NCBI RefSeq assembly: GCF_024125425.1
Contig: NZ_JAMXWN010000001.1
Span: 248,001-312,000, forward strand
DNA length: 64,000 nucleotides
Source of the DNA: Sporolactobacillus kofuensis
Lineage (GTDB): Bacteria > Bacillota > Bacilli > Bacillales > Sporolactobacillaceae
Reading direction: 5' to 3'
Shown: positions 1 through 64,000 of the stretch, piece after piece
How the letters are laid out: every line of letters begins with the position of its first letter
How positions within the stretch are numbered: position 1 is the first letter of the stretch
Program-made: the position numbers and the translations under genes
Notes under the pieces: generated by a model
Seen by the model: only the letters and a program-made list of their open reading frames with translations
Told to the model about the DNA's origin: nothing
Databases searched by the model: none

Positions 1-1
1 G

Positions 2-694
2 ATTTTTCAATCAATGCAAGGACAGGACCGCTCAGCTATTTCACGATTAATCCTGACTGCTTCAGGAGGCAGCTTCAGAGACAAAAGCCGTGACGAGCTT
101 TCCGAAGTGACCATTGAAGATGCTTTAAACCACCCGAACTGGTCAATGGGTGCAAAGATAACGGTCGATTCAGCGACTATGATGAATAAAGGGCTCGAAG
201 TTATTGAAGCGCATTGGCTCTTCGATATGCCTTACGAAAAAATAGATACGATTATCCACAGAGAAAGTATTGTTCACTCATTAGTTGAATATGCTGATCA
301 TAGTGTCATTGCTCAATTGGGTATGCCAAGCATGCTTGTCCCGATTCAATACGCACTGACCTATCCTTCACGATTTGAGCTAAAACAAACCAAGCAACTG
401 AATCTATGGGAAATAGGAAGTTTGCATTTTCAAAAAGTGGACATGCAACGCTATCCAAGCGTATCATTAGCATATCATGCGGGAAAAATTGGCGGTTCAA
501 TGCCAACTGTGCTGAATGCTGCAAATGAAACAGCAGTTCAGGCTTTTCTTTCCGGAAAAATTAAGTTTCTGGATATCGAACGGTATGTAGAAATGGCGCT
601 TGATCAGCACGATAGGATTCAGATGCCTGATCTAGAGACCATTGAAGCCGTTGATAAGGAAACCCGCGCTTTTGTCATGAAACAAATAATGTAA
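2..694 (+). CDS. dxr: 1-deoxy-D-xylulose 5-phosphate reductoisomerase, 5'-truncated by window edge
   Basis: Catalyses the reduction/isomerisation of DXP to 2-C-methyl-erythritol 4-phosphate, second step of the MEP isoprenoid pathway, in the cytosol. The reading frame is open from base 2, so the N-terminal NADPH-binding domain lies outside the window. Visible are the substrate loop LTASGGSFR, the [20 protein letters not shown] block and [17 protein letters not shown], all diagnostic of the family, then the C-terminal helical domain. The first in-frame ATG at 14 is internal, because IFQS precedes it in frame as in homologues. It is followed 19 bases later by rseP, the usual dxr-rseP-proS-polC order. 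Confidence 0.96.
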
Positions 695-713
695 AAGCAG
701 AGGTGTCAAGCTC

Positions 714-1976
714 TTGGAAACTTTGATTATCGTTGTGATCATTTTCGGACTTCTCGTTTCGATCCATGAATTTGGCCATTTAATCGTTGCCAAACGCTCG
801 GGAATTTTGTGTCGTGAGTACGCAATTGGATTTGGCCCGAAAATTTTTGCAGTTAAGAAAGGCGAGACAGTCTATACCTTGCGTTTGCTCCCAATTGGCG
901 GCTACGTACGTATGGCGGGTGAAGATCCTGAAACTTTTGAAGTGAAACCTGGGCAAAGTATTGGGGTCTACTTGGATAGAAGAGGACATGTTTCAAGAAT
1001 TGTCAGTGATCACTTAGAAAAGCATCCCGATGCACGATTTATTACGGTTGAGAGATGTGATCTTGATGAGAAACTTATCCTGTCCGGATATGAACAAGAG
1101 GATGGGCCTCTTGTCAGCTATACAGTGAACCGTGATGCAACCTATCTAGCCGATAATCAAGACTTCCAAATTGCACCACGTGATCGCCAATTTGCTTCCA
1201 AACCGCTGCTCGCACGGTTTCTAACCATATTTGCCGGGCCGCTCATGAACTTGATCTTAGCCGTGGTCATCTTCATTATTTATTTCAGTATTCAGGGCGT
1301 TCCATCAAATGAACCTGTGCTGGGGAAAGTAATTAATGGTTATCCCGCAGAAAAATCTGGTTTAGTTGCCGGTGATCGTATTGTTCAAATTGATGGACAC
1401 CGGACAATGAACTGGCAGGGGATTGTCAATTATGTGAGCGATCATCCAAAAGAAAACATTCATTTAACAGTTGAACGTAACGGTCGTCAGAAACAAGTAT
1501 CGTTAATAACAGGTCAACGCAAAGGCGAAAATGGTAAGTTTGAAGGCGTTATTGGTGTCTATCAACCAACGAGGCATTCCTTTATTGCATCAGTAGGTGC
1601 AGGCTTTAGTCAAACCTATTATTGGGTGAAAATGGAGCTAGTTGGATTGAAGATGCTGGTAACCGGCGGGTTTGATCTCAATAAATTAGCAGGACCGGTA
1701 GGTATCTATCATGCGACCGGTGAGGTGGTTGCTCAAGGTTTATTCTTTGTCTTAAACTGGACTGCATTCCTCAGTGTTAATCTGGCAGTAATCAACCTAT
1801 TGCCGCTTCCTGCGCTTGATGGCGGACGCTTGCTTTTTCTCATTTTGGAGGCATTGCGAGGAAAGCCGGTGGAACCGCAGAAAGAAGCGCTTGTTCATTT
1901 TATCGGCTTTGCATTCCTTATGCTACTCATGCTGCTGGTCACCTGGAATGATTTGCAGAACCTTTTTTCGCGCTAG
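714..1976 (+). CDS. rseP: RseP/RasP site-2 intramembrane zinc metalloprotease
   Basis: Site-2 protease that cuts membrane proteins within the bilayer; in B. subtilis (RasP) it processes the anti-sigma factor RsiW, FtsL and leftover signal peptides. The 420-residue product matches the RasP length. The zinc motif HEFGH is at residues 18-22 in the first membrane segment. A PDZ domain lies roughly at 195-270 and the second catalytic motif NLLPLPALDGGR is near the C-terminus, followed by the last membrane segments. A TTG start at 714 is chosen because AGAGGTG lies just upstream and HEFGH falls at the family position. It probably shares a transcript with dxr and proS. Confidence 0.95.
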   Translation: METLIIVVIIFGLLVSIHEFGHLIVAKRSGILCREYAIGFGPKIFAVKKGETVYTLRLLPIGGYVRMAGEDPETFEVKPGQSIGVYLDRRGHVSRIVSDHLEKHPDARFITVERCDLDEKLILSGYEQEDGPLVSYTVNRDATYLADNQDFQIAPRDRQFASKPLLARFLTIFAGPLMNLILAVVIFIIYFSIQGVPSNEPVLGKVINGYPAEKSGLVAGDRIVQIDGHRTMNWQGIVNYVSDHPKENIHLTVERNGRQKQVSLITGQRKGENGKFEGVIGVYQPTRHSFIASVGAGFSQTYYWVKMELVGLKMLVTGGFDLNKLAGPVGIYHATGEVVAQGLFFVLNWTAFLSVNLAVINLLPLPALDGGRLLFLILEALRGKPVEPQKEALVHFIGFAFLMLLMLLVTWNDLQNLFSR

Positions 1977-2024
1977 GCGCACTTTGTTTTATGAATTTGA
2001 GTTTATACAGTTGAGGTGGTCACA

Positions 2025-3662
2025 ATGAAACAAAGCCAAATGTTTATTCCAACTATGAAGGAAACACCAGCAGACGCTGAATCAGCAAGCCATCAATTGC
2101 TCTTACGTGGCGGTTTTATCAGACAGAATGCTTCGGGTGTTTATTCGTACCTTCCACTTGGCTATAAAATAATTAAGAAAATCGAAACGATTATTCGTGA
2201 GGAAATGGATCGTGCAGGTGCTCAAGAATTACTGATGCCGGCAATGCAACCTGCTGAATTATGGCATGAAACCGGGCGCTGGGATGTTTATGGTCCGGAA
2301 TTAATGCGGCTTAAGGACAGGCACGGTCGTTATTTCGCGCTTGGTGCCACAGGAGAAGAGCTGATAACAAGTCTTGTCCGTGATTTCCTCAATTCATATA
2401 AAAAATTGCCAATGAATCTTTATCAAATACAAACAAAATACCGCGATGAGAAAAGGCCACGGTTTGGTCTGCTCCGTGGAAGAGAATTTATCATGAAGGA
2501 TGCGTACTCGTTTCATGATTCTGCCGAAAGTTTGGATAAGACGTATTGGGCGATGTACACTGCCTACTGCCGAATCTTCGAACGTTGCGGTTTGAAGTTC
2601 CGAGCGGTACTTGCAGACTCAGGTGCAATCGGTGGTAAAGATACGCACGAATTCCAAGCCTTAGCAGAGATTGGCGAAGATACAATTGCCTATTCTGATC
2701 AATCAAATTATGCTGCAAATCTTGAGATGGCAGCAGTACTGGATACGGATGCATCTGAGAAGGAAGCTACACAACCATTAGAAAAGGTAGCCGGAAAACA
2801 GGAAGCGAATGAGCAGGAAATCATTGCTCAAGCCTTTAAAACAAGAACAGAAACCGTGGTTGTATTTATTAAAGCATCTGATGAAATGAATGACGTTAAA
2901 TTAAAGAATGTAATGGCGACTGACTTACTTGAACCCATCCCTGCAGATTTTAATTTAATGAAGACTGATTCAAATGTCCGTGTATTCGCGGATAACGGTG
3001 TAAAGCACTTGTCTCAATCTGTACTTTATAATAAATTTGAAGATGTCACCTATCTCCACCTTGATCCAGAACGGGATCTGAACATTGTAGCTTATGATGA
3101 TTTCCGTTTTATTAAAGAAGGTGATCCTTCACCGGATGGAAAAGGAACGATTCGCTTCGCAAAGGGCATTGAGATTGGACAAGTCTTCAAGCTTGGAACG
3201 AAATACTCTGAAGCGATGAATGCAACTTATCTAGATGCAGAAGGAAAAGCAAAACCATTGATCATGGGTTGCTACGGCATTGGTGTTTCACGGACGCTTT
3301 CAGCAATTTGTGAGCAGTATCACGATGAAGGCGGAATGATTTGGCCAAAGTCACTTGCTCCGTTTACTCTTCATCTGATCACTGTAAATCCAAAGAATGA
3401 AGATCAATACAAGTTATCTGAACAATTATATCAACAGTTTGTTGACTTAGGTTATGATGTTCTTTGGGATGATCGTAAAGAAAGACCAGGTGTCAAATTT
3501 GCGGATAGTGAATTAATCGGTTGCCCGGTACAAGTAATTGTTGGCAAAAAGGCATCCGAAAATATCGTAGAAATTGCCACACGGAAAGATAAAGCACGGA
3601 ATGAAACACAAGCGGTATCATTACCGGAAACAGTGGATCAATTGCTGAAAACACTTGATTAA
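2025..3662 (+). CDS. proS: Prolyl-tRNA synthetase
   Basis: Class II aminoacyl-tRNA synthetase charging tRNA-Pro. The 545 residues begin MKQSQMFIPTMKETPADAES, typical of the bacterial-type enzyme. Order: catalytic core motif 1-2 region (about 1-220, including the LLRGREFIMKDAYSFH block), an inserted editing (INS) domain (about 225-405) that would hydrolyse mischarged Ala-tRNA-Pro, the remaining catalytic motif 3 with GCYGIGVSRTL, and a C-terminal anticodon-binding domain. ATG 2025 is preferred over the in-frame GTG at 2016 because GAGGTGG overlaps that GTG and sits correctly for 2025. A hairpin terminator follows. Confidence 0.97.
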   Translation: MKQSQMFIPTMKETPADAESASHQLLLRGGFIRQNASGVYSYLPLGYKIIKKIETIIREEMDRAGAQELLMPAMQPAELWHETGRWDVYGPELMRLKDRHGRYFALGATGEELITSLVRDFLNSYKKLPMNLYQIQTKYRDEKRPRFGLLRGREFIMKDAYSFHDSAESLDKTYWAMYTAYCRIFERCGLKFRAVLADSGAIGGKDTHEFQALAEIGEDTIAYSDQSNYAANLEMAAVLDTDASEKEATQPLEKVAGKQEANEQEIIAQAFKTRTETVVVFIKASDEMNDVKLKNVMATDLLEPIPADFNLMKTDSNVRVFADNGVKHLSQSVLYNKFEDVTYLHLDPERDLNIVAYDDFRFIKEGDPSPDGKGTIRFAKGIEIGQVFKLGTKYSEAMNATYLDAEGKAKPLIMGCYGIGVSRTLSAICEQYHDEGGMIWPKSLAPFTLHLITVNPKNEDQYKLSEQLYQQFVDLGYDVLWDDRKERPGVKFADSELIGCPVQVIVGKKASENIVEIATRKDKARNETQAVSLPETVDQLLKTLD

Positions 3663-3676
3663 AAGATAGACAATTG

Positions 3677-3702
3677 AAAGGAGCTGCAGAGCTCCTTTTT
3701 CT
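3677..3702 (+). terminator. Intrinsic terminator after proS
   Basis: Stem AAAGGAGCT / AGCTCCTTT with loop GCAG followed by a T run. It separates proS from polC. Confidence 0.85.
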
Positions 3703-3798
3703 ATTTAGATCGCTGCAATCATTCATTTAAAGAAGAATAAGCACATAGCTTTCAGCTTTTTGATTTAGTAGAATAATAGAAAGAAAGGAGAGAAGGAT

Positions 3799-6700
3799 AT
3801 GACTGATCCTGCTTCCAATCATGATCGACTGATGCTCTTGCTCGAGCATCTAGAAACGCCTGAGCAATGGGTTGAAGACTATTTTAATCAAGCTGAAATT
3901 GAAAAATTATCTGTCTTTCGCAGTGAACGGCGGTGGCATTTTGAGTTTTTGCTGAACGGTGTGCTCCCTTACCAAGTCTATGAATGGTTTGAATCCAGTT
4001 TGCAAAAGCATTTTCAATCTGTCGTTTCTTCACTAACGATGTCCTTTCATATCCGTGATTCAGCAGGCGCTGAACAATATCTCAAACAGTATTGGCCAGT
4101 AGCATGCACGCAACTCTGTGAAGATTATCCCTCATTGAAGGATTGTCTCACACGTCAACAACCTGAAGTACATGATCACCTGATCACTTTCTCTGCAAAT
4201 AGTGAAGCTGAATCAGGTTTGATCAAAAGAAAAATTCCCAAAGCGCTCAATGAAAAACTACGTGTTTTCGGATTTCCGCCCGTTTCCATAGATGTGAAAA
4301 TCAACTCGGAAGATCGTTCAAAGGCGTATGATACATTTGTCAAACAACGTGAAGCAGAAGATCAGCAGAAAGTTGTGCAGGCAATGATCGAACGTCAAAA
4401 GCAACAAGAGGCTGATCATGCGTCAGGAAATGAAGAGAGCGGACCATTCAAGGTTGGCTATGATATCCATGATGAACCTGTATCCATTGAAACAATACAG
4501 GATGAAGAACGTCGAATTACGATACAGGGGTATATTTTTGACTCGGAAACGCGTGAATTGCGCAGCGGACGTACATTGCTCCTCTTTAAGATTACGGACT
4601 ATACCGACTCATTAATGGTGAAAGTATTCTCCCGTGATAAGGAGGACGCAGAGAAGTTTGGAAAGCTGCATAAAGGAATGTGGGTTAAAGTACGCGGTGG
4701 TGTCCAAAATGATAGTTTTGCAAGGGATTTGGTGATGATAGCAAACGATATCGAAGAAATCACGCCGAATATGAAAAAGGATTCCGCACCGGAAGGGCAG
4801 AAACGTGTCGAGCTGCATGCACATACTGTAATGAGTCAAATGGATGCTGTGGTTACCGCATCCGCATTAATTAAACGAGCAAAACAATGGGGTCATCGTG
4901 CAATCGCGATAACCGATCATGGTGTTGCCCAATCCTATCCAGAAGCTTACACAGCTGGGAAAAAGAATGGGATTAAAGTCGTGTATGGTATTGAAGCAAA
5001 CCTCATTGATGATGGCGTTCCAATTGCATACAATATGGCGCATCGGGCTCTTGCTGACGAAACTTATGTTGTCTTTGATGTGGAAACGACTGGTTTGTCT
5101 GCGGTATACGATACGATTATCGAACTTGCAGCGGTTAAGATGAAAAATGGTGAGGTTCTCGAGAAGTTTGATCAGTTTGCCAATCCACATCATCCCTTAC
5201 CACAGAAAATAATCGAATTGACGAGCATCACCGATGAAATGCTTGCGGATGCTCCAGATGCTGATCAAGTTGTTGAAGAGTTCCGTTCGTTTGCAGGGGA
5301 TGCGATTTTGGTTGCCCACAATGCAACATTTGATATGGGATTTTTAAATACCGCCTATCAGAAATTAGGTCATGAGAAAGCTGTTAATCCTGTTATTGAC
5401 ACGTTGGAACTGGGCCGTTTTCTCTATCCTGAATTTAAAAATCACAAACTTGATACACTTTGTAAAGCATTCAATATTGAGCTCACGCACCATCACCGAG
5501 CTATTTATGACACAGAAGCAACTGGCTATTTAGCTTGGAAAATGCTAAAAGATGCTGCAGAAAAAGGCATGAATTATCATGACCAACTTAATGATAATCT
5601 TGGAAAGGGTAACCTGGATCGGATTCGCCCGTCACATATCATCTTACTCGTGAAAAATCAAACAGGGTTGAAGAATCTCTATAAATTGATTTCACTTTCC
5701 CATGTTGCCTATTTCTACCGTGTACCCCGAATCCCTCGATCACTTCTTACGAAATATCGAGAAGGTATTCTTGTAGGGTCTGGTTGTGATAAAGGTGAAT
5801 TATTTGAGACGATGATGCAGAAGTCTGCCGAACTTGCCGAAAAAGTGGCGGAATTCTACGATTATATTGAGATTCAACCGCCTTCCAATTATTATCACCT
5901 TGTGGAAAAAGGGATCGTTAGGGACGAACTTGCACTGAAGGATGTCATGATCAAGTTAGTCAAACTCGGAGAAAAAATGAATAAGCCGGTCGTCGCCACC
6001 GGTGATGTCCATTATCTGGATGAATACGATAAGATCTATCGAAAGATTTTAATTACATCTCAAGCAGCTAATCCGTTGAATCGGCAGACTCAACCGGATG
6101 TCCATTTCCGAACAACCGATGAAATGCTTGAATGCATGAGCTTTCTTGGTGAAGAAAAAGCGGAACAAGTGGTCGTGACGAATCCGAATGCAATTGTGGA
6201 TCAAATAGAGGATGTTCTACCCGTTAAAGACAAACTTTACACACCAACGATTGATGGCGCTGAAGAAGAGGTCAAGGATAAAACGTATAGTCGCGCACAT
6301 GCACTATACGGAGAGAAACTGCCTGAGTTGGTAGAAAAAAGGTTGGATAAAGAGGTAAAGAGTATTATTGGGCACGGTTTCTCTGTCATTTATTTGATTG
6401 CACACAAACTTGTGAAGAAGTCGCTGTCTGATGGTTATCTAGTCGGGTCGCGTGGATCGGTAGGTTCATCATTGGTTGCGACCATGCTCGAAATTACTGA
6501 GGTTAATCCACTGCCGCCTCATTATTTATGCCCTTCGTGTCATCATGTAGAATTCTTTACCGATGGCTCTGTGGCCTGTGGTTTTGACTTGCCTGATAAA
6601 GCTTGCCCTGAATGTGGGACAGCAATGAAAAAGGAAGGACATGATATACCTTTTGAGACATTCCTTGGGTTCAAAGGGGATAAGGTTCCGGATATTGACT

Positions 6701-8109
6701 TAAACTTCTCAGGAGATTATCAACCGGTTGCACACAACTATACGAAGGTCTTGTTCGGTGAGGATAAAGTGTACCGTGCCGGTACAATTGGTACAATTGC
6801 AGATAAGACGGCGTATGGTTATGTGAAGGGCTATGAGGAAGATACCGGCTCAAGTTTCAGAGGTGCTGAGCGTGACCGGCTCGCAGCTGGATGTACCGGT
6901 GCAAAACGAACGACCGGCCAGCACCCAGGTGGTATTGTGGTGGTCCCCCGTGATATGGAAATCTATGATTTTACACCGGTCCAATTTCCGGCAGATGATA
7001 AGACGGCGGAATGGAAAACCACCCACTTTGATTTTCATTCCATCCATGACAATATTCTGAAACTGGATATTCTCGGGCACGATGATCCTACGGTGATTCG
7101 CATGCTGCAAGACTTGAGCGGTATTGATCCGAAAACGATCCCTACTGATGATAAAGAAGTTATGAAAATTTTCAGCACCACCGAATCATTAGGGGTTACA
7201 GGCGAACAGATTCGTTGTAAAACAGGAACACTAGGAATTCCTGAATTTGGGACACGGTTTGTGCGACAAATGCTGGAAGACACTAAGCCAACGACTTTTG
7301 CAGAATTAGTGCAAATTTCCGGTTTGTCACATGGAACCGATGTATGGCTCGGCAATGCACAAGTATTGATCGAAGATGGGACTTGTGTCTTGCGCGATGT
7401 TATTTCCTGTCGTGATGATATTATGATTGATTTGATGCATCAGGGACTGGAACCCTCGCACGCATTCAATATCATGGAATCGGTACGAAAAGGTAAGGGT
7501 TTAAATGACGATTGGATCGCTGAAATGAAGGAGAACAACGTCCCTGGGTGGTATATGGACTCTTGTCTAAAGATAAAATACATGTTTCCAAAAGCCCATG
7601 CGACCGCCTATGTATTAATGGCGATTCGGATATCCTATTTTAAGGTTCACTATCCAATTCTTTTCTATGCCACCTATTTCTCTGTTCGTGCAGATGATTT
7701 CGATGTCGATGTCATGAAACGTGGATCGGATGCGATTCGTAACAAGATGGACGAAATTGAGAAAAAGGGAAATGACGCACTTCCCAAAGAGAAAAGTTTA
7801 TTAACGGTTCTTGAAGTTGCACTAGAAATGTGCGAACGAGGACTGAGTTTCCAAGCGGTTGACTTGTATCGTTCAGATGCCACACGTTTTCTTGTTGAAG
7901 GCGATTCGCTGATTCCTCCTTTTAATGCGATCCCCGGCGTGGGAACGAATGCTGCAAAGGCAATTGCCAAAGCACGAGAGGATGGAGAATTTCTATCAAA
8001 AGAAGATTTGCAGAAACGTGCAAAAGTCTCTAAGACAGTCCTTGAATACTTGGATGGTCAAGGTTGCCTCGAAGGGATGCCAGATGCGAATCAACTGTCT
8101 CTTTTCTGA
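3799..8109 (+). CDS. polC: DNA polymerase III PolC-type alpha subunit
   Basis: Main replicative polymerase of low-G+C Gram-positives, with built-in 3'-5' proofreading. The product is 1436 residues, against 1437 in B. subtilis. Order: N-terminal domain, OB fold (about 235-330), PHP domain (starts at [12 protein letters not shown], about 335) split by a DEDDh exonuclease whose first motif DVETTGL starts at D427, then the polymerase core. The core carries a four-cysteine zinc site (CPSC...CPEC) and the catalytic aspartates in [12 protein letters not shown] (D965, D967). The protein ends in QLSLF, a beta-clamp-binding motif. The start ATG has a strong AAAGGAG site. Confidence 0.98.
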
Positions 8110-8121
8110 TTTGCTGTATTC

Positions 8122-8150
8122 TTGCCTTGGACACAGGGGTATGATATAGT
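8122..8150 (+). promoter_or_regulatory. Probable sigma-A promoter of the rimP-nusA-infB operon
   Basis: TTGCCT at 8122-8127 and TATAGT at 8145-8150 are separated by 17 bases. They lie just after polC and upstream of the rimP leader hairpin. Confidence 0.55.
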
Positions 8151-8182
8151 ATTTATGGAAATACTGGAAATAGTTCGTCTGC

Positions 8183-8206
8183 AAAGAGTGGGAATTTCCC
8201 ACTCTT
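8183..8206 (+). promoter_or_regulatory. Perfect 24-base palindrome in the rimP leader
   Basis: Half-site AAAGAGTGGGAA followed directly by its exact reverse complement. It lies between the likely promoter and the rimP ribosome-binding site at about 8217-8224. A short T-containing tract follows, so it could act as an attenuator/terminator hairpin or as an mRNA stability element. A similar inverted repeat precedes rimP (ylxS) in Bacillus species as I recall; its function here is inference. Confidence 0.6.
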
Positions 8207-8229
8207 TCATTTTCAAAAGGAGGCTGAAA

Positions 8230-8703
8230 ATGGCTAGCGTTATCCGGACGATAACAGATGAATTAATTTCCCCGATTTTGCGTGCCTTGAATCTGGAACT
8301 TGTTGATGTCGAATTTGTAAAAGAGGGTAAAAATCACTTTTTACGTGTTTTTATCGATAACCCTCAGGGCGATGTTGACTTAGACACCTGTGCGGCTGTT
8401 AGTGAAAAACTAAGCGAAGCTCTCGATGAGAAAGACCCGATAAAAGAAGCCTATTTTCTCGAAGTGTCTTCACCTGGAGCAGAACGCCCTTTGAAGAAAT
8501 TCGAGGACTTCGTAAAATCTGTGGGAAAAGATGTTCATCTGACCACCTATGAACCGATTCAAGGAAATAAAGTATTTGAAGGCAATCTTACCGAAGTGAA
8601 CAAGGACTATGTTGTGCTCGCGATTAAAAATAAGACGAGAGTAGAACATGTGACACTACCATTTGATAAGATTGCGAGCAGCCGACTTGCAATCATTTTT
8701 TAG
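8230..8703 (+). CDS. rimP: Ribosome maturation factor RimP
   Basis: Needed for maturation of the 30S subunit. The 157-residue protein contains the conserved LELVDVEFVKEG, FLRVFID and YFLEVSSPGAERPLK segments of the N-terminal domain, then a C-terminal SH3-like domain. ATG 8230 is chosen because AAAAGGAGG precedes it and the length fits the family (about 156). The longer in-frame extension to 8122 would run through the promoter and palindrome. First gene of the nusA operon. Confidence 0.94.
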   Translation: MASVIRTITDELISPILRALNLELVDVEFVKEGKNHFLRVFIDNPQGDVDLDTCAAVSEKLSEALDEKDPIKEAYFLEVSSPGAERPLKKFEDFVKSVGKDVHLTTYEPIQGNKVFEGNLTEVNKDYVVLAIKNKTRVEHVTLPFDKIASSRLAIIF

Positions 8704-8736
8704 GATAGAACTGCTGAGAACAAAGGGGAGAAGAAA

Positions 8737-9891
8737 ATGAGCAGTGATTTATTAGATGCACTCACCGCGCTGGAAAAAGATAAAGGAATCAGTAAAGAAA
8801 TTCTGCTTGATGCATTGGAAGCAGCGCTGATCTCAGCTTATAAGCGCAATTTTGATCAGGCACAGAATGTACGCGTTGATATTAATGAAGGGCTTGGTCA
8901 AATCAAAGTTTATGCTCGAAAAGACGTGGTTGAAGCAGTTGAAAATGGCAACTTGCAAATCTCACTCGAACAAGCAAAAACCCTCAATCCGCATTATCAA
9001 GTAGGTGATACGGTTGAAATCGAAGTGACACCACGTAATTTCGGACGTATCGCTGCGCAAACTGCAAAACAGGTCGTTACACAGCGTGTTCGTGAAGCGG
9101 AACGCAGTGTTATTTATTCGGAATTCATTGATCGTGAAGATGATATCATGACCGGCATTGTCCAGAGATTGGATCATCGTTTTATCTATGTTGATCTTGG
9201 TCGTGTTGAAGCATTGTTGCCGCAATCAGAGCAAATGCCGAATGAAACCTATCATCCTCATGACCGGATTAAAGTGTACTTGACAAAAGTCGAGGATGCA
9301 AAAAAAGGACCAATGATTACTGTTTCCAGAACACATCCAGGTCTGTTAAAACGCTTGTTCGAATTGGAAGTTCCTGAAATCTATGACGGAACTGTTGAAA
9401 TAAAGTCGATTTCCCGTGAAGCAGGTGATCGTTCAAAGATTGCTGTATATGCTGCAGATCCAGCGGTTGATGCGGTTGGTGCATGCGTTGGTCAAAAAGG
9501 TGCTCGTGTACAGACAATTGTGAATGAACTTAAGGGTGAAAAAATTGACATTGTTCGCTGGTCGGAAGATCCCGTCACTTACGTTGCCAATGCACTTAGC
9601 CCGTCTAAAGTTGTACAAGTGAATGTAAATGAGGAAGACAAGGCCACAACGGTTATCGTACCGGATTATCAGTTATCCCTTGCCATTGGCAAGAGAGGAC
9701 AAAATGCCCGCCTGGCCGCAAAGTTGACCGGATGGAAAATCGATATTAAGAGTGAATCAGAAGCAGAAGAGCTTGGACTATTCGATGAGAATAGTGTATT
9801 AAGAGCTCCGGAACAGCCGGCAGAGGATCAGCCAATAGAAGATCAGGAAACTCTAAGCACTGAAGAATCCTCTGAGTCCGACCAAGATTAA
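8737..9891 (+). CDS. nusA: Transcription termination/antitermination factor NusA
   Basis: RNA-polymerase-associated factor modulating pausing, termination and antitermination. It has 384 residues: N-terminal RNAP-binding domain (1-125), S1 domain (about 135-200), and two KH domains (about 230-345, with GACVGQKGARVQ and LAIGKRGQNARLAAKLTGWKIDI). A short acidic tail replaces the C-terminal repeats of proteobacterial NusA, as in other Firmicutes. Start ATG preceded by AAAGGGGAG. The gene lies between rimP and ylxR in the standard operon. Confidence 0.97.
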   Translation: MSSDLLDALTALEKDKGISKEILLDALEAALISAYKRNFDQAQNVRVDINEGLGQIKVYARKDVVEAVENGNLQISLEQAKTLNPHYQVGDTVEIEVTPRNFGRIAAQTAKQVVTQRVREAERSVIYSEFIDREDDIMTGIVQRLDHRFIYVDLGRVEALLPQSEQMPNETYHPHDRIKVYLTKVEDAKKGPMITVSRTHPGLLKRLFELEVPEIYDGTVEIKSISREAGDRSKIAVYAADPAVDAVGACVGQKGARVQTIVNELKGEKIDIVRWSEDPVTYVANALSPSKVVQVNVNEEDKATTVIVPDYQLSLAIGKRGQNARLAAKLTGWKIDIKSESEAEELGLFDENSVLRAPEQPAEDQPIEDQETLSTEESSESDQD

Positions 9892-9903
9892 GGGGGTCAT
9901 TTT

Positions 9904-10188
9904 ATGCCGAAGCAACGTAAGATTCCGTTGCGTAAATGCATTGTCTGCCAAGAATCGGCAGAGAAAAAAAACCTCTTTCGTATTGTCCGTTCTCCGGAAG
10001 GTGAAGTTTTCCTAGATTTGACAGGGAAAAAGAATGGACGAGGTGCCTACCTTTCCAAAAAAGTCGACTGTGTCCGAAAAGCGCAAACAAAAAATTTATT
10101 ATCAAGGCATTTGGGCGTTCCCGTGCCAGAACAAGTTTTCGATGAAATGATGACTTATTTGGAGACACATTCTGCCAATGACCAATAA
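9904..10188 (+). CDS. ylxR: YlxR family (DUF448) RNA-binding protein
   Basis: 94 residues. The family motif RKCIVC near the N-terminus and GRGAYL in the middle identify YlxR/DUF448, a small basic nucleic-acid-binding protein (RnpM in B. subtilis has been linked to RNase P). Start ATG with AAGGGGG upstream. The 3' end overlaps ylxQ by 11 bases, consistent with translational coupling. Confidence 0.92.
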
Positions 10189-10495
10189 CAATTGGCAATC
10201 ATTGCTCGGACTCGCACAGCGAGCCGGAAAGGTAAGTTCCGGAGAAGAGACAGTTCTTCGAATGATACGTCAGGGAAAAGCGAAAGCCGTGTTATTATCT
10301 GATGACGCCTCAGAGCGTACAAAAAAGACAATCGGAAATAAATGTAATTTCTATCACGTTCCGCTTTTGACCGTACCGGATAGAGAGGTGCTCGGCCAGG
10401 CGATCGGCCAGCCGTCACGCGTGATTATCGCGGTCACGGACAGTGGATTCGCAGGCCAGCTGATTGAACGGATCGGACCATCATCACGGGGGTGA
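10178..10495 (+). CDS. ylxQ: L7Ae/YlxQ family kink-turn RNA-binding protein
   Basis: 105 residues of the L7Ae/L30e/S12e/Gadd45 fold. The start [19 protein letters not shown] and the [14 protein letters not shown] segment are characteristic. In Bacillus the homologue binds kink-turn RNA but is not a core ribosomal protein. It overlaps ylxR and is followed 4 bases later by infB. Confidence 0.9.
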
Positions 10496-10499
10496 ATAT

Positions 10500-12764
10500 A
10501 TGAGTAAAATGCGTGTGTATGAATATGCTAAAGAACATCATGTGACAAGTAAAGATATTATTTCTAAATTGGAAGAGCTCGGCTTTGAAGTAAAAAGCCA
10601 TATGTCTATTATTGCAGATAATGCAATGAATCAATTAAATCGAAAAATGAACGGTAAAGCTGCGCAAGCACAAAATGTGACTGCTAAACCAAATAAAAAC
10701 AAAGCAGAGGGCCCAGTGAATCAAACAAGAACAAAAGAAAAAAATTCAAACACTAATGAAACGGCACACAAGAACAAGGATAGAAGCACACAACAAGTAA
10801 AATCAATCGATTCGAATAACAATAGAAAGTCTGGAAGCGGATCTGGAAGAAATAGCTTCGGCAACCAGAATAATGACAGAAATCGTTTTAACAATAATAA
10901 TGGCGGAAACAACAATTTCGGTGGTGGACGCCGAAACAACCGCAATCGGAATAATCGAAGAAGAGGCCAGCAACAACAGGCAAATCGTCAGCGGCTAGAG
11001 ATAAAGCTTCCAGAAAAGATAATGATTTCCGGGTCACTAACCGTCGGTCAATTTGCTGAAAAAATTGGTAGACCATCAACGGATATTATTAAAAAATTAA
11101 TGGCACTTGGCGTTATGGCGACTAAAAATCAAGATTTGGATAAGGATACTATTGAGTTGCTTGCCGGTGATTATGGTGTTGCGGTTGAAGAAGAAGTAAT
11201 TGTGGATGAAGCAAGTTTCGAAGATGATGGACTGGAAATTGATGAAGAAACAGCAGTCATTCGTCCACCAGTTGTCACAATCATGGGGCATGTCGATCAC
11301 GGGAAAACAACTTTGCTTGATTCCATACGGCATACGAAAGTTACCGCAGGTGAGGCTGGTGGTATTACACAGCATATTGGTGCTTACCAGGTTGTTCATA
11401 ATGGAAAGAAAATTACTTTCTTAGATACTCCTGGGCACGCGGCATTCACAACCATGCGTGCACGTGGTGCGGAAATCACAGACATTACTGTATTAGTTGT
11501 AGCAGCGGATGATGGTGTGATGCCTCAGACCATTGAAGCCATTCATCATGCGCGTGCGGCTAAAGTGCCGATCATCGTTGCTGTCAATAAAATTGACAAG
11601 CCTAATGCCAATCCCGATCATGTAATGCAGGAATTGTCTGAGCAAGGACTTGTTCCTGAGGACTGGGGCGGAGATACAATCTTTGTCAAAATATCTGCCA
11701 AAAAAGGAACGGGTATTGATGATTTGCTTGAAATGATTTTGCTCGTTGCGGAAATGGAAGAATTTAAAGCGAATCCTGACAAGAGTGCACGGGGTGCTGT
11801 GATCGAAGCAGAACTCGACAAGGGTAAAGGTCCAGTGGCAACTCTGCTTGTTCAGAATGGATCACTTCATATTGGTGATCCAATCGTTGTCGGCAACACA
11901 TTTGGACGTGTTCGTGCTATGGTTAACGATCTCGGACGTCGCGTCAAGAAAGCAACGCCTTCAACACCGGTTGAAATTACCGGTCTGAATAATGTCCCGC
12001 AAGCTGGTGATCAATTCGTTGTTTTTGAAGATGAAAAGAAAGCGCGCCAAATTGGTGAAATTCGAGCAGAGCGCGCTCTGATTACAGAACGTAAGGAAAC
12101 GACAAGTAAAGTCAGCCTCGATGATCTGTTTGAGAAGATTAAAGAAGGCGAAATGAAAGAAATCAATATCGTGATTAAAGCCGATGTTCAAGGTTCTGTC
12201 GAAGCACTCTCCGGATCATTGAAGAAAATTGATGTTGATGGTGTGAAAGTAAATATCATTCATGCCGGGGCAGGCGGAATTAGTGAATCGGATATTATCC
12301 TTGCATCTGCTTCAAACGCAATTATCATTGGATTTAATGTTCGCCCGGATAATCACGCACAAAAGGTTGCGGAAGAAGAAAAGGTAGATATTCGCTTGTA
12401 TCGTGTCATTTATGATGCCATCGACGAAATGGAAGCAGCAATGAAAGGTATGCTGGATCCTGAATTCAAAGAAAAAGTCATTGGACAGCTTGAAGTACGA
12501 ACAACCTTCAAGGTATCTAAGATCGGTACAATTGCCGGATGTTATGTAACCGATGGATTGATTTCACGTGATGCGGGTATTCGTCTCGTGAGAAATGGTG
12601 TGGTTATTTACGAAGGACATGTTGACACGCTTAAACGATTTAAGGATGATGCTAAAGAAGTTAAGGCAGGATTTGAATGTGGTGTGACTCTGGAAAACTT
12701 TAATGACATCAAAGAGGGCGACACTATGGAAGCCTACGTGATGGAAGAAGTTAAACCGAAGTGA
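10500..12764 (+). CDS. infB: Translation initiation factor IF-2
   Basis: GTPase that brings initiator tRNA to the 30S subunit and promotes subunit joining. 754 residues. N-terminal IF2_N domain ([20 protein letters not shown]), an Asn/Arg/Gly-rich low-complexity linker (about 100-165), a second IF2_N-like domain, the G domain with GHVDHGKT at 263-270, DTPGH and NKID, then domains II-IV (C-terminal fMet-tRNA binding). ATG 10500 is preceded by GGGGGTG and gives the expected N-terminus. Its stop overlaps the GTG of ylxP. Confidence 0.97.
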
Positions 12765-13042
12765 TCATTGGTTTAGCAAGATGTGAATGCTTGCTCTATG
12801 AAACACATTCACTGAAAGAAAAGCGTGCTGTACTCTTGAGTATTCTTCGAAAAGCAGTAAACAATCATAATCTCTCTGCTAGCGAAACGGATTACCAAGA
12901 CACATGGCAGCATACTGAACTTGCTTTTGTTTCAGTCGGAACGTCAAAAGTGCAAGTCGAACGCAATCTTGCGCGTGCACTATCATTAATTGACTTTCGG
13001 ACAGATATTGAAAGAATAAATACCGTCTATGAATGGTTCTAA
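12761..13042 (+). CDS. ylxP: YlxP family (DUF503) protein
   Basis: 93 residues. The N-terminus with [15 protein letters not shown] is the DUF503 signature. Family function is not settled; homologues lie between infB and rbfA throughout Bacillales. The GTG start overlaps the infB stop (GTGA), indicating coupled translation. Confidence 0.9.
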
Positions 13043-13058
13043 GAAGGAGGGTGACTCC

Positions 13059-13409
13059 ATGGCCAATTTAAGGGTACATCGTGTCGCCGAGCAAATGAAG
13101 AAGGAAATGAGTGACATTATTGGGAACCGAATCAAGGATCCTCGCGTCGGTTTTGTGACTGTCACAGGGGTAGATGTCACCGGAGATCTTCAAGAAGCTA
13201 CTGTCTATATTAGTGTTTTCGGAGATGAGGAGAAGAAGAAAGCCTCGCTTGAAGGATTAATGAAGGCAAAGGGCTTTGTAAGAAGTGAAATCGGGAAACG
13301 AATTCGGTTAAGAAAAACGCCTGAGATTCAGTTCAAATTTGATGAGTCTGTTGAATATGGCAGTCACATCGATCAATTGATCAATAAGTTGCATCATGAA
13401 GATGAATAA
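13059..13409 (+). CDS. rbfA: Ribosome-binding factor A
   Basis: Assists late 16S 5'-end maturation and cold adaptation. The 116-residue product has the KH-like fold motifs [29 protein letters not shown] and the C-terminal [20 protein letters not shown] 13059 is used because AAGAAGGAGGG lies just upstream; a longer in-frame start at 13029 would include the ribosome-binding site. Last gene of the rimP operon before an imperfect hairpin. Confidence 0.95.
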
Positions 13410-13415
13410 TGAGTA

Positions 13416-13458
13416 CGCAAAAGACCGACTTGTTCCGAGAACATGCGGTCTGTTTGCG
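13416..13458 (+). terminator. Imperfect hairpin between rbfA and truB
   Basis: CGCAAAAGACCG pairs with CGGTCTGTTTGCG with one bulge. The tail is CTTTAT rather than a clean T run, so termination may be weak and truB could be partly co-transcribed. Confidence 0.4.
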
Positions 13459-13486
13459 CTTTATAATAAGTTGAGGAGGGGAATAT

Positions 13487-14392
13487 ATGCCTGAGTATAA
13501 TGGCTTGTTGCCTCTTTACAAACCACGCGGCATGACCTCTCATGATTGCGTCTTTCGGCTTAGAAAGCTGTTAAAATTTAAAAAAATAGGTCATACGGGA
13601 ACTCTGGATCCTACTGTAGATGGTGTTCTCGTGTTATGTCTTGGAAAAGCAACAAAAATTGCTCAGTATTTATTGGAATATAGTAAAACGTATCAAGGAA
13701 TCGTTCGACTTGGAACGTCGACAACAACTGAAGATGCGGAAGGTGAAGTGATCGAGTGCGAACCGGTCACAGGTCCGATCCGTAGAGTTGATGTGGAAAA
13801 AGTGTTTCAGTCTTTTCTTGGTGAAATTGAGCAGTCTGTGCCCATGTATAGTGCTGTAAAAGTGAATGGAAAGAAACTCTATGAGTATGCACGAGCGGGA
13901 ATTACGATAACGCCACCTAGTCGGAAAGTTAAGATTTACGCTCTTGATATAGAAGGCCGGACATCCTCCTTTACAACGGATATTCCTTTTAAAGTATCCT
14001 GCAGTAAGGGTACCTATATCCGCACATTAGCTGTTGATATTGGAAAGAAAATGGGTTACCCCGCGCACTTATTTCGTTTGACAAGAACTCAGGCAGGTCC
14101 ATTTGGCATTCATGAATGTGTAACTTTTGATCAAATCGAGCAACTCTTGGATGAACATCAATTTGAAAATTGCTTGAGACCTTTAGAATACGGACTGAAC
14201 TTGATGGATCGTTGGGTGGTCGATGAACAAACAGCAAAACAAGTGGGTCATGGGGCTGTCTTGCCTAAACCGAATCACTTTGAAAAAGGGCCACATGCCG
14301 TATTCGATAACCAAGGTAAGTGTCTCGCAATCTATCAGCTACATCCGGAGAAACCCGGCATGATTAAGCCGGATAAAGTTCTCGCCGATTAA
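13487..14392 (+). CDS. truB: tRNA pseudouridine-55 synthase
   Basis: Makes the universally conserved pseudouridine 55 in the T loop of tRNA. 301 residues, with LPLYKPRGMTSHDCV at the N-terminus, the catalytic aspartate in GHTGTLDPTVDGVLVLCLG, YQGIVRLG, and the C-terminal RNA-binding (PUA-like) extension. ATG preceded by GAGGAGGGG. Followed by ribF, the usual Bacillus order. Confidence 0.96.
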   Translation: MPEYNGLLPLYKPRGMTSHDCVFRLRKLLKFKKIGHTGTLDPTVDGVLVLCLGKATKIAQYLLEYSKTYQGIVRLGTSTTTEDAEGEVIECEPVTGPIRRVDVEKVFQSFLGEIEQSVPMYSAVKVNGKKLYEYARAGITITPPSRKVKIYALDIEGRTSSFTTDIPFKVSCSKGTYIRTLAVDIGKKMGYPAHLFRLTRTQAGPFGIHECVTFDQIEQLLDEHQFENCLRPLEYGLNLMDRWVVDEQTAKQVGHGAVLPKPNHFEKGPHAVFDNQGKCLAIYQLHPEKPGMIKPDKVLAD

Positions 14393-14452
14393 TCAACGGA
14401 CTACATGTTTTGAGTCCTATGAATGAGTTTACAAGAATTGAAGGTGCCTGAT

Positions 14453-15409
14453 ATGGAGCGCGTTTTTTTAGATAATCAGCCATTTATTGATCAAATGGAC
14501 AGCCAGGAAAAGGTCATTGCGTTAGGATATTTTGATGGGGTTCATCTCGGCCATCAAAAGGTGATAAAGACGGCAGTCACAATTGCGAAGGAAAAAGGAC
14601 TTGAACCGGTGGTTATGACTTTTTATCCACATCCTTCTGTGGTGTTGCGTCCTGATGCAAAAAGGGTGAATGAATTGACCCCGCAATTGATCAAAGCAAA
14701 GTTGATCGAAAAACTGGGTGTTCAAACGCTGGTTTTTGTAAAGTTTGATCTGACGCTCAGTCAATTGTCCCCACAAAATTTTGTTGATCAATATCTAATT
14801 AAGCTGCACGCGAAGCATGTTGTTGCAGGTTATGATTTTACTTTTGGACGCAAAGCTGCCGGGAATATGAATAATATCGGTGATTATTCACGCAGCATGT
14901 TCAGTTACACTACGGTGCCAAAAGTGGAACTGTTCGGAGAGAAAGTAAGTACAACTCATATTCGTACTTTAATTGAGCATGGCGCAGTTGAAGAAGCAGC
15001 AGATTTGCTCGGCAAGCCGTACGAAACGACGGGTATTGTTATCCACGGTGACAAGCGCGGACGTACACTGGGTTTTCCAACAGCGAATGTGGATGAGAAC
15101 GAAGCATTTCTAATCCCGGAGAACGGTGTTTATGCGGTTCAACTCAACGTGGACGGGAAGCCACTTGATGGGGTGTGCAGTGTCGGACTCAGACCTACTT
15201 TCTACGATAAAAATGAAGCGATAAAAACAGTTGAAGTGTATGTCTTGGATTTCAATGGGGATTTATATGACAAGGAAGTCGGGATCTACTGGTATAAAAG
15301 ATTACGGCCCGAATTGAAATTTGACAGCGCAGATGCCTTGATTGTTCAGATGGAAAAAGATAAATCGGAAACTCGTGAGTACTTTGAGACACTGAGAAAT
15401 GCAAATTAA
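14453..15409 (+). CDS. ribF: Bifunctional riboflavin kinase/FAD synthetase
   Basis: Converts riboflavin to FMN and then FAD. Length about 318 (B. subtilis RibC is 316). The N-terminal FAD synthetase domain has the nucleotidyltransferase signature ALGYFDGVHLGHQKV; the C-terminal flavokinase domain has GRTLGFPTANV and GVCSVGLRPTF. ATG 14453 is preferred because GAAGGTG sits 7-8 bases upstream and the N-terminus then matches the family. A second in-frame ATG at 14423 would add 10 residues but lacks a good site. Confidence 0.93.
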   Translation: MERVFLDNQPFIDQMDSQEKVIALGYFDGVHLGHQKVIKTAVTIAKEKGLEPVVMTFYPHPSVVLRPDAKRVNELTPQLIKAKLIEKLGVQTLVFVKFDLTLSQLSPQNFVDQYLIKLHAKHVVAGYDFTFGRKAAGNMNNIGDYSRSMFSYTTVPKVELFGEKVSTTHIRTLIEHGAVEEAADLLGKPYETTGIVIHGDKRGRTLGFPTANVDENEAFLIPENGVYAVQLNVDGKPLDGVCSVGLRPTFYDKNEAIKTVEVYVLDFNGDLYDKEVGIYWYKRLRPELKFDSADALIVQMEKDKSETREYFETLRNAN

Positions 15410-15430
15410 TAAGTTATTTTGAGCAATCTC

Positions 15431-15459
15431 TTGAAATAACCACAAAAAACATGTATCAT
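15431..15459 (+). promoter_or_regulatory. Sigma-A promoter of rpsO
   Basis: TTGAAA (15431-15436) and TATCAT (15454-15459) with a 17-base spacer. The transcript would have a leader of about 95 bases containing a GTACGG/ATCGTAC hairpin next to the start, a plausible site for S15 autoregulation (inference). Confidence 0.65.
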
Positions 15460-15560
15460 AATTCAGTACGGTTTATATCGTACAAGAACCCATGCTTGGC
15501 TGTACGCATCACCGGCGGCAGCGACGCTTGAGGGGATACGAGATAGGGAGGTGAAATCAA

Positions 15561-15830
15561 GTGGCTTTAACAAAAGAAGAAAAGACGAGCCTGATTCATG
15601 AGTTCCAAACTCACGAAAATGATACAGGTTCACCTGAAGTACAAATCGCTGTACTGACAAAGCAAATTAACGCTTTGAATGATCACTTGAAGCAGCATAA
15701 GAAAGATCATCATTCACGTCGAGGACTTCTGAAAATGGTCGGCAAACGTCGTAACCTGCTCACATATCTTCGTGAAAATGATGTCAAAAGATATCGCGAG
15801 CTCATTAACAAATTGGGCCTGCGCCGATAA
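15561..15830 (+). CDS. rpsO: 30S ribosomal protein S15
   Basis: Primary 16S rRNA-binding protein of the 30S platform. 89 residues, the exact family length, with the signature [26 protein letters not shown]. Starts at GTG with GGGAGGTGA upstream. It has its own promoter and terminator. Confidence 0.97.
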
Positions 15831-15839
15831 GTCAGAAAA

Positions 15840-15865
15840 GAAGCGGGAGCATTCCCGCTTTTTTG
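15840..15865 (+). terminator. Intrinsic terminator after rpsO
   Basis: AAGCGGGA / TCCCGCTT stem with GCAT loop, followed by six T. Confidence 0.92.
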
Positions 15866-15967
15866 TTCATATGGAGAGATAATTGTTTGTTATAGGATCG
15901 GTGAGACTTTAAAGGATCTCATTCGATACATAGAGAAGATCTTAACATAGGGAAAGAGGTGTGATGT

Positions 15968-18109
15968 ATGCAAACAGATAAAAAAGTGTATCAGTTGAAT
16001 TGGGCGGGACGTCCGTTGCGCATCGAAATCGGCGAAGTAGCCAAACAAGCGAATGGTGCTGCTTTGGTATACTACGGGGATACCGTGATTTTATCGACAG
16101 TGACCGCATCTAAGGAACCTAAGGAGGGTTCATTCTTTCCCCTAACGGTTAATTATGATGAACGGATGTATGCTGTTGGGAAAATACCCGGCGGTTTTAT
16201 TAAAAGAGAGGGACGACCAAATGATCGTGCAACCCTATCTGCCCGTATGATTGACCGCCCCATTCGGCCTTTATTTCCTGATGGATTCCGTAATGAAGTA
16301 TTGATTGGCAATATGGTGCTCAGCCTTGATCTGAATAGCAGTGCACAGATGGCAGCGATGCTTGGTTCATCACTTGCGCTGTCCTTATCAGATGTTCCCT
16401 TTGAGGGACCGATTGCCGGTGTTATCATTGGTCGCGTAGATGGCGAATTTATTGTTAATCCCACGGTTGATCAAGAGAAACAAAGTGACCTTCATTTGAC
16501 AGTTGCGGGGACGAAGGATGCCATCAACATGGTAGAGGCAGGTGCTGAGCAGATCCCAGAAGAGGTGATGCTCGATGCGATCATGTTCGCTCATGAACAA
16601 ATTAAGCAATTGATTGCATTTGAAGAGCAGATTGTCTTTGAAAACGGAAAAGAAAAGATGCACGTGAAGTTGTTCAAGGCTGATCAGGAACTTGAAAATC
16701 GTATTCGGGAATTAGTCGGTGATCGCTTGAATCAGGCCATGCGAACTCAAGAAAAACAAGCGCGTGACCGAGCGATACAACAAGTTAACGAGTCGGTTAC
16801 CGCCGTTTTTCAAGCTGAAAATGTAGATGCAGAGGAACCGGTGGATCTTGCATTAGTTGAAGAAGTACTCCATACGATTTTGAAAGAAGAAGTTCGACGT
16901 ATGATTGTTGTCGAGCAGCTTCGTCCGGATGGACGAGCGATTAATGAGATCCGACCATTATCTGCACGTGTAGGTTTGCTTCCGCGAACACATGGATCCG
17001 GACTGTTCACGCGTGGTCAAACGCAAGCACTCAGTATTTGTACTTTGGCACCGCTAAGTGAGGCGCAGGTTCTCGATGAATTTGATGCTGAAGAAACGAA
17101 ACGCTTTATGCATCATTACAATTTTCCAGGGTTCAGTACAGGGGAAGCGAGAGCTTCACGATCTCCTGGACGACGAGAAATTGGGCATGGTGCATTAGGT
17201 GAACGTGCACTTGCACCCGTCATTCCGGATGAACAGGATTTTCCATACATGATCCGCTGTGTGTCAGAAGTACTCGAATCCAATGGATCTTCATCCCAGG
17301 CAAGTATTTGTGGGAGTACGCTAGCTTTGATGGACGCTGGTGTTCCGATCAAGGCACCAGTTACCGGCATTGCGATGGGACTTGTCAAACATGGTGAGGA
17401 CGTCGTTGTCCTGACGGATATTCAAGGGATGGAAGATTCACTTGGGGATATGGACTTCAAATGTGCAGGTACTGAAAAAGGAGTCACAGCGCTTCAAATG
17501 GATATTAAGATATCCGGTGTCACACGTGACATTCTTAGCCGAGCACTAGAACAGGCAAGAGAGGGCCGCTTGAAGATCTTGGACACCTTGCTCGATGCCA
17601 TTGCTGCTCCAAGAGATCATCTCTCCCCGTTTGCACCGAAGATCATTAAGATGACCATTAATCCGAATAAAATTCGAGATGTTATTGGCCCAAGTGGGAA
17701 AGTAATTAATAAAATTATAGACGAGACCGGTGTGAAAATCGATATCGAACAAAACGGCTCGATAATGATTTTCTCAATTGATGAGCAGAAAGGGAAGCAA
17801 GCACAGACAATTATTGAAAACATTGTTCGTGTTGCCAAAGTAGGCGAAATTTATGTTGGGAAAGTAAAGCGGATTGAAAAATTCGGCGCATTTGTTTCCT
17901 TATTTGGTCACACCGATGGTTTGGTTCATATCTCTGAACTCGATACTAAACGCGTAGAGAAAGTAGAAGATGTTGTTAATATTGGCGATCAATTACGTGT
18001 GAAGGTCATCGAAGTTGACCATCAAGGCCGTATCAAGTTGTCCCATAAAGTATTGCAAGAGACCGAGGAAAAAACAAAGTCTGAGGAACAAGATATCACG
18101 CACTCGTAA
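15968..18109 (+). CDS. pnp: Polynucleotide phosphorylase
   Basis: Phosphorolytic 3'-5' exoribonuclease of the degradosome network; in B. subtilis it is also active on DNA ends and needed for competence. 713 residues: first RNase PH domain, helical linker, second RNase PH domain ([27 protein letters not shown]), KH domain ([20 protein letters not shown], about 557-615) and C-terminal S1 domain ([20 protein letters not shown]). ATG preceded by GAAAGAGGTG. Follows rpsO as in most bacteria. Confidence 0.98.
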
Positions 18110-18122
18110 ATACAAGAATTGG

Positions 18123-18152
18123 AGAAGCAGGGAGACCTGCTTCTTTTTTTTT
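18123..18152 (+). terminator. Intrinsic terminator after pnp
   Basis: AGAAGCAGG / CCTGCTTCT stem, GAGA loop, long T run. Confidence 0.93.
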
Positions 18153-18258
18153 GAAAATGGATGTGCACGTAGAATCATGATCTTTTTATTTTTTCATATA
18201 TTTCTGTTATAGATACCGATAACTTCACGGTGCATCTTGATGAAAAAAACGAATCTCA

Positions 18259-18287
18259 TTGTCTGGTTATTTTCATCGTGCTATAGT
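18259..18287 (+). promoter_or_regulatory. Probable sigma-A promoter of mlpA
   Basis: TTGTCT and TATAGT separated by 17 bases, about 55 bases upstream of the mlpA start and downstream of the pnp terminator. Confidence 0.5.
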
Positions 18288-18340
18288 AAATAGTAATTTC
18301 ATAGTTTATCGGATGAGAAGAGAAACAGGGGGATTAATTT

Positions 18341-19576
18341 GTGGTCATAAAGAAAAGATTAGCAAACGGAGTCCGTGTCTTACTTGAGAGGATGCCTACG
18401 GTGCGTTCTGTAAGTATTGGCATTTGGGTTGGCACAGGCTCCAGATTTGAACACGAATCGAACAATGGAATTTCACATTTTATAGAACATATGCTGTTCA
18501 AGGGTACAGACTCTCGGAATGCACGAGAAATTGCAGAAGCATTTGATCAAATTGGTGGTCAAGTGAATGCTTTTACTTCAAAGGAAACCACATGCTATTA
18601 TGCAAAAGTGATGGATAAAGATGCCGGATTCGCAATGCGTGTCCTTGCGGATATGTTTTTCCATTCCCGTTTTGACACGAATGATTTAGAAAAAGAGAAA
18701 CAAGTTATTGGCGAAGAAATAAAAATGTATGAAGATACACCGGACGATCTCGTGCATGATTTATTAAGTGCGACGAGTTTTGCACATCACCCGCTCGGCT
18801 ATCCGATACTTGGAACGCAACAAACATTGGCGGATTTTACCCCGGAAGATCTAAGAGCCCACATGCGGTTGCACTATACACCGGATAACATTGTCATCTC
18901 AGTTGCTGGCCATGTTGAAGAAGAACTTATTCAAGAAATAGAATCAATTTTTGCAAATTACGAGATTCCGAATTCGGAGGAGCGTCAGAGTGCCCCTTCG
19001 TTTAACCCGGGGAAAATTGCACGCAAAAAAGAGACAGAACAGGCACATATCTGTCTTGGTTTTCCTGGATTTAGCAGTAATAATGAGCAAATCGCTCCTC
19101 TGATGGTGATGAACAATGTTCTTGGTGGTGGCATGAGTAGCCGGTTGTTTCAGGAAATTCGAGAAGAAAAAGGGCTCGCCTATTCTGTGTTTTCGTTCCA
19201 CACTGCATTTAAGGACAGCGGATTACTCACAATATATGGTGGAACAGGTGCAGATCAGGTCGAGGAACTTGGTGAGACCATTCTTCAATCCATTCACACA
19301 ATGGTCGACCAGGGCATTTCTGAAAAAGAACTTGAGAGTAGTAAGGCCCAAATTAAGGGAAGCATGATTTTCGGGCTGGAAAGTACGAATAGTCGCATGA
19401 GCAGAAATGCAAAGAATGAATTGGTGCTCGGTAGAGATCGTTCAATCGATGAGAATATTGCACGTATTGATGAAGTCACACTCGAGGATGTACAGCAAGT
19501 ATCCAAATTCATATTTGATAAGCCTTATTCTTGTTCTGTTGTCAGTCCAACAGGTCATATGCCTGTTGCACTCTAA
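18341..19576 (+). CDS. mlpA: M16 family zinc peptidase (MlpA/YmxG)
   Basis: Insulinase/processing-peptidase (M16) homologue, 411 residues. The inverted zinc motif HFIEH is near residue 47-51, with the downstream glutamate in the EKQVIGEEIKMYEDTPDD region, then the second M16 domain including GGGMSSRLFQEIREEKGLAYSVFS. Begins at GTG after AGGGGG. In B. subtilis the homologue lies in the same place upstream of the dpa genes and has been linked to exoprotease control. ylxY (upstream) and ymxH (downstream), present in B. subtilis, are missing here. Confidence 0.93.
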   Translation: MVIKKRLANGVRVLLERMPTVRSVSIGIWVGTGSRFEHESNNGISHFIEHMLFKGTDSRNAREIAEAFDQIGGQVNAFTSKETTCYYAKVMDKDAGFAMRVLADMFFHSRFDTNDLEKEKQVIGEEIKMYEDTPDDLVHDLLSATSFAHHPLGYPILGTQQTLADFTPEDLRAHMRLHYTPDNIVISVAGHVEEELIQEIESIFANYEIPNSEERQSAPSFNPGKIARKKETEQAHICLGFPGFSSNNEQIAPLMVMNNVLGGGMSSRLFQEIREEKGLAYSVFSFHTAFKDSGLLTIYGGTGADQVEELGETILQSIHTMVDQGISEKELESSKAQIKGSMIFGLESTNSRMSRNAKNELVLGRDRSIDENIARIDEVTLEDVQQVSKFIFDKPYSCSVVSPTGHMPVAL

Positions 19577-19613
19577 TAAAAATATCGGATACCTTTGTTT
19601 GGCTATTTTCGAA

Positions 19614-19643
19614 GACTCGAAATCATTTATTTCGGGTCTTTTT
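19614..19643 (+). terminator. Intrinsic terminator after mlpA
   Basis: Ten-pair stem GACTCGAAAT / ATTTCGGGTC (one T-G pair), CATTT loop, then five T. Confidence 0.8.
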
Positions 19644-19660
19644 GTTGTGCCCAATGATTT

Positions 19661-19688
19661 CACACTAAAGGGCGTTTGTCATACCATA
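19661..19688 (+). promoter_or_regulatory. Candidate sigma-K promoter of dpaAB
   Basis: CATACCATA at 19680-19688 matches the sigma-K -10 consensus CATANNNTA. CAC at 19661-19663 gives the short AC -35 element with 16-base spacing. It lies between the mlpA terminator and dpaA. The B. subtilis spoVF (dpa) operon is known to be sigma-K dependent; use here is inference. Confidence 0.55.
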
Positions 19689-19753
19689 AAGTGTTGAATG
19701 AATTTATGGCTATACACGAAGGAAGAGGAATAGCCCATGCGGAGGGAAAATCG

Positions 19754-20647
19754 ATGCTGACAAACAGACATATCGTGATCATGGGAGGAGACGCCCGACA
19801 GATTGAAGTGATTAATAAATGCATTGCACTCGATGCACATCTGTCACTTGTCGGTTTCGATCAGCTGGAAAGAAATTTTAACGGAGCAGCCAAGGTGAAC
19901 ATGGATGAAATCAGCGCAAAAGATGTTGACAGCTTGATTCTTCCAGTCAGCGGGACTGATCCCGAAGGCAACGTCGAGACCACGTTCTCAAATGAAACAG
20001 TGAAGCTGACGAGCAAATGGCTTGCAGAAACGCCGGAACATTGCGCAATTTACTCAGGTATCTCAACCCCCTATCTTGATAAAATTTCTCAAGAAACAAA
20101 ACGAGATGTCATTAAATTATTCGCTCGCGATGATGTAGCCATCTATAATTCGATACCGACCGTTGAAGGAACATTAATGATGGTCATTCAGAATACAGAC
20201 ATAACGATTCATCACGCTCATGTTATGGTTCTTGGACTAGGGAGAACGGGAATGAGTATTGCACGTGCTTTTCATGCACTTGGTGCCTATGTGAAAGTCG
20301 GTACGCGTAATCCGGAACAAATTGCTCGTGCAACGGAAATGGGCGTGGATGCTTTTTATCTCAAGGATTTGGAGAAAGAAGTAGAAAATACTGAGATTTG
20401 TATCAATACCATACCGGCTATGGTATTAACGAGTAAAATCCTTTCAAAAATGCCTGCCAGCAGCTTCATTATTGATATCGCCTCTCTGCCCGGTGGAACA
20501 GATTTTCGGTATGCAAAAAAAAGAGGCATAAAAGCAATGATTACACCGGGATTACCGGGTATGGTTGCTCCAAAAACTGCTGGAAAAATTATTGCTAATG
20601 TACTTGCAGAGCTATTGCTTGAGAAGTTCTCAGAGGAGGATGGATAA
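19754..20647 (+). CDS. dpaA: Dipicolinate synthase subunit A
   Basis: With DpaB it oxidises dihydrodipicolinate to dipicolinic acid in the mother cell, the major spore-core solute. The 297 residues equal the B. subtilis SpoVFA length. Conserved segments: VIMGGDARQIEVI, YSGISTPYL, AIYNSIPTVEGTLM, the Rossmann loop VLGLGRTGMSIARAF, and ITPGLPGMVAPKTAGKII. ATG 19754 is used because GCGGAGGG precedes it and it gives the SpoVFA-like N-terminus. Followed immediately by dpaB. Confidence 0.96.
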   Translation: MLTNRHIVIMGGDARQIEVINKCIALDAHLSLVGFDQLERNFNGAAKVNMDEISAKDVDSLILPVSGTDPEGNVETTFSNETVKLTSKWLAETPEHCAIYSGISTPYLDKISQETKRDVIKLFARDDVAIYNSIPTVEGTLMMVIQNTDITIHHAHVMVLGLGRTGMSIARAFHALGAYVKVGTRNPEQIARATEMGVDAFYLKDLEKEVENTEICINTIPAMVLTSKILSKMPASSFIIDIASLPGGTDFRYAKKRGIKAMITPGLPGMVAPKTAGKIIANVLAELLLEKFSEEDG

Positions 20648-21246
20648 TGAATTTAGAAGGCAAGCATATTGGATTTGGTATCACAGGTTCTCATTGTACG
20701 TATAGTCAAGTTGTTCCCCAGGTTGAAAAATTGATTGCAAAAGGATGTAAGGTTTCTGTCTTTGTTACGTATACAGTGAAAACAACGGATACAAGATTTG
20801 GCAAAGCTAATGATTGGATAGAAAAAGTTGAAGAAATAACAGGTCAGAAAGTTGTCGATTCAATTGTCGATGCAGAACCTTATGGCCCCAAAAAGCCGCT
20901 GGATTGTATGGTCATCGCCCCGTTAACCGGTAATTCGATGAGCAAATTTGCAAACGCTCAAACAGATAGTCCAGTGCTCATGGCAGCTAAGGCGACACTG
21001 CGTAATGGAAGTCCAGTAGTTCTAGGTGTATCAACAAATGATGGATTGGGATTGAATTTGCAAAACATCGCGAAACTGATTGTAACCAAAAATATCTACT
21101 TTATTCCATTTGGGCAAGATGATCCGGTTAATAAGCCGAACTCACTAGTTTCCCATATGTATCTGCTTGTCGATACCGTAGAAAATGCAATTAAAGGACA
21201 ACAAAAGCAACCGATTCTTTTAGAAAAAACAAAGGTGAATGATTGA
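20647..21246 (+). CDS. dpaB: Dipicolinate synthase subunit B
   Basis: Flavoprotein-type partner of DpaA, 199 residues, with GFGITGSHCTYSQV at the N-terminus, DCMVIAPLTGNSMSKFANAQTDSPVLMAAKA in parts as in SpoVFB, and NIYFIPFGQDD. Its ATG shares one base with the dpaA stop (TAATG), so translation is coupled. Terminated by the hairpin at 21299. Confidence 0.96.
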   Translation: MNLEGKHIGFGITGSHCTYSQVVPQVEKLIAKGCKVSVFVTYTVKTTDTRFGKANDWIEKVEEITGQKVVDSIVDAEPYGPKKPLDCMVIAPLTGNSMSKFANAQTDSPVLMAAKATLRNGSPVVLGVSTNDGLGLNLQNIAKLIVTKNIYFIPFGQDDPVNKPNSLVSHMYLLVDTVENAIKGQQKQPILLEKTKVND

Positions 21247-21298
21247 TCAGTACTTCTCTCTTGAAACAATTATGATAAAATAAGACTGTAGTGCGGTA

Positions 21299-21331
21299 AA
21301 AAGGACATTTTTCATAATTGTCCTTTTCTTT
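21299..21331 (+). terminator. Probable terminator after dpaB
   Basis: AAAAGGACA / TGTCCTTTT nine-pair stem with an 11-base loop and a T-rich tail. Confidence 0.75.
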
Positions 21332-21353
21332 CGGCCGCCAGTGATTATATAAT
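21325..21353 (+). promoter_or_regulatory. Possible sigma-A promoter of asd
   Basis: TATAAT at 21348-21353, 17 bases after a weak TTTCTT. Its position between the dpaB terminator and asd supports it. The -35 is poor. Confidence 0.4.
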
Positions 21354-21395
21354 AATAGGAAAAAAACAGTTAAGTTAAATAGAGGAGAGATGGTT

Positions 21396-22448
21396 TTGCT
21401 TAAATCAGAAGGGTTGAATGTAGCTGTTGTTGGCGCTACCGGCGCAGTAGGCACACGAATGCTCCAAATGCTTGAGAGTTCTCCGTTGCCGGTTAAATTG
21501 TTGTTACCATTAGCATCGATCCACTCTGCAGGCAAAAAAGTAACTTTTTGCGGCAAAGAATGGACAATCGAAGAAGCAAAGCCCGAATCATTTGAAAAAA
21601 TTGATATTGCTTTGTTCAGTGCCGGTGGTTCCGTTTCTAAGCAACTTGCACCTGAAGCTGCAAAACGAGGCGCAATCGTCGTTGACAATACAAGTGCTTT
21701 CCGTATGGAGAAAGATGTTCCTCTTGTTGTCCCTGAAGTGAATGAACAAGCACTGTTTCAGCATCACGGAATCATCGCCAATCCTAACTGTTCAACGATT
21801 CAAATGGTTGCTGCGCTTGAACCGATTCGGAAAGCATTTGGACTAAATCGAATTATCGTTTCGACCTATCAGGCAGTATCGGGTTCAGGAGCAAAAGCGA
21901 TTGCTGAGCTTGAAACCCAGTCCCGTGATGTACTGGACGGAAACGAAGTACAAACGGCGATCATGCCGGTAAAAGGCGATAAGAAGCACTTTCAAATGGC
22001 ATTCAATGCGATCCCGCAAATCGATCTGTTCCAGCCGAATGATTATACATTTGAAGAAATGAAAATGATTAATGAAACAAAAAAAATAATGGACGATCAG
22101 GAGATTAAGGTTTCCGCAACCTGCGTACGGGTGCCCGTTGGCATTAGTCACGGAGAATCGGTATACATTGAGATCGACAAATCCGATGTAACTGCATCCG
22201 ACTTGAAACATTTACTTTCCGATGCACCAGGTGTTGTCTTAGAAGACGATCCGGCACATCAAATATACCCAATGCCTGTCAATGCAGAAGGGAAAAAGGA
22301 AGTATTTGTTGGTCGTATCCGACGTGATCCTGATGTAGCAAACGGTTTCCATATGTGGATTGTCTCGGACAATCTACTAAAAGGTGCTGCGTGGAATTCT
22401 GTCCAAATTGCAGAAAGTCTGCTTAAGCTTGGTATTGTTAAGATCTGA
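21396..22448 (+). CDS. asd: Aspartate-semialdehyde dehydrogenase
   Basis: Reduces aspartyl phosphate to aspartate semialdehyde for lysine/DAP, methionine and threonine. 350 residues with the NADP loop [15 protein letters not shown] and catalytic C132 in NPNCSTIQM, plus the substrate-binding [18 protein letters not shown] 21396 is chosen because AGGAG at 21383-21387 is correctly spaced for it; the ATG at 21390 lies only 2 bases from that site. Followed by dapG and dapA, feeding the same pathway whose intermediate DpaAB uses. Confidence 0.95.
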
Positions 22449-22536
22449 GAGTTACCGATACAGCCAGGCTGAGTAAAGTTTCGAATGGAGAGGTCTGGCT
22501 TATTCTGGTCTCCCTTATGTGAGAGGGTGGAAATGT

Positions 22537-23784
22537 TTGAAAATCATTGTACAAAAATTTGGCGGAACCTCTGTCCAGACGGAACAAATGAGGGAACATG
22601 CGGTTCATCATGTGGTGCAAGCAGTTGAAAAAGGATACAAAGTCATCATCGTTGTATCTGCAATGGGGCGAACTGGAGATCCGTATGCGACCGATACACT
22701 GCTTGGACTTCTTGGTAACAATAAGAGCTCGGCTCGTGAAAAGGACATCTTGATGTCTTGCGGCGAAACCATTTCAATGATTGTATTCTCAAATTTACTG
22801 AAACGTGCAGGCATTCATTCAGAAGCAATGACCGGCGCTCAAGCAGGATTCCGAACGAATCATGCCTTTAATGAAGCAAAGATTATTGAGATGAAAGTTG
22901 CTCCACTGCTCAGAAGATTAGAAGAATGTGATGCAGTTGTGGTTGCCGGTTTTCAGGGGCAAACAGCTGATGGAGAAATCACAACACTTGGACGAGGCGG
23001 CAGTGATACATCTGCTGCAGCACTAGGTGCGGCAGTAGATGCCGAATGGATCGATATTTTTACTGATGTAAACGGGGTGATGACCGCTGATCCTCGAATT
23101 GTCAGTGATGCACGTCGCTTGTCCGTACTGACTTATAATGAAGTATGTAATCTCGCTTATCAGGGCGCAAAGGTCATTCACCCACGAGCTGTTGAAATCG
23201 CCATGACGGCAAAAATCCCCATTCATATTCGTTCGACAATGTCCGATGAATTAGGAACAATTGTAACGACAATGAATCGTGCGGGTAGGGGACAGGATCT
23301 TGTGGAGCGTCCGGTAACCGGGATTACCTATGTTCGCGATGTCACACAAATTCGAGTTCGCGCCGGTAAAAATGAATTCGACTTGCAGGCTAAAGTATTC
23401 AAAGCGATGGCGGAACAAGGGATCAGCGTGGACTTGATTAATATTAGTCCAAATGGTGTGATTTATACGGTGAGCGAACAAGCAACCGAACGCGCCGTTC
23501 AAATATTAAAGAATAAAGGTTATCATCCGGAAGTGCAGCCAGGCTGTGCAAAAGTATCTGCAGTAGGCGCAGGAATGGCTGGTGTACCTGGGGTCGCTTC
23601 GATGATCGTAAATGCACTCACGGAGCAAGGCATTCAGATCTTACAATCAGCGGATTCACATAATACGATTTGGGTCCTTGTTGCACAGGCGAATATGAAG
23701 AATGCAGTCAATGCGCTTCACAAGGCTTTTCGCCTTGATAAGGAACAAGAAGAACAAAGTTTACAACATCCTACACAGGAGTGA
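22537..23784 (+). CDS. dapG: Aspartate kinase I (DapG type)
   Basis: Phosphorylates aspartate, first step of DAP/lysine synthesis; the DapG isozyme of B. subtilis is inhibited by meso-DAP. 415 residues. N-terminal kinase domain with VQKFGGTSV and GRGGSDTSAAALGAAVDAEWIDI in parts; two C-terminal ACT domains (about 265-400, including AVGAGMAGVPGVAS). TTG 22537 is preferred because AGGGTGG lies 6 bases upstream and MKIIVQKFGGTSV matches homologues. Spaced 5 bases from dapA. Confidence 0.96.
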   Translation: MKIIVQKFGGTSVQTEQMREHAVHHVVQAVEKGYKVIIVVSAMGRTGDPYATDTLLGLLGNNKSSAREKDILMSCGETISMIVFSNLLKRAGIHSEAMTGAQAGFRTNHAFNEAKIIEMKVAPLLRRLEECDAVVVAGFQGQTADGEITTLGRGGSDTSAAALGAAVDAEWIDIFTDVNGVMTADPRIVSDARRLSVLTYNEVCNLAYQGAKVIHPRAVEIAMTAKIPIHIRSTMSDELGTIVTTMNRAGRGQDLVERPVTGITYVRDVTQIRVRAGKNEFDLQAKVFKAMAEQGISVDLINISPNGVIYTVSEQATERAVQILKNKGYHPEVQPGCAKVSAVGAGMAGVPGVASMIVNALTEQGIQILQSADSHNTIWVLVAQANMKNAVNALHKAFRLDKEQEEQSLQHPTQE

Positions 23785-23789
23785 GATAA

Positions 23790-24689
23790 ATGGATTTTGG
23801 GCGATTACTAACTGCGATGGTCACCCCCTTTGATGAGAATGGAAAAGTAAGTTTAAAGAGGACCAGTGATCTTTTGGAACACTTGATCAAAACGGGTTCG
23901 GATGGTGTCGTCGTTGCCGGAACAACCGGTGAATCGCCAACACTTTCACAAGAAGAAAAATTAGCTTTATTTGAACATGTAGTTCGAGTGGTGGATGGAC
24001 GTATTAAAGTGATCGTTGGAACTGGAAGCAATAATACAAGTGCTTCCATTGCCCTTTCTAAAGAAGCTGCGAAGCTGGGCGTAGATGCAATTATGGTTGT
24101 CGCTCCTTATTATAATAAGCCGAATCAGGCAGGAATCTATGCACATTTTCAAGCGATTGCCGAACAGGTTGATGTTCCAATCATTGTGTATAATATTCCA
24201 AGCCGATCTAAAGTAAATATTTCTGCTGAAACAATCATTCGACTTTCACATTTAGAAAATATTGTAGCTGTGAAGGAAGCAAGTGGGGATTTAGATCAAA
24301 TGGCTGAAATAATTAGTGGAACCGATGAGCATTTTCATTTATATAGCGGAGATGACGGACTCACACTACCTATACTTGCTATAGGAGGGCATGGTGTGAT
24401 TTCCGTTTCATCTCATGTCATTGCTCCAGAAATGAAACAGATGATGAACAACTTTAGATCCGGTCAAATTGAAAAAGCAGCAATTCAGCATCAAAGGATG
24501 CTCCCATTCATGCGGGAACTGTTTGCAGTACCGAGTCCTGCACCTGTGAAAGCGTTACTCAATGATCTCGGCATTGCAGTGGGTAGTGTTCGCTTGCCAA
24601 TGGTGGAACTCACAGAAGAGGAACATACATCACTGACAAATGTATATCAAGCTTTAAAGAGAAGTTTGAGTTTAGGAATTAGCAAATAA
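23790..24689 (+). CDS. dapA: 4-Hydroxy-tetrahydrodipicolinate synthase
   Basis: Condenses pyruvate with aspartate semialdehyde. 299 residues of the class I aldolase family: GTTGESPTLSQEEK, the tyrosine in VYNIPSRSKV, and the Schiff-base lysine K162 in AVKEASGD. It supplies dihydrodipicolinate precursor to both lysine/peptidoglycan and, through DpaAB, spore dipicolinate. It follows dapG closely and is closed by a strong hairpin. Confidence 0.97.
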   Translation: MDFGRLLTAMVTPFDENGKVSLKRTSDLLEHLIKTGSDGVVVAGTTGESPTLSQEEKLALFEHVVRVVDGRIKVIVGTGSNNTSASIALSKEAAKLGVDAIMVVAPYYNKPNQAGIYAHFQAIAEQVDVPIIVYNIPSRSKVNISAETIIRLSHLENIVAVKEASGDLDQMAEIISGTDEHFHLYSGDDGLTLPILAIGGHGVISVSSHVIAPEMKQMMNNFRSGQIEKAAIQHQRMLPFMRELFAVPSPAPVKALLNDLGIAVGSVRLPMVELTEEEHTSLTNVYQALKRSLSLGISK

Positions 24690-24703
24690 ATGAAATAGAG
24701 ATG

Positions 24704-24748
24704 AAGGTGAATGAGAACACAATCGGTTCTATTCACCTTTAATTTTTG
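24704..24748 (+). terminator. Intrinsic terminator after dapA
   Basis: AAGGTGAAT / ATTCACCTT outer stem with an inner AGAAC / GTTCT extension, followed by TAATTTTT. Confidence 0.85.
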
Positions 24749-24768
24749 TATATCTGGAGGAATCATGA

Positions 24769-25410
24769 ATGAGAGTATTATTAGGCGGCTTCGCACCATT
24801 TGGGGGAAGTGATCTCAATCCATCTTGGGAAGCTGTGAGACGTCTGGATGGGATACAGGCAACGGATCATGTCGAACTCTTTGCAACCAAGCTTCCCGTT
24901 TCGTATAGCGAAGCGGCAGATCGGTTATTCGCTTCTGTCCGTGTTATTTGTCCTGAGGTTATCATTATTGTGGGACAAGCAGGGGGCCGACATGCGATTA
25001 ACCCGGAAATCTATGCAGTGAACAAAAGTGATTCCGAAAATCCGGACAATGAAGGAGTGATTTTGAAGAATCAGTTAATTGCCAATGATGGGCCTGAGAA
25101 CTATACTTCTACGCTTCCTGTCCAGGACATGGTTAACGCTATTCGTCAATTAGGAATTCCTGCTGAGCTCTCTGAAAGTGCCGGTTCATTTGTGTGCAAT
25201 CATGTTTTTTATAAATTAATGCATCAACTCAAGCAATCAAGAAGTTCGAAACTTGCCGGATTTATTCACGTACCGTATTTGCCTGAACAACTCAATGGAG
25301 ATGAACTACCAAGCCTAGTCATCGATCAGATCACCGATGCATTACTGCAGAGCGCAATTGTATCTGCTGAAGCATATCTGAAAACTATAGATCTAAGCAA
25401 ATCTGTCTAA
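24769..25410 (+). CDS. pcp: Pyrrolidone-carboxylate peptidase
   Basis: Cysteine peptidase (C15) that removes N-terminal pyroglutamate. 213 residues, the family length. Triad visible: E80 in GQAGGRHAINPEIYAVN (shown in part), C143 in SAGSFVCNHVFY and H167 in GFIHVPYLPEQ. ATG 24769 has TGGAGG upstream. Its location between dapA and the RNase J2 gene differs from B. subtilis, so it may be a later insertion or rearrangement; no mobile signals are visible around it. Confidence 0.94.
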   Translation: MRVLLGGFAPFGGSDLNPSWEAVRRLDGIQATDHVELFATKLPVSYSEAADRLFASVRVICPEVIIIVGQAGGRHAINPEIYAVNKSDSENPDNEGVILKNQLIANDGPENYTSTLPVQDMVNAIRQLGIPAELSESAGSFVCNHVFYKLMHQLKQSRSSKLAGFIHVPYLPEQLNGDELPSLVIDQITDALLQSAIVSAEAYLKTIDLSKSV

Positions 25411-25545
25411 CGCGCGCAAATGGTGGACATTGGCAAAATTGAATGATAAAAAATTGTACTTTGCAATTTGGATTGGGTATAATAAAAACAATGATTAGTT
25501 CGGGTCAATAGCGATGACTGCTCAATTTAATAGGAGGAATGCCCA

Positions 25546-27213
25546 TTGTCACATGCCAAGAAAGAAAGTGTGAAAATTTATGCAATGGGCGGCGTTGGCG
25601 AAATTGGAAATAATATGACAGTCATTGAGGTGAATCATGACATTTATATTATTGATGCGGGATTAATGCATCCCCATGAAGATATGCTTGGGGTCGATAC
25701 TGTGATTCCTGATGTATCTTATTTGATTGAGCGCCGTGATCAAATACGAGGATTATTCCTCACACACGGACATCAAGCAAATATCGGTGGACTTCCCTAT
25801 TTGCTCAGAACATTGAAAGTTCCGGTATATGGAACGAGATTCACTCTAGCACTGGTTTGGGAAAGCCTGAGAAAATTGGGAGAGAGTTACCCGAGGGATT
25901 TATTTAGTACACTGAACCCGGATAAAGACTTGAAAGTCGGACAACACATCATTAAATGTTTTCGAACCTATCACAGTGTCCCTGATGCAGTTGGCTTTGC
26001 AATTCAAACAGCCCAAGGCTATATCGTTCATTCTGGCGATTATAAATTTGACTTTACGCCCGTTGGGGGTATTCGCACAGACATAAGTAAAATATCGGAA
26101 ATTGGTGATGAAGGCGTACTCTGCTTACTATCAGATAGCAAACATGCAGAACTCCCGGGAAAAGCACAATCGGATTCCATTATTGGAGATCATTTTAATC
26201 ACATTCTGTATTCTGCAGATGCCCGTGTAATCGTTGCTATTCATGCAACCAACATTCATCGCATTCAACAATTTCTTTATGCTTGTGAACGCCATCACCG
26301 CAGAGTGGCCATTGATGGAAAATTCTTAGATCGGGTCATTTCAATTGCAGCGAAAAACGGTTTCCTTGATATCCCAAAGAATATTTTCATCAACTGGGAT
26401 AAATCTTTGAAACAGCCTGCTGAAGATATTGCAATTCTAACGAGTGGTCCAGATGGAGATCCTCTTACTCCATTAACCGGCCTTGCCAATCACTTGCATA
26501 AAAAGTTGAGACTCAAAGAAGATGACTTAATTATTTATGCTGCATCTTTAACGCCAAGTAATGAAACAACAGTTACCCATGCGATTGATCAATTAATGAG
26601 TGAAGGTGCTCAAGTGGTCTTTGGTAAGGACGTCCATGTCTCAGGACATGGTTCTGAAGAAGATATAAAACTGATGCTTCAACTTACCCGTCCGAAGTAT
26701 GTGATCCCTATTGATGGTGAATTCAAAATGATGAAGGCTCATCAAGATATTGCAGAATCAATGGGTATTTCAGCAAGTCGTACGTTCCTTTTGGATAAAG
26801 GCGATGTTGTTGAGTTTACGAATGGTGAAGCCAGATCTTCAGATTCTATTCCTGCTGGTCAATTACTTGTTGATGGATTAGGTGTAGGTGATGTCGGAAA
26901 TATTGTGTTGAGAGACCGCCGTTTGCTTTCCCAAGATGGTACAGTCATTGTTGTTGTAACACTGGGGAGAAGGACAAAGAAAATTCTTGCAGGGCCTGAA
27001 ATTATTACTCGCGGGTTTGTATATGTTCGGGAGTCGGAAGATCTTCTCGATCAAGCTAATCATATTGTTTCCGAAGTGCTGTCAAAATCATTGACACAGC
27101 ACGTATCCGAGTGGTCATCGCTAAAGAGTGGAATTCGTGATTCGCTAAGCCGTTACTTTTTTGATAAAACCAAACGCCGTCCAATGATACTGCCAATTAT
27201 CATGGAATTTTAA
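25546..27213 (+). CDS. rnjB: RNase J2-like protein with a degraded metal site
   Basis: Metallo-beta-lactamase/beta-CASP protein, 555 residues, in the usual rnjB position after dapA and clearly RNase J-like (GGVGEIGNNMTVIE, DAGLMHPHEDMLGVDTVIPD in parts, DGLGVGDVGNIVLRDRRLLS). The canonical HGHEDH motif is HGHQAN here (residues 74-79): H74 and H76 remain but D78 is Ala and H79 is Asn. H143, D165 and H368 remain. B. subtilis RNase J2 has a related HGHDEN change and weak activity, so this is probably the regulatory partner of an RNase J1 encoded elsewhere. TTG start with AGGAGG upstream. Confidence 0.92.
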   Translation: MSHAKKESVKIYAMGGVGEIGNNMTVIEVNHDIYIIDAGLMHPHEDMLGVDTVIPDVSYLIERRDQIRGLFLTHGHQANIGGLPYLLRTLKVPVYGTRFTLALVWESLRKLGESYPRDLFSTLNPDKDLKVGQHIIKCFRTYHSVPDAVGFAIQTAQGYIVHSGDYKFDFTPVGGIRTDISKISEIGDEGVLCLLSDSKHAELPGKAQSDSIIGDHFNHILYSADARVIVAIHATNIHRIQQFLYACERHHRRVAIDGKFLDRVISIAAKNGFLDIPKNIFINWDKSLKQPAEDIAILTSGPDGDPLTPLTGLANHLHKKLRLKEDDLIIYAASLTPSNETTVTHAIDQLMSEGAQVVFGKDVHVSGHGSEEDIKLMLQLTRPKYVIPIDGEFKMMKAHQDIAESMGISASRTFLLDKGDVVEFTNGEARSSDSIPAGQLLVDGLGVGDVGNIVLRDRRLLSQDGTVIVVVTLGRRTKKILAGPEIITRGFVYVRESEDLLDQANHIVSEVLSKSLTQHVSEWSSLKSGIRDSLSRYFFDKTKRRPMILPIIMEF

Positions 27214-27218
27214 GAAGA

Positions 27219-27263
27219 AGGTGTCTCAAAAGTCAATTTTATGACTGTGAGACACTTTTTTTG
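27219..27263 (+). terminator. Intrinsic terminator after rnjB
   Basis: GTGTCTCA / TGAGACAC outer stem with inner AGTCA / TGACT, then a T run. Confidence 0.88.
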
Positions 27264-27574
27264 TAGGCAAGAAATAAATGCGCGACTTGCATAAAAACAT
27301 AGTGAGAAGATGAGAGACGCCTATGGGACCGTCCTAGTTGATGCAAGCAAGCGAAGCGGACAAAAGCAAATGCAACGCAAAAGCTACAGCATCCTGGAGA
27401 AGTAGGGACTGTGCGATATTTTTGCGCGGTTTTTCTCAATTTTTAAAGGGGCGCGGTTTGATTGTTCTCAGAGTTGTCCTATAGGTCATGCTTTGCCAAA
27501 AACAGTTAATTAGAGTACATTAAAAGAACAATATACTTGGAATACGTATGAAAATGTTGAGGTGCAAGTGAACA
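27264..27574. other. Non-coding stretch with a dispersed-repeat-like segment
   Basis: About 310 bases with no credible gene. Bases 27314-27330 (GAGACGCCTATGGGACC) resemble 35103-35118 upstream of recA. GCGCGGTTT occurs twice further downstream. No convincing promoter for spoIIIE was found. Confidence 0.4.
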
Positions 27575-29884
27575 ATGGCAAAGAAAAAAAGAAAGCGAAC
27601 ACGTGCGAGTATAGGGTGGAAAGAAACCCTTATTTATGAAGTAGGCGGACTGTGCATGTTTGCGCTCACCTGCATTGGTATTAGCAGTTTGGGTGTTGCC
27701 GGGGAAGTGATTAAGGAAGCTGCACGCCTATTTACTGGTGACTGGTGGGTTCTACTTCTTTTGTTTTTCCTTGTCCTCTCGGTTTACTATATTTTATTTA
27801 GAAAACAACCTGTTTTTTTTACGAGAAGATTATCGGGCGTTTATTTGCTCACTTTTACATTGCTGTTGATCAGCCATGTGCGCTTATTCGAGTCTCTTTC
27901 ACAAGCAAATGTTTGGCAAAACCGTTCAGTAATTTATAACACATTTTTATTGTTTCGCGGAGAATTGTCGGGTGAGATTCCGAGTCAAGGGCTTGGCGGC
28001 GGATTAATTGGGGCTGTTGGGTTTGCCTTTTTTTATTTCCTATTTTCAACAACAGGAACCTATTTTATGACTGCATTCTTATTTATGGTTTCCGTCATTC
28101 TTATTACAGGACATTCACTCCGAGACATGACGAAAAAATTATTTGGGGGGCTCTTCCGTTCGATTAAAAAAAATGCGGCGCATGGGAAAGCATCGATTGT
28201 CGGACTTTTCTCAAGAGAACGTAAAAGAAAGCCTACCTCAGATCGTCAACCGGAACAACATAAGGAAAAACCACAAGATGTGCAAGATCCGCTGGAAACA
28301 AGATCTGTTGAACCTGAGATCCATGATTTTAATGATACAGCGTTAGACCCGATGGATGTGTCGCCGGCTACGGATAGCAAGCAATTATCTGTTGATGACT
28401 ATGAGGATGATGAGGTGACACCGGATTTTACCCAATTGCCTGTTGAAAATGCAGATTATCAGTTACCGTCGTTATCGTTGCTCCACATGCCTGGGAAAAA
28501 TGCTCAAAATAATGAACGAAAACACATTGCTGAGAATGTACGAACATTGGAAAGAACCTTTGAAAGTTTTGGTGTTCGAGCAACAGTTAAAGAAGTGCAT
28601 CTTGGACCTGCGGTAACCAGATATGAAGTATATCCGGAATCCGGTGTAAAAGTGAGCAGAATTCTCAGCCTTAGCGATGACTTGGCACTTGCTTTAGCGG
28701 CGAAAGATATTCGAATTGAGGCACCAATCCCTGGAAAATCGGCAGTAGGTATAGAAGTCCCAAATCAAGAAGTAGCTATGGTTTGCCTTCGCGAAGTATT
28801 AGAGTCAAAAAATGCCAAAAGAGCATATTCCAAATTGACAATTGGTCTTGGTCGAGATATTTCGGGCGAACCCATTCTTGCTGATCTAAATAAAATGCCA
28901 CACTTGCTTGTTGCAGGCGCAACAGGGAGTGGGAAAAGTGTCTGTATAAACGGTATTATTATTACCCTATTGATGCGAACCAAACCAAGTGAAGTCAAAC
29001 TTTTCATGATCGACCCTAAAATGGTTGAACTCAATGTATATAATGGTATTCCTCATCTATTAACTCCGGTCGTAACCGATCCGGCAAAAGCAGCACAAGG
29101 ATTGAAAAATGTGCTGGGCGAGATGGAGAGGAGATATGAACTTTTCTCTGAGAGCGGAACACGGAATTTGGAAAGCTATAATGAAGCTGTGCGAAAGTTT
29201 AATCAGGAGCATGAGGAAAAACAACCATTGATGCCTTATATTGTGGTCATCATTGATGAACTTGCTGATTTGATGATGGTGGCTTCCAAAGATGTAGAAG
29301 AGACTGTAACTAGACTTGCGCAAATGGCGCGTGCGGCAGGAATCCATTTAATTATTGCGACACAAAGACCGTCTGTTGACATTATTACCGGTGTCATCAA
29401 AGCCAATATTCCATCACGGATTGCGTTTAGCGTTTCATCGATGATGGATTCGCGTACAATTCTTGATTCCGGTGGTGCGGAAAAGCTGCTGGGAAAAGGC
29501 GATATGCTTTTCTTGCCAATCGGTGCATCAAAACCGGTGCGCATACAAGGTGCATTTCTTTCTGACGACGAGGTTGAAGCAGTTGTTCACCATGTAATTG
29601 GCCAACAAAAAGCAAATTATCGAAAAGATATGATTCCGACCGAACAGCCGGAGCAACCTCAAGAAGAAGTTGAGGACGAGCTCTTTGATGATGCTGTTCA
29701 ACTTGTTGTTGGCATGCAGACTGCAAGTGTATCCATGTTGCAGCGTCGTTTTCGAATCGGCTATACAAGGGCTGCTCGACTTATTGATGCCATGGAGGAA
29801 CGACATATTGTTGGGCCTTATGAAGGCAGCAAACCACGGTCTGTTCTTGTGCCAAAACAGAGTGATGAAGTGAGCGGACGCTAA
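27575..29884 (+). CDS. spoIIIE: DNA translocase SpoIIIE/FtsK
   Basis: Septal motor that pumps the chromosome into the forespore. 769 residues: four N-terminal membrane segments (about 20-190), a charged linker (about 200-300), then the RecA-like motor with Walker A GATGSGKS at 448-455 and Walker [13 protein letters not shown], and a C-terminal gamma winged-helix domain (about 700-765, [20 protein letters not shown] in part) that reads SRS sequences. ATG preceded by GAGGTG. In B. subtilis several genes (tepA, ymfC-H) lie around it; here ymfI follows directly. Confidence 0.96.
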
Positions 29885-29925
29885 GAGAAGGATAAACCAA
29901 TGTCAACCAAATCGGAGTTGTTCCC

Positions 29926-30657
29926 ATGCAAAAATTAATCTTAATCACAGGTGCGAGCGGTGCGATTGGCAGTGCAACTGCAGAAGCATTGGCAGAGGCC
30001 GGTGCATCGCTCTATTTACATTATAATAATTCAAAAAAAGCTGTTGAAAAGCTTGCGCAAAAACTTCAAGAAAATTATCCAAGCCAGACATTCACTTGTC
30101 TCCAGGCTGATCTCTCATGTGAAAAGGGTCCGGATCAATTACTGATGCAAATGGACAAGCCCGTGACCGGTGTTATTTACGCAAGTGGATTTAGTGAGAT
30201 TAACTTGTTTCAAGACACACCATTAGAGACGACAAAAAAAATGATCCAGCTGCAACTGACGAGTCCGTTTCGTCTCCTGCAAGACTTAATCAAACCAATG
30301 ATCCAAGCAAGAGCTGGAAACATCGTGTTGGTTTCTTCAATTTGGGGGTTGAAGGGTGCCTCAACGGAAGTGCTTTACTCAATGGTCAAAGGAGGGCAGA
30401 ATGCATTTGTAAAAGCACTTGCCCAAGAAGTTGCACCAAGCGGAATAACAGTTAACGCTGTAGCTCCAGGTGCAGTAGATACGTCGATGATGCAATTGTT
30501 CAGTCCTGAGGATATCGAATATGTCAAAGAAGAGATTCCGATGGGCCGATTAGCTCAGCCTGATGAAGTGGCCTCGTTGATCAAGTACTTGATGAGTGAC
30601 AAAGCGAGCTACATCAGTGGTCAAATTGTGTCAATCAATGGAGCGTGGTATTGTTAA
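29926..30657 (+). CDS. ymfI: SDR oxidoreductase YmfI (EF-P 5-aminopentanone reductase type)
   Basis: Classical short-chain dehydrogenase, 243 residues. TGASGAIG coenzyme loop at the N-terminus, catalytic Ser in LVSSIWG and YxxxK in YSMVKGG. It occupies the ymfI slot between spoIIIE and ymfJ; the B. subtilis homologue completes the 5-aminopentanol modification of elongation factor P. Function is by synteny and family; the substrate is inferred. Confidence 0.85.
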   Translation: MQKLILITGASGAIGSATAEALAEAGASLYLHYNNSKKAVEKLAQKLQENYPSQTFTCLQADLSCEKGPDQLLMQMDKPVTGVIYASGFSEINLFQDTPLETTKKMIQLQLTSPFRLLQDLIKPMIQARAGNIVLVSSIWGLKGASTEVLYSMVKGGQNAFVKALAQEVAPSGITVNAVAPGAVDTSMMQLFSPEDIEYVKEEIPMGRLAQPDEVASLIKYLMSDKASYISGQIVSINGAWYC

Positions 30658-30728
30658 CATTCTTCTTTTGGTTAAAATTCGTGATCTTTGGAAACCTAAT
30701 AAAGATTTCGATAAAAGGAGGAATTGTT

Positions 30729-30995
30729 ATGTCAATTTTTGACAACTGGAATCGGTGGAAAGATTTTCTCGGCGATCGCGTTGAGCAAGCAGAAAACCTT
30801 GGTATGAGCGAGGACACGATTACGAGTTTCGCAAAGAAAATCGGGGACTATCTAAGTGAAAATGTTGATCCGAAAAATGATCAGGATCGTGTGCTTAAAG
30901 ACTTGTGGTCGGTTGCTGCGGAACCGGAACGTCTTGTCCTTGCTCGACTGATGATGAAAATGGTGACTTCGGACCCTGTAAAATCATCACAATAA
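30729..30995 (+). CDS. ymfJ: DUF3243 family protein YmfJ
   Basis: 88-residue soluble protein with FDNWNRWKDFLGDRVEQAE and a helical C-terminus; DUF3243 family of unknown function. ATG 30729 has AAAGGAGG upstream. Located between ymfI and the ymfK remnant, as in B. subtilis. Confidence 0.85.
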   Translation: MSIFDNWNRWKDFLGDRVEQAENLGMSEDTITSFAKKIGDYLSENVDPKNDQDRVLKDLWSVAAEPERLVLARLMMKMVTSDPVKSSQ

Positions 30996-31036
30996 TTTGT
31001 TTGATGATGATTTTTTGACTTTCATTAATACAAAAG

Positions 31037-31121
31037 AAGAGGCACGTGCTGGAACAAAACCTGGATTTGGTCCATAAGACCTAACCTTTAGGTATTGGAT
31101 CCGTAGTGTCTCTTTTTTTTC
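31037..31121 (+). terminator. Long structured terminator-like element after ymfJ
   Basis: Outer stem AAGAGGCAC / GTGTCTCTT (one G-T pair) encloses about 60 bases holding smaller inverted repeats (GGTC/GACC, CCT/AGG, GGAT/ATCC) and ends in eight T. Larger than an ordinary terminator. Confidence 0.55.
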
Positions 31122-31331
31122 GCTATCGTATCGTTAAAAGAGTAAAGATATGATAATATTAGTAACGTGAGTATTGATTTGTACATGATTTTTCTGGATT
31201 TTGTGGATGATTAATTCGAGCGAAAAGGATGCGAGACTCCTTAGATCGTACAGGTGGGGTTTGGACGTTTCATTCTAAAATTTTGCCAAGAAGATATGTG
31301 TGACAAAGGTGGATGCGAAGGGGGTCACTTC

Positions 31332-32114
31332 ATGTTCGACGGTAAAGAATGGGCTCTTGAGTACGAAATACATAACAACAGGCCAGGATTACTTGGTGAA
31401 GTGTCCTCACTTCTTGGCAAACTTGGAATAAATAGTTTAACACTAAACGATGTAGATGACGAGCGTCATGGATGACTTGTGTCATCATGTGATGATCTGC
31501 AGAATCAAGAATTTCTACCGTCTAAACATCATTGGAAACCACTCATCTGACAAAAGTACGGCAGACAACCATAGGTGACAGACTGGCTGTTTGTCATGGC
31601 CGATACGTCGAGAGGGACACCGGTGAGTGTGAAACATTTCGGTTCTCACGGGATGAAATTAGTTTCTCGTTGAGTTTATGACCGAATGGTTTAAAATGCC
31701 GATCCACCTTCTGCTCGGAATTTGAGGACTTCCTAGAGTTGGTAAGTCAGAGTCAACTTTAGAGCCAGTGTATCCGCTAATAAGCGCTGGCAGTTTGTCT
31801 CATCAACACTTTTGAAACAGGCGGTTCGAGCGGAACTGTCTAAGGATCAACGTACCTAAAATCATCTTTTTGTTATTGGATCGTGCGTTGTCCCAAAGGA
31901 TGAGGTCAGAAAGTCATTGGGCACTTATCGTGAATTGATGAGGCTTCCTGTCACTAAGGTTATTGAGCATCCGGATACCTTTGTGAGAGGAACTAAGTTT
32001 TCAAATAAAATGTTTGACTCTATTATCGAACTCCGCAATCAACGCAAAGAAGAAACAACATATGGGAGCATCCCGAATATCCAGGATTTTTCATGGCCTG
32101 ATGCAAATTCATAA
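31332..32114 (+). pseudogene. ymfK: ymfK (DUF3388) pseudogene with several frameshifts and stops
   Basis: Homology to YmfK (about 262 residues) runs across this interval but in several frames. The start MFDGKEWALEYEIHNNRPGL at 31332, with AAGGGGG upstream, is normal. An in-frame TGA at about 31473 replaces the conserved Met after HG. Further fragments match DRLAVCHGRYVERD (about 31582-31625), ETFRFSRDE, VEFMTEWFK, then a TGA where Arg is expected just before GLPRVGKSES. The C-terminal part from about 31917 (TYRELMRLPVTKVIEHPDTF) is nearly intact. Too many lesions for sequencing error. Confidence 0.85.
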
Positions 32115-32129
32115 TGGCAGGTGTTAGGA

Positions 32130-33017
32130 TTGAGTGAACTTGGTCAAGCTCTTAAGGAAGCCCGTGAACAGAAAAACTTGTCTCTGGACGCTCTTCAAGA
32201 GGAAACAAAAATTCAAAAGCGCTATCTCAAAGCAATCGAGGAAGGCGACTTCAGCCAGTTACCTGGTGAGTTCTACACTAGAGCTTTTATAAAAAGCTAT
32301 GCTGAGGCTGTAGACTTAGATTTCAAAAGTTTATCGGAACAATATGCTAGCGACATGCCTAGTATTAATAGGCAACCTGTAGAATCGCGAACGATGCCGC
32401 CTGACGGGAGTGAAGCAGATCGCACGCCGAAACCGTTGCGACGTAATGCTGTTCGCGCGAGCAATTGGTCATCGTTTGTTAATAAAGCTATTGTACTTGT
32501 ATTTGTACTAATCGCACTCATGATTGTGTACATTCTTGTCACGCATTTTGCAGGGAATCGTACCAATCCAAGTGCAGATCAGAGCAATGGAAATGCGGTA
32601 CAATATAAAGGGAGCAGTACTTCATCCAGTAGCAACTCATCTTCGGAAAATTCGGACACATCAAGCAGTTCTTCAGACGCTTCATCTACAACACAGAAAA
32701 TGAAGCAGGAGAAGGTACAAGGTTCTACGACCACATATACCTTATCCGGCGCAAAGAAATTCATTGTTACAGTAACGGCAAAGACGGATCGTCCGGCTTG
32801 GTTCATGGCGTCTGACGCAAAAACAAGTAAGCTTATTGCTCAAGGTACAGTGGCGGCAAATGGTAAGAAATCCTATCGTTTTGACGCAACCAATGTACAA
32901 ACATTAAACATTCAATTCGGAAATGTACCAGGTACGGTGTTCAAAATTAATGGTAAAACAGTGAAATTTTCAAACACGGCTACTGTTCAGCATTTGATTA
33001 TCAACTACACTAAGTAA
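32130..33017 (+). CDS. rodZ: RodZ-like cell-shape protein (YmfM)
   Basis: Bitopic membrane protein linking MreB to the wall synthesis machinery. 295 residues: N-terminal helix-turn-helix (LGQALKEAREQKNLSLDALQ, about 4-75), one membrane span at about 118-138, a Ser-rich extracellular linker (about 155-185), and a C-terminal DUF4115-type beta domain. A TTG start at 32130 is preferred because AGGTG at 32119-32123 spaces correctly; GTG at 32121 overlaps that site. It follows the ymfK remnant and precedes pgsA, the usual order. Confidence 0.9.
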   Translation: MSELGQALKEAREQKNLSLDALQEETKIQKRYLKAIEEGDFSQLPGEFYTRAFIKSYAEAVDLDFKSLSEQYASDMPSINRQPVESRTMPPDGSEADRTPKPLRRNAVRASNWSSFVNKAIVLVFVLIALMIVYILVTHFAGNRTNPSADQSNGNAVQYKGSSTSSSSNSSSENSDTSSSSSDASSTTQKMKQEKVQGSTTTYTLSGAKKFIVTVTAKTDRPAWFMASDAKTSKLIAQGTVAANGKKSYRFDATNVQTLNIQFGNVPGTVFKINGKTVKFSNTATVQHLIINYTK

Positions 33018-33030
33018 TTGCTTTCTTTCT

Positions 33031-33065
33031 AATGGGCCAGCCTTTGTGGTGGCTCACTTTTTTTG
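33031..33065 (+). terminator. Probable terminator after rodZ
   Basis: TGGGCCAGCC / GGTGGCTCA stem with a small bulge, then a T run. Confidence 0.65.
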
Positions 33066-33142
33066 GATTATACTAAGTTTCTAATGGAATTAACCGTCAT
33101 TGTTTATTCATAGTTTCAAGAACAGAATAGGAGGAATTGTTG

Positions 33143-33721
33143 ATGAATATCGCTAATAAATTAACTGTATCACGCATGATTATGATTCCACTTTTTTTAA
33201 TCTTCCTTCTTTCTCCGATTCATTTGGGTACATTGAGTGCGGGAATTTACCATCTCCCTGTATCTCAATTGATCGCCGCAGTCATCTTTATTCTCGCTTC
33301 ATTCACAGATTGGCTTGATGGTCAGCTTGCACGTAACTATCAATTGGTGACCAATTTTGGGAAACTGCTTGATCCACTCGCTGATAAATTGCTTGTGATG
33401 AGTGCTTTTGTCTCCTTTGTGGGTCTAGGAAGAATGGCATCTTGGATGGTCATCTTAATTTTGGCTCGGGAGTTTGCTGTTACCGGTTTGCGCCTTGTTG
33501 CTGTTGAGGAAGGCGAAGTGATCGCAGCAAGCAAAATTGCCAAATGGAAGACGTTCTCGCAAATGGTTGCGATCATCCTCTTTTTGTTTAATAATGTTCC
33601 ATTTGGTTTGAACGGTTTTCCGCTCGATCAGATCATCCTTTGGGTAGCTGTCCTCCTAACTGTCATTTCGGGTGTAGACTACTTTTACAAAAACAGCGAG
33701 ATTATTCTTCGCTCTAAATAA
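33143..33721 (+). CDS. pgsA: CDP-diacylglycerol-glycerol-3-phosphate 3-phosphatidyltransferase
   Basis: Makes phosphatidylglycerol phosphate, the first committed step to phosphatidylglycerol. 192 residues with several membrane spans and the CDP-alcohol phosphotransferase motif starting DWLDGQLAR and ending GKLLDPLADK. ATG 33143 is correctly spaced from AGGAGG; the TTG at 33137 is too close. Confidence 0.96.
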   Translation: MNIANKLTVSRMIMIPLFLIFLLSPIHLGTLSAGIYHLPVSQLIAAVIFILASFTDWLDGQLARNYQLVTNFGKLLDPLADKLLVMSAFVSFVGLGRMASWMVILILAREFAVTGLRLVAVEEGEVIAASKIAKWKTFSQMVAIILFLFNNVPFGLNGFPLDQIILWVAVLLTVISGVDYFYKNSEIILRSK

Positions 33722-33808
33722 GGAGAACGGACTTGCGCTCCATGCCTGTGTGCCTGATAATAGTGAGAGAATACTAGATCTGAAAACGCATGAGAGGAGT
33801 TCTTGCAC

Positions 33809-35056
33809 ATGAATGCGGAAATTATTGCAGTCGGTTCAGAACTGCTTCTTGGGCAGATTGCTAATACGAATGCTCAATTTATATCTGAGCATTTAGCTAC
33901 ACTGGGTATTGATGTTTTTTTTCATACCGTATGCGGTGATAATGAAGCCAGAATGATTGATGTGATCAAAAAAGCGGAAACAAGGGCTGATCTATTAATT
34001 TTTACAGGCGGCCTTGGTCCGACCAAAGATGACTTGACAAAAGAGACTGTTGCTCAAGTACTCGGAAGGAAGCTGGTCACTGATCAGGAAGCTATGGATA
34101 GTATTCTTGAATACTTTAAAGTGACTGGCCGTGAAATGACTGAGAATAATAAGAAACAGGCCCTTGTTATCGAAGGTAGCCAGGTATTGCCCAATCACCA
34201 TGGCATGGCACCGGGTATGATTGTTGATGCAGAGAATCATTTATACTTACTGATGCCGGGTGTACCTTCAGAAATGAAACCAATGTTTCTTGATTTTGCC
34301 AGTGGCTATCTAGCCAGCCGTAATAATGAGCATATACAGTCCCGTGTTCTCCGTTTCTTTGGAATTGGAGAATCTCAGCTCGAAACCAAAATTATCGATC
34401 TCATTGATGCACAATCCAATCCAACCATTGCTCCACTTGCAAAAGAGAGTGAAGTGACGCTGAGACTGACAGCGAAGCACGAACGGGTTGAGCAAGCAAA
34501 TGCAATGCTTGACAAAATTGAAGCAGAAATTGATTCTCGTGTTGGCCAATTTTTATATGGCTATAACGAAGATTCACTGCCTGAGATTGTATTTAAACTC
34601 TTAGTAGATCAAAAGAAAACGATCGCTTTTGCAGAAAGCCTGACCGGAGGAATGGCTGCTGATTGGATGGCTGGTATTCCAGGAGCATCTTCTGTGCTAA
34701 AGGGTGGGGTAGTTTCGTATACAAATCAAGTCAAAGCAGATCTTCTACATGTACCTTCTGAGGTTTTAGCAAGTGATGGCGCGGTTAGTGATCGCTGTGC
34801 AAAGCACATGGCAGAATCTGTTCGGAAGTTATGCCATTCAGATATCGGGCTATCTTTTACTGGTGTTGCCGGGCCGGACAAGAGCGAAGGAAAAGCAGTT
34901 GGAACGGTTTATATTGGTTTCAGTGACGCTCATGAGACTCAAAGTTATCGATTCCAGTTCAATGGAGCACGCCAAAAGATCAGAACACAATCGGCTAAGA
35001 CTGGTTATGATCTTGTCAGAAGGCATTTGAGAACACTTCCATTACTTAATCAATAA
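33809..35056 (+). CDS. cinA: CinA competence/damage-inducible protein
   Basis: 415 residues. N-terminal MoCF-like domain (EIIAVGSELLLGQIANTNAQ, FTGGLGPTKDDLT) and C-terminal PncC-type NMN amidohydrolase domain (FAESLTGGMAADWM, VSYTNQVK, FTGVAGPD). Linked in other bacteria to nucleotide pool repair and co-expressed with recA. ATG 33809 fits AGGAG at 33795-33799. In this window a repeat and a promoter separate it from recA. Confidence 0.94.
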   Translation: MNAEIIAVGSELLLGQIANTNAQFISEHLATLGIDVFFHTVCGDNEARMIDVIKKAETRADLLIFTGGLGPTKDDLTKETVAQVLGRKLVTDQEAMDSILEYFKVTGREMTENNKKQALVIEGSQVLPNHHGMAPGMIVDAENHLYLLMPGVPSEMKPMFLDFASGYLASRNNEHIQSRVLRFFGIGESQLETKIIDLIDAQSNPTIAPLAKESEVTLRLTAKHERVEQANAMLDKIEAEIDSRVGQFLYGYNEDSLPEIVFKLLVDQKKTIAFAESLTGGMAADWMAGIPGASSVLKGGVVSYTNQVKADLLHVPSEVLASDGAVSDRCAKHMAESVRKLCHSDIGLSFTGVAGPDKSEGKAVGTVYIGFSDAHETQSYRFQFNGARQKIRTQSAKTGYDLVRRHLRTLPLLNQ

Positions 35057-35100
35057 TTATGTTCAATTTTCATGCTGTTTTCTGATTAAAAGATAATGTG

Positions 35101-35180
35101 GGAGACGCCTGCGGGATCATTGATTGGCGCCAGCGAGACTACATCGATGAGGCTCGCGAGGCGTCGATGGAAGCGAACAC
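35101..35180. repeat. Partly palindromic segment resembling a dispersed Bacillaceae repeat
   Basis: Starts GGAGACGCCTGCGGGA. GACGCCT (35104-35110) is complementary to AGGCGTC (35159-35165). The opening resembles 27314-27330. I recall similar GGAGAC..CCTGCGGGA repeats in Bacillaceae genomes; no Rfam or repeat search was possible. Confidence 0.45.
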
Positions 35181-35231
35181 ATAGCTAGAATCAATAAAGC
35201 AACACCGAAAGATTTTAACATAGAAAAAAAG

Positions 35232-35282
35232 CGAATAAATATTCGCAGAACACTTGTGCTCTTTTTTGAAAAAAGGTATGAT
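35232..35282 (+). promoter_or_regulatory. recA promoter with LexA-type SOS box
   Basis: CGAATAAATATTCG at 35232-35245 is a perfect inverted repeat close to the Gram-positive SOS box (CGAACNNNNGTTCG). A partial second box GAACACTTGTGC overlaps the -35. Promoter: TTGTGC (35254-35259), 17 bases, TATGAT (35277-35282). Confidence 0.7.
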
Positions 35283-35318
35283 AGCATAAGAGAATGTTGA
35301 AGGAGATGAACCACGATA

Positions 35319-36371
35319 ATGGCTGAAAAGAATGAACGAAAAGCAGCACTCGACAATGCACTTCGCCAGATCGAAAAACAATTTGGCAAAGGTTCGATTA
35401 TGAGATTAGGAGAACGGCCGGAACAGCGAGTATCAACAGTATCAAGCGGTTCACTGGCTTTAGATATAGCAATGGGTGTCGGTGGTTATCCACGTGGCCG
35501 AATTATTGAAATATATGGTCCTGAATCCTCAGGTAAAACAACAGTTGCACTGCATGCGATCGCTGAAGCACAACAAGGTGGCGGACAAGCTGCGTTTATC
35601 GATGCAGAACATGCATTGGATCCGGTATATGCAGAAAATCTTGGTGTTAATATTGATGAACTACTTCTTTCACAACCGGATACCGGTGAGCAGGCTCTTG
35701 AAATTGCCGAAGCGTTGGTGCGTAGTGGAGCAGTTGATATTATTGTCATCGATTCCGTTGCTGCATTAGTTCCAAAAGCGGAAATTGAAGGCGAAATGGG
35801 AGACGCGCATGTTGGTTTGCAGGCGCGTTTGATGTCTCAAGCGTTGAGAAAATTGGGAGGAGCTATCAGCAAGTCTAAGACAACGGCAATCTTTATCAAC
35901 CAGATTCGTGAGAAGGTAGGCGTTATGTTCGGCAATCCTGAAACGACACCAGGTGGGCGTGCACTTAAATTCTATGCTTCTGTACGCTTAGAAGTACGTC
36001 GTGCTGAGGCTTTGAAACTAGGGAATGACATTGTAGGTAACAGAGCAAGAATTAAAGTCGTGAAAAACAAGGTTGCACCTCCTTTCAAACAAGCTGAAGT
36101 GGACATTATGTATGGACAAGGGATCTCCCAAGAAGGCGAAATTCTCGACATTGGAGCGGATCTCGATATCGTTGAAAAGAGCGGCTCATGGTATTCTTAC
36201 AATAAGGAACGATTGGGGCAAGGTCGTGAGAATGCGAAATTGTACCTGAAAGAAAATGAAGCCGTAAAAGATGCGATTAAGCAACAAATTCGTGCACACT
36301 ATAACTTAGATGACCTTCCTGACGAGGCTTCGGTTAATGCAGAAGCGCAGCCACTTCCTGACGAAGAATAA
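35319..36371 (+). CDS. recA: Recombinase RecA
   Basis: Strand-exchange ATPase and LexA coprotease. 350 residues with Walker A GPESSGKT at 67-74, [21 protein letters not shown] in part, and the L2 loop region [22 protein letters not shown] in part. C-terminal acidic tail. Strong AAGGAG site. SOS-type control by the box upstream is likely. Confidence 0.98.
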
Positions 36372-36404
36372 TAGATAACTGATTGAGTCATAATCTCTAC
36401 AACG

Positions 36405-36442
36405 AAGAACTTGCACCTGTATCGTGGTGTAAGTTCTTTTTT
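36405..36442 (+). terminator. Intrinsic terminator after recA
   Basis: AAGAACTTGCACC / GGTGTAAGTTCTT with one mismatch, followed by T residues. Confidence 0.9.
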
Positions 36443-36518
36443 GTGGTGTGAACGCTTTTAATGATGTTGAAAAATCAGAAAATAACAGTAGTTTCCTCAA
36501 TGCTTGGATTGCGTAAGG

Positions 36519-36547
36519 TTGACAACCCAAATAGGCAATTATACAAT
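36519..36547 (+). promoter_or_regulatory. Strong sigma-A promoter ahead of rny
   Basis: TTGACA (36519-36524), 17-base spacer, TACAAT (36542-36547). It lies about 240 bases upstream of rny, giving a long untranslated leader with no credible ORF. Bases 36372-36785 hold only the recA terminator, this promoter and the leader. Confidence 0.7.
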
Positions 36548-36785
36548 GAACATGTAACTACAAAGTTTTTGATTTTTTGATTATGTAAACTTATCGCATG
36601 AACATGCTTAAGGGTGATAAAGAAAGTAATTCGCTTAAAGGTTCCTTTCAATCCACTCGTTATCACGAGCAATCGAATATGAACACTGAAAGATCTTACT
36701 TTCCATTTGTCGCTACGTTAAGCATCATTCAAAAGTAAAAACATTTGTTTTACTTATTGATGATATGGAAAAGCAAGGAGGTGAA

Positions 36786-38351
36786 ATGATGACAGCTTAT
36801 GTTATGATCGCCTCCATTGCGCTGACCTCTGTAGTTTGTCTGTTTGTTGGCTATTACATTCGAAAGAAAATTGCTGAAGCAAAAATTGCTACTGCTGAAA
36901 CTGCGGCACGCCAAATCGTTGATGATGCACACCGAGATGCGGAAGCCTTGAAAAAGGAAGCGCTCTTGGAAGCAAAAGACGAAATTCACACGCTTAGAAC
37001 TCAGACTGAGAATGAGGCACGTGATCGGCGAAATGAACTTCAGAGGCAGGAAAACCGCCTTTTGCAGAAAGAGGATCTGCTCGATCGAAAAAGCGAATCT
37101 CTCGATAATAAAGAAAGTTCATTGGAAAAAAGGGAGGAATCTCTTAGCAAGAAACGTCGACAAATTGAAGAGATGGAAAGCAAAGTGGAGGAATCGCTGC
37201 GTAAACAGCAGTCAGAACTCGAACGAATATCCGGACTAACTAATGATGAGGCGAAAGAGCTTATCTTGAACCAAGTGAGACAGGAAACGGCTCATGAGGC
37301 TGCTCAGATCGCAAAGGACATTGAGACACGAGCGAAAGAAGATGCTGAAAAGAAAGCAAAAAGCATTCTTTCTCTAGCGATTCAGCGTTGTGCGGCTGAT
37401 CATGTTACTGAGACTACTGTTTCGGTTGTTAACTTGCCAAATGACGAGATGAAAGGACGTATTATCGGACGAGAAGGTCGAAACATTCGTACGTTAGAAA
37501 CTTTAACGGGGATTGACTTGATCATTGATGATACTCCGGAAGCAGTCATATTGTCGGGATTTGATCCGATTCGCCGCGAAGTTGCGCGAATTGCTCTTGA
37601 AAAACTTGTGCAGGATGGTCGTATCCATCCAGCACGTATTGAAGAGATGGTTGAAAAATCACGGCATGAGGTCGATGAGAAAATTCGCGATTATGGTGAA
37701 CAAACAACCTTTGAGGTTGGCATCCACAGTCTGCATCCGGACTTAATTAAAATTTTGGGTCGACTCCACTTCAGAACGAGCTACGGTCAAAATGTTTTGA
37801 AGCATTCAGTGGAGGTTGCTTTCTTAGCTGGAATGATGGCTGCCGAACTCGGTGAGGATGAGCATTTGGCTAGAAGAGCCGGACTTCTACACGATATCGG
37901 TAAAGCGATTGATCATGAGGTTGAAGGTAGCCATGTTGAAATCGGCGTAGAATTGGCGACGAAGTACAAGGAGCACCCGGTTGTGATTAACAGTATCGCG
38001 TCTCACCATGGTGACACGGAAGCTACTTCTGTCATTTCAGTACTTGTGGCCGCTGCCGATGCATTGTCTGCTGCAAGACCTGGAGCAAGACGTGAGACGC
38101 TTGAGACGTATATCCATAGGCTCGAAAAGTTAGAGGAAATTTCAGAATCCTTTGAGGGTGTTGAGAAATCCTATGCGATTCAAGCAGGTCGTGAAATTCG
38201 CATCATTGTTCAGCCAGATATCGTTGACGACGCGAAGTCCTATCAGTTAGCGCATGAAATCACCCAAAAGATTGAAAATGAACTGGATTATCCAGGAAAT
38301 ATCAAAGTAACGGTAATTCGTGAAACGCGAGCTGTAGAATATGCGAAATAA
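36786..38351 (+). CDS. rny: Ribonuclease Y
   Basis: Membrane-anchored endoribonuclease that starts mRNA turnover in Firmicutes; partners include PNPase and RNase J. 521 residues (B. subtilis 520): N-terminal membrane helix, coiled coil (about 30-205), KH domain ([20 protein letters not shown]), then the HD domain with HDIGKA and HHGD. ATG 36786 follows AAGGAGGTGA; an in-frame upstream ATG at 36765 would include that site. pbpX, between recA and rny in B. subtilis, is absent. Confidence 0.96.
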
Positions 38352-38352
38352 G

Positions 38353-38379
38353 AAAGGCGGCGAACAGCCGCCTTTTTTA
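38353..38379 (+). terminator. Intrinsic terminator after rny
   Basis: AAGGCGGC / GCCGCCTT stem, GAACA loop, T run. Confidence 0.93.
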
Positions 38380-38564
38380 TACTATATTTAAATAATTTAC
38401 GTTGAGTAATCGGTCATATGCTGCACTCACGAACTAGATAATGATCAAGTGAGCATTAACCGAAACAAATCAGCTCTTGACTTTGGATCAGGTGAACTCA
38501 GCCAATATTTTTTTACTTGAATTTAAGATTGAAATAAAGAAGTACTCGGAAAAGAGCGTGGAGA

Positions 38565-39362
38565 ATGAAGATACTATTTGTCGGTGATGTCTACGGACGC
38601 ACGGGGAGGCAGATGATCCAAGACTATCTGCCGAAATTGAAGAGTAAGTTTAATCCGACGGCAACAATTGTGAATGCTGAAAATGCCGCACATGGAAAGG
38701 GACTTACAAAGAAAATTTACAGACAGCTGCTTGAAGTTGGTGCGGATATGCTCACGATGGGGAATCACACCTGGGATAATCGCGAAATCTTTGAATTTAT
38801 TGACGATGCCAAGCAACTTGTTCGACCGGCAAACTTCCCGGCAGGAACACCTGGAACGGGGCTTCGCTTCTTGACATTGCCACATAATATCCAAGTTGCT
38901 GTGATTAATATACAAGGACGCGTCTTTCTTCCACCGTTAGATGATCCATTTAGCACTGTAAAACAGCTCGTAGACGAGGCACGAAAGAAAACACCAATTA
39001 TCTTTATTGATGTGCATGCGGAAACGACGAGTGAGAAACTTGCACTAGGTTGGTATTTGGATGGCACTGTTTCCGCAGTTGTTGGTACGCATACCCATGT
39101 TCAAACCGCAGATGAACGGATCTTTCCACAGGGCACTGCGTATCTCACCGATGTCGGGATGACCGGACCTTATAATGGAATTATTGGTGTGCAAAGGGCA
39201 TCGGTGACCAAACGCTTCCTTACATCGATGCCGGTTCGTTTTGAAAGTGAAGAAGGGCCGGGCCAATTAAGCGCAGTACTGATTCACGTTAATGACAAAA
39301 CAGGTAAAGCAAGCAAAATCGAACGTATATTAATTAATGATGATCATTTGTTTTTTGATTGA
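38565..39362 (+). CDS. ymdB: YmdB metallophosphoesterase (2',3'-cyclic phosphodiesterase type)
   Basis: 265 residues with the dimetal motifs GDVYGRTGR, NAENAAHGKGLT, MGNHTWDNRE, IDVHAE and GTHTHVQTAD. In B. subtilis YmdB hydrolyses cyclic nucleotides and affects biofilm and motility decisions, and it lies next to rny as here. ATG with TGGAG upstream, own terminator. Confidence 0.93.
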   Translation: MKILFVGDVYGRTGRQMIQDYLPKLKSKFNPTATIVNAENAAHGKGLTKKIYRQLLEVGADMLTMGNHTWDNREIFEFIDDAKQLVRPANFPAGTPGTGLRFLTLPHNIQVAVINIQGRVFLPPLDDPFSTVKQLVDEARKKTPIIFIDVHAETTSEKLALGWYLDGTVSAVVGTHTHVQTADERIFPQGTAYLTDVGMTGPYNGIIGVQRASVTKRFLTSMPVRFESEEGPGQLSAVLIHVNDKTGKASKIERILINDDHLFFD

Positions 39363-39390
39363 TGGATTATAAGGTGACTATAAATCTATA

Positions 39391-39429
39391 AAAAAGACAG
39401 CTTCACGCATAGGTGAAACTGTCTTTTTT
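39391..39429 (+). terminator. Intrinsic terminator after ymdB
   Basis: AAAGACAG-C-TTCAC / GTGAA-A-CTGTCTTT stem followed by T residues. Confidence 0.9.
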
Positions 39430-39566
39430 ACAATTATTTGCGAAGTCAAAATGTCGAGAACACTACGAAACATCATGAGAACATTTTCGCATTCATTCAT
39501 GACAAACCATTTCTTTTTGGCACCGTTAGGTCACTTTTAAGTCACTTTAGATTTGATCGAAGTGAC

Positions 39567-39590
39567 AAAAGGGTCTTTATGACACCCTTT
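39567..39590 (-). terminator. Possible terminator of spoVS
   Basis: On the minus strand AAAGGGTGTC / GACCCTTTT forms a short hairpin directly at the spoVS stop, with a T-rich tail. Confidence 0.5.
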
Positions 39591-39850
39591 CAACGTGGTT
39601 CAACGATGAGCTTGATTGCTGTCCGTTCTTCTCCATCAATCAGAATATCTGTAAATGCTGGAATGCAAATGAGATCAAGTCCGCTCGGTGCGACGAAGCC
39701 TCTAGCGATGGCTACGGCTTTTACGGCTTGATTGAGCGCTCCTGCGCCAATTGCTTGTATTTCCGCTGTTTTTTGTTCCCTCATTGCATGTGCAAGGGCA
39801 CCGGCAACAGAATTAGGTATAGATTTTGCTGAAACTTTTAACACATCCAT
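39590..39850 (-). CDS. spoVS: Stage V sporulation protein S
   Basis: 86 residues, nearly identical to SpoVS: VLKVSAKSIPNSVAGALAHA, EIQAIGAGALNQAVKAVAIA, and the C-terminus DGEERTAIKLIVEPR. SpoVS (Alba-like fold) affects engulfment/septation and coat assembly. It is on the opposite strand to its neighbours ymdB and the CBS gene, unlike B. subtilis. AAGGAG lies about 13 bases from the ATG, a little far, but the N-terminus matches the family. Confidence 0.95.
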   Translation of the reverse strand: MDVLKVSAKSIPNSVAGALAHAMREQKTAEIQAIGAGALNQAVKAVAIARGFVAPSGLDLICIPAFTDILIDGEERTAIKLIVEPR

Positions 39851-40047
39851 GTCCGCTTGTCATCTCCTTATGAGGATTGCCCATAAAATACTATATTCTT
39901 GAAAAAGATGACTATGCCACTTTGAGCAGAAAGTTTGTTCAACATGGTTTTGACTCATAAAGTTAAGTGGCTCAGTTTTAACAACACATTGAATTTTTCT
40001 ATGCGATTCGTGAGTAAGAAGGGGACAGAACAACAGAGTGGATAATG

Positions 40048-40076
40048 TTTAAGCGGTTACATAAACATGGTATAAT
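40048..40076 (+). promoter_or_regulatory. Extended -10 promoter of the CBS-domain gene
   Basis: TGGTATAAT (TATAAT at 40071-40076) with a weak TTTAAG 17 bases upstream. Confidence 0.6.
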
Positions 40077-40126
40077 AATAAGAGAAACAGAAGATATAGT
40101 TCAAACGCTTAAGGAGGCGAATGCTG

Positions 40127-40588
40127 ATGCTTGTCGAACAATTAATGATCAAAAATGTGGTGACTGTTCGTGAAACGGATACCATTAAGTCACTCATTAA
40201 GACAATGATTGATCACAACATCGGTGGTGCTCCGGTCTTGGATGGAAACGATCGATTAGTTGGCTACATCAGCGATGGCGATTTGTTACGCGCACTATCA
40301 CCCAAGCAGCAAACCATCTATGATCTCTATTCATTAATTTCAGCGATTCGTGTTGATCTATCTACCGAAAAAATAAGAGATCTTCTGGATCAGCAAGTAA
40401 AAGATTTAATGAAAAAGAAGAATTTACAGATGGTTCATGAAGATAAAGATTTGGATTCCGTTCTTAAATTGCTTTCTCATTACCATATCAAGCGCATCCC
40501 AGTCGTCGATGATGAACGACATGTTGTGGGATTACTTACGAGAAGCCATATCATTCGTCACATTGGTGAACAGTTGATTAACGAATAA
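40127..40588 (+). CDS. Stand-alone CBS-domain pair protein
   Basis: 153 residues made of two CBS domains (about 1-60 and 85-150), with GGAPVLDGNDRLVGYISDGDLL and IKRIPVVDDERHVVGLLTR in parts. Such Bateman modules bind adenosine nucleotides and sense energy state; no fused effector is present, so its target is unknown. ATG 40127 is correctly spaced from AAGGAGG. Own promoter and terminator. Confidence 0.85.
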   Translation: MLVEQLMIKNVVTVRETDTIKSLIKTMIDHNIGGAPVLDGNDRLVGYISDGDLLRALSPKQQTIYDLYSLISAIRVDLSTEKIRDLLDQQVKDLMKKKNLQMVHEDKDLDSVLKLLSHYHIKRIPVVDDERHVVGLLTRSHIIRHIGEQLINE

Positions 40589-40603
40589 TTGAATATAAAT
40601 ACT

Positions 40604-40643
40604 AATGAAGCAGTATGGGAATCTCCCTACTGCTTCATTTTCT
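40604..40643 (+). terminator. Intrinsic terminator after the CBS gene
   Basis: AATGAAGCAGTA...GGGA pairs with TCCC...TACTGCTTCATT with a one-base bulge, then a T-rich tail. Confidence 0.85.
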
Positions 40644-40691
40644 CTGTTCTTCTACGATAATACTCTTACATCATTTACTCTCCATCTTTTA

Positions 40692-41933
40692 TTAAAAGCC
40701 GAAATCATCAGGGCAAACGTTGTGTACGGATGGGATCCTGCGAAGAATCGGAACGAGACTCACATAAACAGCTATGAAAAGCAAGCTGACACTGGTCAGT
40801 GTAAAAATAAGCTGTGGGCCGAATAGAGCGGCTAAGGAACCACCAAGAAGAGATCCCAGTGGCATGATGCATGAAGAGATACTTGCCATAACAGAAACCG
40901 ACCGTGCAAGTAATTTTTCTGGAATAACATTTTGCATCATTGCAAAACTGAGTACATTATTTAAACCAATCGGAACCATACTCATTGCAAAGAGAACAAT
41001 TTTTAAAATGAAAATGGGAATCAGTGCAGAACCAATCCAGAAAATAAATCCAGCTGCATAGCTGATTACCATTAAATGCCCAAATGCGAAACGTTCAAAG
41101 AGTCCAGCGATTGCTGCGCCAACAAGTACTCCAATTGACATTCCGGCTAGCAGAAACCCATATGTTTTCGCCCCACCTAGTGAATCTGCATAGGCAGGTA
41201 AGGACGCCATCATTGCGCCAAATGCAAAGTTGGTGATCGCACCCGCGACAAGTATCTTTCCAAGTAAAGAATGGAGCACAAGCTGAAATCCTTCTTTAAG
41301 GTCGATAAAATATCTTTTTGTTTGTGCACCTAGTGATTGATTTGCTTTTTCTACATGGTTCTCTGGCAATTGAAGTGCTGCAAAGAGTAGAGCAGTAATG
41401 AGAAAAGTGATGATGTCGGCAGTATATAACGCCATCGCACCGACAAGTGCAACAAGTACGCCACTAATCGCATTAAAAGCAGCATCAGTACCTTGTACAG
41501 CAACGGACATTAATGAATTTGCTGAGACTCGTTGATCTCTTGGGAGGATTCTTGGAATTAATGCGTTCTCTGCCGGAAAGGAAAACTGATTAAGAAATGC
41601 TGCAAGCGGCATAATAATGAGAATAAGTGAAATTGAGAGCACATGAAAACGATACGCGATCGGAATGATACTCAGGAGAAGTGCTTGAATTAACTGAGTG
41701 TTGATGAGTAATTTTCGAATTGAAGAACGATCAATCATTGGGCCACAGATAAATTGCAAGGCTTGTGGAAGCATGGTTAAAAATCCTGCAAGACCGGAGT
41801 AAAAAGCAGATCCTCCTAATTTGTAGACCAGCCACATGGCTGCAATGTAGTACATGCTGTCACCAATATTTGTAATCAAGCGACCAATAAATAGGATCAT
41901 AAAGTTCTTATTGCGGATCAAACCTTTCATCAT
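40692..41933 (-). CDS. MFS efflux transporter (DHA3-like), copy 1
   Basis: 413 residues, about 12 predicted membrane segments, of the macrolide-efflux-like MFS group (FIGRLITNIGDSMYYIAAMW, GPMIDR loop after TM2). It is a close paralogue of the next gene. Minus-strand AAGGAAGG precedes two adjacent ATG codons; the first is used. A CTACAT/ATGTAG inverted repeat lies about 30-45 bases upstream and may bind a regulator. Substrate unknown; no regulator gene is adjacent. Confidence 0.85.
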   Translation of the reverse strand: MMKGLIRNKNFMILFIGRLITNIGDSMYYIAAMWLVYKLGGSAFYSGLAGFLTMLPQALQFICGPMIDRSSIRKLLINTQLIQALLLSIIPIAYRFHVLSISLILIIMPLAAFLNQFSFPAENALIPRILPRDQRVSANSLMSVAVQGTDAAFNAISGVLVALVGAMALYTADIITFLITALLFAALQLPENHVEKANQSLGAQTKRYFIDLKEGFQLVLHSLLGKILVAGAITNFAFGAMMASLPAYADSLGGAKTYGFLLAGMSIGVLVGAAIAGLFERFAFGHLMVISYAAGFIFWIGSALIPIFILKIVLFAMSMVPIGLNNVLSFAMMQNVIPEKLLARSVSVMASISSCIMPLGSLLGGSLAALFGPQLIFTLTSVSLLFIAVYVSLVPILRRIPSVHNVCPDDFGF

Positions 41934-41963
41934 CTAACTTCCTTCCTTAAGCTAACTTATTAT

Positions 41964-41978
41964 CTACATACAATGTAG
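41964..41978 (-). promoter_or_regulatory. Inverted repeat upstream of MFS copy 1
   Basis: CTACAT-ACA-ATGTAG, a perfect six-base inverted repeat within the likely promoter region. Operator role is inference. Confidence 0.4.
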
Positions 41979-42052
41979 CAAAGTTCTTCCGCGTATGAAT
42001 CAGTCGCTAGTCTTAGAAAAACGCCACCTTCAGCATGAAATTAACAGTATAC

Positions 42053-42087
42053 AAAAACTGAGCAGATCTATTCCATCTCTACTCAGT
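42053..42087 (-). terminator. Terminator of MFS copy 2
   Basis: On the minus strand ACTGAGTAGA / TCTGCTCAGT followed by TTTTTG. It lies between the two transporter genes, so they are probably separate transcripts. Confidence 0.7.
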
Positions 42088-42105
42088 CAACAGCTTATTC
42101 TTTTA

Positions 42106-43377
42106 TTACACTTGTTCTTGAATTGGATTTACTTCACCTGGAAATCCGTAGTTTTCCGGATCAGCGTTCCCCGCTGATGGTAAATGACGTAAAATTGGCA
42201 TTGTGAGCACATATAATGAATAGAAGAGAAAGCCAAATGAGGATACGAAAAAGATGATCTTTGGTCCAAATAGGGAAGTTAAGGATCCACCAACCAGTGA
42301 GCCTAGAGGCATAATACATGTAGCCATACTGGCAACAAGTGACATTGCACGTGCAAGCATAGTTCGAGGTACAATGCTTTGGATCAGTGTGAAATTGAGC
42401 ACATTATTACATCCCGGCGCGATCATACTTGTCGCAAAGAGCACGACAGTAAGTAGGGGATTCGGTGAAAGTACAGCAGCCATCCATAGACAGAAACCTA
42501 TAAAATAGCCTCCAATCAGCATTTTACCAATCGGCTTATTTTCAAAGCGTTTTGCAATGAGTGCCCCGATTAAACTCCCAATCGCCATTGCACCCATCAA
42601 TAACCCGTACATTCCAGACCCACCTAATGTTGCCCCATATGCAGGTAGACTACTAATCAGTGCGCCTAATGCAAAGTTCGTCACAAGCGAAGCAACCATC
42701 ATTTTTCCGATCACTGAATGAACTACAATTTGAAAGCCTTCCTGTAAATCTGAAAAATAACGGTGGATTTGCATTTGCATTGAACTATTTTTCTGGGAAA
42801 CGTTGTGATTAGGAAGAATGAGTGAAGCAAATAGGAGAATAGCAATGAGGAAGGTCATGACGTCAGCACTGTAGAGAGAGACGGCACCGAGTATCATGAC
42901 TAAGAGTCCACCAATTGCTTGAAATACGGTTTCCGTTCCTTGATAAGCGAACGTCATCAAGCCGTTTGCTTGAACTAATTGTTGTTTTTCTACAATCTGC
43001 GGAATAAGTGCGCTCTCTGCTGGGAATGAAAATTGATTCAGAAAGGAAACCAAAGGCATAATGATCAACACAAGATTTACTGAAAGGAGATTGAACCATG
43101 CAGCGATGGGAATGATGAGAAGGAAAAAAGCTTGAGCAGCTTGAGTTGCTATCAGCAGACGTTTTATAGAATACCGGTCAAGGATTGGACCAATGATGAA
43201 TTGCAAAGCTCTAGGCAACATGGTGAGAAAACCCGCTAATCCAGAGTAAAAGGATGAACCGCTCAATTGATAGACAAGCCACATCGCAGCAATGAAATAC
43301 ATACTATCACCGACATTAGTGATGAGTCGCGCTGAAAACAACAAACAAAAATTCTTATTTTCCAAAAATAATTTCAT
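42106..43377 (-). CDS. MFS efflux transporter (DHA3-like), copy 2
   Basis: 423 residues from ATG 43377 (MKLFLENKNFCLLFSARLITN); about 12 membrane segments and the same GPILDR loop as copy 1. The two share long identical blocks such as FYSGLAGFLTMLP and NQFSFPAE, so this is a tandem duplication. The start is uncertain: an in-frame ATG at 43395 and a more distant one at 43440 are possible, but GGGGGC upstream and the alignment with copy 1 favour 43377. Confidence 0.83.
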   Translation of the reverse strand: MKLFLENKNFCLLFSARLITNVGDSMYFIAAMWLVYQLSGSSFYSGLAGFLTMLPRALQFIIGPILDRYSIKRLLIATQAAQAFFLLIIPIAAWFNLLSVNLVLIIMPLVSFLNQFSFPAESALIPQIVEKQQLVQANGLMTFAYQGTETVFQAIGGLLVMILGAVSLYSADVMTFLIAILLFASLILPNHNVSQKNSSMQMQIHRYFSDLQEGFQIVVHSVIGKMMVASLVTNFALGALISSLPAYGATLGGSGMYGLLMGAMAIGSLIGALIAKRFENKPIGKMLIGGYFIGFCLWMAAVLSPNPLLTVVLFATSMIAPGCNNVLNFTLIQSIVPRTMLARAMSLVASMATCIMPLGSLVGGSLTSLFGPKIIFFVSSFGFLFYSLYVLTMPILRHLPSAGNADPENYGFPGEVNPIQEQV

Positions 43378-43397
43378 TAAATGCGTAGCCCCCATAT

Positions 43398-43414
43398 TAG
43401 AAATGATTTTTCTA
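43398..43414 (-). promoter_or_regulatory. Inverted repeat upstream of MFS copy 2
   Basis: TAGAAA-TGATT-TTTCTA, a perfect six-base inverted repeat just ahead of the gene. Different in sequence from that of copy 1. Operator role is inference. Confidence 0.35.
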
Positions 43415-43641
43415 TCTATATGAAGGCGATCATAACACATTGAAACATTGGTTTTTCAGAATGTTAATTATGTTATACAAAAAAGAAGAGTTGGATCAAG
43501 AATTTCCTATGTACTCTTCGACTTTTCGTGACATACATGAAATTCTGATTTGCTCGCCTGAGAGACGGTTCGGAATCTGTGAACGTAAAGAAACGGTGAA
43601 AGTAAAAAATGCAGCCCAAGTGGGTTACATTTTTCTGATCT

Positions 43642-43815
43642 TTATGCTTTTAGGTCGATGATCGTTCCTAAATATGGATCTGAAGCTTGTAACGTTTGAA
43701 TTAATTGAGCTCCGCTTTGCTGAGCACTGTTCAAAGCCATTTTGGTAACCGCAAGGCTCACATTCTGACTGAGTAATGCTTGATTCATACCCACCGATGC
43801 AGATGCAACGTCCAT
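43642..43815 (-). CDS. YjfB-type small protein (putative motility family)
   Basis: 57 residues, MDVASASVGMNQALLSQNVS at the start and DPYLGTIIDLKA at the end, resembling the YjfB family (about 59 residues in B. subtilis, often near motility functions). GGGAGGTGA lies 6 bases before ATG 43815. No flagellar genes are in the window, so its role here is unknown. Confidence 0.75.
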   Translation of the reverse strand: MDVASASVGMNQALLSQNVSLAVTKMALNSAQQSGAQLIQTLQASDPYLGTIIDLKA

Positions 43816-44216
43816 GAAAATCACCTCCCTGATTGTTTTATCGGAGTGACAATGAAAATAATTGAAGAAAATTTGAATGCAAGACATATCCGCAAAACAA
43901 ACGAGTGGTACGGTGCGTATTGCAGTGCCGCATAGTTTATTGGGCCATTATTTAGAGCAAATCCTTCGGAAATGAGCGTGAAGAAATATCTATGGGCTCT
44001 GGTTAAGTAAACAGTATTATTCCAGGAAGCACTGTTTTAATTTCTCTTACGGTCTACTCTATCCAATGAATATATTTAATGAAATAAATTTATTTTTAAA
44101 TAAAAAATATTTTCAGAAATATATTTACGTTTAAACTCTAAACGCCTATAATTGGTTACAATCCATGTTATAAGATATGACATAGATAAGCAAAAAACAA
44201 TTGAGGTGAGGGAAAG
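43816..44216. other. AT-rich intergenic region with promoter
   Basis: About 400 bases without a credible gene. The right half (44050-44140) is extremely A/T rich and could act as an UP-like element for the promoter at 44124. Confidence 0.5.
44124..44152 (+). promoter_or_regulatory. Probable promoter of the double-nitrilase gene
   Basis: TTTACG (44124-44129), 17 bases, TATAAT (44147-44152), about 65 bases before the start. Confidence 0.55.
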
Positions 44217-46061
44217 ATGAACATGATTCATCGTAAATCTATTATATTATCAGTATCATTAATAGTAATCATTGCATTATCTTTTTTTGCCTTTTCATTT
44301 GGTGAAAACACGAATACAGAGGCGAAATCTAACACTCAAAAACTAAAGTCCTTTAAAGTTGCTTCGATTGAGTTTAATCCTAAGTTGAATGATAGAGATA
44401 AAAACATTGATGCTCTTTACAAACAAATTGAAACCGCATTTAAACACGGAGCGAAATTAGCCGTAGCACCTGAAATGTCCACAACCGGTTACTACTATAA
44501 AAACCGCGAAGCCATTAAACCATTTGTGGATACAATTCCAGGCAAGGCAACAAAAAAATTTGCAAAGTTAACAAGAAAGTATCACGCATATGTAGTCTTT
44601 GGTATGGCGGAAAAAGATCCTAAGACAAATGTTTACTATGATTCTTCTGCATTGGTAGGACCAGGCGGGTATATTGGAAAGTATCGTAAAACGGAGCAGT
44701 GGGAGACAGAGGAACATTGGGCAGCGTGGGGAGACTTAGGTGTTCCTGTTTTCAAAACAGAGCTGGGCAACATTGCAATTAATATATGTATGGACGCTGC
44801 TTATCCAGAAATGGCGAGACTAGCTGCAGTAAATGGCGCAGATATTATGGCTTTTCCAACAAATTCATCTGCTCAAGCAGTTGCTGCTCTCCCAGCACGA
44901 GCTATGGAGAATGGTCTATACATAGTAAGCGCTAATCGTTCAAACACTGAGAAAGGCTTTCACATGATCGGTGCTAGTGCAGTATGGTCACCAACAGGAA
45001 AAAAGTTGGCAGAAGCTAAACTTATTAAAACCCCAAAAGATGACATCAATAAACCGACTATTACTTATGCTACAATTGATCCAAAGCAATACAATAATGC
45101 CAATAAAAAAAGACTGAAAGAGCGTCGCCCTGACCTTTATCAAGATATCATGTTAAAAGTTGGACCTTGGGATTATACAACAACGAGTGAGCCCAAAAGT
45201 GTCAACGCACTAGCAATACAATATACTCCTGTTCCAGGTAATAAAAAATCTAATGAGGATAAGATAGTGAATTTGATTGACAGTAAGATTAAGAACAGTG
45301 AAGTACGACCGAACCTTATCGTCCTCCCTGAACTTTCGCTGACTGGACCTTCTGAACTTTTGAAACTTCATAGAATGTCTACGTATGCTGAAAGGATTGA
45401 TGGAGAAACAACCAAGTTTATGAAGACATTGGCTCAAAAATATCAGACAGCTATTGTTTATGGATTGATTGAAAAATCAGGAAAGAATCTTTACAATACT
45501 GCAGTATTGATGGATAAAAGCGGCAAAATTGATGGTAAGTACAGACAAGCTCAATTGAGTTCTTTTGATAAGAAATGGGCAAAACGTGGAAATTCATTAC
45601 CTGTTTTTAGTAACAATGAATTAGGGAAAGTGGGCATAATGATTGGAAATGATGTTAACTTCCCTGAAATTTCAAGTGTGTTTGCCGTTCAACGTGCAGA
45701 TATCATTGCCATTCCATCGTCATGGTATGGTCAGTTCGGTGGTAATATGGAGATCAACCATGAAATGTCTGCCAATCCTTATCCAAGTGGCACAATGCCA
45801 CTATGGTCAGAAATATCAATTGATGCCCAAAGCTACACAATTATTTCCAACTACGTTGGAACTTCCAAAGGATTTAAAGGAAGAAGTGCATTGTATACAT
45901 TGGATCCATTATATGGACTTGATCAACCGATTGTTGCTTCATCAAATAAAGAAGAAGCATTAGCTGTTAAATTCAAAACAATTCAACCTAATAACTGGTT
46001 CAATCAAGATAAATTAATTAATTCAAGACAACCAGCGTATTATAAACCACTAATAAAATAA
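44217..46061 (+). CDS. Exported protein with two tandem nitrilase domains, second one inactive
   Basis: 614 residues. A hydrophobic N-terminal segment (about 8-27) is a signal peptide or anchor. Domain 1 (about 44-300) is a carbon-nitrogen hydrolase with the full triad E86 (VAPEMSTTG), K158 (GKYRKTEQW) and C191 (NICMDAAYPE). Domain 2 (about 328-600) keeps E372 (LPELSLTG) but has Q444 for Lys (GKYRQAQL) and G477 for Cys (IGNDVNFPE), so it should be catalytically dead. The substrate is unknown; an extracellular amide or nitrile is possible. Its own promoter and terminator make it a single-gene unit. Starts at ATG with GAGGTGAGG upstream. Confidence 0.85.
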   Translation: MNMIHRKSIILSVSLIVIIALSFFAFSFGENTNTEAKSNTQKLKSFKVASIEFNPKLNDRDKNIDALYKQIETAFKHGAKLAVAPEMSTTGYYYKNREAIKPFVDTIPGKATKKFAKLTRKYHAYVVFGMAEKDPKTNVYYDSSALVGPGGYIGKYRKTEQWETEEHWAAWGDLGVPVFKTELGNIAINICMDAAYPEMARLAAVNGADIMAFPTNSSAQAVAALPARAMENGLYIVSANRSNTEKGFHMIGASAVWSPTGKKLAEAKLIKTPKDDINKPTITYATIDPKQYNNANKKRLKERRPDLYQDIMLKVGPWDYTTTSEPKSVNALAIQYTPVPGNKKSNEDKIVNLIDSKIKNSEVRPNLIVLPELSLTGPSELLKLHRMSTYAERIDGETTKFMKTLAQKYQTAIVYGLIEKSGKNLYNTAVLMDKSGKIDGKYRQAQLSSFDKKWAKRGNSLPVFSNNELGKVGIMIGNDVNFPEISSVFAVQRADIIAIPSSWYGQFGGNMEINHEMSANPYPSGTMPLWSEISIDAQSYTIISNYVGTSKGFKGRSALYTLDPLYGLDQPIVASSNKEEALAVKFKTIQPNNWFNQDKLINSRQPAYYKPLIK

Positions 46062-46109
46062 GTTTATTAGTTTTATATGAAAGCAGTACTAACAATTATT
46101 CTTTATTAT

Positions 46110-46132
46110 CGGCCGCTATGCGGCCTTTTTTA
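46110..46132 (+). terminator. Intrinsic terminator after the double-nitrilase gene
   Basis: CGGCCGC / GCGGCC stem with TAT loop and six T. Confidence 0.85.
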
Positions 46133-46411
46133 ATTTGAAAATTATTTTATTTATTATGATAAATATACACCATCGAAGGGGAATCTTTTCGTAAACCGTG
46201 AGTCCATAATATCTCATAATTAAAATGATGCCAATTTAAGACCATAATATGAGCCTATTGTTAAACGTTTGAGATTGAATCCAGATTCCTTATATGACAA
46301 ATCTTCTGTTTAATTTATACATTCTTGATCCTGTCCCTAATCAACCTGAGAGGTAAATGATTTTTCATTTGATGGGTTCTATGATGAACTGAGGAAAAAA
46401 TTTAGTAAACT
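46133..46411. other. Intergenic region, nothing identified
   Basis: About 280 bases, AT-rich. No gene, RNA or clear repeat was recognised on either strand. Confidence 0.5.
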
Positions 46412-46609
46412 TTAATAATATTGTTGCATAGTACGACTCAACCATAGCCATCGATTCACAGTTAAACCCATGATAATTACAGTTGGGATGATGATTAATA
46501 GCGACCCATTTAACCGGTTGTGACGTTTGAAAGACACAATAGAACAAATAGCGCATAACAGACAAACTGTGTAAATGACTGCTAGAATTGAATATCCTAC
46601 AACAGCCAT
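46412..46609 (-). CDS. Small two-span membrane protein, unknown
   Basis: 65 residues with two hydrophobic stretches (about 5-25 and 36-52) and Arg/Trp/Tyr near the C-terminus. The ribosome-binding site is weak (AGGTTGGG). It lies in the same orientation as four further small genes. Could be spurious. Confidence 0.4.
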   Translation of the reverse strand: MAVVGYSILAVIYTVCLLCAICSIVSFKRHNRLNGSLLIIIPTVIIMGLTVNRWLWLSRTMQQYY

Positions 46610-46712
46610 TTACGCCCAACCTAATAAAGAGATTTTGCCTTATACTGATAAATTTAGAAGGAACTGAATTTGGTTCAGGAAACTTCTATTACGAAATCCG
46701 ACCTATACTGTG

Positions 46713-46922
46713 TTAGAAAATGAAAACAAGAATAATTAATGCAAGCATGAGAGTACACGAGAATAAAACAGCTTTTGTTTTACTTTTCGATCCTTTGATT
46801 ATGTGATAAGCAACGTACAACCCATTAACGAACAGAACAATTCTGTTATAAGGTTTGGGAAGAAAAATCAATAAAGCAGGTAGGATAAGAATATACGCAA
46901 AACTTATAAAGGGATTTTTCAT
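46713..46922 (-). CDS. Small membrane protein, unknown
   Basis: 69 residues with two to three hydrophobic segments (5-20, 27-42, 50-69) and a Lys/Ser-rich loop between them. AAGGAG lies 9 bases before ATG 46922, which supports expression. No family recognised. Confidence 0.55.
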   Translation of the reverse strand: MKNPFISFAYILILPALLIFLPKPYNRIVLFVNGLYVAYHIIKGSKSKTKAVLFSCTLMLALIILVFIF

Positions 46923-46961
46923 GGATAATAACTCCTTATCTCATCAAAAAATGGTAATTGT

Positions 46962-47339
46962 TCAGCAAGTCATCTGTGCCAAAATCTTTTGCACATCAAA
47001 AATAGGGTTGTCTTTTCTAAATGTTTTTGAAATGGTTGGTTGCACTGCACCAGAAATCCATATTTTCAATTCAGCATCAAGATCTAAATGACCAGCAGTT
47101 TCTACACTGAAGTGGGAAATACTTTTGTAAGGAATAGAGTGGTAGTCCACTTTTTTGCCGGTTACTCCTTGTTTGTCAACGAACAGTAATCGCTTCTCGG
47201 TAAACACGATTAGATCTCGAATTAATTTAAAAGCTGCTGTGACCTGTTCGTCTTCAATTAAAATATCACCAATTTCTTTCTGTACTTCTCCAGGTAGTAC
47301 TTTTGATGCATTTCCAATTAGTCCATCAAAGAATCCCAT
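46962..47339 (-). CDS. Bacterial PH-domain protein, YozO-like
   Basis: 125 residues closely resembling B. subtilis YozO (bPH_1 family): MGFFDGLIGNASKVL, RDLIVFTEKRLLFVDKQGVT, and SIPYKSISHFSVETAGHLDL. Soluble PH-like fold of unknown ligand. GGAGG lies 7-8 bases upstream of the ATG. Neighbours are small membrane proteins on the same strand. Confidence 0.85.
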   Translation of the reverse strand: MGFFDGLIGNASKVLPGEVQKEIGDILIEDEQVTAAFKLIRDLIVFTEKRLLFVDKQGVTGKKVDYHSIPYKSISHFSVETAGHLDLDAELKIWISGAVQPTISKTFRKDNPIFDVQKILAQMTC

Positions 47340-47458
47340 GATTCATTCCTCCAAATCGTTATTTTTTATGACAGTATGATATTGCTCGGTAGTTTATGTT
47401 TTATCTTTGTAGCAAAAACCAAAGTTGAGAGGTGGGAGTGGTGCATGTGTAACGAGGT

Positions 47459-47815
47459 TTAGTTCTGTCTTCTCTCCAAAATTTCTTGTGCTATGCTGTT
47501 TTCTATTACTAGGTTCTTCTGTCGTACCATTTCAGGTAAAAGGAATAGATCAATGATCAGCCAAATGACCGTAATAAACGAATAACGAACTTCAGATAGA
47601 ACGGTAATCAAAATCATTAAAAGAGCAGTTCTTGTTTTCTCCAAATAGAATCTATGCCCGCCAAACAAACCAAAAATCAGTGCATTAATGTAAGCCAACA
47701 GTATGTTTTTTCTGCGTTGATCAAGTTCTTTGTTTAACATGAGAAGCTCATTATTTGTGAGTTCATCACGTAAATGAGACGTGGTTGGTTCTGTTTGACT
47801 GTTTTTTTTTATCAA
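47459..47815 (-). CDS. TM2-domain membrane protein
   Basis: 118 residues. After a polar N-terminal 35 residues comes a TM2 module (LLAYINALIFGLFGGHRFYLEKTRTAL in parts): two membrane spans with the GGHRFYL turn. TTG start with GAGGAG upstream. Function of TM2 proteins in bacteria is mostly unknown. Confidence 0.75.
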   Translation of the reverse strand: MIKKNSQTEPTTSHLRDELTNNELLMLNKELDQRRKNILLAYINALIFGLFGGHRFYLEKTRTALLMILITVLSEVRYSFITVIWLIIDLFLLPEMVRQKNLVIENSIAQEILERRQN

Positions 47816-47949
47816 GTCATCAACTCCTCTGCAAAAAATCGGGATCCCTACCGATCAGCTGATATACCATTGTTTATTATTGTATAAAAGTAGACAGAAC
47901 TCTGATAAATTAGGCTTTTTTCCATTCAAAAAAAGACTACACACAGCCC

Positions 47950-48246
47950 TTAGTGAAAGAAAGGTGCCAAAATTAGCATTAATACTGAACTAAAAATCAG
48001 AGAAATACAAACTTTCTTCGGTAGTTTAGAACTGCCCGTCCCTTTGTAAAATCCAAAATATTGGAGTTTATTTCTATACAATATAAAAAGTAGAGTAAGG
48101 ATGGATAATCCTACTAACCAAGCACCAATGGTATTGTCTACGTTTACTTCAAAACGCGCATATATTAACTTCACCAAAGCGCCCATTAATTCACCAAGAA
48201 GGAAAAAGATCACAATAATACGGATTAATTCCAGGATTGCTCTCAA
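47950..48246 (-). CDS. Membrane protein, unknown
   Basis: 98 residues from TTG 48246, with about three hydrophobic spans (7-28, 42-60, 75-95). TTG is chosen because GGGGGGAA lies about 9 bases upstream; a longer in-frame GTG at 48282 has no ribosome-binding site. No family recognised. Confidence 0.5.
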   Translation of the reverse strand: MRAILELIRIIVIFFLLGELMGALVKLIYARFEVNVDNTIGAWLVGLSILTLLFILYRNKLQYFGFYKGTGSSKLPKKVCISLIFSSVLMLILAPFFH

Positions 48247-48406
48247 TAGAATTCGTTCCCCCCAGAAATCTAAAATAATCACAAAATTTGCACACTAATC
48301 TTACTATACTAACTCATTCAGTTCATTGAATAAAGACAATAAAAGTTTATTTAAACACTCAAAATTTAATTCATAAACAGAACATTTCATCATTAAATCC
48401 CGATTC

Positions 48407-48435
48407 TTTCATATCATGAATGAGTTTGCTATAAT
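48407..48435 (+). promoter_or_regulatory. Extended -10 promoter of miaB-ricA
   Basis: TGCTATAAT with TATAAT at 48430-48435 and a weak TTTCAT 17 bases upstream. Confidence 0.6.
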
Positions 48436-48467
48436 TTAGGGATGAGATCTGAAAGGAATGTTGCCTT

Positions 48468-49955
48468 GTGGCTGATACGAAATTCAGCAAAGTTGATTTT
48501 TCAAAGTATTTTCAACCGCCTTCTTTGAAAGATGCGCGCAGGCGTCGCAGAGAAGCCGTTCAAATTATAAATGATTTTAGTATTCCAGAAGATATGAAGT
48601 CAATCGGTAAGGGCAAACGTTATTTGATCGAAACCTATGGTTGCCAAATGAATGAACATGATACGGAAGTCATGGCCGGAATTCTTGAAGAGATGGGTTA
48701 TCAAGAAACGGAAGAGCCGATTGATGCTGATGTCATCCTGCTAAACACGTGTGCGATTCGTGAGAACGCTGAAAATAAAGTGTTTGGTCATATTGGTCGC
48801 CTGAAGACACTGAAAGTCGAAAATCCGGGACTCATTCTTGGCGTTTGCGGATGTATGGCGCAGGAGGAAGTGGTCATTAATAAGATCCTTGCCAAACATC
48901 CTCAGGTCGATCTGATCTTTGGTACACATAATATTCACCGTTTGCCACAGTTATTGAAGGAAGCATTGTTTGGTAAAGAAATGGTTGTTGAAGTGTGGTC
49001 TAAAGAAGGCGATATCGTTGAGAATCTTCCTCAATCCCGCCGCGGACATTTTCAAGCATGGGTCAATATTATGTATGGTTGTGACAAATTCTGTACGTAC
49101 TGTATTGTACCGTATACACGTGGGAAAGAACGGAGCAGGCATCCGGAAGAGATTATTCAGGAAGTACGTGATCTCGCACGACAAGGATACAAGGAAGTTA
49201 CGCTGCTCGGACAGAACGTCAATGCCTATGGAAAAGATTTGCCGGATATGGAAAATTATGGCCTTGGAAATCTGATGGATGAAATCCGTAAGATTGGGAT
49301 TCCACGAGTACGCTTTACAACGAGTCATCCGAAAGATTTTGACGATCATCTGATTGAAGTGCTCGGTAAAGGCGGTAATCTATGCGAACATATTCACCTG
49401 CCTGTTCAATCCGGAAGTTCAGCCATCTTGAAGATCATGGGTCGCGGCTATACACGTGAACGCTATCTAGATCTCTTTCATAAAATCAAGGATACGGTGC
49501 CAAACGCTTCATTTACGACCGATATTATTGTTGGCTTTCCGAATGAAACAGATGAACAGTTTGAAGAAACGATGTCGCTTGTTCGCGAATGTCAGTTTGA
49601 CGGTGCGTTCACGTTCATTTATTCACCACGTGCGGGAACGCCAGCTGCACGAATGAAAGACAATGTTCCAATGGAAGTGAAAAAGGAACGGTTGCAACGC
49701 CTTAATCAATTGATCGATGAATTATCGGCAAAAAGCAATGCCAAGTATCAAGATCAAATTGTTGAGGTACTTGTCGAAGGTGAGAGCCGTAAGAATGCTG
49801 AAGTCCTGTCCGGACATACGCGAACAAATAAAGTCGTTAATTTCCGAGGACCGAAATCTTTAATTGGACAGCTGGTTCAAGTGAAAGTTACCGATGCAAA
49901 AATGTGGTCGCTCGACGGTGAATGGCAAAAGGAAGCGGAGGCTTTGCCACAATGA
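48468..49955 (+). CDS. miaB: tRNA-2-methylthio-N6-dimethylallyladenosine synthase
   Basis: Radical-SAM methylthiotransferase modifying A37 of tRNAs. 495 residues: N-terminal MTTase domain with the cluster cysteines ([30 protein letters not shown]), radical-SAM CxxxCxxC in [15 protein letters not shown], and a C-terminal TRAM domain. GTG start with GAAAGGA upstream. Its stop overlaps ricA by ATGA. In B. subtilis this gene is ymcB. Confidence 0.96.
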
Positions 49956-50311
49956 CCTACCAGTACTCAAAAGAAGAGATTCTTGCCAAAGCGTCTGATC
50001 TTGCAGGAAAACTATCAAACTCCGATCAGATCCGCTTTTATAAGCAGGCGGAGTCAAAGATTAGTGCGAATCAAAAGGTACAACGGCTTGTTGAACAAAT
50101 TAAAAAATATCAGAAAGAATCCGTAAACTTACAGCATTTTGGTAAGGCGGAGGCCTATCACCAGAATGAAGCGATGATCGATAAGCTGCAGGCAGAGCTT
50201 GATGCGATTCCTGTGGTTCAAGAATTTAAGCAGTCGCAGGAAGATGTGAACGATTTTCTGCAACTGATGGCGAAGCTGGTATCCAGCCGCGTCATGGACA
50301 ATAAACAGTAA
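49952..50311 (+). CDS. ricA: RicA (YmcA), Y-complex subunit
   Basis: 119 residues of the YlbF/YmcA family ([39 protein letters not shown]). RicA, RicF and RicT form the Y-complex, which binds Fe-S clusters, directs RNase Y and is needed for sporulation, competence and biofilm. ATG overlaps the miaB stop; GGAGG lies 10 bases upstream. rny is also in this window. Confidence 0.92.
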
Positions 50312-50340
50312 TCATTAGATAGATGGCCCATTGATTGATT

Positions 50341-50366
50341 AAGCTCCTCATTTGAGGAGTTTTTTT
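50341..50366 (+). terminator. Intrinsic terminator after ricA
   Basis: CTCCTCA / TGAGGAG stem, TTT loop, eight T. Confidence 0.92.
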
Positions 50367-50392
50367 TATTGCTTCCAACTTTCTTTTGTTTC

Positions 50393-50420
50393 ACACGTGT
50401 CATTCGCCCTGCATAACATG
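50393..50420 (+). promoter_or_regulatory. Possible mother-cell promoter of cotE
   Basis: CATAACATG at 50412-50420 resembles sigma-K (CATANNNTA, one mismatch) and sigma-E -10 elements; an AC dinucleotide lies 17 bases upstream. In B. subtilis cotE has sigma-E and sigma-K promoters. Confidence 0.35.
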
Positions 50421-50451
50421 AAGATGAAGAAGGCAAAGGAGGTTTGGACTT

Positions 50452-51012
50452 TTGGCAGAGAATGCATATAGGGAAATTATCACAAAGGCCATTTGCGGAA
50501 AAGGAAAGAAGTTCAGTCAATCCGCGCATACCGTGACACCAACGCATAAACCTTCGAACATCCTTGGATGCTGGGTGATCAATCATAAATATAAAACAAC
50601 CTACCACAAGGATGCGGTGAGTGTCGAAGGTACTTACGACATTAATACTTGGTACTCCTACAATAACAACACAAAGACAGAAGTTGTGTGCGAAACGGTG
50701 AATTACCGTGATCGTGTGCCACTAACACTTCGCGACAAACAATTGGTCTCAGATCATGTGGATGTAACTTGTCGAACGTTACAGGAACCGAATTGTCTCG
50801 AGGCAAAGATTTCGCCAAATGGCAATAAGGTTGTCGCTCAGGTTGAACGTGAATTTCTTGTTGAAGTCATTGGAGAAACAAAAGTGAAGGTCCAAGTTGA
50901 TGACGATGGACTCATCGAAGCAGTCGATGATGATGCTAGTGAAGAAGAACTTGATAAAGAGCTTAGTGGACTGGAATCTGATTTACTCACCGATGATAAA
51001 GACGAAGACTAA
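50452..51012 (+). CDS. cotE: Spore outer-coat morphogenetic protein CotE
   Basis: 186 residues. Recognisable CotE segments: YREIITKAICGKGKK, TPTHKPSNILGCWVINH and EGTYDINTWYSYNNNTKTEV. Acidic C-terminal tail from about 150. CotE directs assembly of the outer coat and interacts with SpoIVA and coat proteins. TTG start with AAAGGAGG upstream. Followed by its terminator. Confidence 0.95.
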   Translation: MAENAYREIITKAICGKGKKFSQSAHTVTPTHKPSNILGCWVINHKYKTTYHKDAVSVEGTYDINTWYSYNNNTKTEVVCETVNYRDRVPLTLRDKQLVSDHVDVTCRTLQEPNCLEAKISPNGNKVVAQVEREFLVEVIGETKVKVQVDDDGLIEAVDDDASEEELDKELSGLESDLLTDDKDED

Positions 51013-51047
51013 GGAAGAAGGGGCTGAGCCACTTCTTCTTTTTTTAG
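51013..51047 (+). terminator. Intrinsic terminator after cotE
   Basis: GAAGAAG..GGC / GCC..CTTCTTC with a T run. Confidence 0.85.
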
Positions 51048-51107
51048 TTGTGTTTAGACGATTTTAGAGAAAAGATAATCGGGAAACATAATTATTTTGG
51101 CAAATGA

Positions 51108-51150
51108 AAAAAATCTTGGTCTAGTGAACCAGATCAAGATCATTTTTTTA
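51108..51150. terminator. Bidirectional terminator between cotE and the minus-strand operon
   Basis: ATCTTGGTC / GATCAAGAT stem. A T run follows on the plus strand and an A run precedes it, so it can also end the minus-strand transcript. Confidence 0.7.
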
Positions 51151-51223
51151 TCAATAAGATGCTGATTGAATTTGAATGAATAAAAAGCTTTCTGTATTTT
51201 GATTTTAACTCAGCCGAATCGTT

Positions 51224-52438
51224 TTACTTGTTTTTGGTTTTTGCACTTAATTCGAGGATTTGCTTTTTTGCTTCTTTTATGGCTTGAAAGAATGCTACCT
51301 TTTCCGAGTCAGTGAGTGTATTTTCGCCATACCGGACCTTCTCGTATGCTGAAGTTAGGGTGCCGGTTTGAGGAATACATAAACGCTCTAACCATTCAGA
51401 AAGAGATTCCGAACCATAGCGACCTAATTTATGTTTTGAAGCCTTCTTCTGAAGCTGAAAAATCGCACGACGTACCTGGTTTTTCGGTATAGAACGTCGA
51501 TGTAGAAATCTTTTTGAGCCTTGCCCTGAAGAGTGATCGAATCGATCCTGAATGATCACTCCACCATTAACTTCATTTTGTTTTTGCACCAGGTTTTTCC
51601 GCTTTGCTTTGCGATAAAGCAAAAAAGCAAAAATAAGTATGGCTACAACAATCAGAATACCCATGAGTTGATCAAAGCTAAGGAAAGAGAAAGGGCTTGA
51701 GAATGAGGATTGTGGTCCATTCTTCTGCCTTGCTGCACTGGAACTCTGGAGGGCTTTATGGATACGGCGCGCAGATTCTAAGTTTGATAAACTGCTGAGC
51801 CAACCAAACAGAAGGGTTGCAACACCATACGTAATCGGACGAACGATAAGATTGAATATGGTGTTGTAGACCATTTCAACCCACGGTTTAGCAAAAATTA
51901 CGATCGTGGTAAGAACTGCGGAAGCAGCCAAAAAAGTACCGGAGCTGATCAAGAGCCAGCGACCTTCTTGCTTATGAAGATTCAAACTGATCCAAGAGAT
52001 GCTCGCCATGATTTCAATCAGAAGCAGAAAGAACAAAGAGACAGGTTGTCTGATCACGGCGAAAAGTACATAAATGATGACAACAATCGCAAAAAGCAAG
52101 ATGAGCAGTGAAAGTCGATCAGATGATTGTTTTTGTTCACGCTTGACTGCAAAATAAGTGATGAGCGCGGTGAGCGTCGCACTTGCGAGCAAACTCATAT
52201 GGACAACGACTAATGCCAATAGACCGATTAGTAAAGAGACCATAAGTAAGGAAAAGGCATCCGCATGCTTCCTTCGTTTTAAGAAGACGATTAAGAGACT
52301 ATGAATAACCGCAAAAGCCATGAATGGAAGAACGATCATCCATTGATTCGGCGAGAACGGGAGTAAGATCAGGTAACAAAACAACCATTCACATAGAGTA
52401 TAGAGAAGAATAGAGAGTATTCTTTTTTGATTAGCCAA
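51224..52438 (-). CDS. Multi-span membrane protein with C-terminal DUF4129-like domain
   Basis: 404 residues. About eight membrane spans in the first 230 residues, another at about 255-275, then a cytoplasmic C-terminal region (about 320-400) resembling DUF4129 (LGRYGSESLSEWLERL, FFQAIKEAKKQI). Third gene of the MoxR-DUF58 operon. In B. subtilis the third gene, yebA, has a transglutaminase-like domain of several hundred residues, which is missing here. Overlaps the DUF58 gene by 8 bases. Confidence 0.75.
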   Translation of the reverse strand: MANQKRILSILLYTLCEWLFCYLILLPFSPNQWMIVLPFMAFAVIHSLLIVFLKRRKHADAFSLLMVSLLIGLLALVVVHMSLLASATLTALITYFAVKREQKQSSDRLSLLILLFAIVVIIYVLFAVIRQPVSLFFLLLIEIMASISWISLNLHKQEGRWLLISSGTFLAASAVLTTIVIFAKPWVEMVYNTIFNLIVRPITYGVATLLFGWLSSLSNLESARRIHKALQSSSAARQKNGPQSSFSSPFSFLSFDQLMGILIVVAILIFAFLLYRKAKRKNLVQKQNEVNGGVIIQDRFDHSSGQGSKRFLHRRSIPKNQVRRAIFQLQKKASKHKLGRYGSESLSEWLERLCIPQTGTLTSAYEKVRYGENTLTDSEKVAFFQAIKEAKKQILELSAKTKNK

Positions 52439-53624
52439 TCGCTGCGCCTCCTCTCCCCATATGCTCGAGATGATAAATCCCGTTGTCTTCTTTTAGTATG
52501 TAGATCTTATGCCCATCTTTCATCCATTTGGCAAGCCACGGTGCACCTAATTCTGGTTGATCGAGTGTCAAGATGAAAAGGGCCTGAGGCCGATGCAACC
52601 GTTGATCAATAATCCGCATTGCTTCAGGAATTGCTGTTTTTATTTGCCAATGTTGTAGAAAGGAAAGCAATTCCCAAGCTTGTTTTAATTGTTGGCCGCT
52701 TTGGTCTTGATCGATTCCCAATAGTTTCTTTCCCATCGTTTTGCTATTCGTATAAATAGAAAACTCGATTTGATGTTTTCGTGCGTATTGAGTCATCCAT
52801 GCTGCAACAGAGACTCTTTCTTCAAAGTCATTAGCACGTGAATGAATTGAATGATGTGATGAATTTAGAAATATGAGTGTCCAATTTTGATTAGTCACAT
52901 GATCATATGTTTTCGTCTGAAGTCGTCCAATTCGTGCACTGGCTTTCCAATGAATATGTTTAAAAGGGTCGTGTGTTGCATAATCTCGAATTCCTGATGG
53001 CGATGTGTCATCCTGAAAATATGAACGTGCGATTGGTTGATTACCCAGATCATGTGGGTAGTCAACATTCAGCTGAATGGGTTCTGGTCGTGGGTACACA
53101 ATGATCCTGCTCTTCAGCAATTCACGGAATTGAAGCACACATGAGTTGATGTGGAGAGGATCCGAGATGACCAATTCAAACGAGCGAATCCGAGTCGTTC
53201 CTCTCGCCAAACCCTTAACAGGGCAACCGACGAACACCTTCTTTTGTGGTGGAGTAGTGAGGAAAAATGTATACTCGGGTTCTGCTGATTCTTGATTATT
53301 CGGATGAAACGTGACTATTGGATCGGCAACGATACGGCCATGTATTCCAAAAAAGGGAATGTGTGACGAATTAACAAAGGCAATGTTGAGCGACCCTTGA
53401 TCGCCAATTGACAAGCGTACACTATGATCAACATTGTCAATGGATAATGTTCGAATCATATAGGTTAGGTATTTTTTTGATAGAAAGGCAATGCAAATGA
53501 ATCCCACACCGGTGAGTGTGATCAGGTATGTATTTCTGAAAAAACCGATAATCAGAACAATGATTCCAAACAAATAAAAGAGCGATTGATTCCGAGTCTG
53601 CCACTCGGTTGCGTAGCCCCTCAT
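52431..53624 (-). CDS. DUF58 family protein
   Basis: 397 residues. Two N-terminal hydrophobic segments (about 13-50), then a cytoplasmic region with the DUF58 signature GIRDYATHDPFKHIHWKASARIG (in part; about 215-238), followed by a vWA-like fold. Normally paired with MoxR ATPases; proposed roles are in protein assembly or wall stress. Overlaps both neighbours, so the three genes form one operon. Confidence 0.85.
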   Translation of the reverse strand: MRGYATEWQTRNQSLFYLFGIIVLIIGFFRNTYLITLTGVGFICIAFLSKKYLTYMIRTLSIDNVDHSVRLSIGDQGSLNIAFVNSSHIPFFGIHGRIVADPIVTFHPNNQESAEPEYTFFLTTPPQKKVFVGCPVKGLARGTTRIRSFELVISDPLHINSCVLQFRELLKSRIIVYPRPEPIQLNVDYPHDLGNQPIARSYFQDDTSPSGIRDYATHDPFKHIHWKASARIGRLQTKTYDHVTNQNWTLIFLNSSHHSIHSRANDFEERVSVAAWMTQYARKHQIEFSIYTNSKTMGKKLLGIDQDQSGQQLKQAWELLSFLQHWQIKTAIPEAMRIIDQRLHRPQALFILTLDQPELGAPWLAKWMKDGHKIYILKEDNGIYHLEHMGRGGAAIG

Positions 53625-54565
53625 TTGACTTGGGTTCCTGATTCAACAGGGACATCACAATGAGCAAGTATGTCATCAATGACTTGTCCCTTTGATGCGT
53701 GTACTTCGCCTTCCATTGATAAAACAAGCCTATGTGCGAGCATATAAGGTGCCATCGCCTTGACATCCTCTGGAACAACAAAGGTTCGTCCGGAGACCAG
53801 AGCTTTTGCTTGAACACCGCGCATAAAGGCAAGCGTTCCCCGAGGACTCACACCATTTTCCACCCAGTCATGCGCACGTGTTGCACGAACGATATTTAAT
53901 AAGTAATTTTCAACAGACTCTTCAATATGCACGTGCCTGACTTGCTCCTGAAGCTTGGTGATCGTTGCCCTGTCAATAACCGGTTCAATTTGATTGAGTG
54001 GGTTTCCGAGCTGGTGAATGTGAAGCATTTCTTTTTCTTCATCAAAACTTGGATAACCAGAAGAAATTTGCATAAAGAACCGGTCCATTTGAGCTTCTGG
54101 AAGTGAAAAGGTTCCTTGAGATTCGATTGGATTTTGAGTAGCGAGAACAAGAAAAGGTGCTTCAATAGGAAAGGTTTCTCCCTCAATCGTTACTTGTCGT
54201 TCCTCCATGACTTCGAGTAAGCTCGATTGTGCCCGTGGTGTTGCGCGGTTAATTTCATCTGCGAGCAGGACGTTCGTCATCACCGGGCCGATTTGGAGTT
54301 CAAAGCTTTGTGTTTTGGGGTTAAAAAAACGGATTCCGGTGACATCTGATGGAAGAAGATCAGGCGTAAATTGTATGCGTCGAAAGCGCCCTTTAATCGA
54401 TTGAGCTATTATTTTTGCCAGCATTGTTTTTCCTGTTCCGGGGACGTCTTCCATGAGAAGGTGTCCCTCACAGATCATCGTGATAAAAAAGAGTGTCACA
54501 ATCTGATCTTTACCTATAAGAACTTTTCGAACGTTACTTTTTAATTTTTCCAACTCTTCAAGCAT
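53621..54565 (-). CDS. MoxR-type AAA+ ATPase
   Basis: 314 residues with Walker A DVPGTGKTMLAK, Walker B LLADEINRATPRAQSSLLE and the sensor region ATQNPIESQGTFSLPEAQMDRF in parts. A chaperone-like ATPase expected to act on the DUF58 partner. ATG 54565 follows GGGAGTG; an in-frame ATG at 54586 is less likely. First gene of the operon. Confidence 0.92.
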   Translation of the reverse strand: MLEELEKLKSNVRKVLIGKDQIVTLFFITMICEGHLLMEDVPGTGKTMLAKIIAQSIKGRFRRIQFTPDLLPSDVTGIRFFNPKTQSFELQIGPVMTNVLLADEINRATPRAQSSLLEVMEERQVTIEGETFPIEAPFLVLATQNPIESQGTFSLPEAQMDRFFMQISSGYPSFDEEKEMLHIHQLGNPLNQIEPVIDRATITKLQEQVRHVHIEESVENYLLNIVRATRAHDWVENGVSPRGTLAFMRGVQAKALVSGRTFVVPEDVKAMAPYMLAHRLVLSMEGEVHASKGQVIDDILAHCDVPVESGTQVK

Positions 54566-54606
54566 AAGCACACTCCCAAACATCATTAATTTTTTATATT
54601 ATATCA

Positions 54607-54618
54607 CTTAACGTTAAG
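54607..54618. promoter_or_regulatory. 12-base palindrome in the moxR-mutS divergent region
   Basis: CTTAACGTTAAG, a perfect palindrome next to a minus-strand TATAAT (about 54598-54603). Possibly an operator for the MoxR operon. Confidence 0.3.
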
Positions 54619-54682
54619 ACGAATAGGACAGACACATGAATATGACGCTCCTGATCAATCAAGACACTGGGAGTAATCAGCC

Positions 54683-54693
54683 TGTGCTATAAT
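54683..54693 (+). promoter_or_regulatory. Extended -10 promoter of mutS
   Basis: TGTGCTATAAT with TATAAT at 54688-54693 about 50 bases upstream of mutS; -35 not clear. Confidence 0.5.
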
Positions 54694-54743
54694 AATAAGA
54701 TCATCAATACAATCGGACGTAGGCAAGGTGGAGTGGACAGACA

Positions 54744-57368
54744 ATGAGTTATACACCAATGATTCAACAATATTTGGCGATTAAAGCGCAGTATCAAGAT
54801 GCATTCTTGTTTTTTAGACTTGGTGATTTCTATGAAATGTTTTTCGAAGACGCAAAGAAGGCATCTAAAGAACTTGAGATTGCTTTAACATCACGGAATG
54901 GCGGAAAAGACGAATACATACCGATGTGCGGTATTCCTTATCATGCAGCCAAGCAATACATTAAAGTCTTAATTGATAAAGGCTATAAGATTGCCATTTG
55001 TGAACAAATGGAAGACCCGAAACAAGCAAAGGGCATGGTTCGCCGTGAAGTGATTCAGATGATCACGCCAGGAACGATAATGGAAGATGAGTCTCTTCAG
55101 CCTAAGAAAAATAATTATTTAGCTGCGCTAAGCGGCTTTGATGACGGTTCTTTTGGCTTTGCCATGAGTGATCTGACAACTGGAGAAACACGTGTGACTT
55201 TGATTGCTTCATGGGACGGTGTGATTCAGGAAATGGATGCAAACGATGTGCGCGAACTGGTTCTCGCACCTAAGTTTGCTCCGGATAAGAAAGAAGAATT
55301 GGCTGAACGGCTCAACATGACATTTTCGGAATGTGAACAAGACAATGTCCCTGAAACATTAAAGCATATTACAGTTGGTATTGATCAGGATAAATTGCTT
55401 CACCCGCTTGGTCGTTTGCTGAATTATTTAGTGAGCACCCAAAAACGGTCTCTAGATCACCTGCAACAGGCCGATGTCTATCATATAAATGAATTCATGA
55501 TGATTGACCTTCATTCGAGAAGGAATCTCGAGTTAACACACACCAATCGTGAGAAGAAAGTCTATGGATCGCTCCTCTGGCTATTGGATGATGTAAAGAC
55601 GGCAATGGGCGGGCGACGACTGAAACAATGGATTGAGAAGCCATTACTGAATCAAACAGAGATTGAGAAACGAATGGATGCGGCTGCTGCATTAAAGGAT
55701 CATTTGCTGGAGCGGGAGACGTTGCGTTCCCTGCTTGGTAATGTATATGATCTTGAACGTTTGGTCGGACGCGTGTCTTTCGGCAATGTCAATCCGCGTG
55801 AAGTGGTTCAACTCAAGCGATCATTAGAACAAATTCCTGAGATCAAACGGACCTTATCAGAGCTTGGCGAGGAATCGTTATCTAAGTACGAGCAGGAAAT
55901 GGACCCATGCGCTGAAGTCCGAAAATTGATCACCGAGGCCATTGTGGATGATCCGCCATTTACAACTGCTGATGGTGGCATGATTAAGAAAGGGTATAAC
56001 GAAACCCTAGATCAATACCGCGATGCGACGACACATGGGAAACAGTGGATTGCTGAACTTGAAGCACGCGAGCGCGAGGAAACCGGTATTAGGTCTCTAA
56101 AAATTGGCTATAACCGGGTTTTCGGTTACTATATCGAAGTTTCACGACCAAATTTGAAATTGATTCCAGAGGGGCGCTATGAGCGTAGGCAGACACTTTC
56201 TAATGCGGAGCGTTTCATTACCCCTGAACTAAAGGAAAAAGAACGGATTATCTTAGAAGCGGAAGAAAAAAGAGTTGGTTTGGAATTTCAACTCTTCGGT
56301 GATGTCCGCATGCAAATAAAGGAACAATCAGCGCGTTTGCAGAAATTGGCGCGGTTGGTTAGCGGTTTAGATGTATTACAAAGCTTTGCATCGGTGAGTG
56401 ATCGCAATAGCTATGTCCGTCCTCAGTTTTCAAAAGATCGCACATTATCGATAACGAATAGCAGACATCCGGTGATCGAAAAAGTGATGCGCAACGGTTC
56501 TTTTGTAGCGAACGACATCAACATGGATAAGCATTGTGATCTGCTGATGATTACCGGTCCCAATATGGGCGGTAAGAGTACCTATATGCGTCAAGCAGCA
56601 CTTACGGCAATCATGGCACAGATTGGTTGCTTCGTTCCTGCCGATCAAGCCATTGTGCCGGTGTTTGACCAAATTTTTACTCGAATTGGTGCAGCGGATG
56701 ATTTGGTTTCCGGGCAAAGTACATTCATGGTGGAAATGGATGAAGCGAATTATGCACTCAGCCACGCAACGCAGAATAGTTTAATTCTACTCGATGAAAT
56801 TGGACGAGGAACATCCACTTATGATGGCATTGCCATTGCTCAAGCAATTGTTGAATATATCCATGATCATATTGCGGCAAAGACCTTTTTCTCAACACAC
56901 TATCACGAATTGACCTTCTTGGAAGAGAAGTTGGATCGGCTGAAGAACATCCATGTGGGTGCGATGGAAGAAAATGGAACTGTTGTATTTCTGCACAAGG
57001 TGCTGAGTGGACAAGCGGATAAGAGCTATGGGATTCATGTAGCTAAACTGGCGGGATTGCCGGACAATCTGATTGAACGTGCAGACGAGATTCTTACAGG
57101 ACTTGAAGCATCTTCCTCCAATAAAATCCAGTCGGTGGCCCCGGTTTCCTTTGACCCTGCTGGAAAAGTAGAGGCTGCGGCAACTGTTGAAGAAGAACCC
57201 GAACAGCTTGCCCTTTTTGCTGAACCTAAACATGCAGAAGAGGCACCTGCCCTCAGTAAACGGGAACGAAAAGTACTGCATGACCTTGATAAAATCGAAT
57301 TGTTAACGATGACTCCGATGGATGCCATGAATACGTTATACCAATTACAAAAAGACCTAAAAAAATGA
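54744..57368 (+). CDS. mutS: DNA mismatch recognition protein MutS
   Basis: 874 residues. Domain I mismatch-binding GDFYEMF (Phe-X-Glu wedge), connector and lever domains, then the ABC ATPase with Walker A TGPNMGGKST (about 604-613) and LILLDEIGRGTSTYDG. QLALF at about 821-825 is a beta-clamp-binding motif, as in B. subtilis MutS. ATG with AAGGTGGAG upstream. Followed 21 bases later by mutL. Confidence 0.98.
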   Translation: MSYTPMIQQYLAIKAQYQDAFLFFRLGDFYEMFFEDAKKASKELEIALTSRNGGKDEYIPMCGIPYHAAKQYIKVLIDKGYKIAICEQMEDPKQAKGMVRREVIQMITPGTIMEDESLQPKKNNYLAALSGFDDGSFGFAMSDLTTGETRVTLIASWDGVIQEMDANDVRELVLAPKFAPDKKEELAERLNMTFSECEQDNVPETLKHITVGIDQDKLLHPLGRLLNYLVSTQKRSLDHLQQADVYHINEFMMIDLHSRRNLELTHTNREKKVYGSLLWLLDDVKTAMGGRRLKQWIEKPLLNQTEIEKRMDAAAALKDHLLERETLRSLLGNVYDLERLVGRVSFGNVNPREVVQLKRSLEQIPEIKRTLSELGEESLSKYEQEMDPCAEVRKLITEAIVDDPPFTTADGGMIKKGYNETLDQYRDATTHGKQWIAELEAREREETGIRSLKIGYNRVFGYYIEVSRPNLKLIPEGRYERRQTLSNAERFITPELKEKERIILEAEEKRVGLEFQLFGDVRMQIKEQSARLQKLARLVSGLDVLQSFASVSDRNSYVRPQFSKDRTLSITNSRHPVIEKVMRNGSFVANDINMDKHCDLLMITGPNMGGKSTYMRQAALTAIMAQIGCFVPADQAIVPVFDQIFTRIGAADDLVSGQSTFMVEMDEANYALSHATQNSLILLDEIGRGTSTYDGIAIAQAIVEYIHDHIAAKTFFSTHYHELTFLEEKLDRLKNIHVGAMEENGTVVFLHKVLSGQADKSYGIHVAKLAGLPDNLIERADEILTGLEASSSNKIQSVAPVSFDPAGKVEAAATVEEEPEQLALFAEPKHAEEAPALSKRERKVLHDLDKIELLTMTPMDAMNTLYQLQKDLKK

Positions 57369-57389
57369 GTGTGAAAGGAGGAAATGCAT

Positions 57390-59258
57390 ATGGGCGTGGT
57401 CAAAAGACTCAGTGAAGCACTCGCAAATAAAATAGCGGCTGGAGAAGTTGTTGAACGCCCGGCGTCTGTCGTCAAAGAACTTGTGGAGAATGCGATTGAC
57501 GCGGAAGCGACGTCGGTGACGGTCGAAGTCGAAGAGGGCGGACTCAAATCGATTAAAGTGACCGATAATGGTCAAGGTTTTGCACCTGAAGATTGCCAAA
57601 TCGCCTTTGAACGCCATGCAACAAGTAAAATTCGTGAGGACGCCGATCTCTTTCACATCGCTACGCTTGGCTTTCGTGGTGAGGCGCTGCCAAGTATTGC
57701 TGCAGTTTCTTATCTTGAACTCACAACTTCTGACGGAGAACATCCAGGTACACATCTTGTTCTTCAAGGCGGACATATTATTCAATCGGGCATTGCACAG
57801 AGCAGAAAGGGCACAGAGATCAAAGTCGACCGCCTGTTCTACAACACACCGGCACGCCTAAAGTACTTGAAGAGTATTCACACTGAGCTCGGTAAAATTA
57901 GCGATGTCATCAATCGTATGGCTTTAGCTTATCCGAACGTTCGTTTTACGCTCATCCATGAACAAAAAACGCTTTTTCAATCAAATGGGAGCGGTGATCT
58001 GAGTCATGTATTAGCAGCCATTTACGGCGTACGTACGGCAAAATCTGCGTTCAATTTTTCGGGTGAATCTCTCGACTTTAAAGTCGAAGGACTAGCTGTT
58101 CATCCACAAATTTCTCGTGCAGGCAGGCAATATGTCTATATCTTTATCAATAACCGTTTCATTAAGAACTATCCGATCTTTAACAGTATTATGGATGGCT
58201 ACCACACCTTGATGATGATTGGCCGTTACCCAATCTGTGTGCTCCATATTCAGATGGATCCATCACTTGTCGATGTTAATGTCCATCCGGCTAAACTCGA
58301 AGCAAGAATTAGTAAAGAGAAAGAACTTTGTGTGCTCATTAGTGAAACCATCCGTTCAGCTTTCCACCGTGAACGACTGATTCCATCGGTTTCAGGGAAG
58401 CCGCATCGTTCTACTGAAAAGCCCAAAAATGAACAGCAAACATTGGATTTTTCGCCCTCTGCCGAAATCGGACCTGAATTTTCAGAGCCGGAAGAACGAG
58501 CAATAGAATCATTCTCTAAACCCACTTTTTCAGAAGAGGTCCATGAACCGGAAACAAGTGACTTTGCATCACTTAATAATTTCGATGAAATCGCGACTGC
58601 TTTTCAAACAACCGCGCAACAGAATGATGAAGGAATAGAGTCAGAGCGAGTCGAACCGGATAATGAACCGAAGAGGCGCATGCCTAAACTGTACCCAATC
58701 GGGCAGATGCATGGCACCTATATTTTCGCTCAAAATGAAGACGGGCTGTATATCATCGATCAGCATGCTGCACAAGAACGGATTAAATATGAATATTTTC
58801 GTGAAAAGGTTGGAGAAACAGCACGAGAGGTGCAGGAATTGCTCGTGCCGATGACGTTTGAATTCAGCGCTTCGGAATATGAGACCGTTGTTGAATACCA
58901 AGAGTACTTACGTGATATTGGTCTGAGTTTCGAAGAATTTGGCGCACGCAGTCTGATCATTCGATCCTATCCAACTTGGATGCCAAAGGGCAAAGAGGAA
59001 GAATTGATTAATGACATTGTCCATCAATTGATCGAAACAGGGAAAGTCTCGATCAAGAAATTGCGCGAGAAGTTGGCCATGATGATGTCTTGCAAACGAT
59101 CGATCAAAGCAAACCACTACCTTCGATCAGACGAAATTCAGGCACTGCTGGATTCACTAAGCAAGGCAAAAGATCCATTTTCCTGCCCTCATGGCCGGCC
59201 AGTACTTGTTCACTTTACGCCCTACGAAATGGAAAAGATGTTCAAACGCGTGCAGTGA
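57390..59258 (+). CDS. mutL: DNA mismatch repair endonuclease MutL
   Basis: 622 residues. N-terminal GHKL ATPase ([22 protein letters not shown] in part, [10 protein letters not shown]), a variable linker, and a C-terminal nuclease domain with [12 protein letters not shown] starting at D457, [10 protein letters not shown] and [11 protein letters not shown], the metal-binding set of endonuclease-type MutL. QTLDF at about 350-354 could be a clamp-binding motif. ATG 57390 is correctly spaced from AAGGAGG; ATG 57384 is too close. Confidence 0.97.
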
Positions 59259-59286
59259 CGGGGTTTTCAGAGGGGTATATGCAAAT

Positions 59287-60085
59287 TTAATACGTCAGAT
59301 ACGACTGCAAGTTGTTGATCAATTTGTCTTCCAAGTTCTTAGTGAAATAGAGGTATACATTCGCTGTAAATTCAACACTGCTGTGTCCTAGACGCTCACT
59401 CACGGATTTGATATCAACACCACTCTCAAGAAGCATGATTGCATGTGGATGTCTTAGGACGTGAGGAGTGAGATGTTTGTCCAAATCCGTTTTAGCTAAG
59501 CATATCAATGATTTTGTTCACGCCATATTCGCCCATCTCAGTGCCGTTGGGAATCGTCAGCAGGTACTCAGATTCAAAATTGTGTTTGTGACTTAACCGA
59601 TATTTCTTTTGCGGTTTGGTACTTCTTCAGTACGGAAACAAGAATGTCATCAATGGCAATCGTTCGTATACTTGGTTTTTGGTAAATGTTCGCCGGTGTG
59701 GTCACGAGATTTGGTAATGCAAATATTTTTTTAACCAGGTCCACATCGTTTAGGGTTAGAGCAAGCATTTCGCCCTTCCGCATGCCTGTCCGTAATAAAG
59801 GGAGGCAATGACAAAGTGATGAAAAGGAGAAAGACGAGCTGCTCTCATGAAAACAGAGACTTCATCACGAGTCAGATGGTTGAGTTTCACCTCATCATCG
59901 TCAACGATGGAGATAGTATGGAACTTGTTAATTGGGATTAGTTCCAGTTCAACCGCTTTATTAAACGCCGTGCAAACGATTGAGTGAATGGATTGTACGG
60001 TTCTTTTTTTATACTTTTTTCGAAGCTCATTGATGAACCGTTGATATTGAGTCTTTGTGATCCCACCGAGTATAAAGCCAATCCT
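59287..60085 (-). pseudogene. Tyrosine integrase pseudogene, 5'-truncated and frameshifted
   Basis: Minus-strand pieces in different frames together make a phage/ICE-type integrase: core-binding part ITKTQYQRFINELRKKYKK (about 60060-59760), then MRKGEMLALTLNDVDL and SIRTIAIDD (59783-59574), EYLLTIPNGTEMGEYGVNKI (about 59560-59505), and the catalytic end LRHPHAIMLLESG...LGHSS...VYLYF (59508-59287). At least two frameshifts or stops break it (near 59775 and 59510). The usual N-terminal arm-binding domain is absent. The catalytic box reads LRHPHA rather than LRHTHA. Confidence 0.85.
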
Positions 60086-60167
60086 CTGCGGCACTTTTTA
60101 GTTCACTTAGCTTTTGATCCAGACGAACAAAAAGATCCAACATTCGTTTTAATGTTTTATCATCCAT
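60027..60167 (-). CDS. Short ORF coupled to the exonuclease gene, truncated at the integrase junction
   Basis: 46 residues starting MDDKTLKRMLDLFVRLDQKL. Its ATG overlaps the exonuclease stop by 8 bases. About the first 30 residues look like a real helical protein; from about 60078 the DNA is integrase sequence read in another frame. It may be the stump of a gene cut by the integrase-bearing segment. Confidence 0.35.
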   Translation of the reverse strand: MDDKTLKRMLDLFVRLDQKLSELKSAAEDWLYTRWDHKDSISTVHQ

Positions 60168-61104
60168 TTATCATTTTTAGAAATTCATCTTCATCCATAA
60201 TTTGAATATCTAATCCGTCAGACAATAGCTGTTCAACTTTTTTTATTTTACTTGATTTTCCGTCCGAACCAACTACTTTTGGATCTTCTTTTCCAACGAC
60301 TAGAACATTTGTCATTTTGTTAATTCCTTTTTGAGGGTTGCCACCGGCATTTATCACATGTTGCATCGCATTTTTCCTTTGCATGCTCAATAATTTCCCC
60401 GTGAATACCACACTCTTACCATAAAAATAACCAGCTGAATTCGCATCTTTAGCTTTGCTGAAATCCAGTGAATTAAAGAGATCCGAAGAACTTCCTGACG
60501 AGTATCTTTTTCTGAATGGTTTCCAACTTTCATCTTGATTGACATGTCCGAATTGTGGATAGCCAGCTAATTTAATCAGTTCATCCAGGGACTTTGCGTT
60601 AAATGCTCTTGCTAATTCATTTACTATATATGAACATGCTTTGCAGTCTTCCAAAGCGTGATGGTGTTCAAATGATTGGTAACCAAAGTAATCGGCGACT
60701 TTATTAAGTTTGTAAGATAACAATTTTGGATCAATAAGAGATCGAGAGAGAGAGTAAGAATCAAAGTAATCGAATTCAAAGTGGATCCCATACCTTTGAT
60801 TACTTTCTCTTATTACACCCGTATCAAACGGTGCAAAATGGGCAACTACAGGAAGATTATCAACGAAATTTTGGATGTTTTCAGCAGTTGTGGGATAAGT
60901 TGGCGCACTGGCAACATCCTCTTCGGTAATCCCATGGATATATGTGTTGTACGAGTCAAAATAAGTTTCAGGATTAATTAGGCTGTAATAAGAATCGGTA
61001 ATTTTGCCATCTATAACTTTTAACATGCCAAGTGAACAAGCTGATGCACGAGATTCGTTTGCCGTTTCAAAATCAATGACAACATAATTCAATTCATTCA
61101 ACAT
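60160..61104 (-). CDS. DnaQ-like DEDDh exonuclease with C-terminal BRCT domain
   Basis: 314 residues. DEDDh 3'-5' exonuclease: D11/E13 in VIDFETANES, D94 in HFAPFDTG, and H148/D153 in HHALEDC. From about 228 a BRCT domain follows (GKSVVFTGKL, NAGGNPQKGINKMTNVLVVG in part). Resembles the stand-alone epsilon-like exonucleases of Firmicutes that carry BRCT; probably DNA repair. GAGGAGTGA precedes the ATG. Confidence 0.88.
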   Translation of the reverse strand: MLNELNYVVIDFETANESRASACSLGMLKVIDGKITDSYYSLINPETYFDSYNTYIHGITEEDVASAPTYPTTAENIQNFVDNLPVVAHFAPFDTGVIRESNQRYGIHFEFDYFDSYSLSRSLIDPKLLSYKLNKVADYFGYQSFEHHHALEDCKACSYIVNELARAFNAKSLDELIKLAGYPQFGHVNQDESWKPFRKRYSSGSSSDLFNSLDFSKAKDANSAGYFYGKSVVFTGKLLSMQRKNAMQHVINAGGNPQKGINKMTNVLVVGKEDPKVVGSDGKSSKIKKVEQLLSDGLDIQIMDEDEFLKMING

Positions 61105-61188
61105 AGATCACTCCTCAATTAATTCTGATTTATGGTAAATTTTATATAGTTAAGCTTCTTCTTGCAAAGAAAAAGTAGGTAGAAGTCA

Positions 61189-61860
61189 TTACTTTAGGTA
61201 AGATTTTGGGATTGGTATATAGGCAGGACCGTAGGCATAGGGACGAACCTTATACACTTGAAAAACCACTGTAAGCCCTTGATTTGTCCAGAAATAAGTA
61301 TGCCCATAGATAAATGTACTATTGCTGGCAAAGGGATAGCTTTTTTTCCTGTCCTTCATATAGTTTAGAGCATAAGCATTTGCTTTTTTGTACTGCTCAA
61401 AGCTTGAAAAATTAGATCGGAGTGAACGAGATTGTCCTGTGTTTGTATCGAAATTAAACCCTTTAATGTATAGAAACCCATCCGCGTCGCCGGCATAGCC
61501 AGAATTTGTTGTTAAAATGCTTAGTTTTCCATGCGTGTGATAAACGACTTTGTAGGTCAATTTTTTAAAGTAGGGCTTAATACTTTTATTTTGTGTTTTA
61601 TCTAGTTTGTATTGCTTTACTAACCTGTTTTGCTGTTGATAAACGATTTCTGCGTATTTTCTTAGTGCGGTGTTTATTTTGGTTTGCGCGTTCTTATTTG
61701 CTAATCCTTTAATTTGAGGATACTTAAGATTTTTGGTTTTGAAAAAATGTGTCTTTATGGTGCCAGCGTATTCTGCCTCACTTTGTTGCGGAGAGCATCC
61801 GGAAAATATCAAACTTGCAAATAAAGCTGCGACGATCACTAAATAATGGCTCCGTTTCAT
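61189..61860 (-). CDS. Lipoprotein, probable DUF3298-type
   Basis: 223 residues. Signal peptide ending in the lipobox FSGC, so C22 would be lipidated. The mature part has alternating short beta/aromatic segments (KKLTYKVVYHTHGKLSILTTN in part, GYAGDADGFLYIKGFNFDTNTG) similar to the DUF3298/PdaC C-terminal region. No catalytic deacetylase domain. GAGGAGG precedes the ATG. Role unknown. Confidence 0.75.
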   Translation of the reverse strand: MKRSHYLVIVAALFASLIFSGCSPQQSEAEYAGTIKTHFFKTKNLKYPQIKGLANKNAQTKINTALRKYAEIVYQQQNRLVKQYKLDKTQNKSIKPYFKKLTYKVVYHTHGKLSILTTNSGYAGDADGFLYIKGFNFDTNTGQSRSLRSNFSSFEQYKKANAYALNYMKDRKKSYPFASNSTFIYGHTYFWTNQGLTVVFQVYKVRPYAYGPAYIPIPKSYLK

Positions 61861-62484
61861 GAGAATTCCTCCTCTGCCAAATGGTAAGCATTGTAAGTGT
61901 CTTCACTTACTGCTGGTATTGACTCATACACGGTTTACCTGCTTGAAAATCTACATATTCGAAATGGTCATCGTCTAGAAGCTGATGAATGCCACTTCCA
62001 ACTGGTTCTTTATCATACTCCTCCGTCCGCTCCACTTTTCAGCACCTTCATTCATATCATGGATTACTCAATCTCATACCTACGAATTAAAAAAAGGCGA
62101 TTCTCTTTAGTCGATAACAAAAGCAAAGGAAGCAGCGGTGAATAAACTTAATTAGGAGAATAATTTGTGCCTGGACACAAATTCTCTGTTTTTGATAACC
62201 AGACTTTGAGCCACTCCGATCACATCATCGTGAGCCACTCTTGACTTTTGAATTGGAAATTTTGGGATGTCTTGACATGGAGCCTCTAGAGGCATGACTG
62301 CTCTCGAAAAGTATCGCACCAAGGTTTTTCGAGCAGCGGAAAGTTTATCATGCCTCCCTCTCCATGTAAAGACAATGCTCCAACTGGAAATGGAGTGGCT
62401 CACGTTTTTATGAGCGAGGTGGCTCTATTTGAAGTATCAAAAACATTCTCCTGGCAATAAGTTGAACGATTGAGGGGTGGTACC
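61861..62484. other. Gene-poor stretch with decayed mobile sequence
   Basis: No convincing gene on either strand. Contains a hairpin GAGAATAATTTGTG / CACAAATTCTC (about 62155-62185) and a small element bounded by inverted GAGCCACTC repeats. Confidence 0.6.
62207..62426. mobile_element. IS21-end-like element bounded by inverted repeats, no transposase
   Basis: TGAGCCACTCC (62207-62217) is the exact inverse of GGAGTGGCTCA (62393-62403). Further copies are TGAGCCACTC (62231-62240) and GAGGTGGCTC (62417-62426). Repeated GTGGCTCA motifs near the ends are typical of IS21-family elements as I recall. Only about 220 bases long, so an internal-deletion remnant or MITE. Confidence 0.5.
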
Positions 62485-62820
62485 ATGCAGGAATTTCTGA
62501 AATATGTGGTTGATCCGGTCGCATCCGTTGTGATACCGGCGCTTGTCGCTTATATTCTAAATGTGGGTGTCCCATATATTATAGATAAACTGATGAAGAG
62601 CAAAGCAGCGTTCTTGGTTAAGGCTGCTGAATCAACTTTTAGAGGCAGTGACAGAGGCGAAGAAAAATATGAAGTGGTAGCGGATAGCCTTCTCAGGTTT
62701 GCGCGTAAGCGTTTGCTCTATTTTATTAAAGATGAAAAACTAAAAGCGTATATTGAAGCAGCTGTAACAGAGCTGCATGCAGAGCTGCCTAAGGCGATTG
62801 AGAAAACAAAAAAGCGGTAG
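62485..62820 (+). CDS. Phage holin, LL-H-like, isolated
   Basis: 111 residues. N-terminal hydrophobic segment (about 10-35, PVASVVIPALVAYILNVGVP), then an amphipathic region AAESTFRGSDRGEEKYEVVADSL (in part) and EKLKAYIEAAVTELHAEL, matching the LL-H holin pattern. ATG 62485 lies 6 bases after AGGGG. No endolysin, portal or other phage gene is visible nearby, so it is a prophage leftover or a domesticated gene. Confidence 0.7.
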   Translation: MQEFLKYVVDPVASVVIPALVAYILNVGVPYIIDKLMKSKAAFLVKAAESTFRGSDRGEEKYEVVADSLLRFARKRLLYFIKDEKLKAYIEAAVTELHAELPKAIEKTKKR

Positions 62821-63091
62821 AATCATCAGATTAGCTGAACATAACCGTTCATTCTTTCATCCCCCGACATAACATGAGCCGTTACTATTCCCCCAATCTA
62901 TACGCGGGGGATACATAATTTGTAGTTTTATAATCGATTCAATGAGATTTCACTAGCTTTTAGGTAATAGGTTCATATAAACCAGCTAATCCCCTTGGCA
63001 TACCTGCCAAATGGTAATCAATAACCTTCATAAAGGTTCCTATCACAAAGAATTGTAATAATCTCATCAAGAAGTAAATATCCATATTAAA

Positions 63092-63105
63092 TGAAAACGA
63101 TTACA
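63092..63105 (+). promoter_or_regulatory. cre (CcpA) site
   Basis: TGAAAACGATTACA matches the consensus TGNAANCGNTNNCA at every defined position. It lies 32 bases upstream of a TTGACG -35, a position more typical of CcpA activation than repression, though either is possible. Confidence 0.65.
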
Positions 63106-63137
63106 ATGTGATTGTTTTCATTGCAATTTCAAAGCTC

Positions 63138-63167
63138 TTGACGTTATTTCTTTGTTCCTGATGATGT
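63138..63167 (+). promoter_or_regulatory. Possible promoter of the dehydrogenase gene
   Basis: TTGACG (63138-63143) and TGATGT (63162-63167) with an 18-base spacer; -10 is weak. Confidence 0.4.
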
Positions 63168-63230
63168 TTTAAACCGTGAATAGATTTCTCTGTACTAAGC
63201 TATTAAAATACTTAATAAGGGGAATGTGTC

Positions 63231-64000
63231 ATGAAGGCAGGTTTATATCTCTCAGAAAAAAATGTAGCGATTGACGAACTGAAAAAGCCGGGAATTCAAG
63301 AAAATGAGGCACTGATCAAGGTATCCTACGCAGGAATTTGTGGAACGGACATGATGATTTACAAGGGGAAACATCCAAGAGCGAAAGCTCCGCTTGCAAT
63401 GGGCCATGAATTCAGTGGGGTAATCGATGAAATAAATGGAAATTCAAGTTTTCAAGTGGGCGATCGCATTGTCGTCGAACCGACGATTAGTTGCGGACAT
63501 TGCGCAGCATGTCGATCAGGAAATCCTCATGTCTGTGATTCATTAGGATTAATCGGGATTGATTGGCATGGGGGTTTTGCGGAATATGTATCCGTACCAT
63601 TGGATCGATTGCATAGAGTCCCTGATTCTTTAAGCGATGCTTTTGCGGCGTTAGCAGAACCTTTGGCCGTAGGAATTCATACAGTTAGACGCTCAAAGTT
63701 GAAAGTCGGAGACACCGTTACGATACTTGGAGCAGGCCCTATCGGGTTGATTGTTGGTCTTGTATCAAAACTGGCGGGTGCTGGGAATATTTTTATCTCA
63801 GACGTCAGTCCATTCCGTTTGAGTAAAGCAGAAGAATTAGGATTTATTCCTATTGATGCGAAGAAGGAAAATATCGTTGATACAGTGAAGCAGGCGACGA
63901 ATGGGAAGGGTTCCGATATTGTTTTTGAGGTAGCGGGGACAGATATCACGACGCAGCAAATGATCGATAGCTGTAAGACACAGGGACATATCGTTGTTGT
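63231..64000 (+). CDS. Zinc-dependent medium-chain dehydrogenase, 3'-truncated by window edge
   Basis: 256 residues present and open to the window end. MDR fold: catalytic zinc ligands in GICGTDM and GHEFSG, structural zinc cysteines CGHCAACRSGNPHVC, and the NAD loop GAGPIGL. Closest to the butanediol/sorbitol/threonine dehydrogenase group; the exact substrate cannot be told. ATG with AAGGGGA upstream. The cre site upstream suggests carbon-catabolite control. B. subtilis has tdh in the neighbouring block, but here the gene lies far from it. Confidence 0.85.
   Translation, partial: MKAGLYLSEKNVAIDELKKPGIQENEALIKVSYAGICGTDMMIYKGKHPRAKAPLAMGHEFSGVIDEINGNSSFQVGDRIVVEPTISCGHCAACRSGNPHVCDSLGLIGIDWHGGFAEYVSVPLDRLHRVPDSLSDAFAALAEPLAVGIHTVRRSKLKVGDTVTILGAGPIGLIVGLVSKLAGAGNIFISDVSPFRLSKAEELGFIPIDAKKENIVDTVKQATNGKGSDIVFEVAGTDITTQQMIDSCKTQGHIVV

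Follow-up and report, generated by a model that had tools for sequence, protein, structure and literature searches.

A tandem nitrilase-superfamily protein of Sporolactobacillus kofuensis with glycine at the catalytic-cysteine position of its second domain

The window, the whole stretch of 64,000 nucleotides of Sporolactobacillus kofuensis DNA that was analysed, has a gene for a nitrilase-superfamily protein with two catalytic-type domains, the second of which has no nucleophile. The locus raises the question of why such a second domain is retained and whether the protein acts outside of the cytoplasm. A preliminary description had proposed an exported fusion of an active and a dead nitrilase domain, with its own promoter and terminator and an independent function. 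The features are:

44217..46061, + strand: tandem nitrilase-superfamily protein, 614 amino acids plus stop, ATG start, intact frame
44217..44339, + strand: positively charged and hydrophobic N-terminal segment (export signal or membrane anchor) plus linker, residues 1-41 (Kyte-Doolittle)
44355..45089, + strand: domain 1, CN_hydrolase, residues 47-291, catalytic Glu86, Lys158, Glu165 and Cys191 (Pfam 3.4e-39)
44787..44789, + strand: codon of the nucleophile Cys191 (Cys in 32/32 domain-1 rows)
45213..45893, + strand: domain 2, CN_hydrolase lacking the nucleophile, roughly residues 333-559 (Pfam 3.4e-30; Foldseek 6ypa)
45645..45647, + strand: codon of Gly477, at the catalytic-cysteine position (Gly in 32/32 domain-2 rows)
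46111..46131, + strand: intrinsic-terminator-like hairpin and T run, GGCCGCTATGCGGCC-TTTTTT (terminator scan)

Domain architecture, catalytic residues and layout

Pfam matches PF00795 (CN_hydrolase) twice, with values of 3.4e-39 and 3.4e-30 when the halves are searched singly. Domain 1 has the CN_hydrolase fold, the Glu-Lys-Cys triad and the second Glu of the nitrilase superfamily, and its Foldseek match to 3ivz is 4.2e-23. Domain 2 has the same fold (the Pfam match above, and Foldseek 6ypa at 7.5e-13 from a weak model) and has Gly477 in place of the catalytic cysteine. The residues named in the preliminary description are found at the numbers it gave, both the complete triad of domain 1 (E86, K158, C191) and E372, Q444 and G477 of domain 2. 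An alignment of half against half with other nitrilases pairs G477 with C191, Q444 with K158, E372 with E86 and D451 with E165. Since G477 falls on C191 when the halves are aligned, the missing nucleophile of domain 2 is not an alignment slip. The residue alignment and the Pfam matches on both halves agree with the proposed fusion of an active and a dead domain, and the protein has the make-up of a tandem live/dead family: two CN_hydrolase domains, with Cys in the first and Gly in the second. The genome of the window has two further nitrilase matches, each of single-domain length.

A ribosome-binding-site-like GAGGTGAGGG is located close upstream of the ATG. The claim of a stand-alone promoter was not supported, since the 13 promoter-like sites found are at chance level (14.0 +/- 3.6 expected from shuffled sequence), although one site at 44124-44152 is a 10-of-12 match; the promoter was dropped as evidence of independence. 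Terminator-like sites number 4 vs 2.0 +/- 1.2 expected. The closest recognised flanking genes, YjfB_motility and bPH_1, are on the opposite strand on either side, so the gene is judged by layout to be a single transcription unit; a minus-strand 84-codon ORF (46365-46619) was left out of the neighbour domain scan. The gene has a GC content of 0.370, below the mean of 0.427 (sd 0.021) across 32 long window ORFs. The region 46001-48000, which adjoins the gene, also has a low GC content (0.335) and holds bPH_1 and TM2 genes.

Conservation and age of the second domain

The preliminary description had regarded an intact second triad in homologues as a sign of recent decay in this protein. The homologue search found Gly at position 477 in 48/48 tandem proteins scored (window included), which come from Firmicutes, Proteobacteria and a Synergistaceae MAG, and Cys in none (0/48). 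These rows consist of 31 distinct full or near-full proteins, 15 further distinct proteins from a phylum-wide search and 2 from plasmids. Cys191, Lys158 and Glu86 of domain 1 are also retained in 48/48 rows, and position 165 is E or D throughout the 31-row alignment. In domain 2, Glu372 is retained in 45/46 rows (Asp in the other) and position 451 is acidic in 29/32 (D 24, E 5). Of 46 rows, 33 have K at position 444, 12 have Q and one has a different residue. Because position 444 varies between rows, Gln444 is incidental and only the Cys-to-Gly change is fixed; the Gln that had been described as a mark of the dead domain is present here but is not a general one.

In one alignment, Cys is found in 32/32 first domains and in 31/31 comparison rows, and Gly in 32/32 second domains. 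The comparison rows, several of them near-copies, are 30 single-domain nitrilases (including L079) and the first part of L075; neither L079 nor L075 has a scorable domain 2. L075 is an apparently broken tandem locus in which the second part sits in another frame and is not read through. A stand-alone protein of the Gly type was not found in the part of the listed matches that was examined (the 30 single-domain rows, L113 and L115), all of which have Cys. Several loci were collected more than once: the protein of L064 is identical to that of L007 and L092 is the same locus, L015 equals L004 (the S. terrae locus) across 1,000 compared bases, and L016-L020 and L060 are shorter versions of loci that L044-L049 likewise cover.

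A maximum-likelihood tree of 95 rows places the 32 second domains on one side of a branch with 100/97 support, and the first domains together with the comparison rows on the other. The tree took 32 of the 46 tandem rows and has several long branches, so the inner order of the second-domain branch is unsure. The single branch points to one old tandem, which may have resulted from a duplication or from a fusion of two nitrilases. Since the Gly is shared across phyla and the second domains form a single branch, the loss of the nucleophile is old, and recent decay of domain 2 was ruled out on these grounds. Judged from the sequences, the Gly-fixed domain is an old component, conserved across a broader enzyme family that has been little studied. 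Domain 1 is better conserved than domain 2 (mean majority frequency 0.67 vs 0.53).

The full-length relative in Sporolactobacillus terrae is 74% identical. The clade is present in 2/15 genus genomes searched, own included; the low GC content and the patchy presence suggest gain by transfer or repeated loss. A solitary gene with low GC (0.370 vs 0.427) in 2/15 genomes of the genus might also be a recent, decaying duplicate without function, but the frame is intact and colinear with two other Sporolactobacillus genomes at 73-75% identity, the catalytic residues of domain 1 are kept and the same Gly is found across phyla. This explanation is very improbable and is considered refuted by the conservation of the full tandem.

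Wider searches gave a match at E 1e-50 in 12/299 genomes of the class and at 1e-40 in 19/398 genomes of the phylum, own included in both; the latter are not all tandem (L079, L075). Among plasmid records, 183 have a match at 1e-20 and 103 of these cover at least 80% of the query. Rhizobium, Agrobacterium or Klebsiella account for 145/183 records, with single-domain matches among them.

N-terminal segment and gene neighbourhoods

The N-terminus is charged and then hydrophobic, and the 17-residue stretch right behind HRKS has a mean Kyte-Doolittle hydropathy of 2.89. Residues 4-27 are modelled as a helix, with low model confidence there. Hydropathy alone cannot tell a signal peptide from a membrane anchor. 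A strongly hydrophobic segment ahead of domain 1 is found in 13/23 clade rows (10/23 have none) and in 0/8 sister rows, counted on stop-to-stop frames with start codons not fixed. An export-type segment, as had been proposed, is supported for this protein, but not as a family-wide trait. A rough scan of later rows gave a clear segment in L065 (and L064) and a score of 2.1 in the leader of L069 and L070; the start of the latter two is uncertain, so a hydrophobic leader may also occur outside of the clade. In L061, L009 and L065 the segment ends in GC, which we take to be lipobox-like. Two rows with the segment, L013 and L014, are a Deltaproteobacterium MAG and a Synergistaceae MAG, so the exporting branch is not purely Gram-positive. 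A location outside of the cytoplasm is likely in the branch of the window protein, as a trait of that lineage and not of the family. Export is not conserved family-wide and so cannot account for the dead domain.

Anchoring to the S-layer was considered for L006, L008 and L012 and set aside as a hint, because the SLH similarity of their insert is sub-threshold (E 0.0059, 0.056 and 0.16; 17.0, 13.9 and 12.4 bits vs 20.8). The longer scans, at 0.01, gave no SLH match.

The neighbourhoods of 22 clade loci, window included, were scanned with flanks of 8.4 to 17.7 kb, leaving out the short contigs L006 and L014; the controls are 20 loci of 11-14 kb around single-domain nitrilases from related genomes. 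OpuC/OpuAC-type binding-protein or permease genes are present in 9/22 clade loci (L009, L010, L085-L091) and MttB-type methyltransferase genes in 3/22 (L007, L013, L093). Betaine-type transport/sensing or MttB genes are found in 12/22 clade loci vs 0/20 single-nitrilase loci; this contrast is real but inflated in size, since the case loci supplied the probes, many case loci are related (L085-L091) and nearly all controls belong to other genomes. At least one gene for an alpha/beta hydrolase, DUF6282, a GlcD/GlcF-like oxidase or a GltS-type symporter is present in 9/22 clade loci. Any recurring neighbour gene, of the Opu, MttB or hydrolase/DUF6282/oxidase/GltS sets, is found in 16/22 clade vs 0/20 control loci, with weak ATPase matches excluded from the count in both. 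This whole set is missing from the loci of the window, S. terrae, THM7-7, L048 and L084.

The window gene does stand alone as described, with its nearest recognised genes on the other strand and 0 recurring clade neighbour genes. An independent function holds for this locus in so far as the gene is solitary here, but not for the clade, in which 16 of the 22 loci, the window being one of the 22, have at least one recurring neighbour.

Several individual loci have further features. In Geosporobacter (L010:6996-8969), an MCPsignal chemoreceptor fused to an OpuAC betaine-binding domain directly follows the exported tandem nitrilase. An Epulopiscium contig (L012:2831-4498) has an ammonium transporter-PII fusion directly upstream of the exported form. 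DUF6282, alpha/beta hydrolase, GlcD/GlcF-like oxidase and GltS-like symporter genes recur by the nitrilases at L009:6856-7716 and other clade loci. A DUF6282-based pathway was set aside, as the term was not found in the literature searched. A DUF6282 search gave no match in the window genome, which does not show absence, since it gave none in the 14 control genomes either.

Forms with the hydrophobic segment (exported forms) tend to be near secondary carriers, GltS in L008, L009, L010 and L061 and MFS in L007, L013 and L093, and cytosolic forms are near ABC importers in L085-L091. This pattern is broken by L009, where an OpuAC protein is present as well, the exported L011, L004, L005 and window loci, which have neither carrier kind, and the cytosolic L047, L048 and L084, which have neither an ABC importer nor a secondary carrier. 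An ABC binding protein gene adjoins 1/12 exported and 7/10 cytosolic forms (Fisher p 0.006); the test is descriptive only, since the OpuAC chemoreceptor of L010 was scored as a non-transporter and related loci as independent. The split fits a scheme in which exported forms would cut outside and import the product and cytosolic forms would import the substrate.

In a more specific scheme, the substrate of the exported relatives would be a quaternary-ammonium (betaine-like) amide or nitrile that is broken down outside of the cell; a neighbouring secondary carrier would import the product, and the window copy would have the same role unlinked. The OpuC/OpuAC-type genes of 9/22 and MttB-type genes of 3/22 clade loci vs 0/20 controls suggest this, as do the GltS-type (L008, L009, L010, L061) or MFS-type (L007, L013, L093) carriers by exported forms, the OpuAC-chemoreceptor fusion of L010 and the ammonium transporter-PII fusion upstream in L012. 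However, the window, S. terrae and THM7-7 loci are without any such gene, 7/9 Opu-type loci adjoin cytosolic forms and OpuAC proteins bind many solutes. The comparison itself uses probes from case loci, related loci and controls that are nearly all from other genomes, and ammonium-transporter matches are also found in control locus L124. The scheme is possible but doubtful.

The sister set has a different surrounding. Urt-type ABC genes (urea/amide ABC) are present in 6/18 loci (L044-L046, L062, L082, L083), FmdA acetamidase/formamidase genes in 4/18 (L044-L046, L082) and AmiC-like plus ANTAR genes in 4/18 (L062, L063, L082, L083). A carrier of the cytosine-permease type sits directly upstream of the tandem gene in L063. 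The remaining 11/18 loci have none of Urt, FmdA, AmiC/ANTAR or permease apart from weak generic ABC matches. Among the sister-set loci, L097 has a weak OpuAC match and L103 has corrinoid/MtrH-like matches. AmiC- and permease-type genes are also near single-domain nitrilases in 2/20 control loci (L129, L130). A cluster at L044-L046, from the genus and family of the window, combines five ABC genes of the Urt type with FmdA and a tandem nitrilase of a second type; L044 and L045 additionally have a single nitrilase. The window genome has an FmdA-type acetamidase/formamidase gene elsewhere (L104/L105, G000:C12:93868-94476). The accessible part of a 2026 report describes acetamidase activity in a Klebsiella strain whose sole acetamidase gene is in a plasmid amiC-amiR-ABC operon (PMC13209695).

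Related proteins and the role of the second domain

The annotated tandem proteins examined carry the generic NCBI name "nitrilase-related carbon-nitrogen hydrolase". Those of Priestia, Rhizobium, Agrobacterium, Pantoea and Raoultella have the layout and length of the window protein, and the five checked (L061, L062, L063, L082, L083) pair an active first domain with a Gly-type second domain. Unlike the window protein, with its predicted export segment, L062 and L063 of the sister set have none, and four sister-set tandems are in amide/urea-type clusters whereas the window gene is solitary. The same name is given to a 475-aa protein in the portion of one paper available (PMC11596576). In the excerpts of other matching literature, "nitrilase-related" genes are listed or tandem Arabidopsis genes are meant. 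A tandem live/dead nitrilase is the subject of no paper among the matches listed (titles and abstract starts, with few subscription journals). The available text of one report describes a Bacillus subtilis nitrilase as extracellular; a bacterial nitrilase outside of the cell is therefore not new in itself.

The FmdA and AmiE/AmiF operons resemble the sister-set loci in their Urt, FmdA and AmiC/ANTAR genes. The window protein reached no curated NCBIfam cut-off for the 12 families listed, with 128 vs 406 bits for the AmiF equivalog, 94.6 vs 427 for AmiE and 254.7 vs 500 for NF040852 (archaeal nitrilase equivalog, nitrile_Arch). The CDD models nitrilase_1_R1 and R2 presumably cover, respectively, domains 1 and 2 of a tandem subgroup that is uncharacterised, in which case the tandem architecture is already catalogued. 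A literature search for these two names gave no paper.

The nearest solved relative of domain 1 is the Pyrococcus amidase PaNit / PH0642 (3ivz, 1j31, 6ypa; sequence match 2.4e-43), but its chains of ~262 residues have a single domain without a fused dead copy. A second comparison is with vanin, with which we take biotinidase to group as a two-domain surface enzyme of the nitrilase superfamily. Vanin (pantetheinase) is a cell-surface enzyme whose nitrilase domain is packed against a further, C-terminal domain. This base domain is described in the part of the source available as a beta-sandwich to which no PDB structure has sequence homology (PMC4834066). The second domain of the window protein is instead CN_hydrolase itself, which ruled out an architecture of this type.

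The full chain was modelled by AlphaFold2 (12 rows) with a pLDDT of 75.1 and a pTM of 0.80; domain 2 alone (11 rows) is poorer (63.0 and 0.71). Beyond residue 500, both models have many low-confidence stretches in domain 2. Foldseek matches the full model to 3ivz (36% identity) and 6ypa over the length of one domain, and the domain-2 model best to 6ypa and also to yeast N-terminal amidase. The pTM of 0.80 of the full-chain model fits the idea of an intramolecular dimer. In the accessible portions of the literature, dimers of alpha-beta-beta-alpha subunits are characteristic of the nitrilase superfamily and the cysteine is assisted by both glutamates (PMC4812014). For beta-ureidopropionase, activity depends on subunit contacts, and contacts in the oligomer order an active-site loop with the second Glu, the fourth catalytic residue (PMC10741476, in part).

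A single-chain pseudodimer is a reasonably probable explanation, in which the protein is an extracytoplasmic amidase/nitrilase and domain 2 a built-in non-catalytic partner. The N-terminal segment would take the protein across the membrane and then anchor it or be cleaved, so that the enzyme acts outside. Domain 1 would be a normal Cys-Glu-Lys(-Glu) amidase/nitrilase which splits the C-N bond in small amides or nitriles to give ammonia and a carboxylate; small amides are the safest guess for the substrate and betaine-like amides the boldest. Domain 2 would have been born once, by an old duplication or fusion, with the Cys-to-Gly change preceding the spread of the family. It may be retained because it stands in for the partner subunit of the ordinary nitrilase dimer; in that role it would keep domain 1 and its active-site loops in their active conformation, and it may also have a ligand pocket that tunes activity.

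A role as built-in partner is the likeliest explanation for the dead domain. In its main rival, domain 2 would be a ligand-sensing (allosteric) or substrate-capturing pocket which toggles domain 1 on or off through substrate or product. The pocket acids of domain 2 are largely retained (first Glu 45/46, second acid 29/32) where catalysis is not possible, and W503, P523 and W530 are invariant in the 12 clade rows of alignment A1, with a DPLYGLDQP-like stretch nearly so, which was counted in favour of a sensing pocket. However, these residues may serve folding or the interface instead, and position 444 is not fixed, with Lys in 33 and Gln in 12 of 46 rows. A sensing role is unlikely.

Taken further, the tandem proteins could tentatively be viewed as a widespread family in which the dead second subunit is a covalent activator, and one mostly Gram-positive branch as a surface amidase/nitrilase supplying betaine-type amides and ammonia to dedicated carriers. 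The tandem family is found in several phyla and on plasmids, yet the window protein is below every curated NCBIfam cut-off. In a symmetric homodimer, the roles of individual subunits are hard to separate; the natural pairing of an active with a dead half in this chain makes their separate contributions directly testable. If true, the extracellular branch would add a bacterial route to nitrogen from amides and nitriles ahead of uptake.
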